DNA from: Hasllibacter sp. MH4015
Lineage (GTDB): Bacteria; Pseudomonadota; Alphaproteobacteria; Rhodobacterales; Rhodobacteraceae
Assembly: GCF_020177575.1 (NCBI RefSeq)
Contig: NZ_JAHTBK010000001.1
Coordinates: 1,795,875-1,859,874 of the forward strand
Length of the DNA: 64,000 bases
Reading direction: 5' to 3'
Shown: positions 1 through 64,000 of the stretch, in pieces
Layout of the letters: every line of letters starts with the position of its first letter
Position numbering within the stretch: position 1 is the stretch's first letter
Program-made: the position numbers and the translations under genes
Notes under the pieces: model-generated
Databases searched by the model: none
Seen by the model: only the letters and a program-made list of their open reading frames with translations
Told to the model about the DNA's origin: nothing

Positions 1-129
1 TGGAAAGCGCGCCGCGTCGCCAGACACCTGGCCGACGTGGAAGCACGCCGCGAACGCCCCGTCGTGGGTGCCGAGGATGCCCCGCGCAGCGCCGATCTGG
101 CCATCGATGGCGGAGGGCGCAATCCATGA
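1..129 (+). CDS. ccmD: Heme exporter protein CcmD, C-terminal part (cut by window edge)
   Basis: This is an open frame from the first base to a TGA at 127-129, encoding about 42 residues rich in Arg, Ala and Glu. It resembles the cytoplasmic tail of CcmD, the small one-helix protein that helps release holo-CcmE from CcmC during cytochrome c maturation. The membrane helix would lie before the window. Its stop overlaps the ccmG start (ATGA), which is the usual ccmD-ccmG arrangement. The call rests mainly on that position, because the tail alone carries little signature. Confidence 0.6.
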   Translation, partial: WKARRVARHLADVEARRERPVVGAEDAPRSADLAIDGGGRNP

Positions 130-725
130 AGATCAATTGGCTCATGGTCCTGCCGCTGGCGATCACCGCGGGGTTCTTCGGGCTTGCCGGGTGGCAATTG
201 TCGCTCAACCAGGACGGGCTGAGCACGGGCGTCGACACGCAATCCCTGCCCTCGGCCCAGCAGGGCAGCCCGGCCCCGCCCCTCGACCTGGCCCAGTTGC
301 CCGGCACCCCGCTCCTCACCCGAGAGGCGCTGGAGGGCCAGGATCTCGTGATCCTAAATTTCTTCGCGTCGTGGTGCCCGCCTTGCAGGGCTGAACACCC
401 GACTTTGACCGCCTTGGCGGAGGCCGGCGTGCCGCTTTACGGCGTGAATTACCGCGATCAGGAGGGGCAGGCCCTGTCCTTCCTTGAAGAGCTTGGCAAT
501 CCCTATGACCTGATCGGCACAGATGTCGCCGCCCGCAATGGCCGCGACTGGGGCGTCGTCGCCATGCCCGAAACCTTCTTCATCGACGGCGACGGCGTGG
601 TGGTCTTGCATTTCCGCGGACCCATCGTGCGCCGATCCCTCGAAAATCAGGTTCGCCCGGCTCTGGAAGAAGCGGGCTATGCGCTTCCCGATCTGCCACC
701 GTTGGACGCTGTGGAAACCAACTGA
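126..725 (+). CDS. ccmG: Cytochrome c maturation thiol:disulfide interchange protein CcmG/DsbE
   Basis: A 199-residue periplasmic thioredoxin-like protein that reduces apocytochrome c cysteines before heme attachment. An N-terminal membrane anchor covers about residues 5-24. The redox motif WCPPC lies at residues 83-87, and the cis-proline region VAMPET at about 145-150 is typical of the family. Length is normal for CcmG (about 180-200). The start ATG overlaps the stop of the ccmD-like gene, so the two are translationally coupled. The last 57 codons are repeated in diverged form just downstream (743-913). Confidence 0.92.
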   Translation: MKINWLMVLPLAITAGFFGLAGWQLSLNQDGLSTGVDTQSLPSAQQGSPAPPLDLAQLPGTPLLTREALEGQDLVILNFFASWCPPCRAEHPTLTALAEAGVPLYGVNYRDQEGQALSFLEELGNPYDLIGTDVAARNGRDWGVVAMPETFFIDGDGVVVLHFRGPIVRRSLENQVRPALEEAGYALPDLPPLDAVETN

Positions 726-742
726 GCCGTCTTGGGCCGGTC

Positions 743-1066
743 GGTGTCGTTGCAACGCCCGAGACGTACGTTACCAATGTAGAAGGCATGGTAGTCCTGC
801 ACGTCCGCAGCCCCATCCTGCGCCGATCCCTCGACAATCAGGTTCGCCCGGCGATGGAGGCGGCAAACTATGCGCGTCCCGACCTTCCGCAATTGGATGC
901 CTTGGAAATAAACCGAGCCCACTGGCTCCTGCCCCGATGGCCGCAGACCTGTCCGCAAATGGCGCAATACGACCCAACGCAGAACGATAACCCGAACAGC
1001 CGAATGCCCCGCCCTTATCCATCAAGTATCTTGGAGGAAGCTGTCAGCTCTTGGCCGCCGCCCTGA
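743..1066 (+). pseudogene. Diverged tandem copy of the ccmG 3' end (remnant)
   Basis: The frame from 743 encodes a segment starting GVVATPET that matches CcmG residues 143-199; by eye 38 of 57 positions are identical. At the place where ccmG ends in AAC TGA, the copy reads AAC CGA (911-916), so the stop is lost and the frame runs on to 1066 with unrelated sequence. The only in-frame ATG is at 788, inside the repeat, and the WCPPC part is missing. It looks like the leftover of a tandem ccmG-like gene, not a working enzyme. A short protein from 788 cannot be excluded. The rest of the gap to 1236 holds only the doubtful small frame at 1044-1226. Confidence 0.7.
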
Positions 1067-1226
1067 GCAAGCCATCCAATTGGTTCAGCCGTCCGGGTCC
1101 ACGCCCGTCCCGCCATGGGGAAGCTGCATCCTTAACCGGTCTCACCACGCCACGCACCCGCCGCGTCTTGTTGCGTGTCAGGCCCAGCCAGGTCCGCGTT
1201 TCGTCGGCCCAAGTGCCGCGCCTCAC
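1044..1226 (-). CDS. Possible 60-residue basic protein downstream of the MarR gene
   Basis: The GTG start at 1226 lies 11 bases beyond the MarR stop and is preceded by a good ribosome-binding sequence (AGGCGGAAGG). The product is short, Arg-rich, and has no motif I recognise. The spacing and the RBS are the only support. The frame also overlaps the tail of the decayed ccmG copy on the other strand, so it may be non-coding. Confidence 0.3.
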   Translation of the reverse strand: MRRGTWADETRTWLGLTRNKTRRVRGVVRPVKDAASPWRDGRGPGRLNQLDGLLRAAAKS

Positions 1227-1236
1227 GCCTTCCGCC

Positions 1237-1734
1237 TCAGTAGATATATCTGATCTGATCCGACCAGAACCGTTCGATCCGCTTCAGGGAATGGTTCAGG
1301 CGGTCCATGCCATCCGCGTTCAACACGCCCTGTTTCTCCAGCCCGTCCGCGTGGCGCTCGAACAGCTTTTCGACCGTATCGCGCACATCACGTCCCTTCT
1401 CCGTCAGGCGAACCCGGACGGAGCGGCGGTCGATCTCGCAGCGTTGGTGGTGCATGTAGCCCATGTCGACCAGCTTCTTGAGGTTGTAGCTGACATTGGA
1501 GCCTTGGTAGTAGCCGCGGGATTTCAGCTCCCCCGCCGTCACCTCGTTGTCGCCGATATTGAACAGGAGCAGCGCCTGGACCGCGTTGATATCCAGCACC
1601 CCCAGCCGTTCGAATTCGTCCTTGATGACATCCAGAAGCAGCCGATGCAGGCGCTCCACCATGGCAAGGGAATCGAGGTAACTCGCCTGGAACCCTGTCA
1701 GGGTGGTCGAGGCAAGGGGCGCATGCATACTCAT
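1237..1734 (-). CDS. MarR-family winged-helix transcriptional regulator
   Basis: A 165-residue protein with the MarR layout: N-terminal dimerisation helices, a winged helix around residues 60-125 (recognition-helix region GSNVSYNLKKLVDMGY), then the wing with an acidic-basic DRRSVRVRLT strand, and C-terminal helices. It resembles the LdtR-like MarR branch of alphaproteobacteria, whose members control stress or envelope genes; that sub-assignment is from memory. Start 1734 is chosen because GGAGCC lies about seven bases upstream. The target genes are not evident from the neighbours. Confidence 0.85.
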   Translation of the reverse strand: MSMHAPLASTTLTGFQASYLDSLAMVERLHRLLLDVIKDEFERLGVLDINAVQALLLFNIGDNEVTAGELKSRGYYQGSNVSYNLKKLVDMGYMHHQRCEIDRRSVRVRLTEKGRDVRDTVEKLFERHADGLEKQGVLNADGMDRLNHSLKRIERFWSDQIRYIY

Positions 1735-1819
1735 GATTTAAGGCTCCGCAATCACTGCTTTGGGCAGAGATTCGGAGAAAAAGGGAAAAATTCCGTTAAA
1801 CCCGGACTGGCCAGTGAAA

Positions 1820-3807
<1,988 letters not shown>

Positions 3808-3817
3808 GCTCCGAATT

Positions 3818-3839
3818 CCCGCCCGGACCGGGGGGCGGG
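3818..3839 (+). terminator. GC-rich hairpin after the aminotransferase gene
   Basis: CCCGCCC at 3818-3824 pairs with GGGCGGG at 3833-3839 around an eight-base loop, 10 bases past the stop codon and in a convergent gap. There is no clear T-run, so it is a weak intrinsic terminator candidate. Confidence 0.4.
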
Positions 3840-3853
3840 GTTCACCCTGCCGC

Positions 3854-4324
3854 CTAGGACACTTGCGCCTCGGTCCCGCACAACCGCTCCGCCGTGCCCT
3901 GCCCGCCATCGCGCAATGCGGCCCAGATGCCGGGCGCGCCGTCCAGCCAGACGCCGTCGACAATCGCCGTCCCTTCGTCGTTCACCTGCGCCAGATACCG
4001 CGACGTCACGATGCTCGCGCCGCCCGATATCTCGACGCCCTGCAGCGCCAAGGACCCGTCCGCGTCAAGCGTCCCGTGGAACCATTCACGCCCTGTATGT
4101 CCTCCGGAACTGCGCCAGTCGAAATAGCCCGACAGACCCATCCCCGTCTCGGTCGCGGACTGGTCGAGGAACACAAGCCTCGTGTCATGCCAGGTATATG
4201 CACCGTCATATCCGCAGACCGACCAGACCGCGCCGGTCAGATCCTGCGCAGCGGCCGGAAGCGCTCCGAAAAAAAGCACCGCCGCCGCTAGAAACACGTC
4301 TCTGAAAGCACTCAAGCGCGCCAT
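3854..4324 (-). CDS. Secreted protein of unknown function
   Basis: A 156-residue protein with a clear Sec signal peptide (hydrophobic core residues 11-24, cleavage after PAAAQ at about residue 27). The mature part is Trp- and Gly-rich with two Cys (VCGYD and RLCGTE) that could form a disulfide. It suggests a small beta-rich periplasmic protein. No family recognised. It is convergent with the aminotransferase gene. Confidence 0.65.
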   Translation of the reverse strand: MARLSAFRDVFLAAAVLFFGALPAAAQDLTGAVWSVCGYDGAYTWHDTRLVFLDQSATETGMGLSGYFDWRSSGGHTGREWFHGTLDADGSLALQGVEISGGASIVTSRYLAQVNDEGTAIVDGVWLDGAPGIWAALRDGGQGTAERLCGTEAQVS

Positions 4325-4373
4325 ATCCGTCCCTCCCGGCCTGGCCCGAGCCTCCCAAGTCAGGCGCGCAAGA

Positions 4374-4799
4374 TCAAGCCTTCGTCGCCGGGCGCCCCCT
4401 ATTCCACACGCGGGCGCGATCCACGCGCAGCCCCCAGATCATCACGCCCGAGATCACGCCGAACAGCACCCATTGCGGCATCGGCCAGATCGTTCCCAGG
4501 GCAACGATCCCGATGGCAAGAAACAGCGCAATGAACGCGGCGTTGACCGCAAGCAGCGTAACCACCAAGGCACGTCCGCCATTCCACGCGGTCCAGATCA
4601 TCGCGCCGCCAAACACCACGAACAACGCCGTCAGCGCGTGCCACACCACGGCGGACACTGCACGTACCAGCGGGTCCAGCGCGCTGTCCTGCACCGGTGC
4701 GTTGACCTCCGGCCCGCCCACCAGCGCGTGGATCGCCGCCGTCGCCACGAACAATCCGCCCGCCACAAGGTACCCGATATTCGTCTTGTTGCGCTCCAT
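4374..4799 (-). CDS. Four-helix membrane protein, probable target of the divergent TetR
   Basis: A 141-residue protein with four predicted membrane segments (about residues 8-28, 45-70, 75-100 and 105-125). The start at 4799 follows GGAGGG at good spacing. No known family assigned. It is divergent from a TetR gene. Two identical-type palindromes lie in the 82-base gap, one of them just upstream of this gene, so it is probably repressed by that TetR. A role in export or membrane stress is only inference. Confidence 0.7.
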   Translation of the reverse strand: MERNKTNIGYLVAGGLFVATAAIHALVGGPEVNAPVQDSALDPLVRAVSAVVWHALTALFVVFGGAMIWTAWNGGRALVVTLLAVNAAFIALFLAIGIVALGTIWPMPQWVLFGVISGVMIWGLRVDRARVWNRGRPATKA

Positions 4800-4821
4800 G
4801 TCACACCCTCCGATTGATTCC

Positions 4822-4835
4822 ATACGCTACCGTAT
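4822..4835. promoter_or_regulatory. Probable TetR operator 1
   Basis: ATACG-CTAC-CGTAT, a perfect five-base inverted repeat with a four-base spacer. It has the same half-sites as the second copy at 4859-4872. It lies 23 bases upstream of the membrane-protein start at 4799. Confidence 0.7.
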
Positions 4836-4858
4836 GCAAGATTCCGTTGCGCCGAACA

Positions 4859-4872
4859 ATACGGCAGCGTAT
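4859..4872. promoter_or_regulatory. Probable TetR operator 2
   Basis: ATACG-GCAG-CGTAT, the same half-sites and spacing as 4822-4835. The centres are 37 bases apart. It lies 10 bases before the TetR start codon at 4882, which fits autorepression. Confidence 0.7.
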
Positions 4873-4881
4873 GGTCTGCCG

Positions 4882-5436
4882 ATGTCAAATCGCCTCACCC
4901 CCGAAGACTGGATCGCCGCGGGCTTTCGCGCCCTGTCCGAGACCGGGCCCCAGGCGTTGAAGGCCGAAGCCCTGGCCCGTCGCCTCAAGACGACCAAGGG
5001 CAGCTTCTACCATCATTTCAAGGACGTGCCCGCTTACCACGCCGCCATGCTGGCGCTCTGGCAGGACAAGGCTTTCACCGGCATCGTCGACGGATTGGCC
5101 GATATTCCGACGCCGCAGGCGCGGCTCCGGGCGCTTGCCCGTCTTGCCAATGACGGCGCACCGGATCGTTTCGGCGGCCTGCTGATCGAACCGGCCATCC
5201 GCGCCTGGTCCCTGCATGACGCAAATGTCGCCGACGCGGTGGCGGGCATCGACGCGAAGCGGATCGCCTATGTCGGGGATTTGCTGGAGGCGTGCGGACA
5301 GCCGCGCAGGCTGGCGATCCTGTTCTACGGGGCCTTCATCGGTCTCGACGACCTCCAGGCGCGGGGATGTGTGGGCACGGCCGGGGCGCTGACGGCACTT
5401 GTCGAACACATCCTGGCATCGCCTTCAAACCGTTAA
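4882..5436 (+). CDS. TetR/AcrR-family transcriptional regulator
   Basis: A 184-residue protein. The N-terminal TetR HTH covers about residues 5-50, with the typical end of the recognition helix TTKGSFYHHFKD at about residues 38-49. The C-terminal all-helical ligand domain has no recognisable ligand signature. It is divergent from the four-helix membrane protein, with two matching operators between them, so autoregulation and control of that gene are likely. The start ATG at 4882 falls right after operator 2. Confidence 0.88.
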   Translation: MSNRLTPEDWIAAGFRALSETGPQALKAEALARRLKTTKGSFYHHFKDVPAYHAAMLALWQDKAFTGIVDGLADIPTPQARLRALARLANDGAPDRFGGLLIEPAIRAWSLHDANVADAVAGIDAKRIAYVGDLLEACGQPRRLAILFYGAFIGLDDLQARGCVGTAGALTALVEHILASPSNR

Positions 5437-5488
5437 GATACCCTTAAGAAAAATGTCATTTGCACAAATTTTCAATGATTTAACCTAC

Positions 5489-5506
5489 CTTATCACGCGT
5501 GATAAG
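5489..5506. promoter_or_regulatory. 18-bp perfect palindrome upstream of the ABC permease
   Basis: CTTATCACGCGTGATAAG reads identically on both strands. It sits 57 bases before the permease start, in an AT-richer patch downstream of the TetR gene. A dimeric regulator site is likely. It does not match the ATACG-N4-CGTAT sites of the adjacent TetR, so another regulator is implied. Confidence 0.55.
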
Positions 5507-5563
5507 TTCGCCTCTCCCCGCTCTTCCCTTGCCGAGCCCCGCGGCACCCGATAGGCCGCTTTC

Positions 5564-6334
5564 ATGCCCCGCGCGCGCCTGACCGACCATCTGATCCTAA
5601 TCTTCGGCTGCACCGTGATGCTGGCACCGCTGGCGCTTCTGCTGTCGGTCGCGTTCGGCAACGGTCTCGGTCCCCTCCTGTCGCTCCTGTCGACGGAGGC
5701 CACCGGCAGCCGCCCGCCCTTGGGCGACATGTTGCGGACCACATTCGTGATCGCCGCGGGCGTAGCGCTTGTGAAAACCTTCGTCTCGATCCTCGCGGCC
5801 TACGCCCTCGTCTTCTTCCGCCCGCCGTTTGCGCGCGCCATCATGCCCCTGATCCTGCTGCCGCTCTTCCTGCCGATCGAATCCCGCATCATGCCCACGA
5901 TCCTCGTGACCGATGCGCTGGGTGTTCTGAACACCTATACCGGGTTGATCCTGCCGGTCGTCGCCACCGGCCTCGGCACCCTGATCCTGCGCGCCCAGAT
6001 GATGCAAATCCCCGCCGAGGTGATCGAGGCCGCCCGCCTCGACGGCGCGGGACCGGGGCGCGTGTTCCTCGATTTCGTGGTCCCGCTCAGCCTGCCGGTG
6101 ATCGCGGCCCTCATGGCGTTCTTCTTCGTCCTAGGATGGAACCAGTATCTCTGGCCGCTCATCGCCTCCCCCTCGGCGCCGGAACGGGCCACCGTGGTCA
6201 GCGGCATCGCGCAATTGCGCATCGGCTCTCCGGCCTCCTTCGCGCTGGCCGCAATCGCGATGCTTCCGCCGCTCGTCGTGTTCATCATCGCGCAACGCTG
6301 GATCGTTCAGGGGCTGGCCCCGATGCGGGCCTGA
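5564..6334 (+). CDS. ABC transporter permease, carbohydrate (MalG/UgpE-type), orphan
   Basis: A 256-residue inner-membrane protein with about six membrane segments and the permease EAA loop (EAARLDGAGPGRVFLDFVVP, about residues 154-173) that docks on the ATPase. It resembles UgpE/MalG-type CUT1 permeases for sugars or glycerol phosphate. The partner permease, substrate-binding protein and ATPase are absent on both sides: the upstream gene is the TetR and the downstream gene is a convergent LysR gene that overlaps its 3' end by 28 bases. It may be a remnant of an operon or work with distant partners. Confidence 0.82.
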   Translation: MPRARLTDHLILIFGCTVMLAPLALLLSVAFGNGLGPLLSLLSTEATGSRPPLGDMLRTTFVIAAGVALVKTFVSILAAYALVFFRPPFARAIMPLILLPLFLPIESRIMPTILVTDALGVLNTYTGLILPVVATGLGTLILRAQMMQIPAEVIEAARLDGAGPGRVFLDFVVPLSLPVIAALMAFFFVLGWNQYLWPLIASPSAPERATVVSGIAQLRIGSPASFALAAIAMLPPLVVFIIAQRWIVQGLAPMRA

Positions 6335-7236
6335 CGGGTCAACTCCTCTACGAGGATGTCCCAGACCACGCGAATCCTGCGCGATGTGCGTAACTCGCGA
6401 TGGGTGACCAGCCACATATCGACCGGCAGCGTCGGCTCCTCCTGCAAGACCGGCACGATCCCGTCCGTGCGCCGCGCCACCTCGTCGGACATGATCCCGA
6501 TGCCAAGGCCCGCGCGCACCATCTCCCACGCGGCGAAGATCGCACCGGAATAGAGCTTCACCGATCCCGGCGGCAGGGCGATGCCGCGCTTGGCCATCTC
6601 GTCGACCATCACTTGCGGCGCGCCGAACCCGATGAACGGCATATCGCGCGCCTCCGACATTCGGGTGGGCGCACCGTGGCGCGCAACGAAGCTTTCGCTG
6701 GCGTAGAACCGCGCGAAGCCATGGTTGATCTTGCGCGAAATCAGGTCCGGCTCGGGCGAGCTGACATGCCGGATCGCGATGTCGGCCTCACGCCTCAGCA
6801 GGTCCGAGATGTCGTTGGTCACGATCAGCTCCACCTCGATCTCCGGCACGTTGTCGGACAGCACCGCAAGGATATCGGGCATGATGTTGATCGCCATCAT
6901 GTCCGACACGCTGATCGCCACGCGGCCCGCAACCTCCTCCGACCGGCTGGCGGCAATCAGGGAGATCCGCGCCGCCGCCTCCCCCATGGCGCGCACATCG
7001 GCCAGCATGTCCGCGCCCGACGGTGTCAGGACCAGGCCGCGCCCCGTCCGCTCGAACAGCGACACACCCAATGCGCGTTCCAGCGCCGTCACCTGCCGCC
7101 CGATCGTGGGTTGAGTGGTGCCAAGCGCGCGGGCGGCACCCGACAGGTTGCCCTCCTCCGCCGTCGCAAGGAAGGCGCGCACCTGGTTCCAGTCGAAGTC
7201 GATGGCGGACCAATTCAAAGCCATGCACAAATGCAT
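6307..7236 (-). CDS. LysR-family transcriptional regulator
   Basis: A 309-residue LysR protein. The N-terminal winged HTH (about residues 16-75, AEEGNLSGAARALGTTQPT) is followed by the LysR substrate-binding domain. Two starts are possible: 7236, or Met at 7224. An inverted repeat (7232-7258) overlaps the first and lies just upstream of the second. It is divergent from the methyltransferase gene. Its 3' end overlaps the permease gene by 28 bases on the opposite strand. Inducer unknown. Confidence 0.88.
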   Translation of the reverse strand: MHLCMALNWSAIDFDWNQVRAFLATAEEGNLSGAARALGTTQPTIGRQVTALERALGVSLFERTGRGLVLTPSGADMLADVRAMGEAAARISLIAASRSEEVAGRVAISVSDMMAINIMPDILAVLSDNVPEIEVELIVTNDISDLLRREADIAIRHVSSPEPDLISRKINHGFARFYASESFVARHGAPTRMSEARDMPFIGFGAPQVMVDEMAKRGIALPPGSVKLYSGAIFAAWEMVRAGLGIGIMSDEVARRTDGIVPVLQEEPTLPVDMWLVTHRELRTSRRIRVVWDILVEELTRQARIGASP

Positions 7237-7258
7237 ATCATCTATTCCAAACTATGCA
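7232..7258. promoter_or_regulatory. Candidate LysR box in the divergent gap
   Basis: TGCATA (7232-7237) and TATGCA (7253-7258) form a perfect inverted repeat separated by 15 bases, between the LysR gene and the divergent methyltransferase gene. Spacing is close to T-N11-A type LysR sites. Short half-sites make chance possible. Confidence 0.4.
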
Positions 7259-7314
7259 ATTTTGTTTGCACGCCCGCCGCCGTAACGTGAGCCAATGCAG
7301 ACCGGAGCCCAACG

Positions 7315-7950
7315 ATGACCACCATGACTAGATCCAATGCCGCAAGCTTCTGGAACAAGGCCGCGCAGAAATACGCCAAGAGCAAGATCGGCGATGTTCC
7401 CGCCTATGAAGCCACGCTGGACCGGGTCCGCGCCCATCTGCGGCCCGAGGATCGGGTGCTGGAGATGGGGTGCGGCACCGCGTCGACCGCGATCCTGCTG
7501 GCACCCCATGCGGGCCATATCACCGCCTCCGATATCTCCACCGAAATGGTGGAGATCGGGCGCGCCAAGCTGTGGGAAGCGTCGATCCACAACGTCATGC
7601 CGGTTGCGGGCCGGATCGGGGAAGATGGACTTGACGGGATGTTCGATACGATCCTCGCCTTCAATCTCCTGCACCTGATCGAGGATCTGGACGGAGAACT
7701 GTCAAAGGTCGCGGCGCAATTACCCAAGGGCGGGCTTTTCATCAGCAAGACCCCGTGCCTTGGCAACGGGCGCACCTGGCTCAAGCCCGTGATCGCCGTG
7801 ATGCAGGCGTTCGGCAAGGCGCCCTTCGTGCGCTTCATCACCACCGCAGAGGTTGAGCGCCGGATCCTCGCCGCCGGGTTCGAGATCGTGGAGACGGGGG
7901 ATTATCCCGCCAAACCGCCCTCCCATTTCGTCGTGGCCCGTCGGATCTGA
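7315..7950 (+). CDS. Class I SAM-dependent methyltransferase
   Basis: A 211-residue cytosolic methyltransferase of the UbiE/Methyltransf_11 type. The SAM-binding motif I is VLEMGCGTAST at about residues 48-58; the acidic post-I residue lies in ASDIS (about 71-75), and motif IV is in DTILAFNLLHLI (about 110-121). The substrate cannot be told from sequence. Divergent from the LysR gene, which could regulate it. Confidence 0.85.
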   Translation: MTTMTRSNAASFWNKAAQKYAKSKIGDVPAYEATLDRVRAHLRPEDRVLEMGCGTASTAILLAPHAGHITASDISTEMVEIGRAKLWEASIHNVMPVAGRIGEDGLDGMFDTILAFNLLHLIEDLDGELSKVAAQLPKGGLFISKTPCLGNGRTWLKPVIAVMQAFGKAPFVRFITTAEVERRILAAGFEIVETGDYPAKPPSHFVVARRI

Positions 7951-8018
7951 GCCCGCCGCTTGACGCCTGCCCCGTTTGACCGGATTGTCACCGACAAGCA
8001 GGCAGGTGTGGGCAATCC

Positions 8019-8444
8019 ATGACGGAACTTCCCGAATATTACTTCCGGATCAGGGAAAACGGCGCCGCCGTCTTTCGTGTTTCGACGGAGAACCGGCAGC
8101 GCCGGATCGAGATGGACGAGATCGCGGTCGTCAACATTCGCAACGGCAACGTTAAACCCCATGGCGACCACATCCTGACCGAAGACGAGTCCGCCGTCAT
8201 AGCGGATTGGATGGAGGAACGTCAGGCCGTCCTGGCCGACCGCGACATCGACGATATTCACCGCGCGGTCGATTACCTGAACCTTACGACCCACTGGGCG
8301 CAAAGCCGCGCCTCCGACGAGGATCTGGAGGACGTGACGGATCGCCTGCTGCTGGCGATGCATGACCTGCGCAGCGTGCTGGTGCGCAAGAAAGCCGACC
8401 GGATCATGGCCGCGGCCAAATCGGCGGAAGACGCCGCAGAGTGA
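8019..8444 (+). CDS. Conserved hypothetical protein
   Basis: A 141-residue, charged, mostly helical soluble protein with no signal peptide or membrane segment. The N-terminal part (YYFRIRENGAAVFRV) looks like a small beta unit; the rest is acidic helix. I recognise it only as a type of protein common in Rhodobacteraceae. It stands alone between a methyltransferase and a convergent secreted-protein gene. Confidence 0.65.
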   Translation: MTELPEYYFRIRENGAAVFRVSTENRQRRIEMDEIAVVNIRNGNVKPHGDHILTEDESAVIADWMEERQAVLADRDIDDIHRAVDYLNLTTHWAQSRASDEDLEDVTDRLLLAMHDLRSVLVRKKADRIMAAAKSAEDAAE

Positions 8445-8482
8445 AAGTGATGCTTTAACGTCGCCTTACAAGCTGTTGAAAA

Positions 8483-9337
8483 TCAATTTGGAACCGTAAG
8501 TCTATATTCTGACTGTCCCGCCGTAGGCTGCACCATTTCGCGGCAATTTCCGGGGCCGTCCGTGGCCATCCAGACATGGCCCGGATCGGTCTGAAAACTG
8601 GTGCTTTCCCCGGCGGCGACGGCCCCCACATCGACGGCCTGGCCCGCAGGATCGAACCAGATCAACCCGCGATACGCATTGGTTTCATTAACGAAGGTCA
8701 GCACCATAGGCGCGCCGGTGTCGCGGGAACTGACACGCCCGAAATTGTCGCACGCCAGATATCCCGGCTGCGCATCTACGGGCGCGCTGGGACGGGTGCC
8801 GCTTTCGACCTCCAGCAGCCCGATATTGGCACAATCCGCCAGAAACGGCCCGATCGTGTTCGGCCCGTTGCCTGTCAGGGTGAAGCCGCCGCGCCCGCCC
8901 ACGCGTTCCAGCGTCAGGGTCGCGTCGCCCGCAAGGGTCAGCCACGGCAGATCGGACGTCCCAAGCGCCAATTCGATGCCCGAGATGCCGACCTCCGCAA
9001 ACGTGCCGATCACCGTGCCGTTGATATCCACGCTGCGCCCGTCGGGGATCGTGGCGCGCAAGGTGGCGGTGTCGCCGTCTGCCAGACCTTCGATATCCGC
9101 CGCGACCTGGACCACGACATAGGGGTCCTGAGCGCCGATCGCGCACTGGGCGCGGATCAGGATGTCATCGGTTTCCGGCACGCCGTAGGTCAGCTCAAGG
9201 ATCGTGTCGAAGACATTTTCGTTCACCTCCGTATAGCGCGTCCAGACATGGCCGGAGATATCGGGGCCGACATCTTGCGCGGAGATGGATGTGGCACCGA
9301 AGGCGATGAGGCTCAGGGAGAGGACGGGAAGACGCAT
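8483..9337 (-). CDS. Secreted protein of unknown function (284 residues)
   Basis: The chosen start at 9337 gives a clean signal peptide (MRLPVLSLSLIAFGATSISA, cleavage before QD). The mature protein is Gly- and Thr-rich, with four Cys (in AQCAIG, ADCANIG, ACDNFG and NCREM), and looks beta-rich and extracytoplasmic. The frame is open 5' of this start but that part has no RBS or signal. It is last of three minus-strand genes (10145 to 8483). Confidence 0.65.
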   Translation of the reverse strand: MRLPVLSLSLIAFGATSISAQDVGPDISGHVWTRYTEVNENVFDTILELTYGVPETDDILIRAQCAIGAQDPYVVVQVAADIEGLADGDTATLRATIPDGRSVDINGTVIGTFAEVGISGIELALGTSDLPWLTLAGDATLTLERVGGRGGFTLTGNGPNTIGPFLADCANIGLLEVESGTRPSAPVDAQPGYLACDNFGRVSSRDTGAPMVLTFVNETNAYRGLIWFDPAGQAVDVGAVAAGESTSFQTDPGHVWMATDGPGNCREMVQPTAGQSEYRLTVPN

Positions 9338-9411
9338 CGGGCAACGCTCCGGCAAATCGGGATGATGGGCGAGAACCGTCCCCCGCGCGGCGCGCCATTG
9401 CAAGGATTTCG

Positions 9412-9816
9412 TCAGACCCGCGCGAAGGTGGAGGTCAGGACCATGTTCTTGCGCGGCCCGGTCACGCGCCAACACGTGTCGAAACCCGCCCCGCGAAAGC
9501 GGTACGTGACGCGGTAGATGTCGGGCGGGCAATCATGCACTGCCTCCGCGCCATCTTGAGGCACCACATGAAACGGGCGGCCATCGTCGAAGAACACGTG
9601 CAGCGCGCCGTCAATCTCGGCCCAATGGTAGCGGCGCGTGGCCTTCATCGGTGCAGCCCCGCCATAGGTCAGGATGCCGTCCTCCGATTGCAGCAGGCCG
9701 TCACGTTCGGGCGTCCAGACCGAAACCCCCTCGAACCGCCCCGTCAGCCCCGCACGCTCATCCTCGATCACACGATTGACCCGCCAGCGCCCCTCCAGAT
9801 CCGACAGGTTTATCAT
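9412..9816 (-). CDS. DUF6314-family protein
   Basis: A 134-residue protein matching the DUF6314 pattern as I recall it: an N-terminal LEGRWRVNR segment, a central GGAAPMKATRRYHW, then FFDDGRPFHV, CPPDIYRVTY and a C-terminal TGPRKNM. The fold is likely a lipocalin-like beta barrel; function is unknown. Start 9816 is supported by CGGAG just upstream and by a four-base overlap with the upstream gene. Confidence 0.7.
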   Translation of the reverse strand: MINLSDLEGRWRVNRVIEDERAGLTGRFEGVSVWTPERDGLLQSEDGILTYGGAAPMKATRRYHWAEIDGALHVFFDDGRPFHVVPQDGAEAVHDCPPDIYRVTYRFRGAGFDTCWRVTGPRKNMVLTSTFARV

Positions 9817-10145
9817 GGCTCCGAGAGGGTTCCGGGGAAGTCGTTGCCCCAATCATCCATGAAATTCACCGCGTCCCCATCGGCGGAGACGTCGTAGCAA
9901 TCCCAGTCCGGGGCGGGCGGCCAGAGGCTGCAATAGCGATCCGCCTCCACCCGCCATTCGCCCCAGGACGGCTCCCCATGGGTGTAGAGCGTCCGGCCCG
10001 ACGGGTAGAAACGTTGGGTGGCGCCGTTCTCGTAGGTCACGATGCGGTCGGTCAACAGCGCCGTGATACCCGCGCCGTCCAGGGTTTGCGCGCCGACCGC
10101 CCCCGCCACAAGCATCGCGATCCCCAGTGTCGCCCGTCCCCGCAT
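9813..10145 (-). CDS. Small secreted protein of unknown function
   Basis: A 110-residue protein with a signal peptide ending at VGAQ (about residue 20). The mature part is Trp/Tyr-rich with a Cys pair (YCSLW, DCYDV) and a GEWRVEADRYCSLW segment suggesting a small beta protein. It is coupled by ATGA overlap to the DUF6314 gene and divergent from purB. Confidence 0.65.
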   Translation of the reverse strand: MRGRATLGIAMLVAGAVGAQTLDGAGITALLTDRIVTYENGATQRFYPSGRTLYTHGEPSWGEWRVEADRYCSLWPPAPDWDCYDVSADGDAVNFMDDWGNDFPGTLSEP

Positions 10146-10208
10146 CTGCTTGTCCCTCCGCGATCCGCGCCTTAACAGACACCCGACACGTCAGCGAAAG
10201 GCAAGCCC

Positions 10209-11516
10209 ATGATCCCCCGCTATTCCCGTCCCGACATGGTCCAGATCTGGGAGCCGGCCACCAAGTTCCGCATCTGGTACGAGATCGAGGCCCATGCCTG
10301 CGACGCCATGGCCGATCTGGGCGTGATCCCGCGGGAGAATGCGGAGGCTGTGTGGAAAGCGAAGGATGTCACCTTCGACGTCGCCCGCATTGATGAGATC
10401 GAGGCTGTGACAAAGCACGATGTCATCGCCTTCCTGACCCACCTGGCGGAACATGTCGGCAGCGACGAGGCGCGGTTTGTGCACCAGGGTATGACATCCT
10501 CGGACGTGCTCGACACCTGCCTGAACGTGCAGTTGGTGCGTGCCGCCGACATTCTGATCGCCGATTTGGGGGAGCTTCTGGCCGCGCTCAAGCGCCGCGC
10601 GATGGAGCACAAGATGACCGTGCGCGTGGGCCGGTCCCACGGCATCCATGCCGAACCCACCACCATGGGACTGACCTTCGCGCGCTTTTACGCGGAGATG
10701 GACCGCAACCTCGCCCGCATGAAACTGGCGCGGGATGAAGTGGCGACCGGCGCGATTTCCGGCGCCGTGGGGACCTTCGCCAATATCGACCCTCGGGTGG
10801 AAGAGCATGTTTGCGCGCAACTGGGCCTGTCGCCGGAGCCGATTTCCACCCAAGTGATCCCCCGCGACCGCCACGCGATGTTCTTTGCCACCCTGGGCGT
10901 GATCGCCAGCAGTATTGAAAACGTCGCCACGGAAATCCGCCACATGCAGCGGACGGAGGTGCTGGAAGGGGCGGAATTCTTCTCCATCGGGCAAAAAGGT
11001 TCCTCCGCGATGCCCCACAAGAAAAACCCGGTTTTGACCGAAAACCTGACCGGTCTTGCCCGGCTGGTGCGCATGGCCGTCGTGCCGGCGATGGAGAATG
11101 TGGCGCTCTGGCATGAACGCGATATCTCTCACTCGTCCGTGGAACGCGCCATTGCGCCGGATGCGACCGTGACACTCGATTTCGCGCTGGCCCGGCTTAC
11201 CGGTGTGATCGACAAGATGCTGATTTTTCCCGACAACATGCTCGACAACATGAACAAGTTCCCCGGCCTCGTGATGTCGCAAAGGGTTTTGCTTGCGCTC
11301 ACGCAGGCCGGTGTCAGCCGAGAGGACGCCTACGCCATGGTGCAGCGCAATGCGCTCAAGGTGTGGGAGGAGCGGACCGATTTCCGCCAAGAGCTTCTGG
11401 ACGATCCGGAGGTCGTCGCGGCCCTCGGCCAAGACGGGATCGAGGAGAAATTCGACCTCGGCTATCACACCAAGCATGTCGACACGATCTTCAAACGGGT
11501 CTTCGGCGAAGGTTAG
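10209..11516 (+). CDS. purB: Adenylosuccinate lyase
   Basis: A 435-residue homotetrameric enzyme of the fumarase/aspartase superfamily, acting at two steps of purine synthesis (SAICAR to AICAR, and adenylosuccinate to AMP). The superfamily signature GSSAMPHKKNP is present at about residues 262-272 and the upstream TSSD motif at about 97-100 (GMTSSDV). Length is standard. Monocistronic or followed by the small gene at 11593. Confidence 0.95.
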   Translation: MIPRYSRPDMVQIWEPATKFRIWYEIEAHACDAMADLGVIPRENAEAVWKAKDVTFDVARIDEIEAVTKHDVIAFLTHLAEHVGSDEARFVHQGMTSSDVLDTCLNVQLVRAADILIADLGELLAALKRRAMEHKMTVRVGRSHGIHAEPTTMGLTFARFYAEMDRNLARMKLARDEVATGAISGAVGTFANIDPRVEEHVCAQLGLSPEPISTQVIPRDRHAMFFATLGVIASSIENVATEIRHMQRTEVLEGAEFFSIGQKGSSAMPHKKNPVLTENLTGLARLVRMAVVPAMENVALWHERDISHSSVERAIAPDATVTLDFALARLTGVIDKMLIFPDNMLDNMNKFPGLVMSQRVLLALTQAGVSREDAYAMVQRNALKVWEERTDFRQELLDDPEVVAALGQDGIEEKFDLGYHTKHVDTIFKRVFGEG

Positions 11517-11592
11517 GCGCGCCGCGCGATTTTGAGTTTACCGGAGATTGCGCTACCCTTGCACCTGCAACGAGGCCATTTCGGAGAAGACC

Positions 11593-11763
11593 ATGACGAT
11601 CAAGACCGTATTGACCGCCCTCGTCCTTATCTCGGCACCCGCGCTTGCATCGGCGCAGTGCATGTGGGGCGAGCATTCGACGCAGGAAGCCGCGATCAGC
11701 TGTGCCGAGGGCACGATCTGGGATGCGACCGCCATGGCCTGCGTGGCGACCGCGTCCAGTTGA
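11593..11763 (+). CDS. Small secreted Cys-rich peptide
   Basis: A 56-residue product with a Sec signal peptide (core TVLTALVLISAPALASA, cleavage before QCMWG). The 34-residue mature peptide has three Cys (QCMWG, SCAEG, ACVAT) in a pattern reminiscent of small chitin-binding-like modules, without firm homology. The start is supported by GGAGAAG six bases upstream. Located 76 bases after purB, same strand. Confidence 0.65.
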   Translation: MTIKTVLTALVLISAPALASAQCMWGEHSTQEAAISCAEGTIWDATAMACVATASS

Positions 11764-11879
11764 TCCCGGCCCGCTTTCGCGATCGCTAAAACTCTAGGCA
11801 CTATTCGCGTTTACCCGGCGCGCGCCCTTACCTCCCCTTAACCCCGCGCGGGCATACCTGCCTGCGGGGAAAGGATTGG

Positions 11880-12971
11880 GTGAAGATGGGTGTGCGACAG
11901 GACATATTTTCCGATGGTGACGCGGTAACGCTGGAAGGGCGCGTGGCCCGTGACGCGCGCGTCACGGCGCGGGACGTGACACCGGCCCGCCTGACGTCCC
12001 GACAAAAGGCGGCGGTGATTGTGCGCCTCTTGCTGGGGCAAGGCGTCTCTCCCGGCGTGCGGAAACTGCCCGCGGATCACCAGATGCGGCTTGCCCGCGC
12101 AATCTCCGACCTCAAACATATCGACCGCGCCACTTTGTCGGAGGTTGTGCGCGACTTCACGCGGCAGATTGACAACCTCGCCCTCAGCTTCCCCGACACC
12201 CTGTCCGAGACGGTGGACCTCTTGGCTCCGCATCTTGCCGACGGGCCGCTCGACACCTTGCGGATGGAGGCGGAGATGGGCGATGACCCGTGGTCTCGCG
12301 TCTCGCGACAGGACATCGACCGCCTGCGACCCCTGTTGGAAAGCGAAAGCGCGGAGGTTTGCGCGGTACTTCTGTCCAAGCTCTCGGTCGCCAAGGCCGC
12401 CGCGCTGCTGGCCGATCTGCCGGAGGAACGGGCGCAGGTGCTGGCCCATACCGTTGCGCTGACCGAAACCGTCACGCCCGATTTGGTGGCGCGCATCGGC
12501 GGGCATCTGGCCCAGGTGCTCGACGCGCTGCCCGTCACGGCCTTCCAGGCCAGCGCCGCAGAACGGGTGGGCGCGATCCTCAATTCGACGCCCCAGGCCG
12601 CCCGCGACAAGATGCTGGAGGGGTTGGAGGGCCGCGATACCGTCTTCGCGGGCGAAGTGCGCAAATCCATCTTCGCCTTCATCCACATCCCGGCACGGGT
12701 TGATCCGGCAGACGTGCCCTTGGTCATCCGCAAGGTGGATGGCGACACGATGTCCCTTGCGCTGGCTGCGGGGCTGGTTGCCGCACCGATGAGCGTGGAG
12801 TTCATATTGGAGAATATCTCCAAGCGCCTTGCGGAACAGCTTCGCGATGAGGCGGAGACGCGCGGCACACCCAAGCCGGAGGATGGCGAAGTCGCCATGG
12901 CAGAGGTTGTAAGCGCCATCCGCGCCCTTGAGGCGGAGGGGGAAATCAAACTGCTCGCGCCCGAAGACTAA
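11880..12971 (+). CDS. fliG: Flagellar motor switch protein FliG, orphan
   Basis: A 363-residue protein with the FliG middle and C-terminal helical repeats. The torque-domain region at about residues 265-325 contains DVPLVIRKVDGDTMSLALAA and the ISKRLAEQL helix typical of FliG. The N-terminal part is diverged. The GTG start at 11880 has AAGGA upstream; ATG at 11886 is an alternative. No other flagellar gene is adjacent. A fliM lies 28 kb away, also alone. Confidence 0.78.
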   Translation: MKMGVRQDIFSDGDAVTLEGRVARDARVTARDVTPARLTSRQKAAVIVRLLLGQGVSPGVRKLPADHQMRLARAISDLKHIDRATLSEVVRDFTRQIDNLALSFPDTLSETVDLLAPHLADGPLDTLRMEAEMGDDPWSRVSRQDIDRLRPLLESESAEVCAVLLSKLSVAKAAALLADLPEERAQVLAHTVALTETVTPDLVARIGGHLAQVLDALPVTAFQASAAERVGAILNSTPQAARDKMLEGLEGRDTVFAGEVRKSIFAFIHIPARVDPADVPLVIRKVDGDTMSLALAAGLVAAPMSVEFILENISKRLAEQLRDEAETRGTPKPEDGEVAMAEVVSAIRALEAEGEIKLLAPED

Positions 12972-13013
12972 CCTTTCCTCGCCGCGCCGCATCCAAGGCC
13001 CTATATTCCGGTC

Positions 13014-14021
13014 ATGGTACTGGAATTCACCCCAAGCGGCATCTATTGCCCTGCCGCGGACGCCTATATCGACCCGTGGCGCCCGGTGCCGCGCGCGCTC
13101 ATCACCCATGGCCATTCCGACCACGCCCGCCCGGGCCACGGCGCCTATCTGGCGACGGACGCGTCTGCCCCGGTGATGCGCCACCGCCTGGGCGATATCC
13201 GCATGGAGACGACCGGATACGGCGTGACACACCGGATTGGCGATGCGAATATCAGCTTCCACCCCGCGGGTCACGTGCCGGGCTCCGCCCAGATCCGGGT
13301 GGAAGTCGCGGGCGAGGTCTGGGTCGCGTCGGGCGATTACAAGACCATCAACGATGGCCTGTCGGAGCCGTTCGAGCCCATAAAGTGCCATGCGTTCATT
13401 ACGGAAAGCACGTTCGGCCTGCCGATCTACGACTGGCCGGACCAGGCGGATCTGGCGCGCGACCTCAACGCTTGGTGGGCGGGTTGCGTGGCCGATGGCA
13501 AGCGTGCGGTGCTTGGCGTCTACGCCCTTGGCAAGGCGCAACGGATCATGCGGCTGCTCGACCCCTCCATCGGCCCGATCCTGACCCACGGCGCGGTGGA
13601 GGCGACGAACCGCGTGTTGCGCGCGCAGGGGATCGCCCTGCCCGACACGGTGCCGGTGGTCGAGGGTGTGGACGGAAAATCCCACCCCGACGCCATCGTC
13701 CTCGCCCCGCCCTCCGCGCTTGGCACGACATGGATGAAACGTTTCGGCACCGTGTCCACCGGATTTGCGTCGGGCTGGATGCGCCTGAGGGGCGTGCGCC
13801 GCCGCCGGGCCGCTGACCGCGGATTTGTCGTCAGCGACCACGCCGACTGGAAGGGCCTGAACTGGGCCATCGCACAGACCGGGGCGGAGCGGGTCTTCGT
13901 CACCCACGGCTATACCGCGCAATTCTCCCAATGGCTGCGTGAGCAGGGCTATGACGCGGGCATCGTGGAAACGGAATTCGGCGGAGAGGACCTCGATGAG
14001 GCGGAAGAGGTCGTGGCATGA
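13014..14021 (+). CDS. Ligase-associated DNA exonuclease (metallo-beta-lactamase fold)
   Basis: A 335-residue metal-dependent nuclease of the MBL/beta-CASP type linked to bacterial LigC-type DNA ligases. The HxHxDH metal motif is HGHSDH at about residues 32-37, with further metal ligands in the HPAGHVPGS region and near the C-terminus (SDHADWKGL). Its stop overlaps the next start (ATGA) in an operon ending with the ATP-dependent ligase, which supports a DNA-damage repair role. The helicase often found with this pair is not here. Confidence 0.85.
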   Translation: MVLEFTPSGIYCPAADAYIDPWRPVPRALITHGHSDHARPGHGAYLATDASAPVMRHRLGDIRMETTGYGVTHRIGDANISFHPAGHVPGSAQIRVEVAGEVWVASGDYKTINDGLSEPFEPIKCHAFITESTFGLPIYDWPDQADLARDLNAWWAGCVADGKRAVLGVYALGKAQRIMRLLDPSIGPILTHGAVEATNRVLRAQGIALPDTVPVVEGVDGKSHPDAIVLAPPSALGTTWMKRFGTVSTGFASGWMRLRGVRRRRAADRGFVVSDHADWKGLNWAIAQTGAERVFVTHGYTAQFSQWLREQGYDAGIVETEFGGEDLDEAEEVVA

Positions 14022-14899
14022 ATGACCTGACCGCGATCGACCGGTTCTTCGTATTCCAGGCGCGCACGCTGGAGCGGGCTGTCCTGCGCTTCGTCGCGCC
14101 CCAACGGGTTCTGCGTGTCCTTTTCGCGATCAGCACGCGGCTTGGCGGTAAACTGCCGCGCGGGATGATCCCGATCCGCGACCGCCACGATGGCCTGTGG
14201 TTCCGCCCGGACGGTGTCGACCGGAACGCGCCGGTCATTCTTTATATCCACGGAGGCGGCTTCACCATCGGCTCGCCCCGCACCCATGCGCCCCTGGTCG
14301 GCGCGCTGGCGAAGGCGACGGGCCTGCGCGCCTACGCGCCGCGCTACCGACTTGCCCCCGAACATCCCTTCCCCGCCGCGCGGGAGGATGTCATCGCCGC
14401 CTACGCGCGTCTGGTGGAGGATGGAACACCGCCGGTCGCCATCGCGGGCGACAGTGCCGGTGGCTGCCTTGCGCTGTCCGTGCTGCAGCATGCGCGCGAC
14501 GCGGGCCTGCCGCTGCCCAAGGCGTGCTGCCTGATCGGCCCGGTCGCCGACCTGTCGGGTGATATCGAGGAGCGGTTTGCGGGGGCGACGAATGAGCTTC
14601 TTATCCCGCCGGAATGGCCGGCCCGGATCGAGAGCGTTTACCTTCCCGGTACTGATCCGACCGATCCCGATGTCTCCCCCTTGCACGGTGATCTGACCGG
14701 CTTGCCCCCAACCCTCATCCACGCGGCGGAGGGTGAGGCGCTGGCTCAGGACAGCGCCCGCATCGCGGAGGCGATGGATGACGCGACCCTCGACCTCTGG
14801 CCCGGCCTGATGCATGTCTGGCACCTCCATGCCGGTCTGATGCCCGCCGCGGACCGGGCCATCGCGCAGCTTGGCGACTTCATCGCGTCGCACAGATGA
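14018..14899 (+). CDS. Alpha/beta hydrolase, hormone-sensitive-lipase (HSL) type esterase
   Basis: A 293-residue serine esterase. The oxyanion-hole motif HGGGFTIGS is at about residues 78-86 and the nucleophile elbow GDSAGG at about 145-150. The Asp of the triad is expected near the late region PTDPDVSP and the His near LMHVWHLH (about 268-275). It lies between the exonuclease and ligase genes with ATGA overlaps at both ends, an odd place for a lipase-like enzyme. Substrate unknown. Confidence 0.85.
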   Translation: MNDLTAIDRFFVFQARTLERAVLRFVAPQRVLRVLFAISTRLGGKLPRGMIPIRDRHDGLWFRPDGVDRNAPVILYIHGGGFTIGSPRTHAPLVGALAKATGLRAYAPRYRLAPEHPFPAAREDVIAAYARLVEDGTPPVAIAGDSAGGCLALSVLQHARDAGLPLPKACCLIGPVADLSGDIEERFAGATNELLIPPEWPARIESVYLPGTDPTDPDVSPLHGDLTGLPPTLIHAAEGEALAQDSARIAEAMDDATLDLWPGLMHVWHLHAGLMPAADRAIAQLGDFIASHR

Positions 14900-16494
14900 A
14901 GGATTTCGCCGCCCTCTTCACCGCGCTGGACCAGACCACCAAGACCAGCGTCAAGACCGCCGCGCTTGCCGAATATTTCGCGGCCGCGCCGGAAGACGAC
15001 AAGATATGGACCATCGCGCTTCTGTCGGGCCGCCGCCCGCGCCGCGCGATCACCACGACAAAACTGCGCGAGTGGGCGGCGGAACGCGCCGGCATCCCGT
15101 TATGGCTGTTCGAAGCGTGCTACCCCGTGGTGGGCGATCTGTCGGAAACCATTGCGTTGGTCCTTCCCGCCCCCACGACCCGGATCGAGAAATCTCTGTC
15201 GGACTGGATCGCAACCCTGCGCGGGCTCGACAATGCGGAGGAGGAGACGCGCAAGGCGGCGATCCTGGACGCTTGGGATGGCCTGCCGCCCATCGAACGG
15301 TTCGTCTTCAACAAGCTCATCACCGGCGGATGGCGCATGGGGGTCAGCCAGAAGCTGATGACCCGCGCGCTTGCCAAGGCCACCGGCATCGAGGAGGCGG
15401 AGCTGACCCACCGGCTGATGGGCGATTGGTCGCCCGACAACGTGACGTGGGACAGCCTGATCGAGGCGCCCGACCCGACCGCCGACCTGTCCCGACCCTA
15501 CCCGTTCTACCTCGCCTACCAGCTGGAAGGCGCGACCGAGGATCAGGGCGATGTCGCCGACTGGCTGGCGGAGCGGAAATGGGACGGCATCCGCGGCCAG
15601 CTGATCTTGCGAGGCGGCGAACGGTTCCTGTGGTCTCGGGGCGAAGACCTGATGACCGACCGCTTCCCGGAATTCGCGCAACTGATCGACTTCCTGCCCC
15701 CCGGCACCGTGATCGACGGAGAGGTTCTGGCCTATGACCGGGACGCGGAGGCGCCGTTGTCGTTCAACAAGCTGCAACCGCGGATCGGGCGCAAGACCGT
15801 GCCGAAAAAGCTGCTGGCAGACGCGCCATGCATCCTGATGGCCTATGACCTTCTGGAATGGCACGGCGTCGATATCCGCCAGACCCCCTTGATCGACCGC
15901 CGCACGATCCTTGCCGATGCTCTGTCCGATCTGTCCCCCGACCTTCCGATCCGCCTTTCCCCTCGGGTAGAGGGCGAGAGTTGGGAGGATCTGGCCGAGG
16001 CCCGCGCCATCAGTCGGGAGATCGGGGCGGAAGGGCTGATGCTGAAGCGCCTGTCTGCGCCCTATCTGGCGGGGCGCAAGAAGGGCGATTGGTGGAAATG
16101 GAAGGTCGATCCCCTGACCATCGACGCCGTGATGATCTATGCCCAAGCGGGATCAGGCCGTCGCGCAACGCTTTACACCGATTTCACCTTCGCTGTGTGG
16201 AACGGCAACGATCTGGTGCCCTTCACCAAGGCCTATTCCGGCCTGACCGATGCCGAGTTCCGCGAGATCACGGCCTGGGTCCGCAAGAACACAACCGACC
16301 GCTTCGGCCCCGTGCGCGCGGTCAAACCCCACCACGTCTTCGAGATCGCGTTCGAGGGCATCCAGGCCTCCCCCCGCCACAAATCCGGCGTCGCGCTGCG
16401 GTTTCCCCGCATGGCCCGCTGGCGCAAGGACAAACCCTTGCAGGAGGCGAACACGCTCGACGATCTGAACGCGATGCTGGCGGAGTACGGCTAG
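14896..16494 (+). CDS. ATP-dependent DNA ligase (LigC-type, cisplatin-damage-response family)
   Basis: A 532-residue ligase. The adenylation motif is ERKWDGIRGQ at about residue 225-234, with the AMP-acceptor lysine; downstream come the nucleotidyl-transfer motifs (TVIDGEVLAYD at about 272-282; EGLMLKRLSAPY at about 376-387) and motif V (KKGDWWKWKVDP, about 395-406). The N-terminal 200 residues form the helical DNA-binding domain of the longer bacterial family. It seals DNA breaks in a repair pathway separate from NAD-dependent LigA. Last gene of a three-gene coupled operon. Confidence 0.9.
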   Translation: MKDFAALFTALDQTTKTSVKTAALAEYFAAAPEDDKIWTIALLSGRRPRRAITTTKLREWAAERAGIPLWLFEACYPVVGDLSETIALVLPAPTTRIEKSLSDWIATLRGLDNAEEETRKAAILDAWDGLPPIERFVFNKLITGGWRMGVSQKLMTRALAKATGIEEAELTHRLMGDWSPDNVTWDSLIEAPDPTADLSRPYPFYLAYQLEGATEDQGDVADWLAERKWDGIRGQLILRGGERFLWSRGEDLMTDRFPEFAQLIDFLPPGTVIDGEVLAYDRDAEAPLSFNKLQPRIGRKTVPKKLLADAPCILMAYDLLEWHGVDIRQTPLIDRRTILADALSDLSPDLPIRLSPRVEGESWEDLAEARAISREIGAEGLMLKRLSAPYLAGRKKGDWWKWKVDPLTIDAVMIYAQAGSGRRATLYTDFTFAVWNGNDLVPFTKAYSGLTDAEFREITAWVRKNTTDRFGPVRAVKPHHVFEIAFEGIQASPRHKSGVALRFPRMARWRKDKPLQEANTLDDLNAMLAEYG

Positions 16495-16500
16495 GTCCAG

Positions 16501-16534
16501 GAAAATTGCCGCGCGAGGGGATTCTCGCACGGCA
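16501..16534 (-). terminator. Hairpin terminator of the LCCL gene on the minus strand
   Basis: TGCCG-C-GCGAG (16507-16517) pairs with CTCGC-A-CGGCA (16524-16534) around a six-base loop. Read on the minus strand it is followed by AATTTTCC, as expected for an intrinsic terminator of the gene that stops at 16563. It may also serve the convergent ligase operon. Confidence 0.55.
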
Positions 16535-16562
16535 GATGCTGCTGAAATTCATTGGCGTGGGA

Positions 16563-17294
16563 TCAGCGGAAGCTGAAGGACGCGCTCCACGGGCCATATT
16601 GCTGGGAGGCGACGCCGTTGCGGAATGCGCCGGTATAGCTCTGCCGCCCGCCGCTCACGTCAATCGACACACGACCGCCGGAGCTTGCGGTGATCCGGCC
16701 CGCATGGACCGCCGCCGCGCAAATCGCGCTATCGGAGGTGTAGACGCCGTCGCCCCAGATCGTCGTCGTGACGCTACCGAGGGGCGGGCAGATGAAGGAA
16801 TGGACCGAGCCCGCCTGCCCTGCGATCCCGAGGTCGATCAGGTTCGTATCCGCACCGATGACGCGGGCGGGTTGGACGAATTGCGCCCCCAGCACGCGGA
16901 AACTGCGCGGCCAGGACCCATAGCTGTGGGACGTGACGCCATTCCAGGTGGCCCCGGCGAAGGATGACAAACCCTGATTGATCTGGATCGTGACGCGCCC
17001 TCCATTGGCGAAATTGATGTGACCGGCATGGACGGCGGCGGTGCAGATGGAGCTGTCGGAGGTGTAATCCCCCGCGCCCCAGATCGTGTGGGCCGAGCCG
17101 CCCGGCGGGCAGACATGTGTGCGGGTTCCGCCGTGCGAATTCAGGTTCAGGCTGTCGGGTGAGACGGCCCAGGCACCGGTGGATTGGGCATGGCCACTGG
17201 GTTGCAACACGAGGCCGGTGGTTGCAAGACCAGCGGCCGTGCCGAAGGCAAGGCTGGCAAGGGTGACGGCGGACAGAAGAAGGGGCTTGAACAT
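16563..17294 (-). CDS. Secreted protein with two LCCL domains (A)
   Basis: A 243-residue protein. A signal-peptide-like start (MFKPLLLSAVTLASLAFG) is followed by two LCCL-type repeats of about 95 residues. Each repeat has CPPG/CPPL, then IWG-G-YTSDS-ICTAAVHAG, GGRV-I and YTGAF/FAGAT-NGV-S--YG-W. The two Cys per repeat fit the LCCL disulfides. LCCL domains occur in extracellular proteins of animals and bacteria and are thought to bind lipids or glycans; bacterial roles are unknown. The start at 17294 is the one that gives the signal peptide. Confidence 0.8.
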   Translation of the reverse strand: MFKPLLLSAVTLASLAFGTAAGLATTGLVLQPSGHAQSTGAWAVSPDSLNLNSHGGTRTHVCPPGGSAHTIWGAGDYTSDSSICTAAVHAGHINFANGGRVTIQINQGLSSFAGATWNGVTSHSYGSWPRSFRVLGAQFVQPARVIGADTNLIDLGIAGQAGSVHSFICPPLGSVTTTIWGDGVYTSDSAICAAAVHAGRITASSGGRVSIDVSGGRQSYTGAFRNGVASQQYGPWSASFSFR

Positions 17295-17533
17295 GGTTTT
17301 GGCTTTCAATGGGTGGCGTCCGGTCAGGACTGGATCAGAAGGGGTTTGGATTTCGAAGCACCGCGATCTCATGCGGAATATCCACGGACCCTACCCTCGC
17401 GTCCGGCACCCGCCACTGGGGGAGTTTCCCCATATTGCTGCGCCCTCCCGGCCCATGGCCCTGGACCTGCAATTCCGGTGGAAAAGATGCTATACTGCCG
17501 GTCCCCGAACCCCTGACACGGAGGATCCGGAAG

Positions 17534-17707
17534 ATGCAGCACGCCGAGATGACGCAATACGCCCACGCGCTCTATCGCGCCCGTGGTGACAAGGCAGAGG
17601 TGGAGGCCGCGCAAAAAGCCCGTGACGCCAAGACCGAGACCGACGCCCGCAAATGGGAGCGGATACGCCTGCATATCAAGGAGCTACGGGGCGCGCGCCA
17701 GACCTGA
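17534..17707 (+). CDS. Small charged protein, 57 residues
   Basis: A short, highly helical product starting at ATG 17534 with GGAGGA and CGGAAG upstream. The sequence contains YAHALYRARGDKAEVEAAQK and ends in an Arg-rich tail. It is of a type I associate with Rhodobacteraceae small proteins that often carry YxHALYRA and WxRIR. Lies on the opposite strand between two LCCL genes. Function unknown. Confidence 0.6.
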   Translation: MQHAEMTQYAHALYRARGDKAEVEAAQKARDAKTETDARKWERIRLHIKELRGARQT

Positions 17708-17725
17708 GGCCGCGCCCGTTGAAAG

Positions 17726-17757
17726 GACCATCCGCACCCTGCCGGATGCGGATGGTC
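17726..17757. terminator. Strong hairpin between convergent genes
   Basis: GACCATCCGCA (17726-17736) and TGCGGATGGTC (17747-17757) form a perfect 11-bp stem around a 10-base loop. It lies between the stop of the 57-residue gene and the stop of the second LCCL gene. No T-run is seen on either side, but position and stability suggest a bidirectional terminator. Confidence 0.6.
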
Positions 17758-17772
17758 GAATGTGTCGCGCGC

Positions 17773-18462
17773 TTACTGGAACGTGTAGCTGCGCGGCCAG
17801 GTTGGGAAGTCGCTTGAGGTGATGCCGTTCCGGCTCGACCCCGAAAACGCCGCCTGCTCGCCCAGGATCAGAACGGTCACCGGCCCGCCCGTCGCCGACG
17901 AGATCAGGCCGCGATGCTGTGCGGCCACGCAGATCGGGCTGTCGGAGGAATAGAGGTCCGTACCCCAGATCGTGCCGAAACCGCCCGAATTCGGCGGACA
18001 GACGAAGCGATGCGTCGACCCGGGCGAGGTCGCGATGCCCAGGGAATCCGCGTTGGCCGACCAGTCGATTGCGGTGCCACCGGGGGCGCCGCCGCCAAGC
18101 AAAGTGGCCCCGGTGATCTGGAAGCTCAGGCCCCAAGAGCCGTAATCATTCGTCGTGATGCCGTTCTGGCTCGACCCCTGGTAGGATTGCTGACCGGGAA
18201 CCGTGCGGTAGGTGACGACCGCGCCGGAGCCTTGCGGCAACCATCCGAAATGCTGCGCCGCGCCGCAGATGGAGCTGTCGGACGTGTAGGTGCCGGTGCC
18301 CCAGATCGGCCCCGGCGTGCCGCCCGGTTCACATTGCACCTGGCCGGTCTGTCCCACGGCACCCTGGCCGTCGGTATCGACACGCGCCGACCAATCCGCC
18401 GATGCAGGTCCCGCGAAGACCGCCGTCACGGCGAGTGCGGCGCTGAAAAGTCTCGAAAACAT
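17773..18462 (-). CDS. Secreted protein with two LCCL domains (B)
   Basis: A 229-residue paralogue of the 16563 gene. Signal peptide ends at ASA (about residue 20). Two LCCL repeats follow, each with C(E/P)PG or CPPN, IWG-(T)-YTSDS/YSSDS, IC-AAQH, and GSS-NGI-(T/S)-D(Y/F)-(S/T)W. Start 18462 is chosen for the signal peptide; the frame is open upstream without an RBS. Its presence next to another double-LCCL gene suggests a local duplication. Confidence 0.8.
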   Translation of the reverse strand: MFSRLFSAALAVTAVFAGPASADWSARVDTDGQGAVGQTGQVQCEPGGTPGPIWGTGTYTSDSSICGAAQHFGWLPQGSGAVVTYRTVPGQQSYQGSSQNGITTNDYGSWGLSFQITGATLLGGGAPGGTAIDWSANADSLGIATSPGSTHRFVCPPNSGGFGTIWGTDLYSSDSPICVAAQHRGLISSATGGPVTVLILGEQAAFSGSSRNGITSSDFPTWPRSYTFQ

Positions 18463-18648
18463 GAAATCGCCTTCCGTTAAACTAAGCACCCGATCCGACC
18501 GTGCGCCGACTGATCTTTGGTGGGCGACGGTCCCGATTTTGCCTCGGGCGCAGGTGTGTATTTCCCCGTACACAGCACATTGGCAGGCCGCGCGCGGTCA
18601 AGGCAAGGAAATTAACCTAAGGGAAACCGGGTGGTTGAGGGGCGACGT

Positions 18649-19428
18649 TCACGCAACGTCGCTGATCTGCACCGGGCGTCTGCCCGCGGACCATGCGGCC
18701 GCGGCCTCCCCGAAGGCCGCGAACAGGGGGCGGGAGACCGGGTCTTCCGCGGCGCGATATTCCGGGTGCCATTGCACCGACAGGGTGAAACCGGGCGCCT
18801 CGGCGATATAGGCGGCCTCCGCCGTGCCATCGGGCGCGTGACCGTCGATCACCACCCGCGCCCCCGCCCGCTTGATCCCCTGGCCGTGGAGCGTGTTGGT
18901 CATCACCTCCCGCGCGCCCATCAGCCGGTGAAACGGGCCGCCGTCGGAAAACGTCACCTTGTGGCGCAGGGCGAACTTCTCCTCGATCGTGCCATCGGGC
19001 GGCATCCGGTGGTTCATCCGCCCCGGCAGATCGCGGATTTCGGGGTAGAGCGATCCACCCATCGCCACGTTCACCTCCTGAAAGCCCCGACAAACCGCGA
19101 AAAAGGGCTGGCCGCGATCCACACAGGCGCGGATCAGGGGAAGGGCCACACCGTCGCGGTCCCTGTCCATCCCGCCATGGGCTTCGCTGTATGGTTCGCC
19201 GTATTCCTCCGGATGCACGTTGGGCCGTCCGCCGGTGAACAGAAACCCGTCACAAACCTCCAGCAGGTCGGCAAGATCCACGAAACGCGGATTGGACGGG
19301 ATAATCATCGGCACCCCGTCGCAGACCTCCGCCACGGCTTCGCAATTCATCGTGCCAGCGGCCTGCGTCTCGTACTGATCGTTGATCAGGTGGTGATTGC
19401 CGATAATGCCGATAACAGGTCGCGCCAT
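18649..19428 (-). CDS. Class I glutamine amidotransferase-like hydrolase (peptidase C26, PuuD-type)
   Basis: A 259-residue enzyme of the gamma-glutamyl-GABA hydrolase family, which cleaves gamma-glutamyl amides. The nucleophile Cys is in FAVCRGFQEVN (about residues 112-122), the catalytic His in VQWHPEY (about 220-226). It is divergent from a P450 gene and has no putrescine-pathway partners nearby, so the natural substrate is open. Confidence 0.85.
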   Translation of the reverse strand: MARPVIGIIGNHHLINDQYETQAAGTMNCEAVAEVCDGVPMIIPSNPRFVDLADLLEVCDGFLFTGGRPNVHPEEYGEPYSEAHGGMDRDRDGVALPLIRACVDRGQPFFAVCRGFQEVNVAMGGSLYPEIRDLPGRMNHRMPPDGTIEEKFALRHKVTFSDGGPFHRLMGAREVMTNTLHGQGIKRAGARVVIDGHAPDGTAEAAYIAEAPGFTLSVQWHPEYRAAEDPVSRPLFAAFGEAAAAWSAGRRPVQISDVA

Positions 19429-19547
19429 GGGAGTTCCAATATTGCAGATGAAACCTTATCTAACGGTCAAGGCGCTCAAGGAAAAGCCGCCTGCCCGCGC
19501 ATTCGGCCCTTCATTTGCGCACATGGACAAGGATTGAGGCCGCTTTG

Positions 19548-20747
19548 ATGATCTACACCTTCTCCGATCCCGCGTTTCTCGACGATCCGTCGGCGCAGCT
19601 TGCGCGGATGCGTGCGGACGGACCCGTGGTGAAGGTCCGGATACCGATTGTTGGCGCGATCTGGATGACCACAACCGATGAGGCCGCGCGCAAACTCCTG
19701 AAATCGCCCGAGATTTTTCGCCGCGATCCGGAGCCGATCACCGGCAAATCCCTCGCCCGCCAATTCTGGTGGATGCCATCCTCCATCAAGCCGATGCTGA
19801 ACACGATGATCGTGCAGGACGACCCCGCCCACAAACGCCAGCGCCGCCTTGTCGAACTTGCCTTTGCCCGCGCCACGATCGAGGATCTGCGCCCCCGGAT
19901 CGAGGGCATGGCCGACCGCCTGCTGGACGATTTGAGCGGCGATCCGGTCGATATCGTGCGCCAGTACACGCGCCGCCTGCCCTTTCTGGCGATCTGCGCG
20001 CTGCTCGGCATTCCCGACGCGGCCCATGACAGCCTGACCCGACGCATCGCCCCGCTCAGCCACGTGACCAACCCGCTCTCGGCGATCCGCGCCGTTCTCA
20101 GCTTGCGCGGCGTACACCGCGATTTTCGCGCGCTTTTCGCGGAGGCGCGGGCCGAACCGCCCGGCCCCGGCCTCATCTCCGCCCTCGTCCATACGGAGGA
20201 AGACGGCGACAGCCTGTCGGAAGATGAAATCCTGTCCCTGACCCTTTTGCTGTTCCTTGCGGGGCATGAGACGAGCGTTCACCTCATCAACAATGCGATC
20301 GTGGCGCTTTGCGAAGCGTCCGACCTGCGCGCGCATTTCAAGGCCCATCCCGAAACGCGCAACCTCATGATCGAGGAATTCGTGCGCCATGCCAGCCCGG
20401 TCATGGTGACGAAAGCGATGTTCGCAGCAGAAGACACCGACATCCTCGGCGCGCCCATCAAGAAGGGAGAGATGGTCACCGCCGGTCTGATCGCCGCCAA
20501 TCACGACCCCGCCCGCGTCGACAACCCCGGCGCGTTCCAGCCGGAGCGGCGGCCCAACGCCCATCTGGGCTTCGGCTTCGGCCCCCATGTATGCCTCGGG
20601 ATGCAACTGGCTCGGATCGAGACGGAGGTGGCGTTGGATCGCCTTGTGGCGCGCCATCCCGACCTGGCGCTGGCGCGGCCCGTCACATGGATGAAGCGCC
20701 CCGGCCTGCGCGGCCCCGCGTCGGTTCATCTGAACCTGGCGGGCTGA
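19548..20747 (+). CDS. Cytochrome P450
   Basis: A 399-residue soluble bacterial P450. The I-helix oxygen-activation motif AGHETS, the K-helix ExxR (EFVR in MIEEFVRHA), and the heme-ligand motif FGFGPHVCLG near the C-terminus are all present. The start at 19548 has GAGG upstream; TTG at 19515 is an in-frame but unlikely alternative. No ferredoxin or reductase gene is adjacent. Substrate unknown. Confidence 0.88.
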   Translation: MIYTFSDPAFLDDPSAQLARMRADGPVVKVRIPIVGAIWMTTTDEAARKLLKSPEIFRRDPEPITGKSLARQFWWMPSSIKPMLNTMIVQDDPAHKRQRRLVELAFARATIEDLRPRIEGMADRLLDDLSGDPVDIVRQYTRRLPFLAICALLGIPDAAHDSLTRRIAPLSHVTNPLSAIRAVLSLRGVHRDFRALFAEARAEPPGPGLISALVHTEEDGDSLSEDEILSLTLLLFLAGHETSVHLINNAIVALCEASDLRAHFKAHPETRNLMIEEFVRHASPVMVTKAMFAAEDTDILGAPIKKGEMVTAGLIAANHDPARVDNPGAFQPERRPNAHLGFGFGPHVCLGMQLARIETEVALDRLVARHPDLALARPVTWMKRPGLRGPASVHLNLAG

Positions 20748-20750
20748 CGA

Positions 20751-21128
20751 TCAAAGCAGCTTGGCCGTCACCTCGATCTCGATCTTCATGCGCGGGTCCT
20801 GCAAACCGGCGACCAGCATCGTCGCGGCGGGTCGGGCCGATCCCAGCCAGGCGCGTGTCACCGGCCAGCACGGCTCCCACAGATCGGCATCGGGCAGGAT
20901 ATAGGTCACGCGCACCACGTCATCCATCCGCGCGCCCGCCTGCGACAGGGCCTTGTCGATGTTGCGGAAGGTCTGCTCCGCCTGGGCCGCCACATCCTCC
21001 GCAATCTCCATCGTCGCGTAGTCGAAGCCGGTGGTTCCGGCCACGAAAACCCAGCCGTCGGTGATCACGGCGCGCGAATACCCGATCTTTTCCTCGAATT
21101 CGGAGCCGGAGGAGATGTGCCGCCTCAT
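20751..21128 (-). CDS. RidA/YjgF-family protein
   Basis: A 125-residue member of the Rid superfamily, trimeric enzymes that hydrolyse reactive enamines/imines. The conserved Arg expected in the active site is near RVTYILPDAD (about residues 72-81) and the C-terminal KIEIEVTAKL strand is typical. It overlaps the GlcG-like gene by ATGA, so the two are coupled. Subfamily not resolved. Confidence 0.82.
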   Translation of the reverse strand: MRRHISSGSEFEEKIGYSRAVITDGWVFVAGTTGFDYATMEIAEDVAAQAEQTFRNIDKALSQAGARMDDVVRVTYILPDADLWEPCWPVTRAWLGSARPAATMLVAGLQDPRMKIEIEVTAKLL

Positions 21129-21544
21129 GCCGCACCCTCGAACCCGGCCGCCTCAATGCCCGCCAGCGCGACCTCAGCATCGTTTTCCGATGTGTCCCCC
21201 GTCACGCCCATCGCACCGATCACGGCCCCGTCGTGTTTGACCAGAACGCCACCCGGCACGGGGATAAGCTGCCCGCCATAGGCCCCGTTGGCGGCAGCCA
21301 TGAAATAGGCCTGCTCCTCCGCCCTTGTGCGCTGCGCGGTGCCGGGCATCCCCAACATGACCGCGCCGTGGGCCTTGCCGTGGGCGATCTGGAACCGGCC
21401 CGGCGGTGCGCCATCCTCCCGCTCGAAGGCGAGGACATGGCCACCCGCATCGACAACCACGACGGAAAGCGGTTTCAACCCCATCTCGCGGCCCTTTTCG
21501 CGGGCGGTGGCGATCATCAGACGGGCTTGGTCGAGGGTGATCAT
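21125..21544 (-). CDS. GlcG/HbpS-family heme-binding-like protein
   Basis: A 139-residue protein of the GlcG/HbpS (DUF336) fold. Typical blocks are VVVVDAGGHVLAFERED at about residues 28-44, PVPGGVLVKHDGAVIGAMGV at about 95-114, and D/E-rich SENDAEVALAGI near the end. Family members bind heme or small ligands, or act as unnamed enzymes beside Rid proteins. Coupled to the RidA gene downstream. Confidence 0.8.
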   Translation of the reverse strand: MITLDQARLMIATAREKGREMGLKPLSVVVVDAGGHVLAFEREDGAPPGRFQIAHGKAHGAVMLGMPGTAQRTRAEEQAYFMAAANGAYGGQLIPVPGGVLVKHDGAVIGAMGVTGDTSENDAEVALAGIEAAGFEGAA

Positions 21545-21685
21545 CGACGTCTCCTTGCATGTGGGGCTTCACCGGAAGCTTCCCCGCAAACCGCCCCACA
21601 CGCAAGAACGGGGTGAAACTTTCCCCCCGCCCGCCCCGTGGCTACACTGCGCCTGACCCGAAGCAAGAACCGACACATCCACCCC

Positions 21686-22261
21686 ATGACCGATGCCACC
21701 GCCCTGCCCCTTCGCCTGCCGCGCCCGCGCCTGCCCGCACGACGCACGATGCTCAAGGCGCTGCATTGGGGGATCGTGCCGTTTTTCATCTGGTTCATGT
21801 TCGCCGATCCCGATGTCCTGCGCCGGATGGGGCGGGGATGGTTTCAACTCCATTCGATCAACGGGCTGATCTTCGTCACACTCGCGCTGATCTGGACCGG
21901 GGATCATTTGCGCCGCGGCCTTGCCTCTCGCCCCGGTCCAAAACTGCCGCCCTGGGCGCGGCGGGTGCATCCGATCCTGCACAAGACCTTGATCTGGGGC
22001 CTGTTTCTCGTGGCGCTGACGGGGTTCGGGCTTGGCGCGACCTCTGCCGTACTCCTGCGCGCGGGGGGCTTTTTGCCGATCGCGCCGCCCCTCGACCTGC
22101 CGCAGGCCCACGCGATGGTGTCCTTCGTACATGTCTACCAGTTCTACGCACTGGCGGGCATCGTCGCGCTGCACGCCACGTTCCACATCTGGCGCCACGT
22201 CCATCTGCGCGACAACGCCCTGCGGATCATGGTGCCGCGCCTCCTTCACCGCTTTTTGTAG
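21686..22261 (+). CDS. Di-heme-type cytochrome b membrane protein
   Basis: A 191-residue membrane protein with about four helices. His residues in helices (LKALHWG, QLHSINGL, HVYQFYALAG, LHATFHIWRH) fit the cytochrome b561/NiFe-hydrogenase b-type fold, where paired His bind heme b. It probably moves electrons in the membrane. Start 21686 is chosen over the upstream open part because the family starts close to HWG. No cytochrome c partner is seen next to it. Confidence 0.75.
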   Translation: MTDATALPLRLPRPRLPARRTMLKALHWGIVPFFIWFMFADPDVLRRMGRGWFQLHSINGLIFVTLALIWTGDHLRRGLASRPGPKLPPWARRVHPILHKTLIWGLFLVALTGFGLGATSAVLLRAGGFLPIAPPLDLPQAHAMVSFVHVYQFYALAGIVALHATFHIWRHVHLRDNALRIMVPRLLHRFL

Positions 22262-22359
22262 GGTTTTCCTTGCTTGCAGCCGCCGCCCGCTCGCGTTTGA
22301 GTGAGGACACCCCCTTCACCGCGCCCCGGCGGCGCATTCGCTTTTCCGGAAGACCCACC

Positions 22360-23487
22360 ATGTCCGACACGTTTGACGCCCGCACCGAAACCGCCCGCCC
22401 CGAAGACGAACATCGCTTTCCCTGCTCCAATTGCGGATCGGACATGCGCTATGCCCCAAGCGAGGGGAAGCTGATCTGCGACCATTGCGGCAACGAGGAA
22501 GCGATCACGATCGAGGATGGCCCCTGGGGCGGCGGCGCGGAGCTGGTGGAGAACGATTTCGAGGCGGCCCTTCGCGGCCAGCTCGACAGTGCCGAGATCG
22601 AGGAGACGCGCGTCTCCCAATGCCCGTCCTGCGGCGCCCAAGTGCAGTTCGACGCCGACACCCATTCCCAGGATTGCCCGTTCTGCGCCACGCCCGTCGT
22701 GACCGATACCGGCACCCATCGCCACATCAAGCCCAAGGGCGTCCTGCCCTTCCAACTGGCCGAGCGGGAGGCCCATTCCGCCATGAACAAGTGGCTTGGC
22801 AGTTTGTGGTTCGCACCCAACGGCCTGAAGGAATACGCCCGCCAAGGGCGCACCCTCGATGGCATTTACGTGCCCTACTGGACCTATGACGCGGACACCA
22901 AGACCAGCTATCGCGGTCAGCGCGGGACGGCCTATTACGTCACCGTCAACGGCCCCGATGGCAAGCCGCGCCAGGAACGGCGCATCCGCTGGACCCGCAC
23001 CCAGGGCCGTGTGGCGCGCTTCTTCGACGACATCCTGGTGCTCGCGTCCAAATCGCTGCCCAAGCGGTATACCGACGCGCTTGCCCCGTGGGACCTTTCC
23101 GCGCTTGCGCCCTACACGCCGGAATTCCTGTCGGGGTTCCGGGCCGAAGGTTATACCGTCGATCTGGAGGAAGGCATGGTGGAGGCGCGCCAGATCATGC
23201 ACGCCCAGATCCAGCGCGACATCCGCCGCGACATCGGCGGCGACGCCCAGAAGATCGACCGGATGGACACCCATGTGGACGACGTGACCTTCAAGCATGT
23301 CCTGCTGCCGGTCTGGATCGCCGCCTACAAGTACCGGGGCAAATCCTACCGCTTCGTCGTCAATGCCCAGACCGGCAAGGTGCAGGGCGAACGCCCGTGG
23401 AGCGCGGGCAAGATCGCCCTTGCCGTCATCGCCGCCATCGTCGTGGGCGTCGCCGTCTTCTACGGCCTGGAAGTCATGGATCGCTGA
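22360..23487 (+). CDS. Zinc-ribbon membrane-anchored protein, TFIIB-like Zn fingers
   Basis: A 375-residue protein. Two N-terminal zinc ribbons use CSNC/CDHC (about residues 22-47) and CPSC/CPFC (about 88-110). A middle domain contains YVPYWTYDADTKTSYRG. A single C-terminal membrane helix covers about residues 349-368. It matches a bacterial family annotated as TFIIB-type zinc finger or primosomal-N'-like helicase-associated protein, with no settled function. Residue numbers are approximate. Confidence 0.75.
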   Translation: MSDTFDARTETARPEDEHRFPCSNCGSDMRYAPSEGKLICDHCGNEEAITIEDGPWGGGAELVENDFEAALRGQLDSAEIEETRVSQCPSCGAQVQFDADTHSQDCPFCATPVVTDTGTHRHIKPKGVLPFQLAEREAHSAMNKWLGSLWFAPNGLKEYARQGRTLDGIYVPYWTYDADTKTSYRGQRGTAYYVTVNGPDGKPRQERRIRWTRTQGRVARFFDDILVLASKSLPKRYTDALAPWDLSALAPYTPEFLSGFRAEGYTVDLEEGMVEARQIMHAQIQRDIRRDIGGDAQKIDRMDTHVDDVTFKHVLLPVWIAAYKYRGKSYRFVVNAQTGKVQGERPWSAGKIALAVIAAIVVGVAVFYGLEVMDR

Positions 23488-23566
23488 GCCACCCGCGCCG
23501 CATATCGGGCTTCCCCCACCCCCGCGTTAACGCTAACAAAGGCGCGGACAGATAAGGGAGGTCCCC

Positions 23567-24493
23567 ATGATCCTGTGCGCCGGCGAAGCCCTGATCGACA
23601 TGCTGCCCCGCCAGACGGAGGGACACGAGGCCGCCTTCGCCCCATATCCCGGCGGCTCGGTCTTCAACACCGCCGTGGCGCTGTCGCGGCTGGGGACGCG
23701 GACCGAGTTCTTCACCGGCCTGTCCACCGATCTGTTCGGAGAACGCCTTTCCGGTGTGTTGATGGCCAATGGCGTTGGCCACGGCCTCGCCCATCGCTGC
23801 GACCGCCCCACAACGCTGGCCTTCGTTACGCTGACAGACGGACAGGCGAGCTATGCGTTCTACGACGAGAATACCGCCGGGCGGATGCTGACGGAAGCCG
23901 ACCTGCCCGACATACCCGACGAAACGAAGGCGTGCTTTTTCGGTGGCATCTCCCTGGCGGTGGAGCCCTGCGCGGACGCCTACGCCACGCTCGCCGCCCG
24001 CGCCCATGCCCGCCATGTCACCATGCTCGACCCCAATATCCGCCCCTCCTTCATCGCGGATGAGGATCGGTTCCGGGCGCGGATGGATCACATGCTGGCC
24101 CATTCGGATATCGTGAAGGCCTCGGACGAGGATCTGCGCTGGCTCATGGGCGACGACGCGCTGCCAACGCTGGCGGAGGCTCTGCTGGACAAGGGCCCGT
24201 CGCTCATTTTCGTGACCCAGGGGGCCGATGGCGTGACGGCATTCCACCGGGGCGGATCGCTCCATATCGAAGCGCAGATGGTGCAGGTCGTCGATACCGT
24301 CGGCGCGGGCGACACCTTCAACGCGGGCGTTCTGGCGGGCCTGTCCGATGCCGGGGCCCTCGACAAGGACCTGCTCGCCCGGGGCCTGACCGACGACACG
24401 CTGCGCGACGCCATGACGCTTGGCGTCAAGGCCGCCGCGATCACCGTCACCCGCGCGGGCGCCAACCCGCCCCGCCGGGACGAGCTTGAATGA
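23567..24493 (+). CDS. PfkB-family carbohydrate kinase (fructokinase-like)
   Basis: A 308-residue ribokinase-fold sugar kinase. It has the N-terminal [11 protein letters not shown], the sugar-binding [16 protein letters not shown] and the C-terminal catalytic [14 protein letters not shown] with the base Asp. The start has GGGAGG upstream. It overlaps dtd by ATGA and so is coupled. A fructokinase role is the closest guess from the N-terminus. Confidence 0.88.
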
Positions 24494-24933
24494 GGGCGCT
24501 CCTCCAGCGGGTCGCCCATGCCCATGTGGACGTGGACGGCGCCCGCATCGGGGCCTGTGGACCCGGACTCTTGATCCTTGTCTGTGCCATGCAGGGGGAT
24601 ACGGCGGACATTGCCGACCGGCTGGTGGCCAAGATCACCAAGCTGCGCATCTTCAAGGATGAGGCAGGCAAGATGAACCGCTCGCTTCTGGATGTGGGGG
24701 GCGCGGCGCTGGTCGTCAGCCAATTCACCCTGGCCGCCGACACAAGTCGCGGCAACCGCCCGGGCTTTTCCACTGCTGCCGCCCCCGCCGAGGGAGAGGC
24801 GCTTTACCTCCAGGTGGTGGAGCGTCTGCGGGAGGCGGGGGTGACGACCGCGACCGGCCAATTCGGCGCGGACATGCAGGTCGGCCTTGTGAATGACGGT
24901 CCCGTGACGATCTGGCTGGACACCGATACATAA
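24490..24933 (+). CDS. dtd: D-aminoacyl-tRNA deacylase
   Basis: A 147-residue homodimeric DTD that recycles D-amino-acid-charged tRNAs. The family motifs are present: [17 protein letters not shown] (about residues 77-93) and the cis-Pro motif GPVT in NDGPVTIWL near the C-terminus. Normal length. Coupled to the upstream sugar kinase. Confidence 0.93.
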
Positions 24934-24980
24934 CGCTCAAAAAATGGGCATCCCTCCCCCAAACCCCTGAAAAAATGTAT

Positions 24981-24998
24981 GAAAGGGCTGGCCCTTTC
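24981..24998. promoter_or_regulatory. Inverted repeat upstream of the Anbu operon
   Basis: GAAAGGGCTGGCCCTTTC is a near-perfect dyad, 42 bases before the ATP-grasp start and 48 after dtd. It has no T-run downstream on the plus strand, so it could be an operator as well as a hairpin terminator for dtd. Confidence 0.4.
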
Positions 24999-25040
24999 GC
25001 TCAAGCGTTCATCTGATAGGGTCATGCACTTGGAGGAGAC

Positions 25041-26468
25041 ATGACCGACGACACGCGATTTTTCGATGAGATGACGGGCGGGTCCGCCACCGCACGCGAT
25101 CCCTATGCGCCCTATTCCGGCTGGTTCGAGGGTGAGGATCTTGGCGATCTGCGCCAGAAGTCGGCCCAGGCGGAGGCGTTTTTTCGCCGCACCGGCATCA
25201 CCTTCAACGTCTATGGCCAGTCCGAGGCCGATGAACGGCTGATCCCATTCGACATCGTGCCGCGCATCATTTCCGGGCGTGAATGGGCCAAGCTGACGCG
25301 CGGCATCGAACAACGGGTCCGCGCGATCAACGCCTTTCTCTACGACATCTACCACCGGCAGGAGATCCTGCGCGCGGGCCGCGTGCCGCGCGAGCTGATC
25401 GACCGGAACGAGGCGTTCCTGCCCCAGATGATCGGGGTGGAACCCCCCGGCGGCGTCTACACCCATATCGTCGGCACCGATCTGGTGCGCACCGGCGAGG
25501 ACGAGTTCTTCGTGTTGGAGGACAATGCCCGTACCCCGTCCGGCGTCAGTTACATGCTGGAAAACCGTGAAACCATGCTCCAGATGTTCCCGGAGCTGTT
25601 CAGCCGCGTCAAGGTCCAGCCGGTGCAGAATTACCCCGCCGACCTGCGCCGGTCGCTGGCCGCCTGCGCGCCACGCGCCTGCACGGGGTCGTGTACCGTC
25701 GCCGTGCTGACCCCCGGCATCCACAACTCCGCCTATTTCGAACATGCGTTTCTCGCCGAGCAGATGGGCGTGGAACTGGTGGAGGGGCACGACCTGCGCG
25801 TCGTGGATGGCCGCATCGCCATGCGCACGACGCGCGGCTACACACCGATCGACGTGCTCTACCGCCGGGTGGACGATGATTTCCTCGACCCGCTGAACTT
25901 CAACGCCGCATCCATGCTCGGCGTGCCGGGCATCATGGACATCTACCGCGCGGGCGGGATCACGATCGCCAATGCGCCGGGCACCGGCATCTCCGACGAC
26001 AAGGCGATCTACAGCTACATGCCCGATATCGTGGAGTTCTACACCGGCGAGAAGGCGATCCTGCAAAACGTGCCGACCTGGCGCTGTTCGGAGCCGGACT
26101 CGCTCAAATACGTGCTCGACAACCTGTCCGACCTGGTGGTGAAGGAGGTCCATGGCTCCGGCGGCTACGGCATGCTGGTTGGCCCCGCCGCCTCCAAGAA
26201 GGAGGTGGAGGCGTTCCGCAAAAAGCTGGAGGCGCGCCCCTCCAACTACATCGCGCAGCCCACGCTGGCGCTCTCGACCTGTCCGATCCTGACGGCCAAG
26301 GGCCTTGCGCCACGCCATGTCGACCTGCGCCCCTTCGCGCTCATGTCGCCCGAGAAGATCACGCTGACGCCCGGCGGACTGACCCGCGTGGCGCTCAAGG
26401 AAGGGTCGCTGGTGGTGAACTCGTCACAGGGCGGCGGCACCAAGGACACTTGGGTGTTGGAGGAGTAG
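25041..26468 (+). CDS. Circularly permuted type 2 ATP-grasp protein (DUF404/DUF407)
   Basis: A 475-residue protein of the circularly permuted ATP-grasp family, predicted to join an amine to a carboxylate with ATP. The EDNARTPSGVSYMLENR block at about residues 161-177 and the VVKEVHGSGGYGMLVGP nucleotide-binding block at about 366-382 are typical. It starts the Anbu operon: alpha-E protein, transglutaminase and proteasome-like peptidase follow at 4-64-base gaps. The start has GGAGGAG upstream. Its real substrate, protein or peptide, is unknown. Confidence 0.9.
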   Translation: MTDDTRFFDEMTGGSATARDPYAPYSGWFEGEDLGDLRQKSAQAEAFFRRTGITFNVYGQSEADERLIPFDIVPRIISGREWAKLTRGIEQRVRAINAFLYDIYHRQEILRAGRVPRELIDRNEAFLPQMIGVEPPGGVYTHIVGTDLVRTGEDEFFVLEDNARTPSGVSYMLENRETMLQMFPELFSRVKVQPVQNYPADLRRSLAACAPRACTGSCTVAVLTPGIHNSAYFEHAFLAEQMGVELVEGHDLRVVDGRIAMRTTRGYTPIDVLYRRVDDDFLDPLNFNAASMLGVPGIMDIYRAGGITIANAPGTGISDDKAIYSYMPDIVEFYTGEKAILQNVPTWRCSEPDSLKYVLDNLSDLVVKEVHGSGGYGMLVGPAASKKEVEAFRKKLEARPSNYIAQPTLALSTCPILTAKGLAPRHVDLRPFALMSPEKITLTPGGLTRVALKEGSLVVNSSQGGGTKDTWVLEE

Positions 26469-26472
26469 GGAG

Positions 26473-27414
26473 ATGCTAGGCAAAACCGCAGGTGGCCTCT
26501 TTTGGCTGTTCCGTTACCTTGAACGCTCCGAAAACGCGGCGCGGCTGGTGGAAACCGGCTTTCGCATCGGGCTGACCCGGCCCGCGGGGGCGGACAACGA
26601 ATGGCAGTCGGTGCTGCAAACCGCCGCCGTGGCCCAGGCCTATGCCGACCGCCACGGGGATGTGGTGGAGGCCAAGGCCATCGACTTCCTGCTGCGCGAT
26701 CCGGACAACACGTCCTCCGTCCTCTCCTCGATCTCGGCCGCGCGGCAAAACGCGCGCCTGACCCGCACCCACCTGACCCGCGAAGTGTGGGAGGCGCTGA
26801 ACGACGCCTACATGGCCCTGAAGGAGGTGCTGTCGCGCCCCGTGACACCCAAGCAGCTGCCGGAGGTGCTGGCCTCCATCCGACAGCATTGCGCCCAGGT
26901 GCGCGGAGCTATGCACGGCACGATGCTGCGCAACGATGCGTTCGATTTCTGCCGTCTTGGGACGTTTCTGGAACGCGCCGACAACACCGCGCGCATTCTC
27001 GACGTGAAATATTACGTCCTGCTGCCTTCCGTGACCCAGATCGGATCGTCGCTCGACAATGTCCAGTGGGAGACGATCCTGCGCTCCGTCGCGGGCCAAC
27101 GTTCCTATCGCTGGCTGACCCAGGGCGAGGTGACGCCGAAGGGCATCGCGGAATTCCTGATCTTCGACCGCCGGATGCCGCGGTCGTTGGCCTTTTGCGT
27201 GATGAAGATCGCCTCCAACCTCTCGTATCTAGAGACCGCCTACGGCGCGCGGACCCCGGCCCATGACCATATCGACATGATGGCCGCCAAGCTCAGCCAC
27301 CTGACGATCGAGGATGTGTTCGAAGACGGGTTGCACGAATTCCTGACATCGGTTCTGGGCGATCTCGGCACGCTCGGCGCACAGATCGACGCCGATTACC
27401 GGTTTCTGGGATAG
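26473..27414 (+). CDS. Alpha-E domain protein (DUF403)
   Basis: A 313-residue all-helical protein of the alpha-E family, which nearly always accompanies type 2 ATP-grasp proteins. Typical blocks are LFWLFRYLERSENAARLVE near the N-terminus, CRLGTFLERADNTARILDVKYY at the middle, and AFCVMKIASNLSYLE. It begins four bases after the ATP-grasp stop. Presumed to assist or supply substrate to the ligase. Confidence 0.9.
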   Translation: MLGKTAGGLFWLFRYLERSENAARLVETGFRIGLTRPAGADNEWQSVLQTAAVAQAYADRHGDVVEAKAIDFLLRDPDNTSSVLSSISAARQNARLTRTHLTREVWEALNDAYMALKEVLSRPVTPKQLPEVLASIRQHCAQVRGAMHGTMLRNDAFDFCRLGTFLERADNTARILDVKYYVLLPSVTQIGSSLDNVQWETILRSVAGQRSYRWLTQGEVTPKGIAEFLIFDRRMPRSLAFCVMKIASNLSYLETAYGARTPAHDHIDMMAAKLSHLTIEDVFEDGLHEFLTSVLGDLGTLGAQIDADYRFLG

Positions 27415-27424
27415 GGGTGGCGCG

Positions 27425-28228
27425 ATGCGTTTGAAGATCAACCACACAACGACCTACCGCTTCGATGCGCCGGTCACTTACGGGTTGCAGCAGTTGCGCC
27501 TGACACCCAAATCGCGGCGCGGGCAATCCATCTTGTCGTGGTCCATGCAGGTCGATGGCGGGCAGGTGCAGACGGAGTTTCAGGATCACAACCAGAACCA
27601 CGCCTCCCTTGTCTCCTTCGATCCCAGCGCGTCGGAGATCCGGGTGATGTGTGCGGGCGAGGTCGAGACGGCGGACAATGCCGGGATACTCGGCAAGCAT
27701 TCGGGCTTTGCGCCCCTGTGGTATTTCCAGCGCATGACCGATCTGACCCAGCCGGGCGACCGGGTGGCAGCGCTGATCGACGGGCTGCAAGAAGAGGTGT
27801 CTGACGATATCCCTCGCCTCCATGCGCTGTCGGGCCGGATCATCGGCGCCGTCCGCTATGAGATCGGCGCAACCGAAGCCGCCACGACCGCCGAGGATGC
27901 GATCGCGGGCGGTGCGGGCGTGTGCCAGGACCACGCCCATATCTTCATCGCCGCCGCCCGCGCGATGGGCCATCCCGCGCGCTATGTCTCGGGCTACCTG
28001 ATGATGAACGACCGGGTGCACCAGGATGCGACCCATGCCTGGGCGGAGGCCCATGTGGACGGCGTGGGCTGGGTCGGCTTCGACGTCTCCAACGGCATCT
28101 CGCCGGACCCGCGTTACGTGCGTGTGGCCACCGGCCTCGATTACCGCGAAGCGGCCCCGATCGCGGGCCTGCATTACGGTGCGTCCGGAGAGGCGATGTC
28201 CGTCGACATCCAGGTCGCACAGCAGTAG
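27425..28228 (+). CDS. Transglutaminase-like cysteine protease/amidase
   Basis: A 267-residue protein with the N-terminal beta domain of bacterial transglutaminase-like proteins and a complete Cys-His-Asp triad: C167 in GAGVCQDHAH, H204 in ATHAWAE and D220 in GFDVSNG. No signal peptide, so probably cytosolic with its partners. Third gene of the Anbu operon; such enzymes could remove what the ATP-grasp adds, or trim peptides. Confidence 0.9.
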   Translation: MRLKINHTTTYRFDAPVTYGLQQLRLTPKSRRGQSILSWSMQVDGGQVQTEFQDHNQNHASLVSFDPSASEIRVMCAGEVETADNAGILGKHSGFAPLWYFQRMTDLTQPGDRVAALIDGLQEEVSDDIPRLHALSGRIIGAVRYEIGATEAATTAEDAIAGGAGVCQDHAHIFIAAARAMGHPARYVSGYLMMNDRVHQDATHAWAEAHVDGVGWVGFDVSNGISPDPRYVRVATGLDYREAAPIAGLHYGASGEAMSVDIQVAQQ

Positions 28229-28292
28229 ACATCCCTTAACCGACCGGCGCTACATCTGGACCACGACCGGCGGATCCTGGGGATGAGAGACC

Positions 28293-29033
28293 ATGACCTA
28301 TTGCGTGGGAATGAAACTGAGCCGGGGCCTCGTGTTCATGTCGGACACGCGGACCAATGCCGGCGTCGACAACATTTCCGTTTTCAAGAAGATGTTCCTG
28401 TGGGAGGCCGAGGGCGAGCGGTCGATCACCCTGATGACCGCCGGGAACCTCGCCACGACCCAGGCCGTCGTCAGCCTGCTCAACGAACGCGCCCTGCCCG
28501 CCGACGAACGCGGCGCGCTGTCGATCATGGAAGCGCCGTCGATGTTCCAGGTCGCCAAGCTGGTGGGGGAAACCCTGCGCGAGGTGATCGCCGATCAAAG
28601 CGGTGTCGCGGGGCCCCAAGCCGATTCCCCCTTCGGGGCCAGCATCATCCTGGGCGGCCAGATCAAGGGCGGGGAGCCGCGGCTGTTCCTGATCTATCCC
28701 GAGGGCAATTTCGTCGAAGCCTGCGACGACACCCCGTTCTTCCAGATCGGGGAGACGAAATACGGCAAGCCGATCCTGGTGCGCGCGTATAATCCCGAGA
28801 TGACGTTCGAGGCGGCGGTGAAGCTTCTGATGGTCAGCTTCGATTCGACCCTGAAGGCGAATTTGAGCGTGGGCATGCCGCTTGACCTGCACCTCTACCG
28901 GGCGGACACGCTGCGCCACGGCCCAAGACGCAGGATCGAGAGCGAGGATCCCTATTTCTCCCAGATCTCGTCGGGTTGGGGGGACAAGCTGCGCGACGCC
29001 TTCGACGCCTTGCCCGATTACACGCTGGAATGA
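28293..29033 (+). CDS. Anbu, proteasome-like (beta-subunit ancestral) peptidase
   Basis: A 246-residue N-terminal-nucleophile peptidase of the Anbu (BPH-type) family. After Met removal, Thr2 would be the nucleophile; D18 (MSDTR) and K32/K33 (FKKM) lie at the expected catalytic positions. Anbu proteins form open ring or helical assemblies and, unlike proteasomes, have no classical ATPase. Peptidase activity in this family is disputed. It ends the four-gene operon. The start has GGGGATGAGAG upstream. Confidence 0.92.
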   Translation: MTYCVGMKLSRGLVFMSDTRTNAGVDNISVFKKMFLWEAEGERSITLMTAGNLATTQAVVSLLNERALPADERGALSIMEAPSMFQVAKLVGETLREVIADQSGVAGPQADSPFGASIILGGQIKGGEPRLFLIYPEGNFVEACDDTPFFQIGETKYGKPILVRAYNPEMTFEAAVKLLMVSFDSTLKANLSVGMPLDLHLYRADTLRHGPRRRIESEDPYFSQISSGWGDKLRDAFDALPDYTLE

Positions 29034-29044
29034 GGGATTGCGCC

Positions 29045-29089
29045 GGGCGTGACGCCCGTCGCCGGGGGCCTCGCGCCCCTGCGGGGCGC
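29045..29089 (+). terminator. Tandem GC-rich hairpins after the Anbu gene
   Basis: GGGCG-TGA-CGCCC (29045-29057) and GCGCCCC-TGC-GGGGCGC (29073-29089) are two perfect stem-loops 12-40 bases after the operon stop. No T-run, but likely to end transcription or protect the 3' end. Confidence 0.5.
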
Positions 29090-29137
29090 TCGGCGTCGCG
29101 TGAAACGCCGATGTGAGTGGTGATAGGGTGAGTGCGG

Positions 29138-29195
29138 AGGGGGCGCTGCCCCCGCTCCTGCGGAGCCCCCCGAGGTATTTTTGAAGCAAAGAGGG
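29138..29195. repeat. Interspersed GC-hairpin repeat, copy 1
   Basis: The element consists of GGGGGCGCTGCCCCC, a short variable part, then CCCCGAGGTATTTTTGAAGC and AAAGAG. A second copy with the same two parts lies at 37236-37306. Both fill gaps between convergent genes, here Anbu and the FAD monooxygenase. Confidence 0.7.
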
Positions 29196-29211
29196 CAGGC
29201 CCGTTGGGCGG

Positions 29212-30357
29212 TCAGCGCGTCACGTCGTGGTGGTAGAGCCAGTTGAAGCGGTTCGTTACGGCATGGGGCGCGAAGCGGGCGGCAAGGCGCAAGGCGGAAT
29301 GGGCGGCAAACCGGTACGGGCCGGGGCGCAGGTGGTAATTGGCCGCGTTGTCGTTGGCTGCCTCCACGATGCGGGCGGTGCGCGGTTTGCGGATGGCCTG
29401 GTACCGGGTGAAAGCGGCCTCGATCGTGTCGTGATCGTTCAGGCAGCGCGCGAGGACAAAGGCGTCCTCCAGCGCCATATTGGCGCCTTGGGCGAGGAAG
29501 GGCAGCGTCGGATGGGCCGCATCGCCCAGAAGCGCGAGCGCCCCCCCGTGCCAGTGTTTCGCCACCGGATGGCGGGACAGGCCCCAGATGTTGGTCACCT
29601 CAACGTCGCCGAGCAAAGCCTTGATCTCCTGACAGAAATCCGTGAACGCGGCGCGCAGGTTCGCGGGATCGTCTGCGTGGTGCCACCCTTCGGCGGCGAA
29701 GCTGTCCCGCTCCTCCACCGCGACGATATTGGTGAGGGTTCCGTCGCGCAGGGGGTAGCGGACGAGGTGGCGACCGGGGCCCATGAAGACGTGGGCTTCC
29801 GGTGGAAGGTCGCGCGACGGGGCCAGGGCGCGCCACGCCACCTGTCCGGTGAAGAAGGGCCGCGACCTGGGATTGAGGGCGGCGCGGGCGGCGGAATGAA
29901 GGCCATCGGCGGCAAGGGTCAGGCCGTGATCTTCCCGGGCGCCATCGGCCAGGCGCAGGCGGGTGACATCGGCGTCGGGCGTGACCTCCTTGACCGCCGT
30001 ACCCAGCCGGATACGCACGCCCGCCCCTTCACAGGCCGCGCGCAGGGTCTCAATCAGGTCGGCGCGGTGGACGAAATGGAACGGGCGGGACAAATCCATG
30101 GTGAAGACATCCGCGCCCTTGCGGAAATCGCGCAAGCGGACCCGCGTGGCGCGTGTGGCGCGCAGATCCTCGGCCACGCCCAAAGCCTGCAGCACCACGT
30201 AACCATTGGGGGAGATCTGCAGCCCCGCCCCCACTTCCGCGATCTCTTGCGCCTGTTCCAGCACGGTCACGGCGGCGCCGCGCCGGGCGCAGGCCAGGGC
30301 CGCCGCCAGCCCGCCGATCCCGCCGCCGATCACCGTAATCTCCTTGCCGATCAGCAT
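29212..30357 (-). CDS. FAD-dependent aromatic monooxygenase (salicylate-hydroxylase-like)
   Basis: A 381-residue group A flavoprotein hydroxylase. The N-terminal Rossmann GGGIGG (residues 11-16) and the second FAD motif GDAAHPTLPFLAQGANMALE (about 287-306) are clear; the DG motif region LAADGLHSAAR lies between. It probably hydroxylates an aromatic ring using NAD(P)H. The substrate cannot be read. It is transcribed toward the repeat element; dksA lies just upstream on the same strand. Confidence 0.87.
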   Translation of the reverse strand: MLIGKEITVIGGGIGGLAAALACARRGAAVTVLEQAQEIAEVGAGLQISPNGYVVLQALGVAEDLRATRATRVRLRDFRKGADVFTMDLSRPFHFVHRADLIETLRAACEGAGVRIRLGTAVKEVTPDADVTRLRLADGAREDHGLTLAADGLHSAARAALNPRSRPFFTGQVAWRALAPSRDLPPEAHVFMGPGRHLVRYPLRDGTLTNIVAVEERDSFAAEGWHHADDPANLRAAFTDFCQEIKALLGDVEVTNIWGLSRHPVAKHWHGGALALLGDAAHPTLPFLAQGANMALEDAFVLARCLNDHDTIEAAFTRYQAIRKPRTARIVEAANDNAANYHLRPGPYRFAAHSALRLAARFAPHAVTNRFNWLYHHDVTR

Positions 30358-30373
30358 CTTGCCTTACCTCGAA

Positions 30374-30401
30374 CGAAAAAGGGCACCCGTCCCGGATGCC
30401 C
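30374..30401 (-). terminator. Intrinsic terminator of dksA
   Basis: On the minus strand GGGCATCC (30401-30394) pairs with GGGTGCCC (30388-30381), one G-T pair, loop of five, followed by TTTTTCG (30380-30374). It lies 26 bases past the dksA stop and 17 bases before the monooxygenase start, separating the two genes. Confidence 0.8.
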
Positions 30402-30426
30402 CTGTTGCGCGCCATATGCAAAGCGA

Positions 30427-30849
30427 TCAGTCGTCGCGGTGCACCTTTTCGCGGCGCTCGTGGCGTTCCTGCGCCTCAAGGCTCATCGTGGCGATGGGGC
30501 GGGCATCCAGCCGCTTGAGGCTGATCGGCTCCCCGGTCACTTCGCAATAGCCAAACTCGCCCTCTTCCACGCGGCGCAGGGCCTGGTCGATCTTGGCGAT
30601 CAGCTTGCGCTGGCGGTCACGGGTGCGCAGTTCCAGCGCGCGGTCGGTTTCCTCGGAGGCCCGGTCCGCGACGTCGGGAATATTACGCGTGCCGTCTTGC
30701 AGCGTGGAGACGGTGGATCGGCTTTCGTCGAGAAGATCGTTCCGCCAGGCCAACAACTTGCGGCGGAAATACTCGACCTGTTTTTCGTTCATAAACGGTT
30801 CATCTTCGGCCGGACGGTAATCCTCAGCCAGAAAAATCTCTGCTTTCAT
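30427..30849 (-). CDS. dksA: RNA polymerase-binding transcription factor DksA (single-Cys type)
   Basis: A 140-residue DksA that enters the RNA polymerase secondary channel and acts with ppGpp. The coiled coil with its acidic tip (NIPDVADRASEETDRALE) is present. The C-terminal finger reads GYCEVTGEPISLKRLDARP and keeps only one of the four zinc Cys, as in the alphaproteobacterial form known from Rhodobacter. Start 30849 is preferred for its GGGGAG; further upstream Met codons at 30882 and 30906 lack this. Confidence 0.9.
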   Translation of the reverse strand: MKAEIFLAEDYRPAEDEPFMNEKQVEYFRRKLLAWRNDLLDESRSTVSTLQDGTRNIPDVADRASEETDRALELRTRDRQRKLIAKIDQALRRVEEGEFGYCEVTGEPISLKRLDARPIATMSLEAQERHERREKVHRDD

Positions 30850-31020
30850 ATCGCTCCCCTCAGCGGGGCTGGTGTCGTTCATGGTGTCGTGCCCGTGCAA
30901 GTCCATGCAGCCCCATTGGCGGTCGATTACAACCTCCGCGGTGGCTTGTCACCTAGATACTGCGTGAGGTAGCTAGATTTCAAACGCAAAGATACGCTGC
31001 ACTGCGGAGAAATGGTGAAA

Positions 31021-31860
31021 ATGAGATTTGACGGCACCGCCGATTACGTGGCGACCGAGGATTTGACCGTGGCCGTGAACGCCGCCGTCACGCTGGAACG
31101 CCCGCTTCTGGTCAAGGGGGAACCCGGCACCGGCAAGACGGAACTGGCCCGCCAGGTCGCCGGTGCCCTGGGTCTGCCGATCATCGAGTGGCACATCAAA
31201 TCCACCACCCGCGCGCAGCAAGGCCTGTACGAATACGATGCCGTCTCCCGCCTGCGCGACAGCCAGCTTGGCGAAGAACGCGTCCACGATGTCGCGAATT
31301 ACATCCGCAAGGGAAAACTCTGGCAAGCCTTTGAACGCGAAGACAAATGTGTGCTCCTGATTGATGAGATCGACAAGGCCGATATCGAGTTTCCCAACGA
31401 CCTTCTGCAAGAACTCGACCGGATGGAATTCTACGTCTACGAGACCGGGGAAACGGTGAAGGCCACGACGCGGCCCATCGTCATCATCACATCGAACAAC
31501 GAAAAGGAGCTGCCCGACGCCTTCCTGCGGCGCTGCTTCTTCCACTATATCCGCTTCCCCGACATCGACACGATGCGCCGAATCGTCGATGTGCACCACC
31601 CCGGCATCAAGCCCGCCCTCCTGACCACCGCGCTGACCCAATTCTACGAGATCCGAGACCAGCAGGGGCTCAAGAAGAAGCCCTCCACGTCCGAGGTTCT
31701 GGACTGGCTCAAGCTGCTCCTGGCCGAGGATCTGGAGGCGGAGGATCTGCGCCGCGACGGGGCGAATGCCCTGCCGAAACTTCACGGTGCGCTCCTGAAG
31801 AACGAGCAGGATGTGGCGCTTTTCGAACGGTTGGCCTTCATGGCCAGGGCGCAACGGTAA
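31021..31860 (+). CDS. MoxR-family AAA+ ATPase
   Basis: A 279-residue AAA+ ATPase. Walker A is GEPGTGKTE at about residues 37-45, Walker B VLLIDEIDKAD at about 114-124, and sensor-1 IITSNNEKELP at about 157-167. MoxR ATPases usually act with von Willebrand factor A proteins to mature or assemble protein complexes; the VWA gene at 34120 is a likely partner. Start 31021 gives a better RBS spacing to GGAGAA than Met at 31012. Confidence 0.9.
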   Translation: MRFDGTADYVATEDLTVAVNAAVTLERPLLVKGEPGTGKTELARQVAGALGLPIIEWHIKSTTRAQQGLYEYDAVSRLRDSQLGEERVHDVANYIRKGKLWQAFEREDKCVLLIDEIDKADIEFPNDLLQELDRMEFYVYETGETVKATTRPIVIITSNNEKELPDAFLRRCFFHYIRFPDIDTMRRIVDVHHPGIKPALLTTALTQFYEIRDQQGLKKKPSTSEVLDWLKLLLAEDLEAEDLRRDGANALPKLHGALLKNEQDVALFERLAFMARAQR

Positions 31861-31964
31861 CCGGAATTCCGCGCACGACCCCTAGGCCGCTGCCCGAATC
31901 CTGCCATAATCTGTGGCGATGATCGGGGTGTGCGACCCCGGATTTGATTCAAGGCCAGTGTTAC

Positions 31965-32414
31965 GTGTCACAACCCTTTGACATTCGCCCCCTCGGGCGG
32001 CGGGATCGTGCCGAATGGGGCGGGCTCTGGCGTGATTATCTGGCCTTCTACGGGGCGGAACGGCCAGATGCGCTCTATGATCTTACCTTCTCCCGATATC
32101 TTGATCCGGACCGTGCCGATATGGCCGCCTGGATGGCGTGGGAGGGCGAGCGTGCCCTGGGTCTTGTCCACACGATCGCCCATGCCCATGGCTGGCAGGA
32201 GGCGCCCGTGACCTACCTGCAAGACCTCTTCACGATCCCCGCCGCACGCGGCAAGGGGGTCGCCCGGGCGCTGATCGAAACGGTCTATGCCGACGCGGAT
32301 GCCGCCGGGCGACCCTCCGTCTACTGGTTGACCCAGACCGGAAACACGACCGCGCGCGCCCTGTACGACCGGATTGCGCAACCCACTGACTTCATGAAAT
32401 ATTCCCGAGCCTGA
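31965..32414 (+). CDS. GNAT-family N-acetyltransferase
   Basis: A 149-residue acetyltransferase. The acetyl-CoA binding region is YLQDLFTIPAARGKGVARAL (about residues 82-101, with the R/Q-x-x-G-x-G/A pattern RGKGVA), and the C-terminal ARALYDRIA helix is typical. The start is uncertain: GTG 31965 is used here; TTG 31944 is in frame. Target unknown. Sits between the MoxR and DUF2927 genes. Confidence 0.82.
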   Translation: MSQPFDIRPLGRRDRAEWGGLWRDYLAFYGAERPDALYDLTFSRYLDPDRADMAAWMAWEGERALGLVHTIAHAHGWQEAPVTYLQDLFTIPAARGKGVARALIETVYADADAAGRPSVYWLTQTGNTTARALYDRIAQPTDFMKYSRA

Positions 32415-32424
32415 GGCATTTGAC

Positions 32425-33795
32425 TTGATCCGAATCCCCACCTTCGCGGCCCCTGCCCTCGCCCTGATCCTGGCGGCCTGTGCGCCCACAACCGGCACCG
32501 ATGCGGTAGCCGAACGCGCCTCCGTGGTCGTGCCCAGTGATCTGCCCGCGATGAACACATTCGGTGCGGCCCGCGTCGCGGCGGCCTCCCGGTCGAACAC
32601 GACCGTCGCGGCGGATTTCCTCGATCTCAGCTTCCAGATGGAATCGGGCCGCGTGATCGAGCGGTTGTCGCGGTTCGAGGGGCCGGTGACGGTGACCGTC
32701 GCCTCCGGCGCGCCCGCCTCGCTCAGCAATGACCTCGATATCCTCGTGCGAAGACTGCGCAACGAGGCCGGGATCGACATCACCCGCGTCAGCTCCGGCC
32801 CCGCCTCCATCACGATCGAAACGATGCCGCGCGCCCGCATGCAGCGCGTCGTGCCGCAAGCCGCCTGTTTCGTGGTGCCGCGTGTCAGTTCCTGGTCGGA
32901 ATTCCGCCGCAACCGCGCCGGGCGCACGCTCGACTGGACCACGCTGGAGACCCGCGAACGGGTCGCGGTCTTCATCCCCTCCGACGTGGCACCCCAGGAA
33001 ATCCGCGACTGCCTGCACGAGGAGATCGCGCAAGCCCTCGGCCCCCTCAACGACCTCTACCGCTTGCCCGATTCCGTCTTCAACGACGACAATTTCAACG
33101 CCGTTCTGACCGGCTTCGACATGCTGATCCTGCGCACCTATTACGATGACGCGCTGCGCTCGGGCATGACGCGGGCCGAAGTGGGGGCCGCCCTGCCCGC
33201 GATCCTCGCCCGCCTCAACCCAAGGGGTGGACAAGCGGCCGGCGCGCGAGGATCGGCGACGCCGCGCGCCTGGATCAGCGCCATTGAGACCGCGCTCGGC
33301 CCCGGCAGCGGCGATGCGGCGCGCATCACGGCCGCCGAACGTGCGGTGCGCATGGCGCGCAACAATGGCTGGAACGATTCACGGCTCGCCTTCGCCTATT
33401 TCGCGCTCGGCCGCCTGACGCTCAGCCGCGACGTCGAAACCTCGATCGAGGCATTCCAGGCGTCTGCCGGGATCTTCGAGCGGGTGGCCCCGGGCGGCAT
33501 CCAGGCCGCCCACGTGGACATGCAACTGGCCGCTTTCGCCCTGTCCGCTGGCCGCGCGGAGGAGGCGTTGCGCCTGACCACGCGCGCACTTCCGGCGGCC
33601 ACGGCGGCGCAAAACGCCTCCCTCCTGTCGACGCTCCTGATGATCCGGGCCGAGGCGCTGGAAGATACCGGGCGCGCGTCCGAGGCCCGATCCGTCCGGC
33701 TCGACAGCCTCGCCTGGGGGCGTTATGGCTTCGGCTCCAATGCCGCCGTCGGCGCGCGCCTGACCGAAGTGGCGGCGTTGTCGCCGGGGCGCTGA
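32425..33795 (+). CDS. DUF2927 lipoprotein with C-terminal repeat-like helical region
   Basis: A 456-residue protein. The lipobox is LILAAC at about residues 14-19, so it is probably a lipoprotein. The DUF2927 part (about 60-270) contains the HEEIAQALGPLNDLYRLP motif with its His-Glu-Glu pair, suggestive of a metalloprotease-like site, and SVFNDDNFN. The remaining C-terminal part is Ala-rich and helical, resembling TPR-like repeats. The start is TTG with little RBS support. Function unknown. Confidence 0.78.
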   Translation: MIRIPTFAAPALALILAACAPTTGTDAVAERASVVVPSDLPAMNTFGAARVAAASRSNTTVAADFLDLSFQMESGRVIERLSRFEGPVTVTVASGAPASLSNDLDILVRRLRNEAGIDITRVSSGPASITIETMPRARMQRVVPQAACFVVPRVSSWSEFRRNRAGRTLDWTTLETRERVAVFIPSDVAPQEIRDCLHEEIAQALGPLNDLYRLPDSVFNDDNFNAVLTGFDMLILRTYYDDALRSGMTRAEVGAALPAILARLNPRGGQAAGARGSATPRAWISAIETALGPGSGDAARITAAERAVRMARNNGWNDSRLAFAYFALGRLTLSRDVETSIEAFQASAGIFERVAPGGIQAAHVDMQLAAFALSAGRAEEALRLTTRALPAATAAQNASLLSTLLMIRAEALEDTGRASEARSVRLDSLAWGRYGFGSNAAVGARLTEVAALSPGR

Positions 33796-33819
33796 CGCAA
33801 CGCCGGATCGGGTCACCAC

Positions 33820-33984
33820 ATGCTGAATTTCATCGGGGCGGGTCTTGGCCTTTTCGTCGGTGCCGCCTTGGCGTGGCGGCGCGGCGGCAACCGGCTCGAC
33901 ATCGCGCAATGGGCAGCCGTTTTCACGCTGATCGGGTTCCTTGTGGGCACCATCGTGATGCTGATCGTCCCCGCCCCGGTCTGA
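33820..33984 (+). CDS. 54-residue membrane protein
   Basis: ATG 33820 to TGA 33982-33984. The product has two hydrophobic helices (about residues 3-18 and 32-50) split by a basic loop (AWRRGGNRLD). The hydrophobicity pattern and the clean in-frame stop support a real gene. It lies between the DUF2927 and VWA genes on the same strand. No function known. Confidence 0.55.
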   Translation: MLNFIGAGLGLFVGAALAWRRGGNRLDIAQWAAVFTLIGFLVGTIVMLIVPAPV

Positions 33985-34119
33985 CGCGGCCCGCGTCTGC
34001 ACCCGCGCTGAGGCCCATTTTGTCGCGCGGTTTCAACGCCTTGGTCCGACCACCCGACCCAGAACATCGCCCCCAAAACCCGTTCGACGCACGCGCCCAT
34101 CCACGCTAGAACAGGCCCC

Positions 34120-35304
34120 ATGTTCCTGCCGTTTTTCGAGACCCTCCGCGCCGCGCGCATCCCCGTCTCCCTCCGCGAATACCTCGCGTTTCTTGAAGGG
34201 GTGTCGGCGGGCCTCGTGACCTATGACGTGGACGGCTTCTACTACCTCGCGCGCACCGCGATGGTGAAGGACGAGCGCCACCTCGACCGCTTCGATCAGG
34301 CCTTCGCCCACGCGTTCGGCGGGTTGGAGGCGATCAGCGCCGAGGATGTGTTGGAGGCCACCGAAATCCCCCGCGAATGGCTCGAAAAACTGGCCGAAAA
34401 GCACCTGTCCGAGGAAGAACGGGCGGAGATCGAGGCGATGGGCGGGTTCGACAAGCTGATGGAAACCCTCCGCAAACGCCTCGCTGAACAGGAAAAACGC
34501 CACCAGGGCGGCAGCAAATGGATCGGCACGGCGGGAACATCCCCCTTCGGCGCCTATGGCTACAACCCCGAAGGCGTGCGGATCGGCCAACACGAAAGCC
34601 GCCACCGCCGCGCCGTGAAGGTCTGGGACAAGCGAGAGTTCAAGAACCTTGATGGCGATGTCGAATTGGGCACGCGCAACATCAAGGTGGCGCTGAAACG
34701 CCTGCGCCAATGGGCCCGCGACGGCGCGGCGGAAGAACTGGACCTCGACGGCACCATTCGCGCCACCGCGGAGCAGGGCTGGCTCGACGTGAAGACCCGG
34801 CCCGAACGGCGCAACGCGGTGAAGGTGATCCTGTTTCTCGACGTGGGCGGGTCCATGGACGATCACGTGAAGGTCGTCGAAGAACTCTTCTCCGCCGCCA
34901 AGGCCGAATTCAAGCACCTGGAATACTACTACTTCCACAATTGCCTGTATGAGGCCGTCTGGCGCGACAATCGCAGGCGCTGGTCCGAACAGATTCCGAC
35001 CTTCGAGGTGATGAACACCTACGGCCCCGACTACAAATGCATCTTCGTGGGAGACGCGGCCATGTCGCCCTATGAGGTCGCCTTTCCCGGCGGCGCGAAC
35101 GAGCATTGGAACGAGGAGGCGGGCAGCACCTGGCTGCAACGCGCCCGCACCCAATGGCCCGATCACCTGTGGATCAATCCCACCCCGGAAAAACACTGGC
35201 GCTATACCCAATCCACCCAGATGATTGCCGAGATTTTCGAAGGCCGCATGGTGCCGATGACGCTCGAAGGGCTGGATCGCGGCATGCGGGAGCTTGGCAA
35301 GTAA
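34120..35304 (+). CDS. VWA domain protein of the CoxE-like type
   Basis: A 394-residue protein. The VWA domain begins near residue 230 with the metal-site variant DVGGSM in FLDVGGSMDDH. The N-terminal half is a helical domain typical of this family (starting FFETLRAARIPVSLREYL). Such VWA proteins work with MoxR ATPases, here the gene at 31021, in chaperone-like complex assembly. It ends 22 bases before the P450 start. Confidence 0.87.
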   Translation: MFLPFFETLRAARIPVSLREYLAFLEGVSAGLVTYDVDGFYYLARTAMVKDERHLDRFDQAFAHAFGGLEAISAEDVLEATEIPREWLEKLAEKHLSEEERAEIEAMGGFDKLMETLRKRLAEQEKRHQGGSKWIGTAGTSPFGAYGYNPEGVRIGQHESRHRRAVKVWDKREFKNLDGDVELGTRNIKVALKRLRQWARDGAAEELDLDGTIRATAEQGWLDVKTRPERRNAVKVILFLDVGGSMDDHVKVVEELFSAAKAEFKHLEYYYFHNCLYEAVWRDNRRRWSEQIPTFEVMNTYGPDYKCIFVGDAAMSPYEVAFPGGANEHWNEEAGSTWLQRARTQWPDHLWINPTPEKHWRYTQSTQMIAEIFEGRMVPMTLEGLDRGMRELGK

Positions 35305-35326
35305 CGCGCATACGCGGAGGGACAAG

Positions 35327-36490
35327 ATGTCTGATGCCCCGATTGTGGAGATCGACCCCAAGGCGTTTTGGGCCGACCCCTACCCCACCTTCGCCCGGAT
35401 GCGCGCGGAGACGCCCGTGGCCCATGTCCCGCAACTGGGCGCCACGCTCCTGACCCGGCGCGATGATGTCTTCCGGGAGGAGAAGCGGATCGACGTCTTC
35501 TCCTCCCACCAACCCGGCGGGCTGTTGCAGCAGGTCATGGGCGCCAACATGATGCGCAAGGACGGCGACGCCCATATGGCGGAACGGCGGGCGCTCTTCC
35601 CGGCGCTGTCACCCCGCACCGTGCGCGACGTGCTGGCCCCGCAATTTCGCGACATCGTGGCGGGCCACCTGGACCGGCTGCGCCCCCTTGGCCGCGCCGA
35701 TCTGGTGCACGAATTCGCCATGCCGGTTGCCGCAGACGCGCTGCGAGTGATGACGGGGCTGACCAACATGGACTTCGCGGATGTCGACACGGCCAGCCAG
35801 GCGATGCTCGACGCCGCCGCCAATTACCAGGGCGATGCAGAGGTCGACGCCAAGGGTCACGCTTGGGCCGCGACGGTGTTGGAGAAGATCACGGAGCGTC
35901 TGCCGCAATTGCGCGCGCGGCCCGACCATTCCATCATCTCCGTCCTCGACCAGGCGGGCCTGTCGCTCGACGCCATCGCGGGCAATGTGCGCGTCATCAT
36001 CGGCGGCGGCCAGAACGAGCCGCGCGATGCGATTGCGGGCGCGGTCTGGGCGCTTCTGACCCATCCGGACCAGCACGCGCTCATCTCCGACGGCCACGCC
36101 ACCTATGCCGATGCCTTCGCGGAATATACCCGGCTCGTCGCCCCCATCGGGATGAGCCCGCGCCGCGTGGCAAAGCGCGACACGACCTGCGGCGTAACGT
36201 TCGAGGAAGGCGACCTGGTCTTCCTGATGTTCAGCTCCGCCTGCCGCGACGCCGCCCATTTCGACGCGCCCGATGCCTTCGATCTGACCCGCGACACCGG
36301 CCCCGCCATCCCCTTCGGCGCGGGTCCGCATTTCTGCGCGGGGGCCGCCGCCTCGAAAAGCCTGATCGCCGACCACGCCCTGCCGATGCTCTTCGCGGCC
36401 CTGCCCGGCCTGCGCCTGGACGGGGACGTGCCCTTCGGCGGATGGGCCTTTCGCGGCCCCCTCACCGTTCCCGTCGCCTGGGACGTTTGA
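35327..36490 (+). CDS. Cytochrome P450 with variant I-helix motif
   Basis: A 387-residue P450. The K-helix ExxR is EYTR and the heme motif is FGAGPHFCAG near the C-terminus. The I-helix reads GGGQNEPRD where most P450s have AGxxT, so the usual Thr of the proton relay is Pro. The start at 35327 has GGAGGGACAAG upstream; the frame is open 5' of it. No redox partner is adjacent. Substrate unknown. Confidence 0.88.
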   Translation: MSDAPIVEIDPKAFWADPYPTFARMRAETPVAHVPQLGATLLTRRDDVFREEKRIDVFSSHQPGGLLQQVMGANMMRKDGDAHMAERRALFPALSPRTVRDVLAPQFRDIVAGHLDRLRPLGRADLVHEFAMPVAADALRVMTGLTNMDFADVDTASQAMLDAAANYQGDAEVDAKGHAWAATVLEKITERLPQLRARPDHSIISVLDQAGLSLDAIAGNVRVIIGGGQNEPRDAIAGAVWALLTHPDQHALISDGHATYADAFAEYTRLVAPIGMSPRRVAKRDTTCGVTFEEGDLVFLMFSSACRDAAHFDAPDAFDLTRDTGPAIPFGAGPHFCAGAAASKSLIADHALPMLFAALPGLRLDGDVPFGGWAFRGPLTVPVAWDV

Positions 36491-36529
36491 CGCATTGCCG
36501 GGACCGGGACGCGGCCCCATATAAAGTCC

Positions 36530-37228
36530 ATGTTGAAACTGACCCCGATCCTTCTGGCGGTGGGCTACGGCCTCGTGATGTATCTCTTTTCGGCCTGGCG
36601 CACGAAACGGGACCTCGACGCACGCTCCACCGAATTGGCCGATCGCGACCTCAAGCGCATCACCGACCGCTTCGCCGAGGTGCTGGATGTGGAGCGGATC
36701 CGCGTCAACATCTACGAGGTCGACGCGGTCAATGGCCTGGCGGCGCCGGACGGGCGCATCTTCATCACACGCGGCTTCTACAACCGCTACCGGCAGGGTG
36801 AGGTCAGCGCGGAGGAATTGGCCAGCGTCATCGCCCACGAACTGGGCCATGTCGCGCTCGGCCATACGCGTCGGCGGATGATCGACTTTTCCGGTCAGAA
36901 CGCCGTGCGCGCGGTTCTGGCGGGCGTGTTGGGGCGGATCATTCCCGGCATCGGCCCCTGGATCGGCGGCCTCGTCGCTTCGCTCCTCGCAGCGCGGCTG
37001 AGCCGGCAGGATGAATATGAGGCCGATGCCTATGCCTCGGCCCTGATGGTGTCGGCGGGCTTCGGTACGGCGGCGCAGAAATCGCTCTTCACCAAGCTGG
37101 AGAAGCTGGTGGGCCTGCCCGGCGGCGGGATGCCCGCCTGGCTGATGAGCCACCCCAAGACCGCCGACCGGATTTCGGCCATCGAGGCGATGGAAGCCCG
37201 CTGGCAGCGCGAATTGCCGCCGAGCTGA
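36530..37228 (+). CDS. M48-family metallopeptidase, membrane-anchored
   Basis: A 232-residue zinc protease of the HtpX/Ste24-like M48 family. The N-terminal helix (residues 1-20) anchors it. HELGH at about 104-108 binds zinc, with the third ligand Glu expected in RQDEYEADAYA at about 163-173. Shorter than HtpX (about 290), as in the M48C-type bacterial group. The convergent repeat element follows its stop. Confidence 0.88.
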   Translation: MLKLTPILLAVGYGLVMYLFSAWRTKRDLDARSTELADRDLKRITDRFAEVLDVERIRVNIYEVDAVNGLAAPDGRIFITRGFYNRYRQGEVSAEELASVIAHELGHVALGHTRRRMIDFSGQNAVRAVLAGVLGRIIPGIGPWIGGLVASLLAARLSRQDEYEADAYASALMVSAGFGTAAQKSLFTKLEKLVGLPGGGMPAWLMSHPKTADRISAIEAMEARWQRELPPS

Positions 37229-37235
37229 GCGTCAA

Positions 37236-37306
37236 GGGGGGCGCTGCCCCCACTTGCGCCCCAAGGGCCGCAAGCTCCCCCGAGGTATTTTCGAAGCAAA
37301 GAGGGG
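37236..37306. repeat. Interspersed GC-hairpin repeat, copy 2
   Basis: GGGGGGCGCTGCCCCC, a 24-base variable part, then CCCCCGAGGTATTTTCGAAG and CAAAGAGGGG. It differs from copy 1 by a single base in the AGGTATTTTNGAAGCAAAGAG core. It fills the gap between the M48 gene and the convergent PIN gene. Confidence 0.7.
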
Positions 37307-37311
37307 CGGGA

Positions 37312-37851
37312 TCAGGTGCCGAGCGCCTTGCCCAGTCGCGGAAGCCGCGCGCGTTTGAGAAGCCCGCGCAGGGGCAGGCGTTCGCCCGACAGCCGCTCCG
37401 CCTCCACATGGGTCTGCCGAACCGCTTCCTCGACCGGAACGGGATCCGCCAGCCATGCCTCCATCAGGAACGCATCGGGATGGACCGCGCGGATGCTATG
37501 GGCGGAGACCTCGCCCGCCGGGAAATCACGCAGGTTCATCGTCACGATCACCTCCGCCTGCGCCGCGATGGCGGTGGCCAGCACATGGATATCCGCCGGG
37601 TCCGGCAGCCAGAGTGGCGCTTCCGCCCCGGGTGCGATCCTGGCCGACGGAAAGCGCGCCCCGACGGCGGCGGCCTCGGCCCGGGCGATCTGCGCATCCG
37701 CCGCCCCGCCATTCCGCGCGGCGGCACGGACCCATTCCTCCAACAGGCGCTCGGACCAGACGGGCGTGAAGACGCCGCGCGCGGCAGCGCCCAAAAGGAT
37801 CTCCCGCATCACGGTGGGATAAAGGACGCAGGCGTCCAGCACCGCGATCAT
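37312..37851 (-). CDS. PIN-domain protein (probable endoribonuclease)
   Basis: A 179-residue PIN protein. The first acidic residue is in VLDACVLYP at residues 4-12; further acidic residues lie in LLEEWV and MNLRDFP, matching a PIN active site. I recall close homologues as the RSP_2648-type PIN family of Rhodobacter. No antitoxin-like gene is adjacent. It overlaps the upstream rRNA methyltransferase by ATGA, so it is coupled to an RNA-modifying enzyme. Confidence 0.75.
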   Translation of the reverse strand: MIAVLDACVLYPTVMREILLGAAARGVFTPVWSERLLEEWVRAAARNGGAADAQIARAEAAAVGARFPSARIAPGAEAPLWLPDPADIHVLATAIAAQAEVIVTMNLRDFPAGEVSAHSIRAVHPDAFLMEAWLADPVPVEEAVRQTHVEAERLSGERLPLRGLLKRARLPRLGKALGT

Positions 37852-39044
37852 AGGCGGAAGACCAGCGCTTTGAGGTAGCCCGTGTCGCTCAGCGCCGGGT
37901 GAACCGGGTGGTCCGGCCCCGCAAATCCGGTGTGGATCAACCGCGGCTCTCGCCCCGCGCGCCCCAGGCCGCGCAGACACGCCATGCGGAATTTCGACAG
38001 GTCGGCGGCGTGGGAACAGGAGCAGAGGACCATATATCCCCCCTCCGCCACCAGGGGCGCGGCCAGCCGCGCGACCCGTTCATAGGCGCGCAACCCCTTG
38101 TCGAGCGCGGGTTTGGAGGGGGCAAAGGCGGGCGGATCGGCGATCACCAGGTCAAAGAGTGCCCCCTCGCCTGCCAGATCCTCCATCGCCGCGAAGGCGT
38201 CGCCCTGCCGCGTCGTGAACCGCGCCCCCGCGCCCATGGCCTCCGCCCCCTGCGCCGCGAGGTCCAAGGCGGGGCTGGAGGCATCAACGGCCAGGGCCGA
38301 GCGCGCGCCCCTTGCCAAGGCCGCCAGGGCGAAGCCGCCCACATGGGAGAACACGTCCAACACGCGGGCGTTTCTGGCCAGCCCCGCGGCGAAGGCGTGG
38401 TTCGGGCGCTGGTCGTAGAACAGCCCCGTCTTCTGCCCGCCCATCACGTCAGCCATGTAGGTGGCGCCGTTCATCGGAACCGGGATCGGGCCAACCGGGG
38501 CGGTGCCTTTCAGCACCGCCATCTCCTCGGGCAACTCCTCCAGCGCGCGGGCGCGCGATGTGCCGTTCTTGATCACGGTGGTGCAGCCGGTCAGGTCGGT
38601 CAGGATCGCGGTCAGATCGTCCAGCCGTTCCTCCAGCCAGATCGCATTGGGTTGCATCACCAGCGTCTCGCCGAACCGGTCGACGATCAGGCCGGGCAGG
38701 CCATCGCCCTCCGCATGGACAAGGCGATAGAACGGCGCGTCGTAAAGCGCCTCGCGCAGCGCAAAGGCACGGGACAGGCGCGCGCTCAGCCAGTCGGTGT
38801 CGATGCGCGTCGCCGGGTCGCGGTCCAGCAGGCGCAGGCCGATCCGTGCCGCCGGGGTCGCCACGCCCAGGCCAAGGGGCGCACGGTCCGCATCTTCCAG
38901 AACCGCCAGCGCGCCCGCCGGGATCGCGCGGGACCGGCGGTCCAGCACAAGGTCATCGGCCCAGGCCCAGGGATGGCCATGGCGGATGCGGCGGGCATCG
39001 GCCTTGGGTTTCAGGCGGAGAACGGGAAAAGGGGGCGCTGTCAT
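37848..39044 (-). CDS. Class I SAM-dependent rRNA methyltransferase (RlmI-like, PUA domain)
   Basis: A 398-residue protein. The N-terminal PUA domain (about residues 1-80) binds RNA. The SAM domain shows the motif I DVFSHVGGFALAAL at about 233-246, the acidic SAM-contact residue in ALAVDASSPAL at about 253-263 and the DPPAFAPSK motif at about 310-318 typical of RlmI/K 5-methylcytosine-type enzymes. The target rRNA base is not identified. The PIN gene is coupled downstream. Confidence 0.85.
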   Translation of the reverse strand: MTAPPFPVLRLKPKADARRIRHGHPWAWADDLVLDRRSRAIPAGALAVLEDADRAPLGLGVATPAARIGLRLLDRDPATRIDTDWLSARLSRAFALREALYDAPFYRLVHAEGDGLPGLIVDRFGETLVMQPNAIWLEERLDDLTAILTDLTGCTTVIKNGTSRARALEELPEEMAVLKGTAPVGPIPVPMNGATYMADVMGGQKTGLFYDQRPNHAFAAGLARNARVLDVFSHVGGFALAALARGARSALAVDASSPALDLAAQGAEAMGAGARFTTRQGDAFAAMEDLAGEGALFDLVIADPPAFAPSKPALDKGLRAYERVARLAAPLVAEGGYMVLCSCSHAADLSKFRMACLRGLGRAGREPRLIHTGFAGPDHPVHPALSDTGYLKALVFRL

Positions 39045-39083
39045 GGCGCCCCCTCTACTGGGTTCGGGATCGGGTTGGAAGGC

Positions 39084-39722
39084 TTAGCGCGCCAGCGCCA
39101 GAAGCTCCGGGTTGGCGGCCGGGACGACCGGGCCGATGAACTCCGCCTGGACCCAATCGCGCAGGCGCTGGGTGATGCGCACCCGCTGGGTTTCGCCGCG
39201 CGCGTCGGCGGCCAGCGCCTCTTCGTTGTTGTAGGCATCGAATGTCACGTCGATGGCGCGCGGACCGGACAGGATCTGGCCCGTCTCAGCATGGGTGATC
39301 AACAGCTCGAACTCCACCTCGTGCTCACTGGGCAGGCGGCTGTAGCGCACGCGCTGGGTCTGGGCGTGGAAGCGGGTGACGGTCAGGGTCACGATCACGG
39401 GCGTGCCGCCCTGCACGGCCTCGAAGGCCGGTGCCAGGGCCTCGGTCATCAGGATATCGACCTGCTCGTGGCGGTCCCCAAGGGGATCTTCGCGCCACAC
39501 GATGTCGGCGCGCGGCTTGATCGTGTTGGCCTCGGACACGGTCAGGGTGCGGGGCACGTCGACCTCGAAGGCGACCACGTCCCAATCCATGAACGCGACG
39601 TTCTCGATCACGGGGATGTCGTCGATGGACAGGTCACGGGACACGTCGGACGTGCCGACGCAGCCCGATACGGCCAGGGCGGCGCCAAGGACAAGGGCGG
39701 GGATGAAACGGGACGTCCGCAT
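39084..39722 (-). CDS. Putative lipoprotein, DUF6778-like
   Basis: A 212-residue protein with lipobox LAVSGC at about residues 16-21. The mature part has strands with VDVPRTLTVSEAN and VTLTVTRFHAQTQR, and resembles a Rhodobacteraceae lipoprotein family I recall as DUF6778. GAGGAG upstream of 39722 supports the start. Function unknown. Confidence 0.7.
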   Translation of the reverse strand: MRTSRFIPALVLGAALAVSGCVGTSDVSRDLSIDDIPVIENVAFMDWDVVAFEVDVPRTLTVSEANTIKPRADIVWREDPLGDRHEQVDILMTEALAPAFEAVQGGTPVIVTLTVTRFHAQTQRVRYSRLPSEHEVEFELLITHAETGQILSGPRAIDVTFDAYNNEEALAADARGETQRVRITQRLRDWVQAEFIGPVVPAANPELLALAR

Positions 39723-39948
39723 GTGATGTCTCCTCAATGCATGGACCGGGTCGGTCCGAATGGGTTTGCCAATTTTTTTATCGTTACGCGCCACGGTTCT
39801 GGGACCGCGACAGGGGAAATATGCTGGCAAAGGGGGGCGGAAAAACGCTCCATCCGCGCCCATTCCACGGTCATTGAAAGGAAAGATCGCGCCGGAAATG
39901 CGGCGCAATTGAGACGATGTTTACGGATCTGCCGGGCCGCGCGCGGCG

Positions 39949-40713
39949 TTAGTCGATGGCGCGAATGCCCGCGACCTGCGCCCGTGCGCCTTGCAGGATC
40001 CAGGCATGTTCCGAGGCGATGAAGAACGCGCCGAACCCGTATTGGCGCAGCTCCGCCGCCCGCTCCGCATGGGCCACGAAGGTCATGTAGGCCTTGCCGT
40101 GGCGCGATGCGGCCTTGCCCACATCGGCCATGGCCTGCATCAGCTCGTCGCTGGTCTGGTGGTCCTTGCCATAGGCCACCGACAGATCGGCAGGCCCCAG
40201 GAACAGCGCGTCGATCCCGTCGGTCGCGGCAATCGCATCCGCCGCCTCCACCGCTTCGGGATCTTCGATCTGGGCGATCACCAGCGTCTCCTCCCGGCTT
40301 TGCTGCAACAATTCCGGCATCGTGCGCGTGCCGAACCCCGCCCACCGGGTCGATCCGGCATAGCCGCGCCCGCCATGGCCGAACCGCGCCCACCGCGCCA
40401 CGTCCGCGGCCACATCCGCGCCGGTGACATGGGGCACGACGATCCCGCAGGCGCCAAGGTCGAGGATATGGCCGATCAGGTCCGGCGCGGCCTTGGGCAC
40501 CCGGGCCAGCACCGGGAAATCGGCGGCCCGCGCCACGGCCAGGCAGGCATTCACGTTGCCCATGTCAAACGGCGCGTGCTCGCAATCCAGGCACACGAAA
40601 TCGAGGCCGGAGAGGATCAGCACCTCCAGCATGTCGACCGAAGGTGTCTTCATGAAGGTTCCCGCAAGCGGGGCATTGCTGGCGACACGGGCGCGGAAGG
40701 CGGCGATGGACAT
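39949..40713 (-). CDS. HpcH/HpaI-family aldolase
   Basis: A 254-residue class II aldolase-like enzyme cleaving or forming 2-oxo acids. The blocks CLDCEHAPFD, VIAQIEDPEAVEAAD and DALFLGPADLSVAYG are family-typical and carry the metal-binding Glu and Asp (in QIEDP and GPADLS). The actual substrate, such as 2,4-dihydroxyhept-2-enedioate, cannot be fixed. Downstream of fliM on the same strand, with no pathway partners nearby. Confidence 0.85.
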   Translation of the reverse strand: MSIAAFRARVASNAPLAGTFMKTPSVDMLEVLILSGLDFVCLDCEHAPFDMGNVNACLAVARAADFPVLARVPKAAPDLIGHILDLGACGIVVPHVTGADVAADVARWARFGHGGRGYAGSTRWAGFGTRTMPELLQQSREETLVIAQIEDPEAVEAADAIAATDGIDALFLGPADLSVAYGKDHQTSDELMQAMADVGKAASRHGKAYMTFVAHAERAAELRQYGFGAFFIASEHAWILQGARAQVAGIRAID

Positions 40714-40795
40714 GGGGCGACGGGCCTTGTGCAGGGGAGTATCGGCCCGACCCTGCCGAGGCCGCGCGCGATTTGCAATGGCCCCGGCGCGCAGG

Positions 40796-40827
40796 GGCGG
40801 GCGGGCGCGCAGGCCCCGCCGCCCGCC
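40796..40827. terminator. GC hairpin after fliM
   Basis: GGCGGGCGG (40796-40804) and CCGCCCGCC (40819-40827) form a perfect 9-bp stem with a 14-base loop, touching the fliM stop. No T-run, so only a possible terminator. Confidence 0.35.
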
Positions 40828-41943
40828 TCAGCCCTGCGCGGCGGGCAGGGCTGCCCCGTCTGCGGCGACGCCGGGCCCCAGCATCTCCGGCAGCCCATTG
40901 TCCGGGGCGTCGATCCGCGTGGCGGGCAGATGCGCCTCCGCCGCTCCGGCCAGGCCGCTGATGTCAGAGGGCAGACCTTCATGCGCGGCAAGGTCGGGCG
41001 CGGCCAGGCTCTGCGGCGCGGGGATCTTCGCCTCCACCTTTCGCGGCTGCTTCACCACGGGACGCACGGCGCGGCGTCCGCCCCATTGCCCCAGCGCGCC
41101 GGTCACGAAGACATGGCCCCCCGGCCCTTCCAGCGACACCGCGGCAAGGTCGGATGCATCGAAGGGGATCAGGTCGCCCACCGCCATCCCGTCCACCTGT
41201 TTCAGGGGCAGGGTCGTGCGCATCAGGATCGCGTCCATGACCAGCGGCGCGGGGCGCAGGATATCGAGCATCCGGTCCCCCCAATCCCTTGGCTTCGCCG
41301 CCCGGGCGGAGGAATGTTGCGGCGTTCCGGCCCGGGCGATGGCCGGGTCCGCTGGCAGCAGCAGGAACAGCTTCCCCTTGCGCCCCTTGCCCATTGCCAG
41401 GTCCATCGACAGGCGGTGATAGGCCCGCTCGGGCAGCAACAGGTTCAACTGCGCGGGATCGGCGATACGGCTGCCATAGGCGATCCGCTCGGGCCAGTCC
41501 CGTCCGGCCACATCCCGGGTCTCCCGCGCGAAGGCGGCCAGCAGAAGGTCGATGAAATCGCGGCTCAACACCTCGTCGATCCGGGTGACGGGGCGGGCGG
41601 GATGGTCCGCCTCCTCCACCTTGCCGGTGGTCTGCACCTCGATCAGGGCATCGACCAGCCCGTGCGACAGCGCCACCAGCCCGCGCCGCCCCTCCGCATC
41701 CTCGCAGGCCGCCAGCAGCCCGGTTTCGGGCAGATGCTCCACCGCGGCGCTCAGGCCCGCATCCACGTCGACCGAGACCTCGCCCGGCTGCGCCTGCAAC
41801 CCCTCGAACGGGATTGCCGCGCGCCGCACCGCGCGGGTCAGCGCCGTCTGCAAATCCGCGCTGGGATCGGCGCGGCCATGGCCCACGCCGCTATGGGCCG
41901 CGACAATGCGGGCCAGAACGGAAGGGGCTTTGGTCTCGGGCAT
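40828..41943 (-). CDS. fliM: Flagellar motor switch protein FliM, orphan
   Basis: A 371-residue protein with the SpoA/FliM-N C-terminal fold near residues 225-290 (VDGMAVGDLIPFDASDLA and GHVFVTGALGQWGGRRAV). The middle domain before it matches FliM (FLLLPADPAI), then an unusual 80-residue Ala/Pro-rich tail follows. It has no other flagellar gene next to it. With fliG at 11880, this window has two stray switch proteins. Confidence 0.7.
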   Translation of the reverse strand: MPETKAPSVLARIVAAHSGVGHGRADPSADLQTALTRAVRRAAIPFEGLQAQPGEVSVDVDAGLSAAVEHLPETGLLAACEDAEGRRGLVALSHGLVDALIEVQTTGKVEEADHPARPVTRIDEVLSRDFIDLLLAAFARETRDVAGRDWPERIAYGSRIADPAQLNLLLPERAYHRLSMDLAMGKGRKGKLFLLLPADPAIARAGTPQHSSARAAKPRDWGDRMLDILRPAPLVMDAILMRTTLPLKQVDGMAVGDLIPFDASDLAAVSLEGPGGHVFVTGALGQWGGRRAVRPVVKQPRKVEAKIPAPQSLAAPDLAAHEGLPSDISGLAGAAEAHLPATRIDAPDNGLPEMLGPGVAADGAALPAAQG

Positions 41944-42014
41944 CGGGTGGGCCTTCGGGCGCGTGGTCAGGGGAATCCTGCGCGTGTGATCGCACGAAAG
42001 CCCTTAACGTTCCC

Positions 42015-44702
42015 TTACGCCGCGCGCAGGGCACGGGCGGGCAGACGCACCCGGAACCGCGTCCCCTCACCGCCCCGCAGGTAACTCAGATCACCGTCAA
42101 GACGCGCCATCACCTCCCGGCTGATCGCCAGGCCAAGCCCCGCCCCCGGCGCCCCTTTCGCGGTGTCCAGCCGGGCGAATTTCTCGAAGATCAGCGTTTC
42201 CTGCCGGGCGGGAATGCCCTTGCCGTTATCGGCGAATTCCACCTCAATCCCCCCGTCGCCCGACGCGACGCGGATCGTCAGTTCGGGCATGGGCGCATCG
42301 CAATATTTCTGCGCGTTGGAGATCAGGTTGATGAAGACCTGCGCCAGGCGGTCGGCATCGGTCCACAGCACCACGTCCTCGGCTGCCGGGTCGCGGTTGA
42401 TCGTGATCCCGCCGTCACTCTGCGCGCCCGCCGCATGGACCGCGCGGTCCAGCACATCGCCCAGGCGCACTTCGGTCATGTTCAGGGTCACGCGCCCGTT
42501 TTCCAGCACGCTGAGATCCAGCAGATCGTCCAGCAACCGGGTCAGGCGCAGGGATTCGTCGTGGATGATCCGGCTGAACCTGGCGCGTGCCGCGTCGTCC
42601 ATCGGATCGGTCTGCATCAGGATTTCCGAGAACGACCGGATCGACGTCATCGGCGTGCGCAATTCGTGACTGATCTGGCTGAGGAAGGCGTCTTTCTGCA
42701 CCGACAACTCCGTCAGTTTCCCGTTCGCCTCCCGCAAACGGCGGGCGGTCTGGGACAGCTCTTCCGACTTGGCCTCCAACTGGCTGGAATATTCCATGAT
42801 CTGCGCCGTCTCGTCGGCCACGGCCAGCAGGTCGCGGACCGATACGCTGGCTGCGCCGGTGATCTGGGCCACCATCGCATGGGCCGTCGCCGCCCCGACG
42901 GAGCCTGCCAGTTCCCGCTCCAGCGTCTCAAGGAAATCAGCCGTCGCCTCCGGCAGGTCGCCGTCGCGGCCCTGCGCGCGGGCGGCGTTCTGGAACAGGC
43001 GTCCGGCACGCCCCGTGCCCATGATCCTTTGCGCCATGATAAGAAGATCATCCGCCGTCCCCGCCGTGCCGCGCCATCCCATTACGGCGCGCGAATGGTC
43101 GAACACGTTGACGAATTGCGCCCCCTGCAAGCGTTCCAGCGGGCTGGGAAAGCTGAACAGCGAGCCCAGGATGAACAAAAGCGTGTTGGCCCCGAGGCTC
43201 AGCACCATCGCCGTCAGAAGCGGGTCGGTCGCCTGCAATCCAAGCGGCGTCTCGGGGCTCAGCCAGGCCAGCCCGAACAGGCCATCGGACAGGACGCTCG
43301 GCATCAGCCCCCCGGTCTCCGCCACGTTGGGGATCAGCAACAGCCACGCCCAGATCATGAAGCCCGCCCCGATGCCAAGTGCCGCGCCCACCCGCGTCGC
43401 CCCGCGCCAGAAAATGCCGCCGACCAGCGCGGGCAGCACCTGTGCCACCCCGAGGAACGAGATCAGGCCGATGGAGGCCAAGGCCTCCGCCCCGCCCGAG
43501 GCGCGGTAATAGATCAGCCCCAGGAACAGGACGCCCGCGATGGACAGACGCCGCGCCGTCAGCGCCACGCGCCGCACATCGCCCGTCATCGGATCGTCAT
43601 GGCGCGTCGCGCGCAGCCATAGCGGCATGACGATGTGGTTCGACACCATCGTCGACAGCGCCAGGGCCGCGACGATCACCATCGACGTGGCCGCGGAAAA
43701 CCCGCCCAGAAAGACCAGCATCGCCAATCCCCCCTGCCCCTGGCTCAGCGGCACGGTCAGCACGTAGAGGTCCGGGTTGTCCCCCGCCCCCGCGTCGGCC
43801 AGCCCAAGGCCCGTCACGGCAATCGGCACCACGAACAGCGAGATCAGCATCATGTAGAGCGGGAAGGCCCACCCCGCCGTGGCCAGGTGCCGCTCGTCGG
43901 AGTTTTCCACCACCAGCACCTGGAACATGCGCGGCAGGCACAGGATCGCGGCACCCGCCAGCATCGTGACGCCAAGCCACCGCGCCCCGTTGAGCGGTTG
44001 GCGCGCAATCGCGCTTTCCTCGATCCGGGCCAGCATGTCCACGGGGCCATCGGCCAGCCCCCAGACCACGTAGACCCCCACCGCCAGGATCGCGGCCAGC
44101 TTCACGATGGCCTCGAACGCGATCGCGCTCACCAGACCCGGATGCCGCTCGTTGAGGTCGAGGGAGCGGGTGCCGAACACGATGGTGAAAAGCGCCATCC
44201 CCCCCGCGACCCAGATCGCGGTCTGCTCCGTGTCCGGCGCCCCCAAGGCGCCCGGCCGCGCGAAGACGGAAAACGACAGGCTGACCGATTGCAATTGCAG
44301 CGCGATATAGGGCGTCGTGCCCAGCACGCACAGGACCGTGACCAGCACCGCCAACCCGCCCGATTTCCCGTAGCGGCTGGAGATCATGTCGGCAATCGAC
44401 GTGATCCTCTGCGCCCGCCCGATCCGCACCATCTTGCGCAACAGCCAGAACCAGCCGATGAACACCAGCGTCGGGCCCAGGTAGATCGTCATGTATTCCA
44501 ACCCCGACCGCGCCGCCGATCCCACCGCGCCGTAAAAGGTCCACGCTGTGGCATAGATCGACAGGCTCAGCGTGTAGGTCAGCGGCGAATTCAGCCATTT
44601 CACCCCGCCCTGCCGCGCCGATTTCTCCACCAGGAAGGCGATGCCGAACAGGCCCATGACATACAGGACGCAGACCGCGACAAGGCCGTCGAAGCTCAGC
44701 AT
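42015..44702 (-). CDS. Sodium/solute symporter fused to histidine kinase
   Basis: An 895-residue membrane sensor. The N-terminal part (about residues 1-520) is an SLC5-type transporter with about 13 helices. A linker with a coiled coil leads to the HisKA H-box SHELRTPMTSIRSFSEI at about 655-675 and a HATPase domain with N (NAQKY), G1 (DNGKGIP) and G2 (GAGLGLAI) boxes near the C-terminus. The layout resembles CbrA-like nutrient sensors. The response regulator upstream is its likely partner. Start 44702. Confidence 0.9.
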   Translation of the reverse strand: MLSFDGLVAVCVLYVMGLFGIAFLVEKSARQGGVKWLNSPLTYTLSLSIYATAWTFYGAVGSAARSGLEYMTIYLGPTLVFIGWFWLLRKMVRIGRAQRITSIADMISSRYGKSGGLAVLVTVLCVLGTTPYIALQLQSVSLSFSVFARPGALGAPDTEQTAIWVAGGMALFTIVFGTRSLDLNERHPGLVSAIAFEAIVKLAAILAVGVYVVWGLADGPVDMLARIEESAIARQPLNGARWLGVTMLAGAAILCLPRMFQVLVVENSDERHLATAGWAFPLYMMLISLFVVPIAVTGLGLADAGAGDNPDLYVLTVPLSQGQGGLAMLVFLGGFSAATSMVIVAALALSTMVSNHIVMPLWLRATRHDDPMTGDVRRVALTARRLSIAGVLFLGLIYYRASGGAEALASIGLISFLGVAQVLPALVGGIFWRGATRVGAALGIGAGFMIWAWLLLIPNVAETGGLMPSVLSDGLFGLAWLSPETPLGLQATDPLLTAMVLSLGANTLLFILGSLFSFPSPLERLQGAQFVNVFDHSRAVMGWRGTAGTADDLLIMAQRIMGTGRAGRLFQNAARAQGRDGDLPEATADFLETLERELAGSVGAATAHAMVAQITGAASVSVRDLLAVADETAQIMEYSSQLEAKSEELSQTARRLREANGKLTELSVQKDAFLSQISHELRTPMTSIRSFSEILMQTDPMDDAARARFSRIIHDESLRLTRLLDDLLDLSVLENGRVTLNMTEVRLGDVLDRAVHAAGAQSDGGITINRDPAAEDVVLWTDADRLAQVFINLISNAQKYCDAPMPELTIRVASGDGGIEVEFADNGKGIPARQETLIFEKFARLDTAKGAPGAGLGLAISREVMARLDGDLSYLRGGEGTRFRVRLPARALRAA

Positions 44703-44703
44703 C

Positions 44704-45009
44704 TCACCTGGCCTCCGGCGGGGGTTCGGGGCCTTGTCCTTCCGTCTCTTCCGGGGCGGCACCGACAAGGGCGCGCGCCACAAGCGCCGTCAGGACGATC
44801 AGCACCAGCCAGATCGCGAAGTAATAGACGAGGCCATCGGCCATGTCGGGACCGGTCACGCCCGGCTCCGCCTCCGCCGCCGTGTCGCCGCCGCGGATGA
44901 AGATCGGCCCGAAGATCAGGATCAGCCCCAGGACCGGCAGCAACCTCGCCGCATCCTGCAAGCGGTTCTGCCGGTAGGTGCGGCGTTCCAGGAACAGGCG
45001 GCGGGCCAC
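44704..45009 (-). CDS. Small membrane protein between response regulator and sensor kinase
   Basis: A 101-residue product from GTG 45009 with two hydrophobic helices (about residues 20-35 and 55-80) and a Pro/Glu-rich tail. AGGGGAG lies upstream, partly in the response regulator stop region. It ends one base before the kinase start. A longer frame to 45051 exists but would overlap the regulator. It may be the small accessory subunit (DUF4212-like) that often precedes such symporters, but I see no firm motif. Confidence 0.55.
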   Translation of the reverse strand: MARRLFLERRTYRQNRLQDAARLLPVLGLILIFGPIFIRGGDTAAEAEPGVTGPDMADGLVYYFAIWLVLIVLTALVARALVGAAPEETEGQGPEPPPEAR

Positions 45010-45016
45010 GGGCGGG

Positions 45017-45454
45017 CTAGCTCCCCTGCCCGCCGACCGCGCGTGGGCCAAGGCTCCGGGGCATCAAATCCCCCGCGATGCTCAACAATTCGGCGTTGGA
45101 GAACGGCTTGGTCAGAAACGCATCCGCCCCCAGCGCCATCGCCACTTCGCGGTCCTTGGCCTGCCCCTTCGCGGTCAGCATCAGCACCGGCAAATCCGCC
45201 GTGTCCCCGTCGCCGCGCAGGTCGCGCAGGATGTCGAGGCCGGACCGCCCGGGCAGCATCACGTCGAGGACCACCATGTCGGGGCGCACGCGGGCAATCT
45301 CTGCCACCGCATCCTCGCCCTTGCCGTGGCCCCGCACCTCCCACCCCTCTCGGCTGAGAATGAAACTGATCGCTTCGAGGATATTGCTCTCGTCCTCGAT
45401 AATCAGGATGCAGCCCCGACGCGCCACGGCGTCGGTCTTGCGGATCTCGTTCAT
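45017..45454 (-). CDS. Response regulator, receiver domain only
   Basis: A 145-residue CheY-like protein. The acidic pocket is IIEDES (residues 17-22), the phospho-acceptor Asp is in VVLDVMLPG, the Thr is in MLTAKGQ and the Lys in FLTKPFS. No output domain follows, so it would act by protein contact. GGGGAGGA precedes 45454. Gene order suggests it receives phosphate from the transporter-kinase. Confidence 0.88.
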   Translation of the reverse strand: MNEIRKTDAVARRGCILIIEDESNILEAISFILSREGWEVRGHGKGEDAVAEIARVRPDMVVLDVMLPGRSGLDILRDLRGDGDTADLPVLMLTAKGQAKDREVAMALGADAFLTKPFSNAELLSIAGDLMPRSLGPRAVGGQGS

Positions 45455-45571
45455 GGCCAGTCCTCCCCTCGGATGGCGCCTCCCATGCGCCCCAAGCCTG
45501 GTTTCTCGACGTTTGCACGGGCCACCCCATCCGCGCAATGGCTTCAACTGCAAAGGTCGGCGGCCGCGGCC

Positions 45572-46852
45572 CTATCTTCGCGCCGCGCAGTCCGTCCTCG
45601 GGCAGGTGCCGCATCCGGGGCCGATGGCGATGGGGGCCGGGCCCGGCTCTCCGGCCCCTTGCGGCATCACCAGCATCGTCGCCTCCATCAGCGGGGCGGC
45701 ACCGAAGCCGACCTGCCCCACCGGCTGCGCCACCGCCCAGGCCCGGAACCGTGCGCCGCGCGGCGTCTCCAACGTCGTGGCCTCCGCCTGTCCCGGACGG
45801 CCCAGCGCGCGATAAAGCGGCCAGAGCGGACAGCCCGGCACCACCCGCGGGATCTGGAATCCGGCCAGCCGACGCCGCATCGTCACCGCGCCCGACGCAT
45901 CGCAGATCACCAGCCCCCGCTCCGGCACGCCGCCCGCCCGGGGCAGGCTCGCCAGGCGGCGCAGGATCAGGGCGACATCCCCGCCGCCCCGCGCCACCAA
46001 CGCCGCCGGATCGTAATCGGCCTGCCGCGCGGCGCGCGCGAAATCCTCCAGCGGCAGGCGGGCGGCATCCTCCGCATACCGTGTCAGCCGCACCTCCCCC
46101 AGGGCGCGGGCGGCGGACCGATCCATGCCGGCGGTTCGGTCCAGCACGCCCGCAATCGCCAGCGCCCCTTTCGCCTCCAGCTCCGGGAAATGGAAATCGG
46201 CGGCCTCGAACATCGCCTCGACCGTCTCGTCGGGGGCGCCCTCCCCCTTGGCCTGTCCCGGCGTCTCGAAGGTCGCCAGCAACCCCGTGGCCTGCACCGA
46301 AAGCCGCTCCGCCTCCTCGTGCAGGTTGCGGTGAAACCGTCCGCGCCAGGCCGGGTCCAGATCGCTTTCGCGCACCAGGATATCGGCGGTGGACCGGATC
46401 GCGGCGACGGACGACAGCACCTCGTGCATCGCCTCGGCCAGATCCGGGTCATGGCCAAGACGGTCGCGCAACGCCTCCACCTGCGCCTCCAGGTCCTGCG
46501 CCCTTCGTTCTTGCGCCGCGATCAGGTTGGTCCAGCCGGGAAAGCGCGCCGCCAATTCGTCGATTCGGTCCGTTTCCGCCCGCGCGCCCCCCTCCGCACG
46601 GGCCGCCGCGTCAAGGGTTTCGCTCACCGCCGCCGTGGCCCCCTCGCTCAGCACCGAGGGCGCGACGCCCAGCGCCTCGGCCAGCGCCAGAAGCAGCTTG
46701 CCGCCGATCTTGCGGTGATTGTGTTCGATCAGGTTGAGGTAGGAGGGCGATACACCCACGGCCTCGGCCAACGCGCCCTGTTTCAGGCCGCGGGCCAGGC
46801 GCCGCTCCCGGATGCGGCTGCCGGTCAGGTCGGATCGCGTGTTCTGTGCCAT
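45572..46852 (-). CDS. XRE-type RamB/ScfR-like regulator of short-chain acyl metabolism
   Basis: A 426-residue protein. The N-terminal HTH (about residues 8-63, with VGVSPSYLNLIEHNHRKIGG) is followed by a central domain and a C-terminal DUF2083-like part that ends in GCGTCPRTDCAARR, a Cys cluster (C-x2-C-x4-C). This is the ScfR/RamB type that controls acetate or propionate use as I recall it. Its place beside a transporter-kinase fits carbon-source sensing. Start 46852 rather than 46870 because of GGAAAAG. Confidence 0.8.
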   Translation of the reverse strand: MAQNTRSDLTGSRIRERRLARGLKQGALAEAVGVSPSYLNLIEHNHRKIGGKLLLALAEALGVAPSVLSEGATAAVSETLDAAARAEGGARAETDRIDELAARFPGWTNLIAAQERRAQDLEAQVEALRDRLGHDPDLAEAMHEVLSSVAAIRSTADILVRESDLDPAWRGRFHRNLHEEAERLSVQATGLLATFETPGQAKGEGAPDETVEAMFEAADFHFPELEAKGALAIAGVLDRTAGMDRSAARALGEVRLTRYAEDAARLPLEDFARAARQADYDPAALVARGGGDVALILRRLASLPRAGGVPERGLVICDASGAVTMRRRLAGFQIPRVVPGCPLWPLYRALGRPGQAEATTLETPRGARFRAWAVAQPVGQVGFGAAPLMEATMLVMPQGAGEPGPAPIAIGPGCGTCPRTDCAARR

Positions 46853-46938
46853 CTTTACTGACTTTTCCATGGCAAACAGGCGCTTGCAAGCCTGGCGTTG
46901 TCGCCGTCGCGTCCCGCTTGACCCACGCCATTCATTAT

Positions 46939-46954
46939 ATAACCATATGGTTAT
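46939..46954. promoter_or_regulatory. 16-bp perfect palindrome at the ArsR start
   Basis: ATAACCATATGGTTAT is a perfect dyad whose right half covers the first ArsR start codon (ATG 46947). It is the probable operator for autorepression. Confidence 0.65.
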
Positions 46955-47321
46955 GATTCGTTCCGCCCCAACGGCCGACCCGACGCTCGACGCCGTGTTT
47001 CACGCGCTCGCCGATCCGACGCGCCGGGCAATCCTTGCGCGGCTGACGGCGGGGGAGGCCTCCGTGACCGACCTCGCGCAGCCCTTTGCCATCAGCCAGC
47101 CCGCCATCTCCAAACATCTGAAAGTGTTGGAGAATGCGGGCCTCATCGACCGCGCGGTGGACCGGCGACGCCGCCCCGCCCGGCTCAACGCCACACGCCT
47201 CAGCGCGGCTGTCGAATGGCTCATCACCTTCCGCGCCCATTGGGACACGCGGCTCGATACGCTCGACGATCTTCTGGTCGAGCTGCAATCCAACCCCGCT
47301 GAAAGGGACCCAGATGACTGA
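46947..47321 (+). CDS. ArsR-family HTH regulator
   Basis: A 124-residue winged-helix protein of the ArsR type found with SRPBCC proteins. It has LADPTRRAILARL near the N-terminus and the recognition helix SQPAISKHLKVL at about residues 50-61. No metal Cys set is present. The start may be 46947 or 46953; neither has a good RBS, and a leaderless mRNA is possible. The operator palindrome overlaps the start. It overlaps the SRPBCC gene by eight bases. Confidence 0.88.
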   Translation: MVMIRSAPTADPTLDAVFHALADPTRRAILARLTAGEASVTDLAQPFAISQPAISKHLKVLENAGLIDRAVDRRRRPARLNATRLSAAVEWLITFRAHWDTRLDTLDDLLVELQSNPAERDPDD

Positions 47322-47808
47322 TCTGCCCACCTATACTCTCACCCGCGCCTTCAAGGCCCCGCGCGATCTGGTTTGGCGCTGCTGGACCGATCCCGAATTG
47401 CTGGGGCGCTGGTACGGACCGGGGGTGGAGACGGTGATCCACCAACTCGCGCCCGAGGTCGGCGGGCTCTGGCTGCACGAGATGAAGATGGGGCCGAACT
47501 CCATGTATCAGCGCATGGAATATACCGAAGTCACCCCGCCGGAGCGGTTGGCGATGCTGATGTCCACGGCGGATGCCAATTGGGCCGCCGCGCCCCATCC
47601 GATGATGGAAAACTGGCCCCGGACGCTCCTGACGATCGTGACCTTCACCGAGGTTGCGGGCGGCACCGAGATGGTTTTGACCTGGACGCCCCACGGGGCG
47701 AGCGCGGCCGAAATTGCGGCCTTCGCCGCTGCCATGGACGGGCTCGATTCCGGCTGGGGCGCGGGGATGGAGATCATGGAGCAGATCCTGGCCGAGCTGA
47801 CGGCCTAG
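47314..47808 (+). CDS. SRPBCC (AHSA1-like) ligand-binding protein
   Basis: A 164-residue START-like protein of the AHSA1 subtype (FKAPRDLVWRCWTDPELLGRW; ending in EIMEQILAEL). Such proteins bind hydrophobic ligands and form operons with ArsR regulators. GAAAGGGACC precedes the start at 47314. Role unknown. Confidence 0.87.
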   Translation: MTDLPTYTLTRAFKAPRDLVWRCWTDPELLGRWYGPGVETVIHQLAPEVGGLWLHEMKMGPNSMYQRMEYTEVTPPERLAMLMSTADANWAAAPHPMMENWPRTLLTIVTFTEVAGGTEMVLTWTPHGASAAEIAAFAAAMDGLDSGWGAGMEIMEQILAELTA

Positions 47809-47933
47809 GGGCGCATTCGCTACATTTGTCGGTATCTCGCCTGCGCAGATTCACCTGTCTGTAAGGAATTGCTGCAAATCTGACCGGTGATTTGGGGCCT
47901 CACACATGCTTCGTGTTCTGAGGAGAGCGAGAA

Positions 47934-48329
47934 ATGGATATCACCACCACACCGCCGCGCGTGGAATTGGCGGTCCAGCCGACACAGGCGGAAACGCGCC
48001 TTGCCGCGCATGCCGTCACCGGACGTCCGGAAACGGCGAATCCCGTCACCGCACCGGACCGGCCAAGCCATCCCGCACCGATCAAGGGGCTGGGGATACC
48101 GCCGCTGGACATGTACCAGGTCGGCGACAACGACGACATTCCCCTGCCGCCCGAACCGCCGCGTCAATCCGTGGCCATGGTCCGGGTCGACCCGCCCGCG
48201 GGCGATGCCCGACCCGACGCGCCCGAGGCGGCGCCCGACAGGTCGGACAACAGGGCCGATCCATCGCCCAGGCCCTACGCATCCGCCGTGGCGGAGCCGG
48301 AAAATCCCACCGTGGACATCCGCCGCTAG
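47934..48329 (+). CDS. Proline-rich protein of unknown function
   Basis: A 131-residue, Pro- and Ala-rich, low-complexity product without signal peptide or membrane segment. It begins MDITTTPPRVEL; PPLDMYQVGDNDDIPLPPEP is its most ordered-looking stretch. GAGGAGAG upstream is a good RBS, which is the main support. It lies opposite the end of the ABC operon. Confidence 0.45.
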   Translation: MDITTTPPRVELAVQPTQAETRLAAHAVTGRPETANPVTAPDRPSHPAPIKGLGIPPLDMYQVGDNDDIPLPPEPPRQSVAMVRVDPPAGDARPDAPEAAPDRSDNRADPSPRPYASAVAEPENPTVDIRR

Positions 48330-48382
48330 CGCCTGCGCCCCCGAAGCCAGCGCCCCCGCCCACGAAACGAGCATCCGCGCCC

Positions 48383-48417
48383 ACGAAAAAGGCCCCGCAC
48401 GTTCACCGCACGGGGCC
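48383..48417 (-). terminator. Terminator of the ABC operon and pyrimidine block
   Basis: On the minus strand GGCCCCG (48417-48411) pairs with CGGGGCC (48397-48391), followed by TTTTT (48390-48386). It lies 21 bases past the substrate-binding protein stop, as expected for the last gene of the unit. Confidence 0.75.
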
Positions 48418-48438
48418 CATCCTCTCGCGCGGCCGGGC

Positions 48439-49434
48439 TTACTCCGCCAGCGCCGCGTCGGTGATGGCGTGGGTGAACGCCCCCTCCGGCGCGGCGGAGA
48501 TCACGGGGTCCGACCCACCGGCCAGCAACGTGTCGACCGTGCGCTGATACGCCTCTTCATCCAGGCGGCCGTCGCCCCCTTCGACCAGCAGCGCAATTTC
48601 GCCCATCATCCGGGTCTGATGCTCCTCGGTCTGGGCGCCCGTCTCGTCGTAATCCAGCACGATCATCGCCGCCTCGTCGGGGTTCTCGACCGCCCATTGC
48701 CAACCGCGCATCGACGCGCGCACGAACCGTGCCATGCGATCGACGAAGTCCGGATCTTCCAGGTTCTCCTCCAGCGCCCAGATACCGTCCTCCAGCGTGG
48801 AGACGCCGTAATCCTCGTAGCGGAACGTCACCAGCTCTTCCGGCGTCACGCCCGCGTCGATCACCTGCCAATATTCGTTGTAGGTCATCGTCGACATGCA
48901 ATCGGCCTGGCGCTGGATCAGCGGGTCCACGTTGAACCCGGCCTGGAGCAGCGTCACGCCGTCGTCTCCGCCTTCCACGCCGATGCCAAGCTGGCTCATC
49001 CAGCTCAGGAACGGGTATTCGTTGCCGAAGAACCAATGCGCGACCGTCGCGCCCGCCAGATCTTCCGGCGCCGTGATGCCGCTATCGGCCCAGCAGGTCA
49101 GCATCAGGCCCGACCGCACGAAGGGCTGCGCGATGTTGACGACCGGCAGGCCGCTTTCCCGCGCCGCCAGCGCGCTCGGCATCCAGTTCAGCATCACGTC
49201 CGCGCCGCCGCCTGCCAGGACCTGCGGCGGGGCGATGTCCGGCCCGCCGGGGATGATGTTCACGGCCAGGCCTTCCTCGTCGTAATAGCCGTTCTCAAGC
49301 GCCACGTAATAGCCCGCGAATTGCGCCTGCGTGACCCATTGCAGTTGCAGGTTCACCTCGTCCGCATGGCCATCCGCAGCGGCCACGCCGCCCGTCGCCA
49401 ACAGCGCCGCCGCGCCCAATGTCAGTTTTCTCAT
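48439..49434 (-). CDS. ABC transporter substrate-binding protein (NMT1/THI5-type)
   Basis: A 331-residue periplasmic protein. The signal peptide ends at VAAADGH (about residue 21). The NMT1/THI5 fold shows VNLQLQWVTQAQFAGYYVALENGYY at the start and EGLAVNIIPGGPD, a form used for pyrimidine precursors, thiamine precursors or taurine. Context with a RutR-controlled pyrimidine pathway makes uracil, thymine or a related base likely. Start 49434. Confidence 0.85.
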   Translation of the reverse strand: MRKLTLGAAALLATGGVAAADGHADEVNLQLQWVTQAQFAGYYVALENGYYDEEGLAVNIIPGGPDIAPPQVLAGGGADVMLNWMPSALAARESGLPVVNIAQPFVRSGLMLTCWADSGITAPEDLAGATVAHWFFGNEYPFLSWMSQLGIGVEGGDDGVTLLQAGFNVDPLIQRQADCMSTMTYNEYWQVIDAGVTPEELVTFRYEDYGVSTLEDGIWALEENLEDPDFVDRMARFVRASMRGWQWAVENPDEAAMIVLDYDETGAQTEEHQTRMMGEIALLVEGGDGRLDEEAYQRTVDTLLAGGSDPVISAAPEGAFTHAITDAALAE

Positions 49435-49496
49435 TGATCTTCCCTCCAGGTTGGTTTTCGTTTTTCCCTTGGCCCCTCCGCCGCTTCTCGGGCGGG

Positions 49497-50423
49497 TCAC
49501 GCCTTGCGTTGCGACGGGTGCCAGAATGTCAGTTGCTTCTCCAACAGGGCCATCAGACCATAGAAGCCCGATCCGGCCAAGGCGGCCACCGTAATCTCGG
49601 CCCAGACCACGTCCATGGCCAGCCGCCCCACCTCGATCTTGATGCGAAAGCCCATGCCCACGGTGGGGGAGCCGAAGAATTCAGCCACGATGGCCCCGAT
49701 CAGCGCAAGGGTTGTGCAGATTTTCAACCCGTTGAACAGGAATGGCAGGGCCGTGGGCAGGCGCAGCTTCAAAAGGCTCTGCCAGTAACTCGCGGCATAG
49801 GTGTGCATCAGGTCGCGCTGCATCTGGTCGCTGGCCTTCAACCCCTGCACGGCGTTCACCAGCATCGGGAAGAACACCATCGCCACGACCACCGCCGCCT
49901 TGCTGGCCGGCCCGAAGCCGAACCACATCACGAAGATCGGGGCGGTGCCGACAATCGGCAGGGCGGCGATGAAATTGCCCACCGGCAGCATGCCTTTTTG
50001 CAAGAACACGGACCGGTCGATGGCCAATGCCGCCAGCACCGCCGCCCCGCACCCGATCACGTAGCCCACGAGCGCGCCTTTCAGGATCGTCTGCACGAAG
50101 TCGGCCCACAGGATATCGGTATTCGCCGCAAACGCCGCCGCGATGGCTGACGGCGCGGGCAGGATCACGGGGCTGATCCCGTAAAGCCGCACCGCCATTT
50201 CCCAAAGCGTTAACAGCGTTAACCCGAAGATCAGCGGCACCAGCAAGCGCGCGCCCGACGCCCCCGACCGCGAGAGAGCGACGTTGAGCAGCCAGGCCCC
50301 GAGCCAGACCCCGACCATCGCGGCCAGCCGCCAATCAAGCGCCGCAAGGATCACCACCACAAGCACGCCAAGGCCCGCACCAAGCCCGACGCGACGCATC
50401 ATTATGGGCGCCGCCCCGCTCAT
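49497..50423 (-). CDS. ABC transporter permease (2)
   Basis: A 308-residue permease of the SsuC/TauC/ThiX type with an N-terminal extension of two helices and the family transport domain (about residues 70-300). The EAA-like loop is RDLMHTYAASYWQSLLKLRLP (about 195-215). It overlaps the other permease by ATGA, so the two form a heterodimer in one operon with the ATPase and binding protein. Confidence 0.87.
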   Translation of the reverse strand: MSGAAPIMMRRVGLGAGLGVLVVVILAALDWRLAAMVGVWLGAWLLNVALSRSGASGARLLVPLIFGLTLLTLWEMAVRLYGISPVILPAPSAIAAAFAANTDILWADFVQTILKGALVGYVIGCGAAVLAALAIDRSVFLQKGMLPVGNFIAALPIVGTAPIFVMWFGFGPASKAAVVVAMVFFPMLVNAVQGLKASDQMQRDLMHTYAASYWQSLLKLRLPTALPFLFNGLKICTTLALIGAIVAEFFGSPTVGMGFRIKIEVGRLAMDVVWAEITVAALAGSGFYGLMALLEKQLTFWHPSQRKA

Positions 50424-51382
50424 GCGCTCAATCCCATCCGGCGCAGTGTCGCCCGCTCGATCAGTCCCAGCAACGCCACAAGGCAAGCCGCGCAGATCGC
50501 CGCCATAAACAGCGCCGACCAGATCTGGATCGTCTGGCCGTAATAGCTCCCCGTCAGCAACCTCGCCCCAAGCCCGAACCGTGCGCCCGTGGGCAATTCC
50601 GCCACGATGGTGCCCACCAATGCCGCCGCGATGGCGACCTTGAGCGACGCGAACAGGAACGGCACGGATGCCGGCAGGCGCAGCTTGAAAAGCGTCTCCG
50701 CGCGGCTTGCGGAATAGGTGCGCAGCAGGTCCAGATCCATCGCCCCGGGGCTGCGCAACCCCTTCACCATGCCCACCACGACCGGGAAGAACGACAGATA
50801 GGCCGAGATCAGGGATTTCGGCACAACACCGGTCAGCCCGACCGCGTTCAGCACCACAATGACAATAGGCGCGACCGCAAGGATCGGGATGGTCTGCGAG
50901 GCAATCGCCCAGGGCATCACGCTCAGATCCATCGCCCGGTTATGCACGATCCCGATGGCCAGAAGCAGCCCCGCCAAGGAGCCGATCACAAACCCCAGAA
51001 GCGTCGGCGCGAGCGTCTGATAGGCGTGGAAGAAAAGGCTCCGCGGGTTCGGCCGCATCTCGCCGCGCCGCTCGCGGAACATCTCTTCGCCCGCCGTGGT
51101 GTTCCACAACTCCACCGCCACCTGGTGCGGCGCGGGCAGTCGCGGGCGCTCCTGCGCCATCGTATCGGCAAAGACCTCCGAGGCTGACATCTCCACCCCC
51201 CGCCGTTCCGCCGTATCCAGCGTGATCGACCGGTTCATCAGGTAGGCGCCCGCATACCAGATCAGCACGATCACCCCCACGACCGTCAGCACCGGCAACA
51301 CCGCCATGCTGATCCGCCGCATCGCCATGCAGAAGGCACAGGGCGGGGCCGCATCCTGTGTGGGGTCGACCGCCATACTCAT
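50420..51382 (-). CDS. ABC transporter permease (1)
   Basis: A 320-residue permease. An N-terminal helix at about 25-50 precedes an unusual periplasmic or cytoplasmic stretch, then the SsuC-type domain with RTYSASRAETLFKLRLPASV as the ATPase-docking loop. Start 51382 overlaps the GNAT stop (ATGA). It pairs with the downstream permease. Confidence 0.87.
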   Translation of the reverse strand: MSMAVDPTQDAAPPCAFCMAMRRISMAVLPVLTVVGVIVLIWYAGAYLMNRSITLDTAERRGVEMSASEVFADTMAQERPRLPAPHQVAVELWNTTAGEEMFRERRGEMRPNPRSLFFHAYQTLAPTLLGFVIGSLAGLLLAIGIVHNRAMDLSVMPWAIASQTIPILAVAPIVIVVLNAVGLTGVVPKSLISAYLSFFPVVVGMVKGLRSPGAMDLDLLRTYSASRAETLFKLRLPASVPFLFASLKVAIAAALVGTIVAELPTGARFGLGARLLTGSYYGQTIQIWSALFMAAICAACLVALLGLIERATLRRMGLSA

Positions 51383-51822
51383 GCCGCCGCCCACCGCATC
51401 AACACATCCGGTAGGCCCTCTTCATTGTCGCCGTCGGTGCGCGACACTTCCCGAAGCCCTTCACGCAGGTAGAAATCCCAGGCTCGCCGATTGGCCTGCA
51501 TCACGTAAAGCACGAAGGTGCCGTGGGTCGCCTTGGCATGATCCAGCAGCGCCTTTCCAACGCCCCGGCCCGGCCGCCGCGCCATCAATGCCGTGACCTC
51601 GCGCGCATCGGCATCCCACGAATAGAACCCATCGACCGATGCACCGAACACCCATGTTTCGCGCGTCTCGAAAACGGGTCCGGTGTAGAACGCCAGCACA
51701 GCCTCCCGCGTGTGAAGATCGCGCGCCCAATCGCGGCTTGCGATCCAGTCGGCGGTCATTTCGGCACATACCACCATGTCCCCGGCCTCAGCGCGGCGGA
51801 TGACGGGCGCGTCATTCATCAT
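51379..51822 (-). CDS. GNAT acetyltransferase embedded in ABC operon
   Basis: A 147-residue GNAT protein. The acetyl-CoA site is in RRPGRGVGKALLDHAK (R-x-x-G-x-G/V-G, about residues 83-98). The N-terminal VIRRAEAGD and C-terminal FYLREGLREV are usual. It overlaps the ATPase gene by up to 11 bases and the permease by four, so it is locked into the operon. Start is 51822 or 51819. Substrate unknown, maybe the imported base or its amine product. Confidence 0.83.
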   Translation of the reverse strand: MMNDAPVIRRAEAGDMVVCAEMTADWIASRDWARDLHTREAVLAFYTGPVFETRETWVFGASVDGFYSWDADAREVTALMARRPGRGVGKALLDHAKATHGTFVLYVMQANRRAWDFYLREGLREVSRTDGDNEEGLPDVLMRWAAA

Positions 51823-52630
51823 AGGCGTGCCCCTCGCGCAGCCCTTCGCGCACCCGGTGTGCCAGCGCCAGGAATTCCGGCGTGTCGCGGATATCCAAGG
51901 GTCGCTCGCGCGGCAGATCGCTCTCGATCACATCCGTGATCCGCCCCGGTCGCGGGCTCATCACGACGATCTTGGTGCTGAGGTAAACGGCTTCGGGGAT
52001 CGAGTGCGTCACGAACCCGATCGTCTTCTCCGTCCGCGCCCAAAGCTTCAGCAATTCCTCGTTCAGCCGGTCCCGCACGATCTCATCCAACGCCCCGAAC
52101 GGCTCGTCCATCAGCAGCAGATCGGCATCGAACGCCAGCGCCCGCGCGATGGAGGCGCGCTGCTGCATGCCCCCCGAAAGCTGCCATGGAAATTTCTTGC
52201 CAAATCCCTCCAAATCAACGAGTTGCAGGACGTGGCTCACGCGCTTTTCCTGATCGGCGGCTGAGAACCCCATGATCTCCAGCGGCAGCTTGATGTTCTT
52301 CTCAATCGTCCGCCACGGATAAAGCCCCGCCGCTTGAAACACATACCCATAAGCCCGCGCGCGGCGGGCCTCGTCGGGTGTCATTCCATTGACGGTGACC
52401 TGGCCGCCCGTGGGCTGCTCCAACGCTGCGATGACCCTCAAAAACGTCGTCTTCCCGCAGCCCGACGGCCCGATGAACGAAACGAAATCGCCCTTGTTGA
52501 TGGTCAGATCCACGTCCTTCAGCGCATGGACCGGGCCGTCATTCGTCTGGAACGTGAGGTTCAGGGATTGGGCGGAGATGACCGGCGTGGCCACGCCTGG
52601 ATTATGCTGCACGTTCAACACGTTACTCAT
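51812..52630 (-). CDS. ABC transporter ATP-binding protein
   Basis: A 272-residue ATPase of the SsuB/TauB/ThiZ type. Walker A is GPSGCGKTT (about 53-61), the signature is LSGGMQQ (about 150-156), Walker B is LLLMDEPFGALD (about 170-181), and the switch His is in VTHSIPEA. It energises the importer encoded downstream. The 97-base gap upstream is a GC-rich hairpin patch, next to the low-GC gene. Confidence 0.93.
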   Translation of the reverse strand: MSNVLNVQHNPGVATPVISAQSLNLTFQTNDGPVHALKDVDLTINKGDFVSFIGPSGCGKTTFLRVIAALEQPTGGQVTVNGMTPDEARRARAYGYVFQAAGLYPWRTIEKNIKLPLEIMGFSAADQEKRVSHVLQLVDLEGFGKKFPWQLSGGMQQRASIARALAFDADLLLMDEPFGALDEIVRDRLNEELLKLWARTEKTIGFVTHSIPEAVYLSTKIVVMSPRPGRITDVIESDLPRERPLDIRDTPEFLALAHRVREGLREGHAYDE

Positions 52631-52652
52631 AGGGCGGCCCCCGGCCGCGGGT

Positions 52653-52690
52653 GGGGGTAAAGCCCCCGCCCGGGGGGGCGGTCGGGGGCT
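52653..52690. repeat. GC-rich hairpin patch between operon genes
   Basis: GGGGG-TAAAG-CCCCC (52653-52667) is followed by a CCCG/GGGG-rich stretch that can fold on itself. It resembles the first half of the interspersed repeats but lacks their AGGTATTTT core. It lies between the low-GC gene and the ATPase gene. Confidence 0.4.
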
Positions 52691-52727
52691 GCCCGACGTG
52701 CCGCCGGGCTCACGTTCGAACCGAAAA

Positions 52728-53234
52728 TCATGTCCCCTCCTCCGAATGTTTTACGGGCCGGTACTTCAGCAATACGAGCCAGCAAAACAGAACCGAGAAA
52801 GCGATCAACGGTAACGCGGAATATTGCCAGACATAGGAAAAAGAAAAGAAATCAGGAACATCTGGCGCGCCCAATTCCTCAAGGTCTGAGACCTCCAGCC
52901 GCCATGCAAACGAATGAATAATCAAAAAGCCTACGAGGCTCGCCGTTAAGGCCAAGAAAACCACTCCGACATTCTGCAGATGTCGTGATTTTTGGGTCGC
53001 CAGAGCAAGGGGATACCAGACAAGAAATGTCACGAGAGCTGTCACAACGATCAACGGGACCGCTCCGAAAATGACCGCAAAACCAATGGTCTGCACCAAG
53101 CTCCGCCATTCACGAACAGTCCAGTAATCCCACCGATAGTCGATGTGTGCGTGTGTCGCCGCTATCATCGTGGTGCAAACTCCGACCAAGGCCACATACG
53201 CAAACACCCGGCCAAAACTCACCCAATCCTCCAC
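52728..53234 (-). CDS. Four-helix membrane protein of low GC, probable foreign insertion
   Basis: A 168-residue protein with about four hydrophobic helices (about residues 8-26, 48-72, 85-108 and 138-158). It contains many AT-rich codons. Two 60-base stretches count 54 GC in 120 bases, well below the flanking operon. It sits exactly between the HydA stop (53235) and the ABC ATPase. No family recognised. Its composition suggests recent transfer into the operon. Confidence 0.7.
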   Translation of the reverse strand: MEDWVSFGRVFAYVALVGVCTTMIAATHAHIDYRWDYWTVREWRSLVQTIGFAVIFGAVPLIVVTALVTFLVWYPLALATQKSRHLQNVGVVFLALTASLVGFLIIHSFAWRLEVSDLEELGAPDVPDFFSFSYVWQYSALPLIAFSVLFCWLVLLKYRPVKHSEEGT

Positions 53235-54698
53235 TCAAACCCCCGCCGGAATGTTCAGCGGATCGCGCTCAATCTTCCTCGGCGTGTTCAGCGCCTTCCA
53301 CTTGCTCAGCGCCTGCGACGGGCTCGCCGCCGGGGGCCGCTTCACGAACCGCCCGCGCCCGGGCTGGGGCTGCGAGTTCTGCCCTGCCGCCCAGACCACA
53401 TCCCCGCGGCTCAGCGTATAGCGGGGCGAGGCACTCACCTCCATCCCCTCGAACACATTGTAATCAAGGATACTTTTCGCCGTCGACGTCGAGATCGTCC
53501 GGCCAAGTTTCGGGTCCCAGACCACCACATCGGCGTCGCCGCCCACGTTGATCCCTCCCTTCATCGGGTAGATGTTCAGGATCTTCGCGATGTTGGACGA
53601 CGTCACCGCCACGAATTCCTCCGGCGTCAGGCGGCCCGTCTCAACCCCGCGCGTCCAGAGCATCGCCATCCGCTCCTCGAGGCCTCCGGTCCCGTTCGGG
53701 ATCATCGCAAAGTTATCGACACCCATGCGTTTCTGCTCATCGGTGAAGGCCGCGTGGTCTGTCGCGACCACCTGCAGCGACCCGGCGGCGAGGCCGTTCC
53801 ACAGCCCATCCTGATGGTCCTTCGAGCGGAACGGCGGCGACATCACCCGGCGCGCGGCGTATTGCCAATCCTTGTTGAAATACTCGCTCTCATCCAGCGT
53901 CAGGTGCTGGATCAACGGCTCGCCGTAAACGCGCATCCCTTTCTGGCGGGCACGCCGGATCGCTTCGTGGGCCTGCTCGCAAGAGACATGCACAATATAC
54001 AAAGGCGTTCCGGCTGCATCGGCGATCATGATCGCGCGGTTCGCGGCTTCGCCCTCGACCTCCGGGGGCCGCGAATAGGCATGCCCCTCCGGCCCAAAGA
54101 CCCCTTCCTCAAGGTATTTCTGCTGAAGCTCCGCCACGATGTCCCCGTTCTCCGCATGGACCAGCGGCAGTGCACCAAGTTCGGCGCAGCGCTTGAAGGA
54201 GGCGAACATCTCGTCATCCTCGATCATCAGCGCGCCTTTATAGGCCATGAAGTGCTTGAACGTGTTGATGCCGCGTTCTTTAACGACGGCCTCCATCTCA
54301 TTGAAAATGCTCTCGTTCCAGCCGGTGATCGCCATGTGGTACGAGATGTCGACGCAGATCTGGTCCTTCGACTTGCGGTCCCATTCGTCGATGGCGTTCA
54401 GGAGCGAGCCGTCCTCCCCGGGCAGGCAAAAATCGACGAGCATGGTGGTCCCGCCCGCCGCCGCGGCGAAAGTGCCGGTCTCGAACGTCTCCGCCGCGGT
54501 GGTACCCATGAAGGGCATCTCAAGGTGGGTGTGGGGGTCGATGCCCCCGGGGATCACATAGGCGTCGGAGGCGTCGATGACCTCGTCGCCGTTCAGGTTC
54601 TCGCCGATCTCGGCGATCTTTTCGCCTTTGATCAGCACATCCGCCTTCCATTGACGGTCCGCGGTCACGATCGTGCCGCCCTTGATCACCTTGCTCAT
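53235..54698 (-). CDS. hydA: Dihydropyrimidinase (hydantoinase)
   Basis: A 487-residue amidohydrolase that opens dihydrouracil and dihydrothymine to N-carbamoyl-beta-amino acids. Metal motifs are present: GGIDPHTHLEMPF (about residues 51-63), the carboxylated Lys in FKHFMAYKGAL (about 146-156), the His in LVHAEN and YIVHVS, and the Asp in ATDHAAF. A GGGGGA sequence precedes the start 54698. It follows the HyuC-type gene in the same operon direction. Confidence 0.92.
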   Translation of the reverse strand: MSKVIKGGTIVTADRQWKADVLIKGEKIAEIGENLNGDEVIDASDAYVIPGGIDPHTHLEMPFMGTTAAETFETGTFAAAAGGTTMLVDFCLPGEDGSLLNAIDEWDRKSKDQICVDISYHMAITGWNESIFNEMEAVVKERGINTFKHFMAYKGALMIEDDEMFASFKRCAELGALPLVHAENGDIVAELQQKYLEEGVFGPEGHAYSRPPEVEGEAANRAIMIADAAGTPLYIVHVSCEQAHEAIRRARQKGMRVYGEPLIQHLTLDESEYFNKDWQYAARRVMSPPFRSKDHQDGLWNGLAAGSLQVVATDHAAFTDEQKRMGVDNFAMIPNGTGGLEERMAMLWTRGVETGRLTPEEFVAVTSSNIAKILNIYPMKGGINVGGDADVVVWDPKLGRTISTSTAKSILDYNVFEGMEVSASPRYTLSRGDVVWAAGQNSQPQPGRGRFVKRPPAASPSQALSKWKALNTPRKIERDPLNIPAGV

Positions 54699-54720
54699 GA
54701 TATCCCCCAAATTTGCTCCG

Positions 54721-54975
54721 TTACGACTGCGCCACCACGCAGATCATGCGTTGCTCCCGCGTCAGAAGCGGGATGTACGTGCTTTCGACAGGGCCGCGAT
54801 GCAGGTACCAGTAGCAGCCGTCGGGCTCCAACCGGGCGCTTGACGGGTCCTGACCCGGCGCGACGAGTGCCAGCACCTCATCGGGCAGTTCCTCCACCTG
54901 GCCCTCAGGCGTCGGCGTCACACAGCCCGCCAGGGCGAGCGACGCGCAGGCGGCCAGCCATACCTTTGAATTCAT
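54721..54975 (-). CDS. Small lipoprotein coupled to the carbamoylase gene
   Basis: An 84-residue protein with a lipobox LALAGC at about residues 13-18 and two further Cys (GCYWY, MICVV). Its start overlaps the upstream HyuC stop by ATGA. It ends 22 bases before the HydA start. Function unknown; an envelope protein inside a cytosolic catabolic operon is unexpected. Confidence 0.65.
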   Translation of the reverse strand: MNSKVWLAACASLALAGCVTPTPEGQVEELPDEVLALVAPGQDPSSARLEPDGCYWYLHRGPVESTYIPLLTREQRMICVVAQS

Positions 54976-56222
54976 TCTACAATCTCCGCCGTTTCCACGA
55001 CCGCATGGAACAGAACATCCGTGCCGGCCGTCGCCCATTCGGGGCTGATTTCCTCGGCCTCGTTATGGCTCAACCCGTCCACGCAGGGACACATCACCAT
55101 CGCCGTCGGGGCCACATCATTGATCCAGCACGCATCGTGCCCTGCCCCCGATACGATATCCATGTGAGAATATCCAAGCCTCTCAGCCGCTTGGCGAATG
55201 GCCGTGACACATTTGTCATCGAAGGCGGGCGGGTCGAATTGGCCCACGATCTCGGCCTCGAAGCCCACACCGATGTCTTCACACAGCGCCGGCGCACGCT
55301 CCATCAGCTCGTCCACCATCGCGTTCAGCTTGTCGAGAAGGTGGGTCCGCATGTCGACAGTGAAGACGACCTTGCCCGGAATGATGTTGCGGGAATTGGG
55401 ATAGACGTCGATATGCCCGATAGCACCCACCGCATTGGGCTGGTTCTTCATCGCGATCTCGTGGACAAGCTCGGTGATCAGCGCGAGGCCGCGGCCCGCA
55501 TTCTTGCGCATATGCATCGGGGTGGAGCCGGTGTGGCTTTCCTTGCCCGTCACCGTGCATTCGATCCAGCGCAGGCCCTGCCCGTGGGTGACGACGCCGA
55601 TATCCACGCCTTCCGCCTCCAGAATGGGGCCTTGCTCGATATGGAGCTCGAAGAAGGCGTGCATCTTGCGATCGCCGACCTTTTCCTCGCCTTTCCAGCC
55701 GATCCGTTCGAGTTCATCGCCGAACCGCTTTCCCTCCGCGTCGACGCGGTCATAGGCCCAGTCGAGCGCGTGTTTCCCTGCGAAAACCCCGCTGGCGAGC
55801 ATTGCGGGCGCGTAGCGGGTGCCTTCCTCGTTCGTCCAGTTCGTGACCACGATGGGATGCTTTGTCCTGATGTCGAGGTCGTTCATCGTGCGGATGATCT
55901 CCAACCCGCCAAGCACGCCCAGAACGCCGTCGTATTTCCCGCCCGTGGGCTGGGTATCGAGATGGCTGCCCACGTAAACCGGCAGCGCATCCGGGTCCGT
56001 CCCCTCGCGCCGGGCGAACATGTTGCCAATCTCGTCGACCCCCATGGTGCAGCCCGCATCCTCGCACCAGCGCTGGAACAGGTGCCGGCCCTCGCTATCC
56101 TCATCGGTCAGCGTCTGGCGGTTGTTCCCGCCCGCGATGCCGGGGCCGATCTTGGCCATCTCCATCAGCGAGTCCCACAAACGCTCGCCGTTGATCTTCA
56201 TGTTTTCGCCGGGGGCTGGCAT
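54972..56222 (-). CDS. Zn-dependent N-carbamoyl-beta-alanine amidohydrolase (HyuC/PydC-type, M20)
   Basis: A 416-residue M20-fold amidase that removes the carbamoyl group from N-carbamoyl-beta-alanine, giving beta-alanine, CO2 and NH3. Zinc ligands appear in GSHLDTQP, GVLGVLGGLE, NEEGTRY and the ELHIEQGP segment; the late H is in AGHDACW. It lies between the cupin and lipoprotein genes. Allantoate or L-carbamoylase activity is possible, but the pathway context favours beta-ureidopropionase. Confidence 0.88.
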   Translation of the reverse strand: MPAPGENMKINGERLWDSLMEMAKIGPGIAGGNNRQTLTDEDSEGRHLFQRWCEDAGCTMGVDEIGNMFARREGTDPDALPVYVGSHLDTQPTGGKYDGVLGVLGGLEIIRTMNDLDIRTKHPIVVTNWTNEEGTRYAPAMLASGVFAGKHALDWAYDRVDAEGKRFGDELERIGWKGEEKVGDRKMHAFFELHIEQGPILEAEGVDIGVVTHGQGLRWIECTVTGKESHTGSTPMHMRKNAGRGLALITELVHEIAMKNQPNAVGAIGHIDVYPNSRNIIPGKVVFTVDMRTHLLDKLNAMVDELMERAPALCEDIGVGFEAEIVGQFDPPAFDDKCVTAIRQAAERLGYSHMDIVSGAGHDACWINDVAPTAMVMCPCVDGLSHNEAEEISPEWATAGTDVLFHAVVETAEIVE

Positions 56223-56232
56223 GGGCTCGCTC

Positions 56233-56514
56233 CTATTTCAGTTCGGTCTCGATGAAGGCCATCGGCGCATCGCCGCCATTGATCACGTTATGCTCAACGC
56301 CCTGATCCCGGCGATAGACGCTGCCTGCGGGGATCGTGACCTCGCGGGTCTCCCCACCGGGCTCCTCCAGCCGCATCTGGCAATCGGTCAGCGTGGTGAT
56401 CACGTAATCCATGCCGTGGACGTGCCAGCCGGTCTCATCCCCGGGCGCGAAATCGAACCGGGTGACGCGCACGCGGGCATCGTCGATCAGGGTTTCCGCC
56501 TTTGCTTCAGGCAT
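56233..56514 (-). CDS. Small cupin protein
   Basis: A 93-residue single-cupin protein. The His-rich metal box is in ETGWHVHGMDYV (about residues 26-37) and PAGSVYRRDQGVEHNVIN (about 60-77) gives the second motif. Lies 10 bases upstream of the HyuC-type gene on the same strand. May be a metal-binding accessory or a decarboxylase-type enzyme; exact role unknown. Confidence 0.8.
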   Translation of the reverse strand: MPEAKAETLIDDARVRVTRFDFAPGDETGWHVHGMDYVITTLTDCQMRLEEPGGETREVTIPAGSVYRRDQGVEHNVINGGDAPMAFIETELK

Positions 56515-56730
56515 CGGCTGGCCTCCGAGAAAATCTCTGTATCTTTGCGGCAGGCGCGTTCACAGCGGCCCAAGGGCCGCCGCGCCATCGACGGGCCGTC
56601 CCGCGGCCTGTCGATTTGGCTGATCTCGGTGACACGCATGGGCGTTGCCCGCACTTGGCCGGCATAAAGTGCGCTGAACCAACGTCGGGTCGACAGACCC
56701 CGGCCCGTCGACGGCAAGCCGCTCGTAACA

Positions 56731-58059
56731 TCACTTCAACCCCTGCAACACGTCACGCAAGGTGCCATACAGCTGATCTATCTCGCCCTTCGAGATGATC
56801 AGCGGCGGCGACATGGCGATGATGTCGCCGGTCGTGCGGATCAGGACGCCCTTCTCGTAGCAATCGAGGAACGCCTGGAAGGCGCGCTTTGTGGGCTCCC
56901 CTGCAATCGGTTCCAACTCCACCGCGCCGATCAGGCCCATGTTGCGGATGTCGATCACATGGGGCAGGCCGCGCAGGGAATGCAGCCCCTCTTCCCAATA
57001 GGGCGCGAGGTCCGCCGCACGTTCGAACAACCCGTCTTCGCGATAGGTCTCCAGCGTCGCGAGACCGGCGGCCGACGCAATGGGATTGCCCGAATAGGTG
57101 TAGCCGTGGAACAGCTCGATCAGGTGCTCGGGCCCTTGCATGAAGGCATCGTGGATGCCTTTCGTGGCCAAGACCGCGCCCATCGGGATCACGCCGTTGG
57201 TCAGCCCCTTGGCGGTGGTGATGAGGTCCGGCATGACATTGAAATGCTCCGCCGCGAAACTGCTGCCAAGCCGCCCGAAGCCGGTAATCACCTCGTCGAA
57301 AATCAGCAAGATGCCGTGCTTCGTGCAGATCTCGCGCAGCCGTTCGAGGTACCCTTTGGGCGGCATCAGAACGCCGGTGGACCCGGCCATGGGCTCCACG
57401 ATACAGGCCGCAATCGTCTCCGCCCCGTGGAGCGCCACGATCCGTTCCAGATCCTCGGCCAGATGCGCGCCGTGTTCGGGCTGGCCTCTGGTGAAGGCGT
57501 TCTCCGGCAGATGGGTGTGCGGCAGGTGATCCACCCCGGTCAGGAGCGAGCCGAAGACCTTGCGGTTGTTCACGATGCCACCGACGGAGATGCCGCCGAA
57601 ATTCACCCCGTGATAGCCCCGCTCGCGCCCGATCAGGCGGGTCCGCGACCCCTGCCCGATGGCGCGCTGGTACGCGATAGCGATCTTGAGCGCCGTTTCC
57701 ACCGACTCGCTGCCGGAATTGGTGTAAAAGACGTGCTCGAATGGCTCCGGCGCCATGTCGCGCAGCCGGTTGGCCAGCTCGAACGCCTTGGGATGGCCCA
57801 TCTGGAAGGCGGGCGCATAGTCCAGCTCCGCCGCCTGTTTCTGGATCGCCTCCACGATCCGCGGCTGGTTGTGGCCGGCGTTGCAGCACCACAATCCGGC
57901 GGTACCGTCCAGCACGTCGCGGCCATCGGCGGTCTTGTAATGCATCTTGTCGGCGCCCACGAACATGCGCGGGGTCTGCTTGAATTGCCGGTTCGCGGTG
58001 AACGGCATCCAGAAGGCGCTCAAGTCATTGGGAACCGGGTTGCTGCGGTCAAGTGCCAT
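56731..58059 (-). CDS. Omega-amino acid:pyruvate aminotransferase (class III)
   Basis: A 442-residue PLP enzyme. The FDEVITGFGRLG block with the cofactor Asp and the TTAKGLTNG block with the Schiff-base Lys are present. Members move the amino group of beta-alanine or other omega-amino acids to pyruvate, giving malonate semialdehyde from beta-alanine. Its place at the head of the pyrimidine catabolic genes, divergent from rutR, supports beta-alanine as substrate. Confidence 0.9.
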   Translation of the reverse strand: MALDRSNPVPNDLSAFWMPFTANRQFKQTPRMFVGADKMHYKTADGRDVLDGTAGLWCCNAGHNQPRIVEAIQKQAAELDYAPAFQMGHPKAFELANRLRDMAPEPFEHVFYTNSGSESVETALKIAIAYQRAIGQGSRTRLIGRERGYHGVNFGGISVGGIVNNRKVFGSLLTGVDHLPHTHLPENAFTRGQPEHGAHLAEDLERIVALHGAETIAACIVEPMAGSTGVLMPPKGYLERLREICTKHGILLIFDEVITGFGRLGSSFAAEHFNVMPDLITTAKGLTNGVIPMGAVLATKGIHDAFMQGPEHLIELFHGYTYSGNPIASAAGLATLETYREDGLFERAADLAPYWEEGLHSLRGLPHVIDIRNMGLIGAVELEPIAGEPTKRAFQAFLDCYEKGVLIRTTGDIIAMSPPLIISKGEIDQLYGTLRDVLQGLK

Positions 58060-58099
58060 GGCTCATCTCCCCCCGTCGCGTGGCGCGACGCAAAATCTT

Positions 58100-58115
58100 T
58101 TGACCAAATGGTCAA
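58100..58115. promoter_or_regulatory. RutR operator, perfect match
   Basis: TTGACCA-AA-TGGTCAA exactly fits the E. coli RutR consensus TTGACCANNTGGTCAA. It lies 41 bases upstream of the aminotransferase start and 119 bases upstream of rutR. Confidence 0.9.
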
Positions 58116-58234
58116 GGACACGCTAGCAAATGCCCTGTGCCAGTCAACGTAAACGATACCGCAGATTGCCCCTTTCGAATGCATCTGCCAAGGAAAGCCG
58201 CGAATGTGCCGCGACTTTGGGCAAGGAGAACGTG

Positions 58235-58846
58235 ATGGCCGTGCCCAAACCCCGCACCCGCATCCAGGAAAAGAACCGCGCCCGCGTGTTGGAGGCGGCG
58301 TTGGAGGTGTTTTCCCGCCACGGTTTTCGCGGCGCAACCCTGGATGAGATCGCGCGGGAGGCGGGGCTGTCGAAGCCCAACCTGCTCTATTATTTCGCCT
58401 CGAAGGAGGAGATCCACGTCACGCTGCTTGAGGGGTTGGTGGATACCTGGCTCGACCCGCTGCGCGCGCTGGATGCCGATGGTGATCCGCAGGCGGAATT
58501 GCTGGCCTATGTACGACGCAAGTTGCAGATGAGCCGGGACCTGCCGCGCGAGTCGCGCCTGTTCGCGCAGGAAATCGTGCAGGGCGCGCCCCGGATGAAA
58601 GACGGGCTGTCGACGGATTTGAAGGCGTTGGTCGATGAAAAGGCCGAGGTGCTGCGTGGCTGGTCCAGCGCGGGGAAGCTGGCCCCGGTCGATCCGCATC
58701 ACCTGATCTTCTCGATCTGGTCGCTGACCCAGCATTACGCTGATTTCGACGTGCAGGTCCGCGCGGTTCTGGGAGAGGGCCGGGAACCTATCGACGAGGC
58801 GGAGGTGTTCCTTGAGGCTTTGTTCCGGCGGGTTCTGGCGCCCTAG
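58235..58846 (+). CDS. rutR: Pyrimidine-responsive TetR-family regulator RutR
   Basis: A 203-residue TetR protein. The HTH ends in LSKPNLLYYFASKEEIHV, and the ligand domain carries RLFAQEIVQGAP, DLKALVDEKAEVLRGW, SAGKLAPVDPHHLIF and IWSLTQHYADF, all close to E. coli RutR, which binds uracil and thymine. AAGGAGAA precedes 58235; the open frame upstream has no RBS. With the operator at 58100 it likely represses the catabolic and transport genes in the absence of pyrimidine. Confidence 0.9.
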   Translation: MAVPKPRTRIQEKNRARVLEAALEVFSRHGFRGATLDEIAREAGLSKPNLLYYFASKEEIHVTLLEGLVDTWLDPLRALDADGDPQAELLAYVRRKLQMSRDLPRESRLFAQEIVQGAPRMKDGLSTDLKALVDEKAEVLRGWSSAGKLAPVDPHHLIFSIWSLTQHYADFDVQVRAVLGEGREPIDEAEVFLEALFRRVLAP

Positions 58847-58899
58847 ACGGCCCGTCGCCGATCCGCACCCGCCGGGACGGCGATGGCCTTACGCGCACT

Positions 58900-59319
58900 T
58901 CAAGCCTCGATCTTCGACACCGTGAAGGCTTCCAGATCCAACCCCTCGGCCTCCGCCCCATCGAAATCAATGTGAAGATGGTTGCCGTCCGGGTCCCAGA
59001 CATTGACCTGGACCAGCGGCATGTCGGGCACTTGGACCACGCGGTGCGGTTCCCCGCCATCAGCCAACCGCTCCAGAAACCCGCGCAGACCTCTCGCCCG
59101 GAACGCCGCGTGTTCCAGTGCCAGGTCATCCGCCTTGGGCGACGCGGTCGCGACCTCCACCAGATGCACGACCGGGTGATCGCCCGCGTAAAGCCATGCC
59201 CCGGCAAAGGGAAAGGGCGGGCGATGTCCGTTCCGAAGCTTCAAATACTGGCCGTACCAAGCGATCATCGCTTCCATCTGGACGGTCTGAAGGTTCACGT
59301 GGTCGAGGCGCTCGATCAT
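58900..59319 (-). CDS. VOC-family (glyoxalase-like) protein
   Basis: A 139-residue single VOC domain protein with two beta-alpha-beta-beta-beta units. Metal-ligand positions are suggested by LDHVNLQT (His7 region), VVHLVEV and HLHIDFDG. It starts 11 bases after the preA stop and ends the preT-fpg-preA unit. Its role in pyrimidine breakdown, if any, is unknown. Confidence 0.82.
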   Translation of the reverse strand: MIERLDHVNLQTVQMEAMIAWYGQYLKLRNGHRPPFPFAGAWLYAGDHPVVHLVEVATASPKADDLALEHAAFRARGLRGFLERLADGGEPHRVVQVPDMPLVQVNVWDPDGNHLHIDFDGAEAEGLDLEAFTVSKIEA

Positions 59320-59330
59320 CTATCCGCCGC

Positions 59331-60635
59331 TCACTCCGCCGCTTCGACCCGGCCCGGATTATTGGGATGGGTGGTCCAGTTGGCATAATCCGGCTCCACC
59401 GGCTTGCCGGTGCGGGGGTCGACCTCTCCGGCGTCCATCTCGACCATCGTGATGCAATCCTCCACCGGGCAGACATTGACGCAGAGGTTGCAGGCCACGC
59501 ATTCGGCGTCGATCACCTCGAACACGCGGTCGGCGGACATGGAAATCGCCTGATGCGACGTGTCTTCGCAGGCCGCATAGCAGCGCCCGCACTTGATGCA
59601 GGCATCCTGGTCGATCCGCGCCTTGGAGACGTAGTTGAGGTTCAGGTACTGCCAATCCGTCACGTTCGGCACCGCGCGGCCCACCAGGTCGTCGAGGCTC
59701 ATCCCCTTCTCATCGAGATATTGCGACAGGCCCGAGATCATCTCCGACACGATTTTGAAGCCGTAGGTCATCGCCGCCGTGCAGACCTGCACGTTGCCCG
59801 CGCCGAGCGCCATGAATTCGGCCGCATCACGCCACGTCGTGATGCCCCCGATGCCGGAGATCGGCAGGCCGTGCGTCTCGGGATTGCGCGCGATTTCCGA
59901 CACCATCGACATGGCAATCGGCTTCACCGCCGGGCCGCAATAGCCGCCATGGGAGCCTTTGCCGTCGATGGACGGCTCGGGTGACATCGTGTCGAGGTTC
60001 ACGGATGTGATGGAATTGATCGTGTTGATGAGGCTGACCGCATCCGCCCCGCCACGATGCGCGGCTTCCGCCGGTTTGCGGATGTCGGTGATGTTGGGCG
60101 TCAGCTTCACGATGACGGGTTTGGAGTAGTATTGCTTGCACCAGCGAGTTACCATTTCGATGTATTCCGGCACCTGCCCCACGGCGGCGCCCATGCCACG
60201 CTCCGACATGCCGTGGGGGCAGCCGAAGTTCAGCTCGATCCCGTCCGCGCCGGTATCCTCCACCAGGGGCAGGATGGCTTTCCACGCCTCCTCCTCGCAA
60301 GGCACCATGATGGAGACGATCATCGCGCGGTCAGGATAATCCGCTTTCACACGCTTGATCTCTTCAAGGTTGGTGTAGAGGTCGCGGTCGGTAATCAGTT
60401 CGATATTGTTGAGGCCCAGAAGCCGCCGGTCCGCGCCGTAGATCGCGCCGTAGCGGGGTCCGTTCACGTTCACCACGGGCGGGCCTTCCGCGCCGAGGGT
60501 TTTCCACACGACCCCGCCCCACCCGGCCTCGAACGCGCGGCGGACGTTGTATTCCTTGTCCGTCGGCGGCGCGGAGGCGAGCCAGAAGGGGTTTGGCGAA
60601 TGGATGCCGAGGAAGTTGGAGGTCAGGTCAGCCAT
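59331..60635 (-). CDS. preA: Dihydropyrimidine dehydrogenase subunit PreA
   Basis: A 434-residue flavin/iron-sulfur subunit that reduces uracil or thymine. The FMN barrel (residues about 1-310) contains the NFGCPHGMSERGMG active-site loop and GIGGITTWRDAAEF; two 4Fe-4S motifs follow, CIKCGRCYAAC and CVACNLCVNVC. GAGGAG precedes start 60635. Works with PreT, encoded upstream beyond the DNA glycosylase gene. Confidence 0.93.
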   Translation of the reverse strand: MADLTSNFLGIHSPNPFWLASAPPTDKEYNVRRAFEAGWGGVVWKTLGAEGPPVVNVNGPRYGAIYGADRRLLGLNNIELITDRDLYTNLEEIKRVKADYPDRAMIVSIMVPCEEEAWKAILPLVEDTGADGIELNFGCPHGMSERGMGAAVGQVPEYIEMVTRWCKQYYSKPVIVKLTPNITDIRKPAEAAHRGGADAVSLINTINSITSVNLDTMSPEPSIDGKGSHGGYCGPAVKPIAMSMVSEIARNPETHGLPISGIGGITTWRDAAEFMALGAGNVQVCTAAMTYGFKIVSEMISGLSQYLDEKGMSLDDLVGRAVPNVTDWQYLNLNYVSKARIDQDACIKCGRCYAACEDTSHQAISMSADRVFEVIDAECVACNLCVNVCPVEDCITMVEMDAGEVDPRTGKPVEPDYANWTTHPNNPGRVEAAE

Positions 60636-60646
60636 GGTTTGTCTCC

Positions 60647-61432
60647 TCAGAATGCGCTCTGGTGGTCGGGGCAGAAATAGGACGTGCGCCCCCCCACGGT
60701 TTTCTTCGTGATGGTGCCGTCGCAGCGGGTGCAATCGTCGCCTGCCGCGCGGTGGTGGATCAGCCAGTCGCCCGGCAGCTTGGAATAATCCGCGCCGGTG
60801 TCGACCACGGCTTGCAGGATATCACGACTCGCCCGGTGCATGTCCGTGACTTTGCCGGTGGGCAGATCGCAGGCCCGCGTTTCGGGGTCGATACCGGTGC
60901 GGTAGAGCGTCTCGTCCGCCCAGAGATTGCCGATCCCGGCCAGCTTTTTCTGGCTCAGCAGGGCGGATTTCACCGCGCCCCGCGTCCCGCCCACGGCGCG
61001 CGCGAAGGCATTGTCGCCGATGGTCAGGGCGTCGGGGCCGAGGCCCTTGGCCGTGATGAAGGCCTCCACGTCCTCCACCAGTTCCACGTGGCCGAATTTG
61101 CGCGGATCGCGGAAATGCAGGCGGTGATTGCCTTCGAAGACGATCGTGAAGCGGATGTATTTGGCCTCCGCCTGCCCCGCCGTCATCACGCGGACGGAGC
61201 CGGCCATACCAAGATGGATATGGAGCCATGGCCCGTCGACGGAGCCCACGAAAATGTATTTCCCGTGTCGGTGGGTCCGGGTGAATTGCGTCCCGATCAG
61301 ACGGTCCCGGTCGGGCTTGGAGGGCATGTCCATATGGCGCACCTCCCCCAACCGGATGTCGGTGATGGTGCGATGAAGCGCCCCGTCCTCGATCCGCTGG
61401 CGGGCGGCTTCTGCCTCGGGAAGCTCAGGCAT
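60647..61432 (-). CDS. Fpg/Nei-family DNA glycosylase
   Basis: A 261-residue DNA glycosylase/AP lyase. It begins MPELPEAE, with Pro2 as catalytic amine and Glu3. A conserved Lys appears in RHGKYIFV, the HLGMAGS helix follows, then the intercalation-type RKFGH. The C-terminal zinc finger is DCTRCDGT-FCPDHQ, where the fourth ligand is His instead of Cys. It overlaps preT by eight bases and ends 11 bases before preA, so it is cotranscribed with both. Whether it is MutM- or Nei-type is not settled. Confidence 0.9.
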   Translation of the reverse strand: MPELPEAEAARQRIEDGALHRTITDIRLGEVRHMDMPSKPDRDRLIGTQFTRTHRHGKYIFVGSVDGPWLHIHLGMAGSVRVMTAGQAEAKYIRFTIVFEGNHRLHFRDPRKFGHVELVEDVEAFITAKGLGPDALTIGDNAFARAVGGTRGAVKSALLSQKKLAGIGNLWADETLYRTGIDPETRACDLPTGKVTDMHRASRDILQAVVDTGADYSKLPGDWLIHHRAAGDDCTRCDGTITKKTVGGRTSYFCPDHQSAF

Positions 61433-62765
61433 CGCCGGACAGAGCCGCGTGGATATCCTCCGCCGCGTCGCGCCCCTCGGCCACGGCGGTCACGGTCAGG
61501 TCTTCGCCTCCGCTGGCGCAATCGCCGCCCGCCCAGACACCTTCCGCGCTGGTCCGGCCCGCGCCGGTCACGGCGATCTTGCCCCCGTCGAGGGTGAGCG
61601 CATCGGGTGCGCCGTTGAGCGTCTGGCCGATGGCCTTCAGCACCTGGTCGGCGGGAATATCGAACGTCTCTCCCGTACCGGTCAGGCTGCTTCCCTCGGC
61701 GCGGGTATATTCACACCGAAGCGCCTGTGCCGCGCCGTTGCCGAGCACTTCCACCGGCATGGCGTTGAAGATGAAGCGCACGCCCTTGGAGGCGGCAAGG
61801 TCCTGTTCGAACCGGCTGGCGGGCATGGAATCGCGACCCCGGCGATAGACCAGGGTGACGTTCTCCGCCCCCAGCAGCTTCGATTGCACGGCGGCGTCGA
61901 TGGCCGTCATGCCACCGCCGATCACGACGATGTTTCGGCCCACGGGCAGCGCCGCCAGGTCATCGGCCTGGCGCAGGTTGGCGATGAAATCGACGGCGTC
62001 GACCACACCTTCGCGCCCTTCCCCCTCCGCCCGCAAAGCGTTCACGCCCGCCAGACCCATGCCAAGGAAAACAGCGTCGTAATCTGCGCGCAGCGTGTCG
62101 AGCGACAATTCCCGCCCGAGGGCCTTGTTGTAATGCACTTCGATGCCGCCGATTTTCAGCAGCCAATTCACCTCCGCCTCCGCGAAGCCATCGGTCGTCT
62201 TGTAATAGGCGATACCGTATTCGTTCAGGCCGCCCGCCTTGGGCCGCGCATCGAACAGGTCCACGCCGTGGCCATGCATTGCCAAACGGTGTGCGCAGGC
62301 CAGCCCGGCGGGGCCCGCACCGATCACGGCGATCCGTTTCCCCGTCGCCGGTGCCCGTTCGAACGGATGCACGCCGGAGGCCATCACCGTGTCGGTCGCA
62401 TACCGCTGCAACTGGCCGATCAGCACCGGCTTGCCCTCGGCCGCCTCGCGCACGCAGGCCTCCTCGCACAGTGTCTCGGTCGGGCAAACCCGCGCGCACA
62501 TGCCGCCAAGGATGTTCTGGTCGAAGATCGTCTGGGCCGCCGCCTCGGGCGTGCCGGTGGCGATCTGGCGGATGAAAAGCGGGATGTCGATGTCGGTCGG
62601 GCAGGCCGTGATGCAGGGTGCGTCGTGGCAGAAATAGCACCGGTCGGCGGCCACCAGCGCCTCATGCGCGTCCAGTGGTGCGTGCAGGTCGCTGAAATTC
62701 TCGGACAGGGCATCCGGCGCCAGACGTGCGGGCGCGATGCCGGGGGTGAAGGGGCTGTTGGTCAA
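61425..62765 (-). CDS. preT: Dihydropyrimidine dehydrogenase subunit PreT
   Basis: A 446-residue FAD/NAD(P)H electron-transfer subunit. The N-terminal Fe-S region has CYFCHDAPC and CARVCPTETLCEEAC. FAD and NAD Rossmann motifs are IAVIGAGPAGLACAHRLA and IVVIGGGMTAIDAA. It is the first gene of the unit; a weak RutR box lies 63 bases upstream. Works with PreA. Confidence 0.92.
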   Translation of the reverse strand: MTNSPFTPGIAPARLAPDALSENFSDLHAPLDAHEALVAADRCYFCHDAPCITACPTDIDIPLFIRQIATGTPEAAAQTIFDQNILGGMCARVCPTETLCEEACVREAAEGKPVLIGQLQRYATDTVMASGVHPFERAPATGKRIAVIGAGPAGLACAHRLAMHGHGVDLFDARPKAGGLNEYGIAYYKTTDGFAEAEVNWLLKIGGIEVHYNKALGRELSLDTLRADYDAVFLGMGLAGVNALRAEGEGREGVVDAVDFIANLRQADDLAALPVGRNIVVIGGGMTAIDAAVQSKLLGAENVTLVYRRGRDSMPASRFEQDLAASKGVRFIFNAMPVEVLGNGAAQALRCEYTRAEGSSLTGTGETFDIPADQVLKAIGQTLNGAPDALTLDGGKIAVTGAGRTSAEGVWAGGDCASGGEDLTVTAVAEGRDAAEDIHAALSGDA

Positions 62766-62827
62766 GGCGGCCTCCCTTGCGAATGCTGGGGTCTTCGGTT
62801 GGGTTCAGGCTGGCACGGGTTCAAAAA

Positions 62828-62843
62828 TTTATCAAATGGTAAA
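62828..62843. promoter_or_regulatory. Degenerate RutR operator upstream of preT
   Basis: TTTATCA-AA-TGGTAAA agrees with the RutR consensus at 11 of 14 defined positions, same spacing as the perfect site at 58100. It lies 63 bases before the preT start, in the gap shared with divergent accB. Confidence 0.6.
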
Positions 62844-63045
62844 ATTTCTGCCGGACCGGGTGGGCCGAAAGCCTTGCGGATGAAAGCATGTTTGCCGAAA
62901 ATTTGGGCGATTGCGGGCTGCAATCGCGCAGACCAGCGCCCATATCGGGATGAACAGAGCGGCTTTTCCCCGGCGGAACCCTGCGGTATAGCGGCTCAAC
63001 ACGACCGTCCCGCAGGCGGGGCCAAGGACAACGATGGGGAGCATT

Positions 63046-63558
63046 ATGGCTGAGAAACCGCATGATCAGGACGTGGCCTTCATCAAGGCTTTGGCGGAGG
63101 TGCTTCGGGAAAACGATTTGACCGAGTTGCACGTCAAGCGTGAATACGGCGAAAGCGATTGGTTGAATGTCCGCGTGGCCAAGCAGCAGCCCATGGCCGC
63201 GCAGCCCATGATGATGCAGGCCCCCGCGGCACCGGCCACGCCCGCACCGGCCGCTGCGCCCGCGGCCCCCACCTCCTCCCCCGCCGCGCAAGCCCCAGCC
63301 GTTAGCGAAGATCCGGCCCAGGCCCCGGGTGCCGTGACCTCGCCCATGGTCGGCACCGTCTATTTGCAGCCCGAACCCTCCGCGCCCGCCTTCGTCAGCG
63401 TGGGGGACAAGGTGGTTGAAGGTCAGACGCTTCTGATCGTCGAGGCGATGAAGACCATGAACCAGATCCCCGCCCCGCGCGCAGGCACGGTCAAGCGCAT
63501 CGTCGTGGAAGACAAGGCACCCGTCGAATTCGGCGCGCCGTTGATGATCATCGAATAA
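63046..63558 (+). CDS. accB: Acetyl-CoA carboxylase biotin carboxyl carrier protein
   Basis: A 170-residue BCCP. An N-terminal helical part and an Ala/Pro-rich flexible linker (about residues 48-92) precede the lipoyl-like domain with the biotinylation motif [15 protein letters not shown] upstream supports 63046; ATG at 63034 is less likely. It is the first gene of accBC, the start of fatty acid synthesis. Confidence 0.94.
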
Positions 63559-63584
63559 GCAGCTTTTCCCGGGGGGCCCTGCCC

Positions 63585-64000
63585 ATGTTCCGCAAGATCC
63601 TGATCGCCAATCGCGGCGAGATCGCGCTTCGTGTCATCCGCGCCGCCCGCGAGATGGGGGTGGAGACGGTGGCCGTGCATTCCACCGCCGACACCGATGC
63701 GATGCATGTGCGCATGGCTGACGAGTCGGTCTGCATCGGCCCGCCGCCCGGCACCGACAGCTATCTGTCGATGTCCGCGATCCTGTCGGCGTGCGAGATT
63801 TCCGGGGCCGAAGCCATCCACCCGGGATACGGGTTCCTGTCCGAGAACGCGAATTTCGTCCAGGCCGTGGAAGATCACGGGATCAAGTTCATCGGCCCGT
63901 CCGCCGAACATATCCGCACCATGGGCGACAAGATTACCGCCAAGGAGACGATGATAAAGCTTGGCGTGCCCTGCGTGCCGGGGTCGGAGGGCGGCGTGCC
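63585..64000 (+). CDS. accC: Acetyl-CoA carboxylase, biotin carboxylase subunit (cut by window edge)
   Basis: The first 138 residues of AccC. It begins [20 protein letters not shown], the standard start of biotin carboxylase, followed by [13 protein letters not shown] and the start of the ATP-grasp part ([13 protein letters not shown]). It lies 26 bases after accB in the same operon and carboxylates the biotin on AccB. Confidence 0.95.

Follow-up and report, generated by a model that had tools for sequence, protein, structure and literature searches.

A DNA glycosylase gene of the Fpg/Nei (H2TH) superfamily lies between preT and preA, the two genes for dihydropyrimidine dehydrogenase, in Hasllibacter sp. 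MH4015, and within the Rhodobacterales this is a conserved operon position. We analyzed the gene in a 64,000-nt stretch of that genome (the window) and in other genomes. Our main reading, at a probability of roughly 0.6, makes the gene operon cargo and its product an accessory repair enzyme, a glycosylase acting on ring-opened purines, hydantoins, and perhaps also saturated pyrimidines. The gene is often found between the two pyrimidine-breakdown genes in marine bacteria; because it also occurs in bacteria with no detected pyrimidine-breakdown gene, it probably encodes a general repair enzyme in a shared slot.

The glycosylase gene (60647..61432, minus strand) encodes 261 aa from an ATG start, with the N-terminus ATGCCTGAG. 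It scores above the Pfam cut-offs for Fapy_DNA_glyco (PF01149, 90.6 bits) and H2TH (PF06831, 55.0 bits). Upstream on the same strand, preT (61425..62765), encoding the FAD/Fe-S subunit of the NAD-dependent dihydropyrimidine dehydrogenase, takes its name from its Fer4_20 and Pyr_redox_2 domains and its position beside preA. The catalytic subunit gene, preA (59331..60635, minus strand; start read from the sequence), matches the NCBIfam equivalog NF006183 at 724.9 bits (cut-off 335). The end of preT forms the first 8 bases of the glycosylase gene (ATGCCTGA; 61425..61432, minus strand), and 11 nt separate the glycosylase stop from the preA start at 60635; both distances had been read from the window beforehand and are exact. 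Since the glycosylase start overlaps the end of preT, the enzyme is probably made together with the reductive pyrimidine catabolism operon, presumably by co-translation. A scan of 59200-63100 revealed no intrinsic terminator-like site, a tRNA scan of the window was negative, and none of the three consensus promoter-like sites from a promoter scan is positioned to drive the glycosylase.

The surrounding genes match a reductive pyrimidine catabolism (preTA) operon. Within 53-63 kb of the window lie, besides preT and preA, genes for a dihydropyrimidinase (53235-54710), an amidase (54972-56222), a cupin (56233-56514), the omega-aminotransferase AptA (56731-58059), and a RutR-like regulator (58130-58846, plus strand), the last scoring under the RutR cut-offs (234.8 against 368 and 207.9 against 230). 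Between the amidase and dihydropyrimidinase genes, a small ORF (54721-55038) has a lipoprotein-like start (LAGC) and no Pfam match. A glyoxalase-fold (VOC) protein is encoded directly after preA (58900-59319), and VOC genes are found inside the preT–preA slot of other genomes.

Two samples of genomes bear on the gene order. Among 390 same-order genomes from 139 genera, 19 genomes in 12 genera carry the glycosylase at E <= 1e-31. It lies between preT and preA in 17 of the 19, in some alongside additional genes; the two other carriers share one genus, and by the group codes of the order sample the preT–glycosylase–preA order recurs in 11 genera. A scan of named genomes, with two short conserved peptides as the query, placed 68 subfamily members (48-80% identity) among the best 80 of 96 loci; 32 of these 68 lie in the preT–preA slot, and among the Rhodobacterales loci of the same best 80 of 96 the fraction is 32 of 36. 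These two sets of carriers overlap and so are not independent: leaving aside the window's own locus, 13 of the 18 order-sample carriers are identical to named loci. In a class-wide draw of 385 genomes, the window genome and six others gave matches at E <= 1e-31, the six at 34-40% identity and with no preT or preA found in their 1.5-kb flanks. Among the papers listed by searches of an open-access library, we found no published report of the arrangement.

Counting the window, the glycosylase start overlaps preT in 21 of 33 linked loci, by 8 nt (with an ATG or GTG start) in 14 and by 1 nt in 7. On a quick tree of 69 subfamily rows, only three changes explain the distribution of linkage. Linked lineages branch deepest in this tree and in the careful 38-row tree described below, so linkage is probably ancestral in the Rhodobacterales and the Erythrobacteraceae copies are probably derived.

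Presence of the gene is patchy. PreA was detected at E <= 1e-150 in 356 of the 390 same-order genomes, all 19 carriers among them, and 337 of these 356 have no glycosylase match at E <= 1e-31. Within the window's own genus, the glycosylase occurs in 1 of 13 genomes and PreA in all 12 siblings; with 12 of the 13 lacking a match at E <= 1e-32, the earlier description of the gene as "locked" between preT and preA was too strong.

The gap between preT and preA behaves as a variable slot. We sampled it in 135 genomes, comprising 30 loci (the window's included), five siblings, and 100 regions among the matches listed, namely the top matches by likeness of preA to that of the window; cargo was counted anywhere in the stretch upstream of preA. 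Where the window has the glycosylase, 84 of the 135 genomes have 150 nt or less between preT and preA, and 51 have more. The long gaps hold a SAM methyltransferase gene in 34 (with a VOC gene as well in 3 of these), a VOC gene alone in 3, a VTT/DedA-like gene in 1, a glycosylase remnant in 1, and other content in 11. The single intact glycosylase is the window's, a count that is not a rate because known linked-glycosylase genomes were left out of the sample, as were a genome with a known remnant (G050) and some of the last rows listed.

Several slot genes merit description in their own right. The methyltransferase, the commonest gene between preT and preA, is about 289 aa long (L059:250-1116 and 33 other loci) and weakly resembles sarcosine/dimethylglycine N-methyltransferase (71.5 bits against a cut-off of 550); speculatively, it could methylate beta-alanine or another product of the pathway. 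A protein family with members of about 175 aa and no Pfam match occurs in or near the slot at 10 loci (L207, L113, L114, L121, L241, L040, L103, L045, L033, and L173), some of them duplicates of one genome, and adjoins the glycosylase or its remnant in 7 of the 10. In four slots (L060, L176, L180, and L217) the encoded proteins are small, apparently carry signal peptides, and have an (I/V/W)(G/W/F)FNEHT-like stretch in common; the L060 protein has no Pfam match. DUF1428 proteins occupy the slot in L239 (by Pfam) and L181 (by likeness), and VTT-domain (DedA-like) membrane proteins are encoded in or beside the preT–preA region at L004:2298-2834, L033:2945-3538, and L205:2031-2549.

The glycosylase is also broken in place in three genomes, all of which have preT and preA. 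One (G050, locus L033) has a C-terminal remnant and another (G114, locus L262) an internal deletion; in Litoreibacter roseus (L050, the same as L154), which counts among the 17 slot carriers, the N-terminal part is in another frame, possibly through an assembly error.

Comparison of the cargo with its flanks is consistent with exchange. In a quick tree the window preA falls together with those of 10 of the 12 siblings (95% SH-aLRT), all 10 without the glycosylase, and it shares 87-96% identity with the 12; the window preT is 81-87% identical to those of the siblings over the compared parts. The nearest glycosylase, at 80% identity, comes from Sulfitobacter (L089), whose preA and preT stand at 84% and 69%. 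With its closest counterpart there and its flanks sibling-like, the glycosylase either has a history separate from that of its flanks or disappeared from every sibling. In a distance-matrix (Mantel) test, the correlation was 0.44 for preA–preT, 0.27 for glycosylase–preT, and 0.13 (not significant) for glycosylase–preA, and hyuC–preA was also low at 0.05, which makes this a weak test of independent movement. Homologous recombination across the conserved preT and preA flanks would be the simplest account of how the slot is filled, and presence of the glycosylase there may reflect descent and such exchange more than any need for dihydropyrimidine repair.

Copies outside the operon also bear on that need. 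Among the 68 named loci (best 80 of 96), 36 are unlinked to preT or preA, and 32 of the 36 form one Erythrobacteraceae/Sphingomonadaceae clade in the quick tree. A 5-formyl-THF cyclo-ligase gene cluster lies just upstream of the glycosylase in 31 of these 32 loci, and DUF2842, zapA, transketolase, pyruvate dehydrogenase (PDH) subunit, and thymidylate synthase genes, named by Pfam on members at locus L124, recur around the clade's copies. The Erythrobacteraceae orthologues beside the folate, PDH, and thyA genes show 48-56% identity. At L124:3646-10714 and in other Erythrobacteraceae, the genes recur in the order zapA, 5-formyl-THF cyclo-ligase, DUF2842, and glycosylase, followed by those for PDH subunits and thyA on the other strand, which puts folate and thymidylate genes close to a repair glycosylase. 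When PreA was the protein searched (E <= 1e-20), just 3 of the 36 genomes carrying an unlinked copy gave a match and 33 gave none, some of the 36 being MAGs of unstated completeness; this speaks against a restriction of the glycosylase to PreTA-bearing genomes and weakens the case for a PreTA-only enzyme. PF01149 matches number two in 34 of the 36 genomes (one being partial, in G843) and one in the other two.

These results weigh against the functional link raised as a possibility in the sequence-only reading, and against a fuller form of it in which the enzyme is specialized for dihydrouracil, dihydrothymine, or adducts made by dihydropyrimidines and owes its retention in the operon to that role. 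We regard such PreTA-coupled genome protection as unlikely, even though the order recurs in 11 genera, the start overlaps preT in most linked loci, and linkage needs only three changes on the subfamily tree. Nor is the chemistry absurd: excerpts of the literature describe E. coli Nei acting on dihydrouridine in DNA (PMC6475869) and dihydropyrimidine build-up leading to DNA–protein crosslinks and replication stress in human cells (PMC7463900, citing Basbous 2020). Against the link stand the unlinked orthologues, whose neighborhood stays fixed where no PreA was found, the 337 PreA-bearing genomes of the order sample without a match to the enzyme at E <= 1e-31, its decay in situ beside retained preT and preA, and the many other genes housed in the slot; the excerpts found on plant FPG, moreover, make no mention of action on dihydrouracil. 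A dihydropyrimidine-specific role is unproven and is not required to explain the data. A stronger version, in which a repair enzyme was recruited into the pyrimidine-degradation operon and translationally coupled to it as free dihydropyrimidines or their adducts enter or damage DNA, strikes us as quite improbable. If it held, a metabolic pathway of the Rhodobacterales would come equipped with a DNA-repair enzyme of its own, and the Erythrobacteraceae copies would represent a later transfer turned to general repair, which the tree allows because linked lineages branch deepest.

At the other extreme, the gene could be nothing more than a hitch-hiker, mobile and coding for repair, with a position that means nothing for expression or function and a product that brings no operon-tied benefit. 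Patchy presence (19 of 390 same-order genomes and 1 of 13 in the genus), the three broken copies, and the variety of other cargo in the slot fit this description. Selection and position fit it less well, and we hold it to be unlikely. Across ten NG86 pairs, dN/dS of the glycosylase is 0.05-0.17 (dS is 1.1-1.8, near saturation, in the four that include the window gene), which fits purifying selection; 8-nt or 1-nt overlaps with preT are kept in 21 of 33 linked loci; and within the Rhodobacterales the slot location is nearly exclusive. The same linkage tempers our own reading of the gene as operon cargo: at 17 of 19 order-sample carriers and 32 of 36 Rhodobacterales loci (best 80 of 96), with 13 loci shared between the sets, it might exceed what is expected of a passive passenger, and the deepest branching of linked lineages might likewise be more than a purely passive passenger would show.

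The identity of the enzyme was examined with family models, structure, and trees. Against two general NCBIfam MutM equivalogs, the window protein falls short of both cut-offs (172.7 against 212 and 165.5 against 203.3), although MutM models are its closest in NCBIfam. A second PF01149 copy in the same genome (G000:C1:3138442) exceeds both, at 342.8 and 269.7 bits, as expected of a separate, bona fide MutM. Matches to Nei (60.3 bits against a cut-off of 252) and Nei2 (66.7 against 400) are far weaker. A PDB search with a profile of 46 relatives ranked Arabidopsis FPG (196.8 bits) above the best bacterial Fpg (167.8), and an AlphaFold2 model (mean pLDDT 95.7, pTM 0.90) returned Arabidopsis FPG chains at Foldseek ranks 1-4, with 26-28% identity.

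Trees agree with this placement. We refer to the subfamily and preA/flank trees as quick and to those with MutM and plant FPG (38 and 28 rows) as careful. The 38-row tree separates MutM from the subfamily, its relatives, and plant FPG at 100/100 support, and the split stays at 100/99 in the 28-row tree with the loop and finger columns removed. The relatives on the non-MutM side come from Streptomyces, a Planctomycetota MAG, an archaeal MAG, and others. The PDB profile, the fold search, and the tree all make Arabidopsis FPG the nearest characterized relative. The exact place of plant FPG may be nested or basal, either of which fits: it is one sequence of long branch and unusual composition, and the cut tree also permits a base next to MutM (64/90). 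The Streptomyces members of the outer clade (L162-L168) share 32-35% identity and lie in the branch of short-loop relatives, with no preT or preA found in the flanks examined. The recurrent gene order, the separate MutM elsewhere in the genome, the branch outside ordinary MutM, and the overlapping start all bear out the sequence-only reading, and neither of the outcomes it had named as refuting (an order unique to this genome, or a protein inside ordinary MutM that is the genome's only one) was seen; its dihydropyrimidine link is the part that was not supported.

Column counts over 69 subfamily rows, 15 outer relatives, and 7 MutM rows describe an intact active site under an altered loop. Lys58, Asn169, and Arg249 are present in 69 of 69 subfamily rows, and Pro2 and Glu3 in 67 and 68, the rest being gaps. 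The segment containing the capping loop for 8-oxoG (alphaF-beta9/10; residues 208-228, computed position 60749..60811, minus strand) is 21 aa long in 67 of 69 subfamily rows, the window protein included, 19-25 aa in the 15 outer relatives, and 32 aa in all 7 MutM rows, which makes the loop about 11 residues shorter than that of MutM. The zinc finger, C234-x2-C237 ... C254-P-D-H257 (computed position 60662..60733, minus strand), has three invariant cysteines and scores 19.6 bits in Pfam, just under the cut-off of 21.3. Its CPDH motif in place of CPxC, rightly noticed earlier, is no oddity and marks the subfamily, since the fourth ligand is His in 68 of 69 rows; one MutM-labelled row (L056) is also CxxH.

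A second, redundant MutM of the 8-oxoG type is a very unlikely description of this enzyme. The enzyme does share the fold and catalytic residues of MutM, its closest family models are MutM models, Met76 and Arg111 are kept in 69 of 69 rows, and an excerpt of PMC10573277 reports some 8-oxoG activity for plant FPG. The scores below both equivalog cut-offs, the position outside MutM at 100/100, the shortened loop, the replacement of Phe113 by Leu in 40 of 69 rows (the window protein has Phe), and the bona fide MutM already in the genome all speak against it. Ordinary MutM is ruled out by family cut-offs, tree, and loop, Nei by its equivalog cut-offs, and a chance neighbor unique to this genome by the recurrence of the order in both the order sample and the named loci.

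The cargo reading, by contrast with these, would work as follows. The gene product would be a bifunctional base-excision glycosylase/AP lyase of a plant-FPG-like bacterial subfamily. An intact active site (Pro2, Glu3, Lys58, Asn169, and Arg249) combined with a shortened capping loop predicts action on formamidopyrimidines, hydantoins, and AP sites, possibly on oxidized or saturated pyrimidines, and poor action on 8-oxoG, which the separate MutM would cover; we infer these substrates from homology at 26-28% identity. Between preT and preA the gene would occupy a cargo slot of variable content, refilled by exchange across the conserved flanks.

The wider interest lies both in the enzyme and in its location. 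A bacterial Fpg group with a shortened capping loop, a retained zinc finger, and a branch shared with plant FPG is a compact, testable system for the loss of 8-oxoG preference among Fpg enzymes and for the origin of plant FPG. The preT–preA gap, for its part, is a cargo slot whose content turns over fast although the operon around it is conserved, and with this arrangement a threat of dihydropyrimidines to bacterial DNA can be tested directly.

Among known glycosylases, the window protein most resembles Arabidopsis thaliana FPG1/MMH-1 (PDB 3twk, 3twl, and 3twm), with a short alphaF-beta9/10 loop and aligned Pro/Glu, Lys, Asn, and Arg. Unlike plant FPG, whose finger is zincless (PMC9266487), it keeps CxxC...CxxH, and its 261 aa compare with a 390-aa reference for the plant/fungal clade in an excerpt of PMC3188539. 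As excerpted, PMC6264785 and PMC10573277 (citing Kathe 2009 and Duclos 2012) describe plant FPG as likewise short-looped and as processing Fapy bases, guanidinohydantoin, spiroiminodihydantoin, and AP sites, with scarcely any activity on 8-oxoG. The excerpt of PMC10573277 adds that the initial description of Arabidopsis FPG credited it with 8-oxoG excision and that its isoform 1 suppresses the mutator phenotype of E. coli fpg, so a short loop need not exclude 8-oxoG activity in vivo.

With MutM, or bacterial Fpg1, of E. coli and G. stearothermophilus (the latter a row in the careful trees and not one of the 7 MutM rows of the column counts), the protein shares fold, Pfam domains, and catalytic residues; it differs in its loop, its Cys3His finger against the Cys4 of most MutM, its sub-cut-off scores, and its separate clade. 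Superfamily membership joins it to Nei and NEIL2, the latter also with a Cys3His finger (PMC9266487), whereas its N-terminus reads MPELPE against MPEGPE in E. coli Nei, and its Nei and Nei2 matches are far weaker. Loop classes were already distinguished in PMC3188539, which, as excerpted, gives 23, 18, and 12 residues for the BaFpg1, BaFpg2, and PFNei clades and presents BaFpg2 as a narrow bacterial Fpg clade that includes actinomycetes. By description, the subfamily resembles BaFpg2 as a bacterial non-MutM Fpg with a shorter loop, and the Streptomyces relatives may belong to that clade. The loop here, however, would be about 12 residues, 11 fewer than the 23 of MutM, and is thus closest to the 12-residue PFNei class of that excerpt, yet the subfamily keeps its zinc finger.
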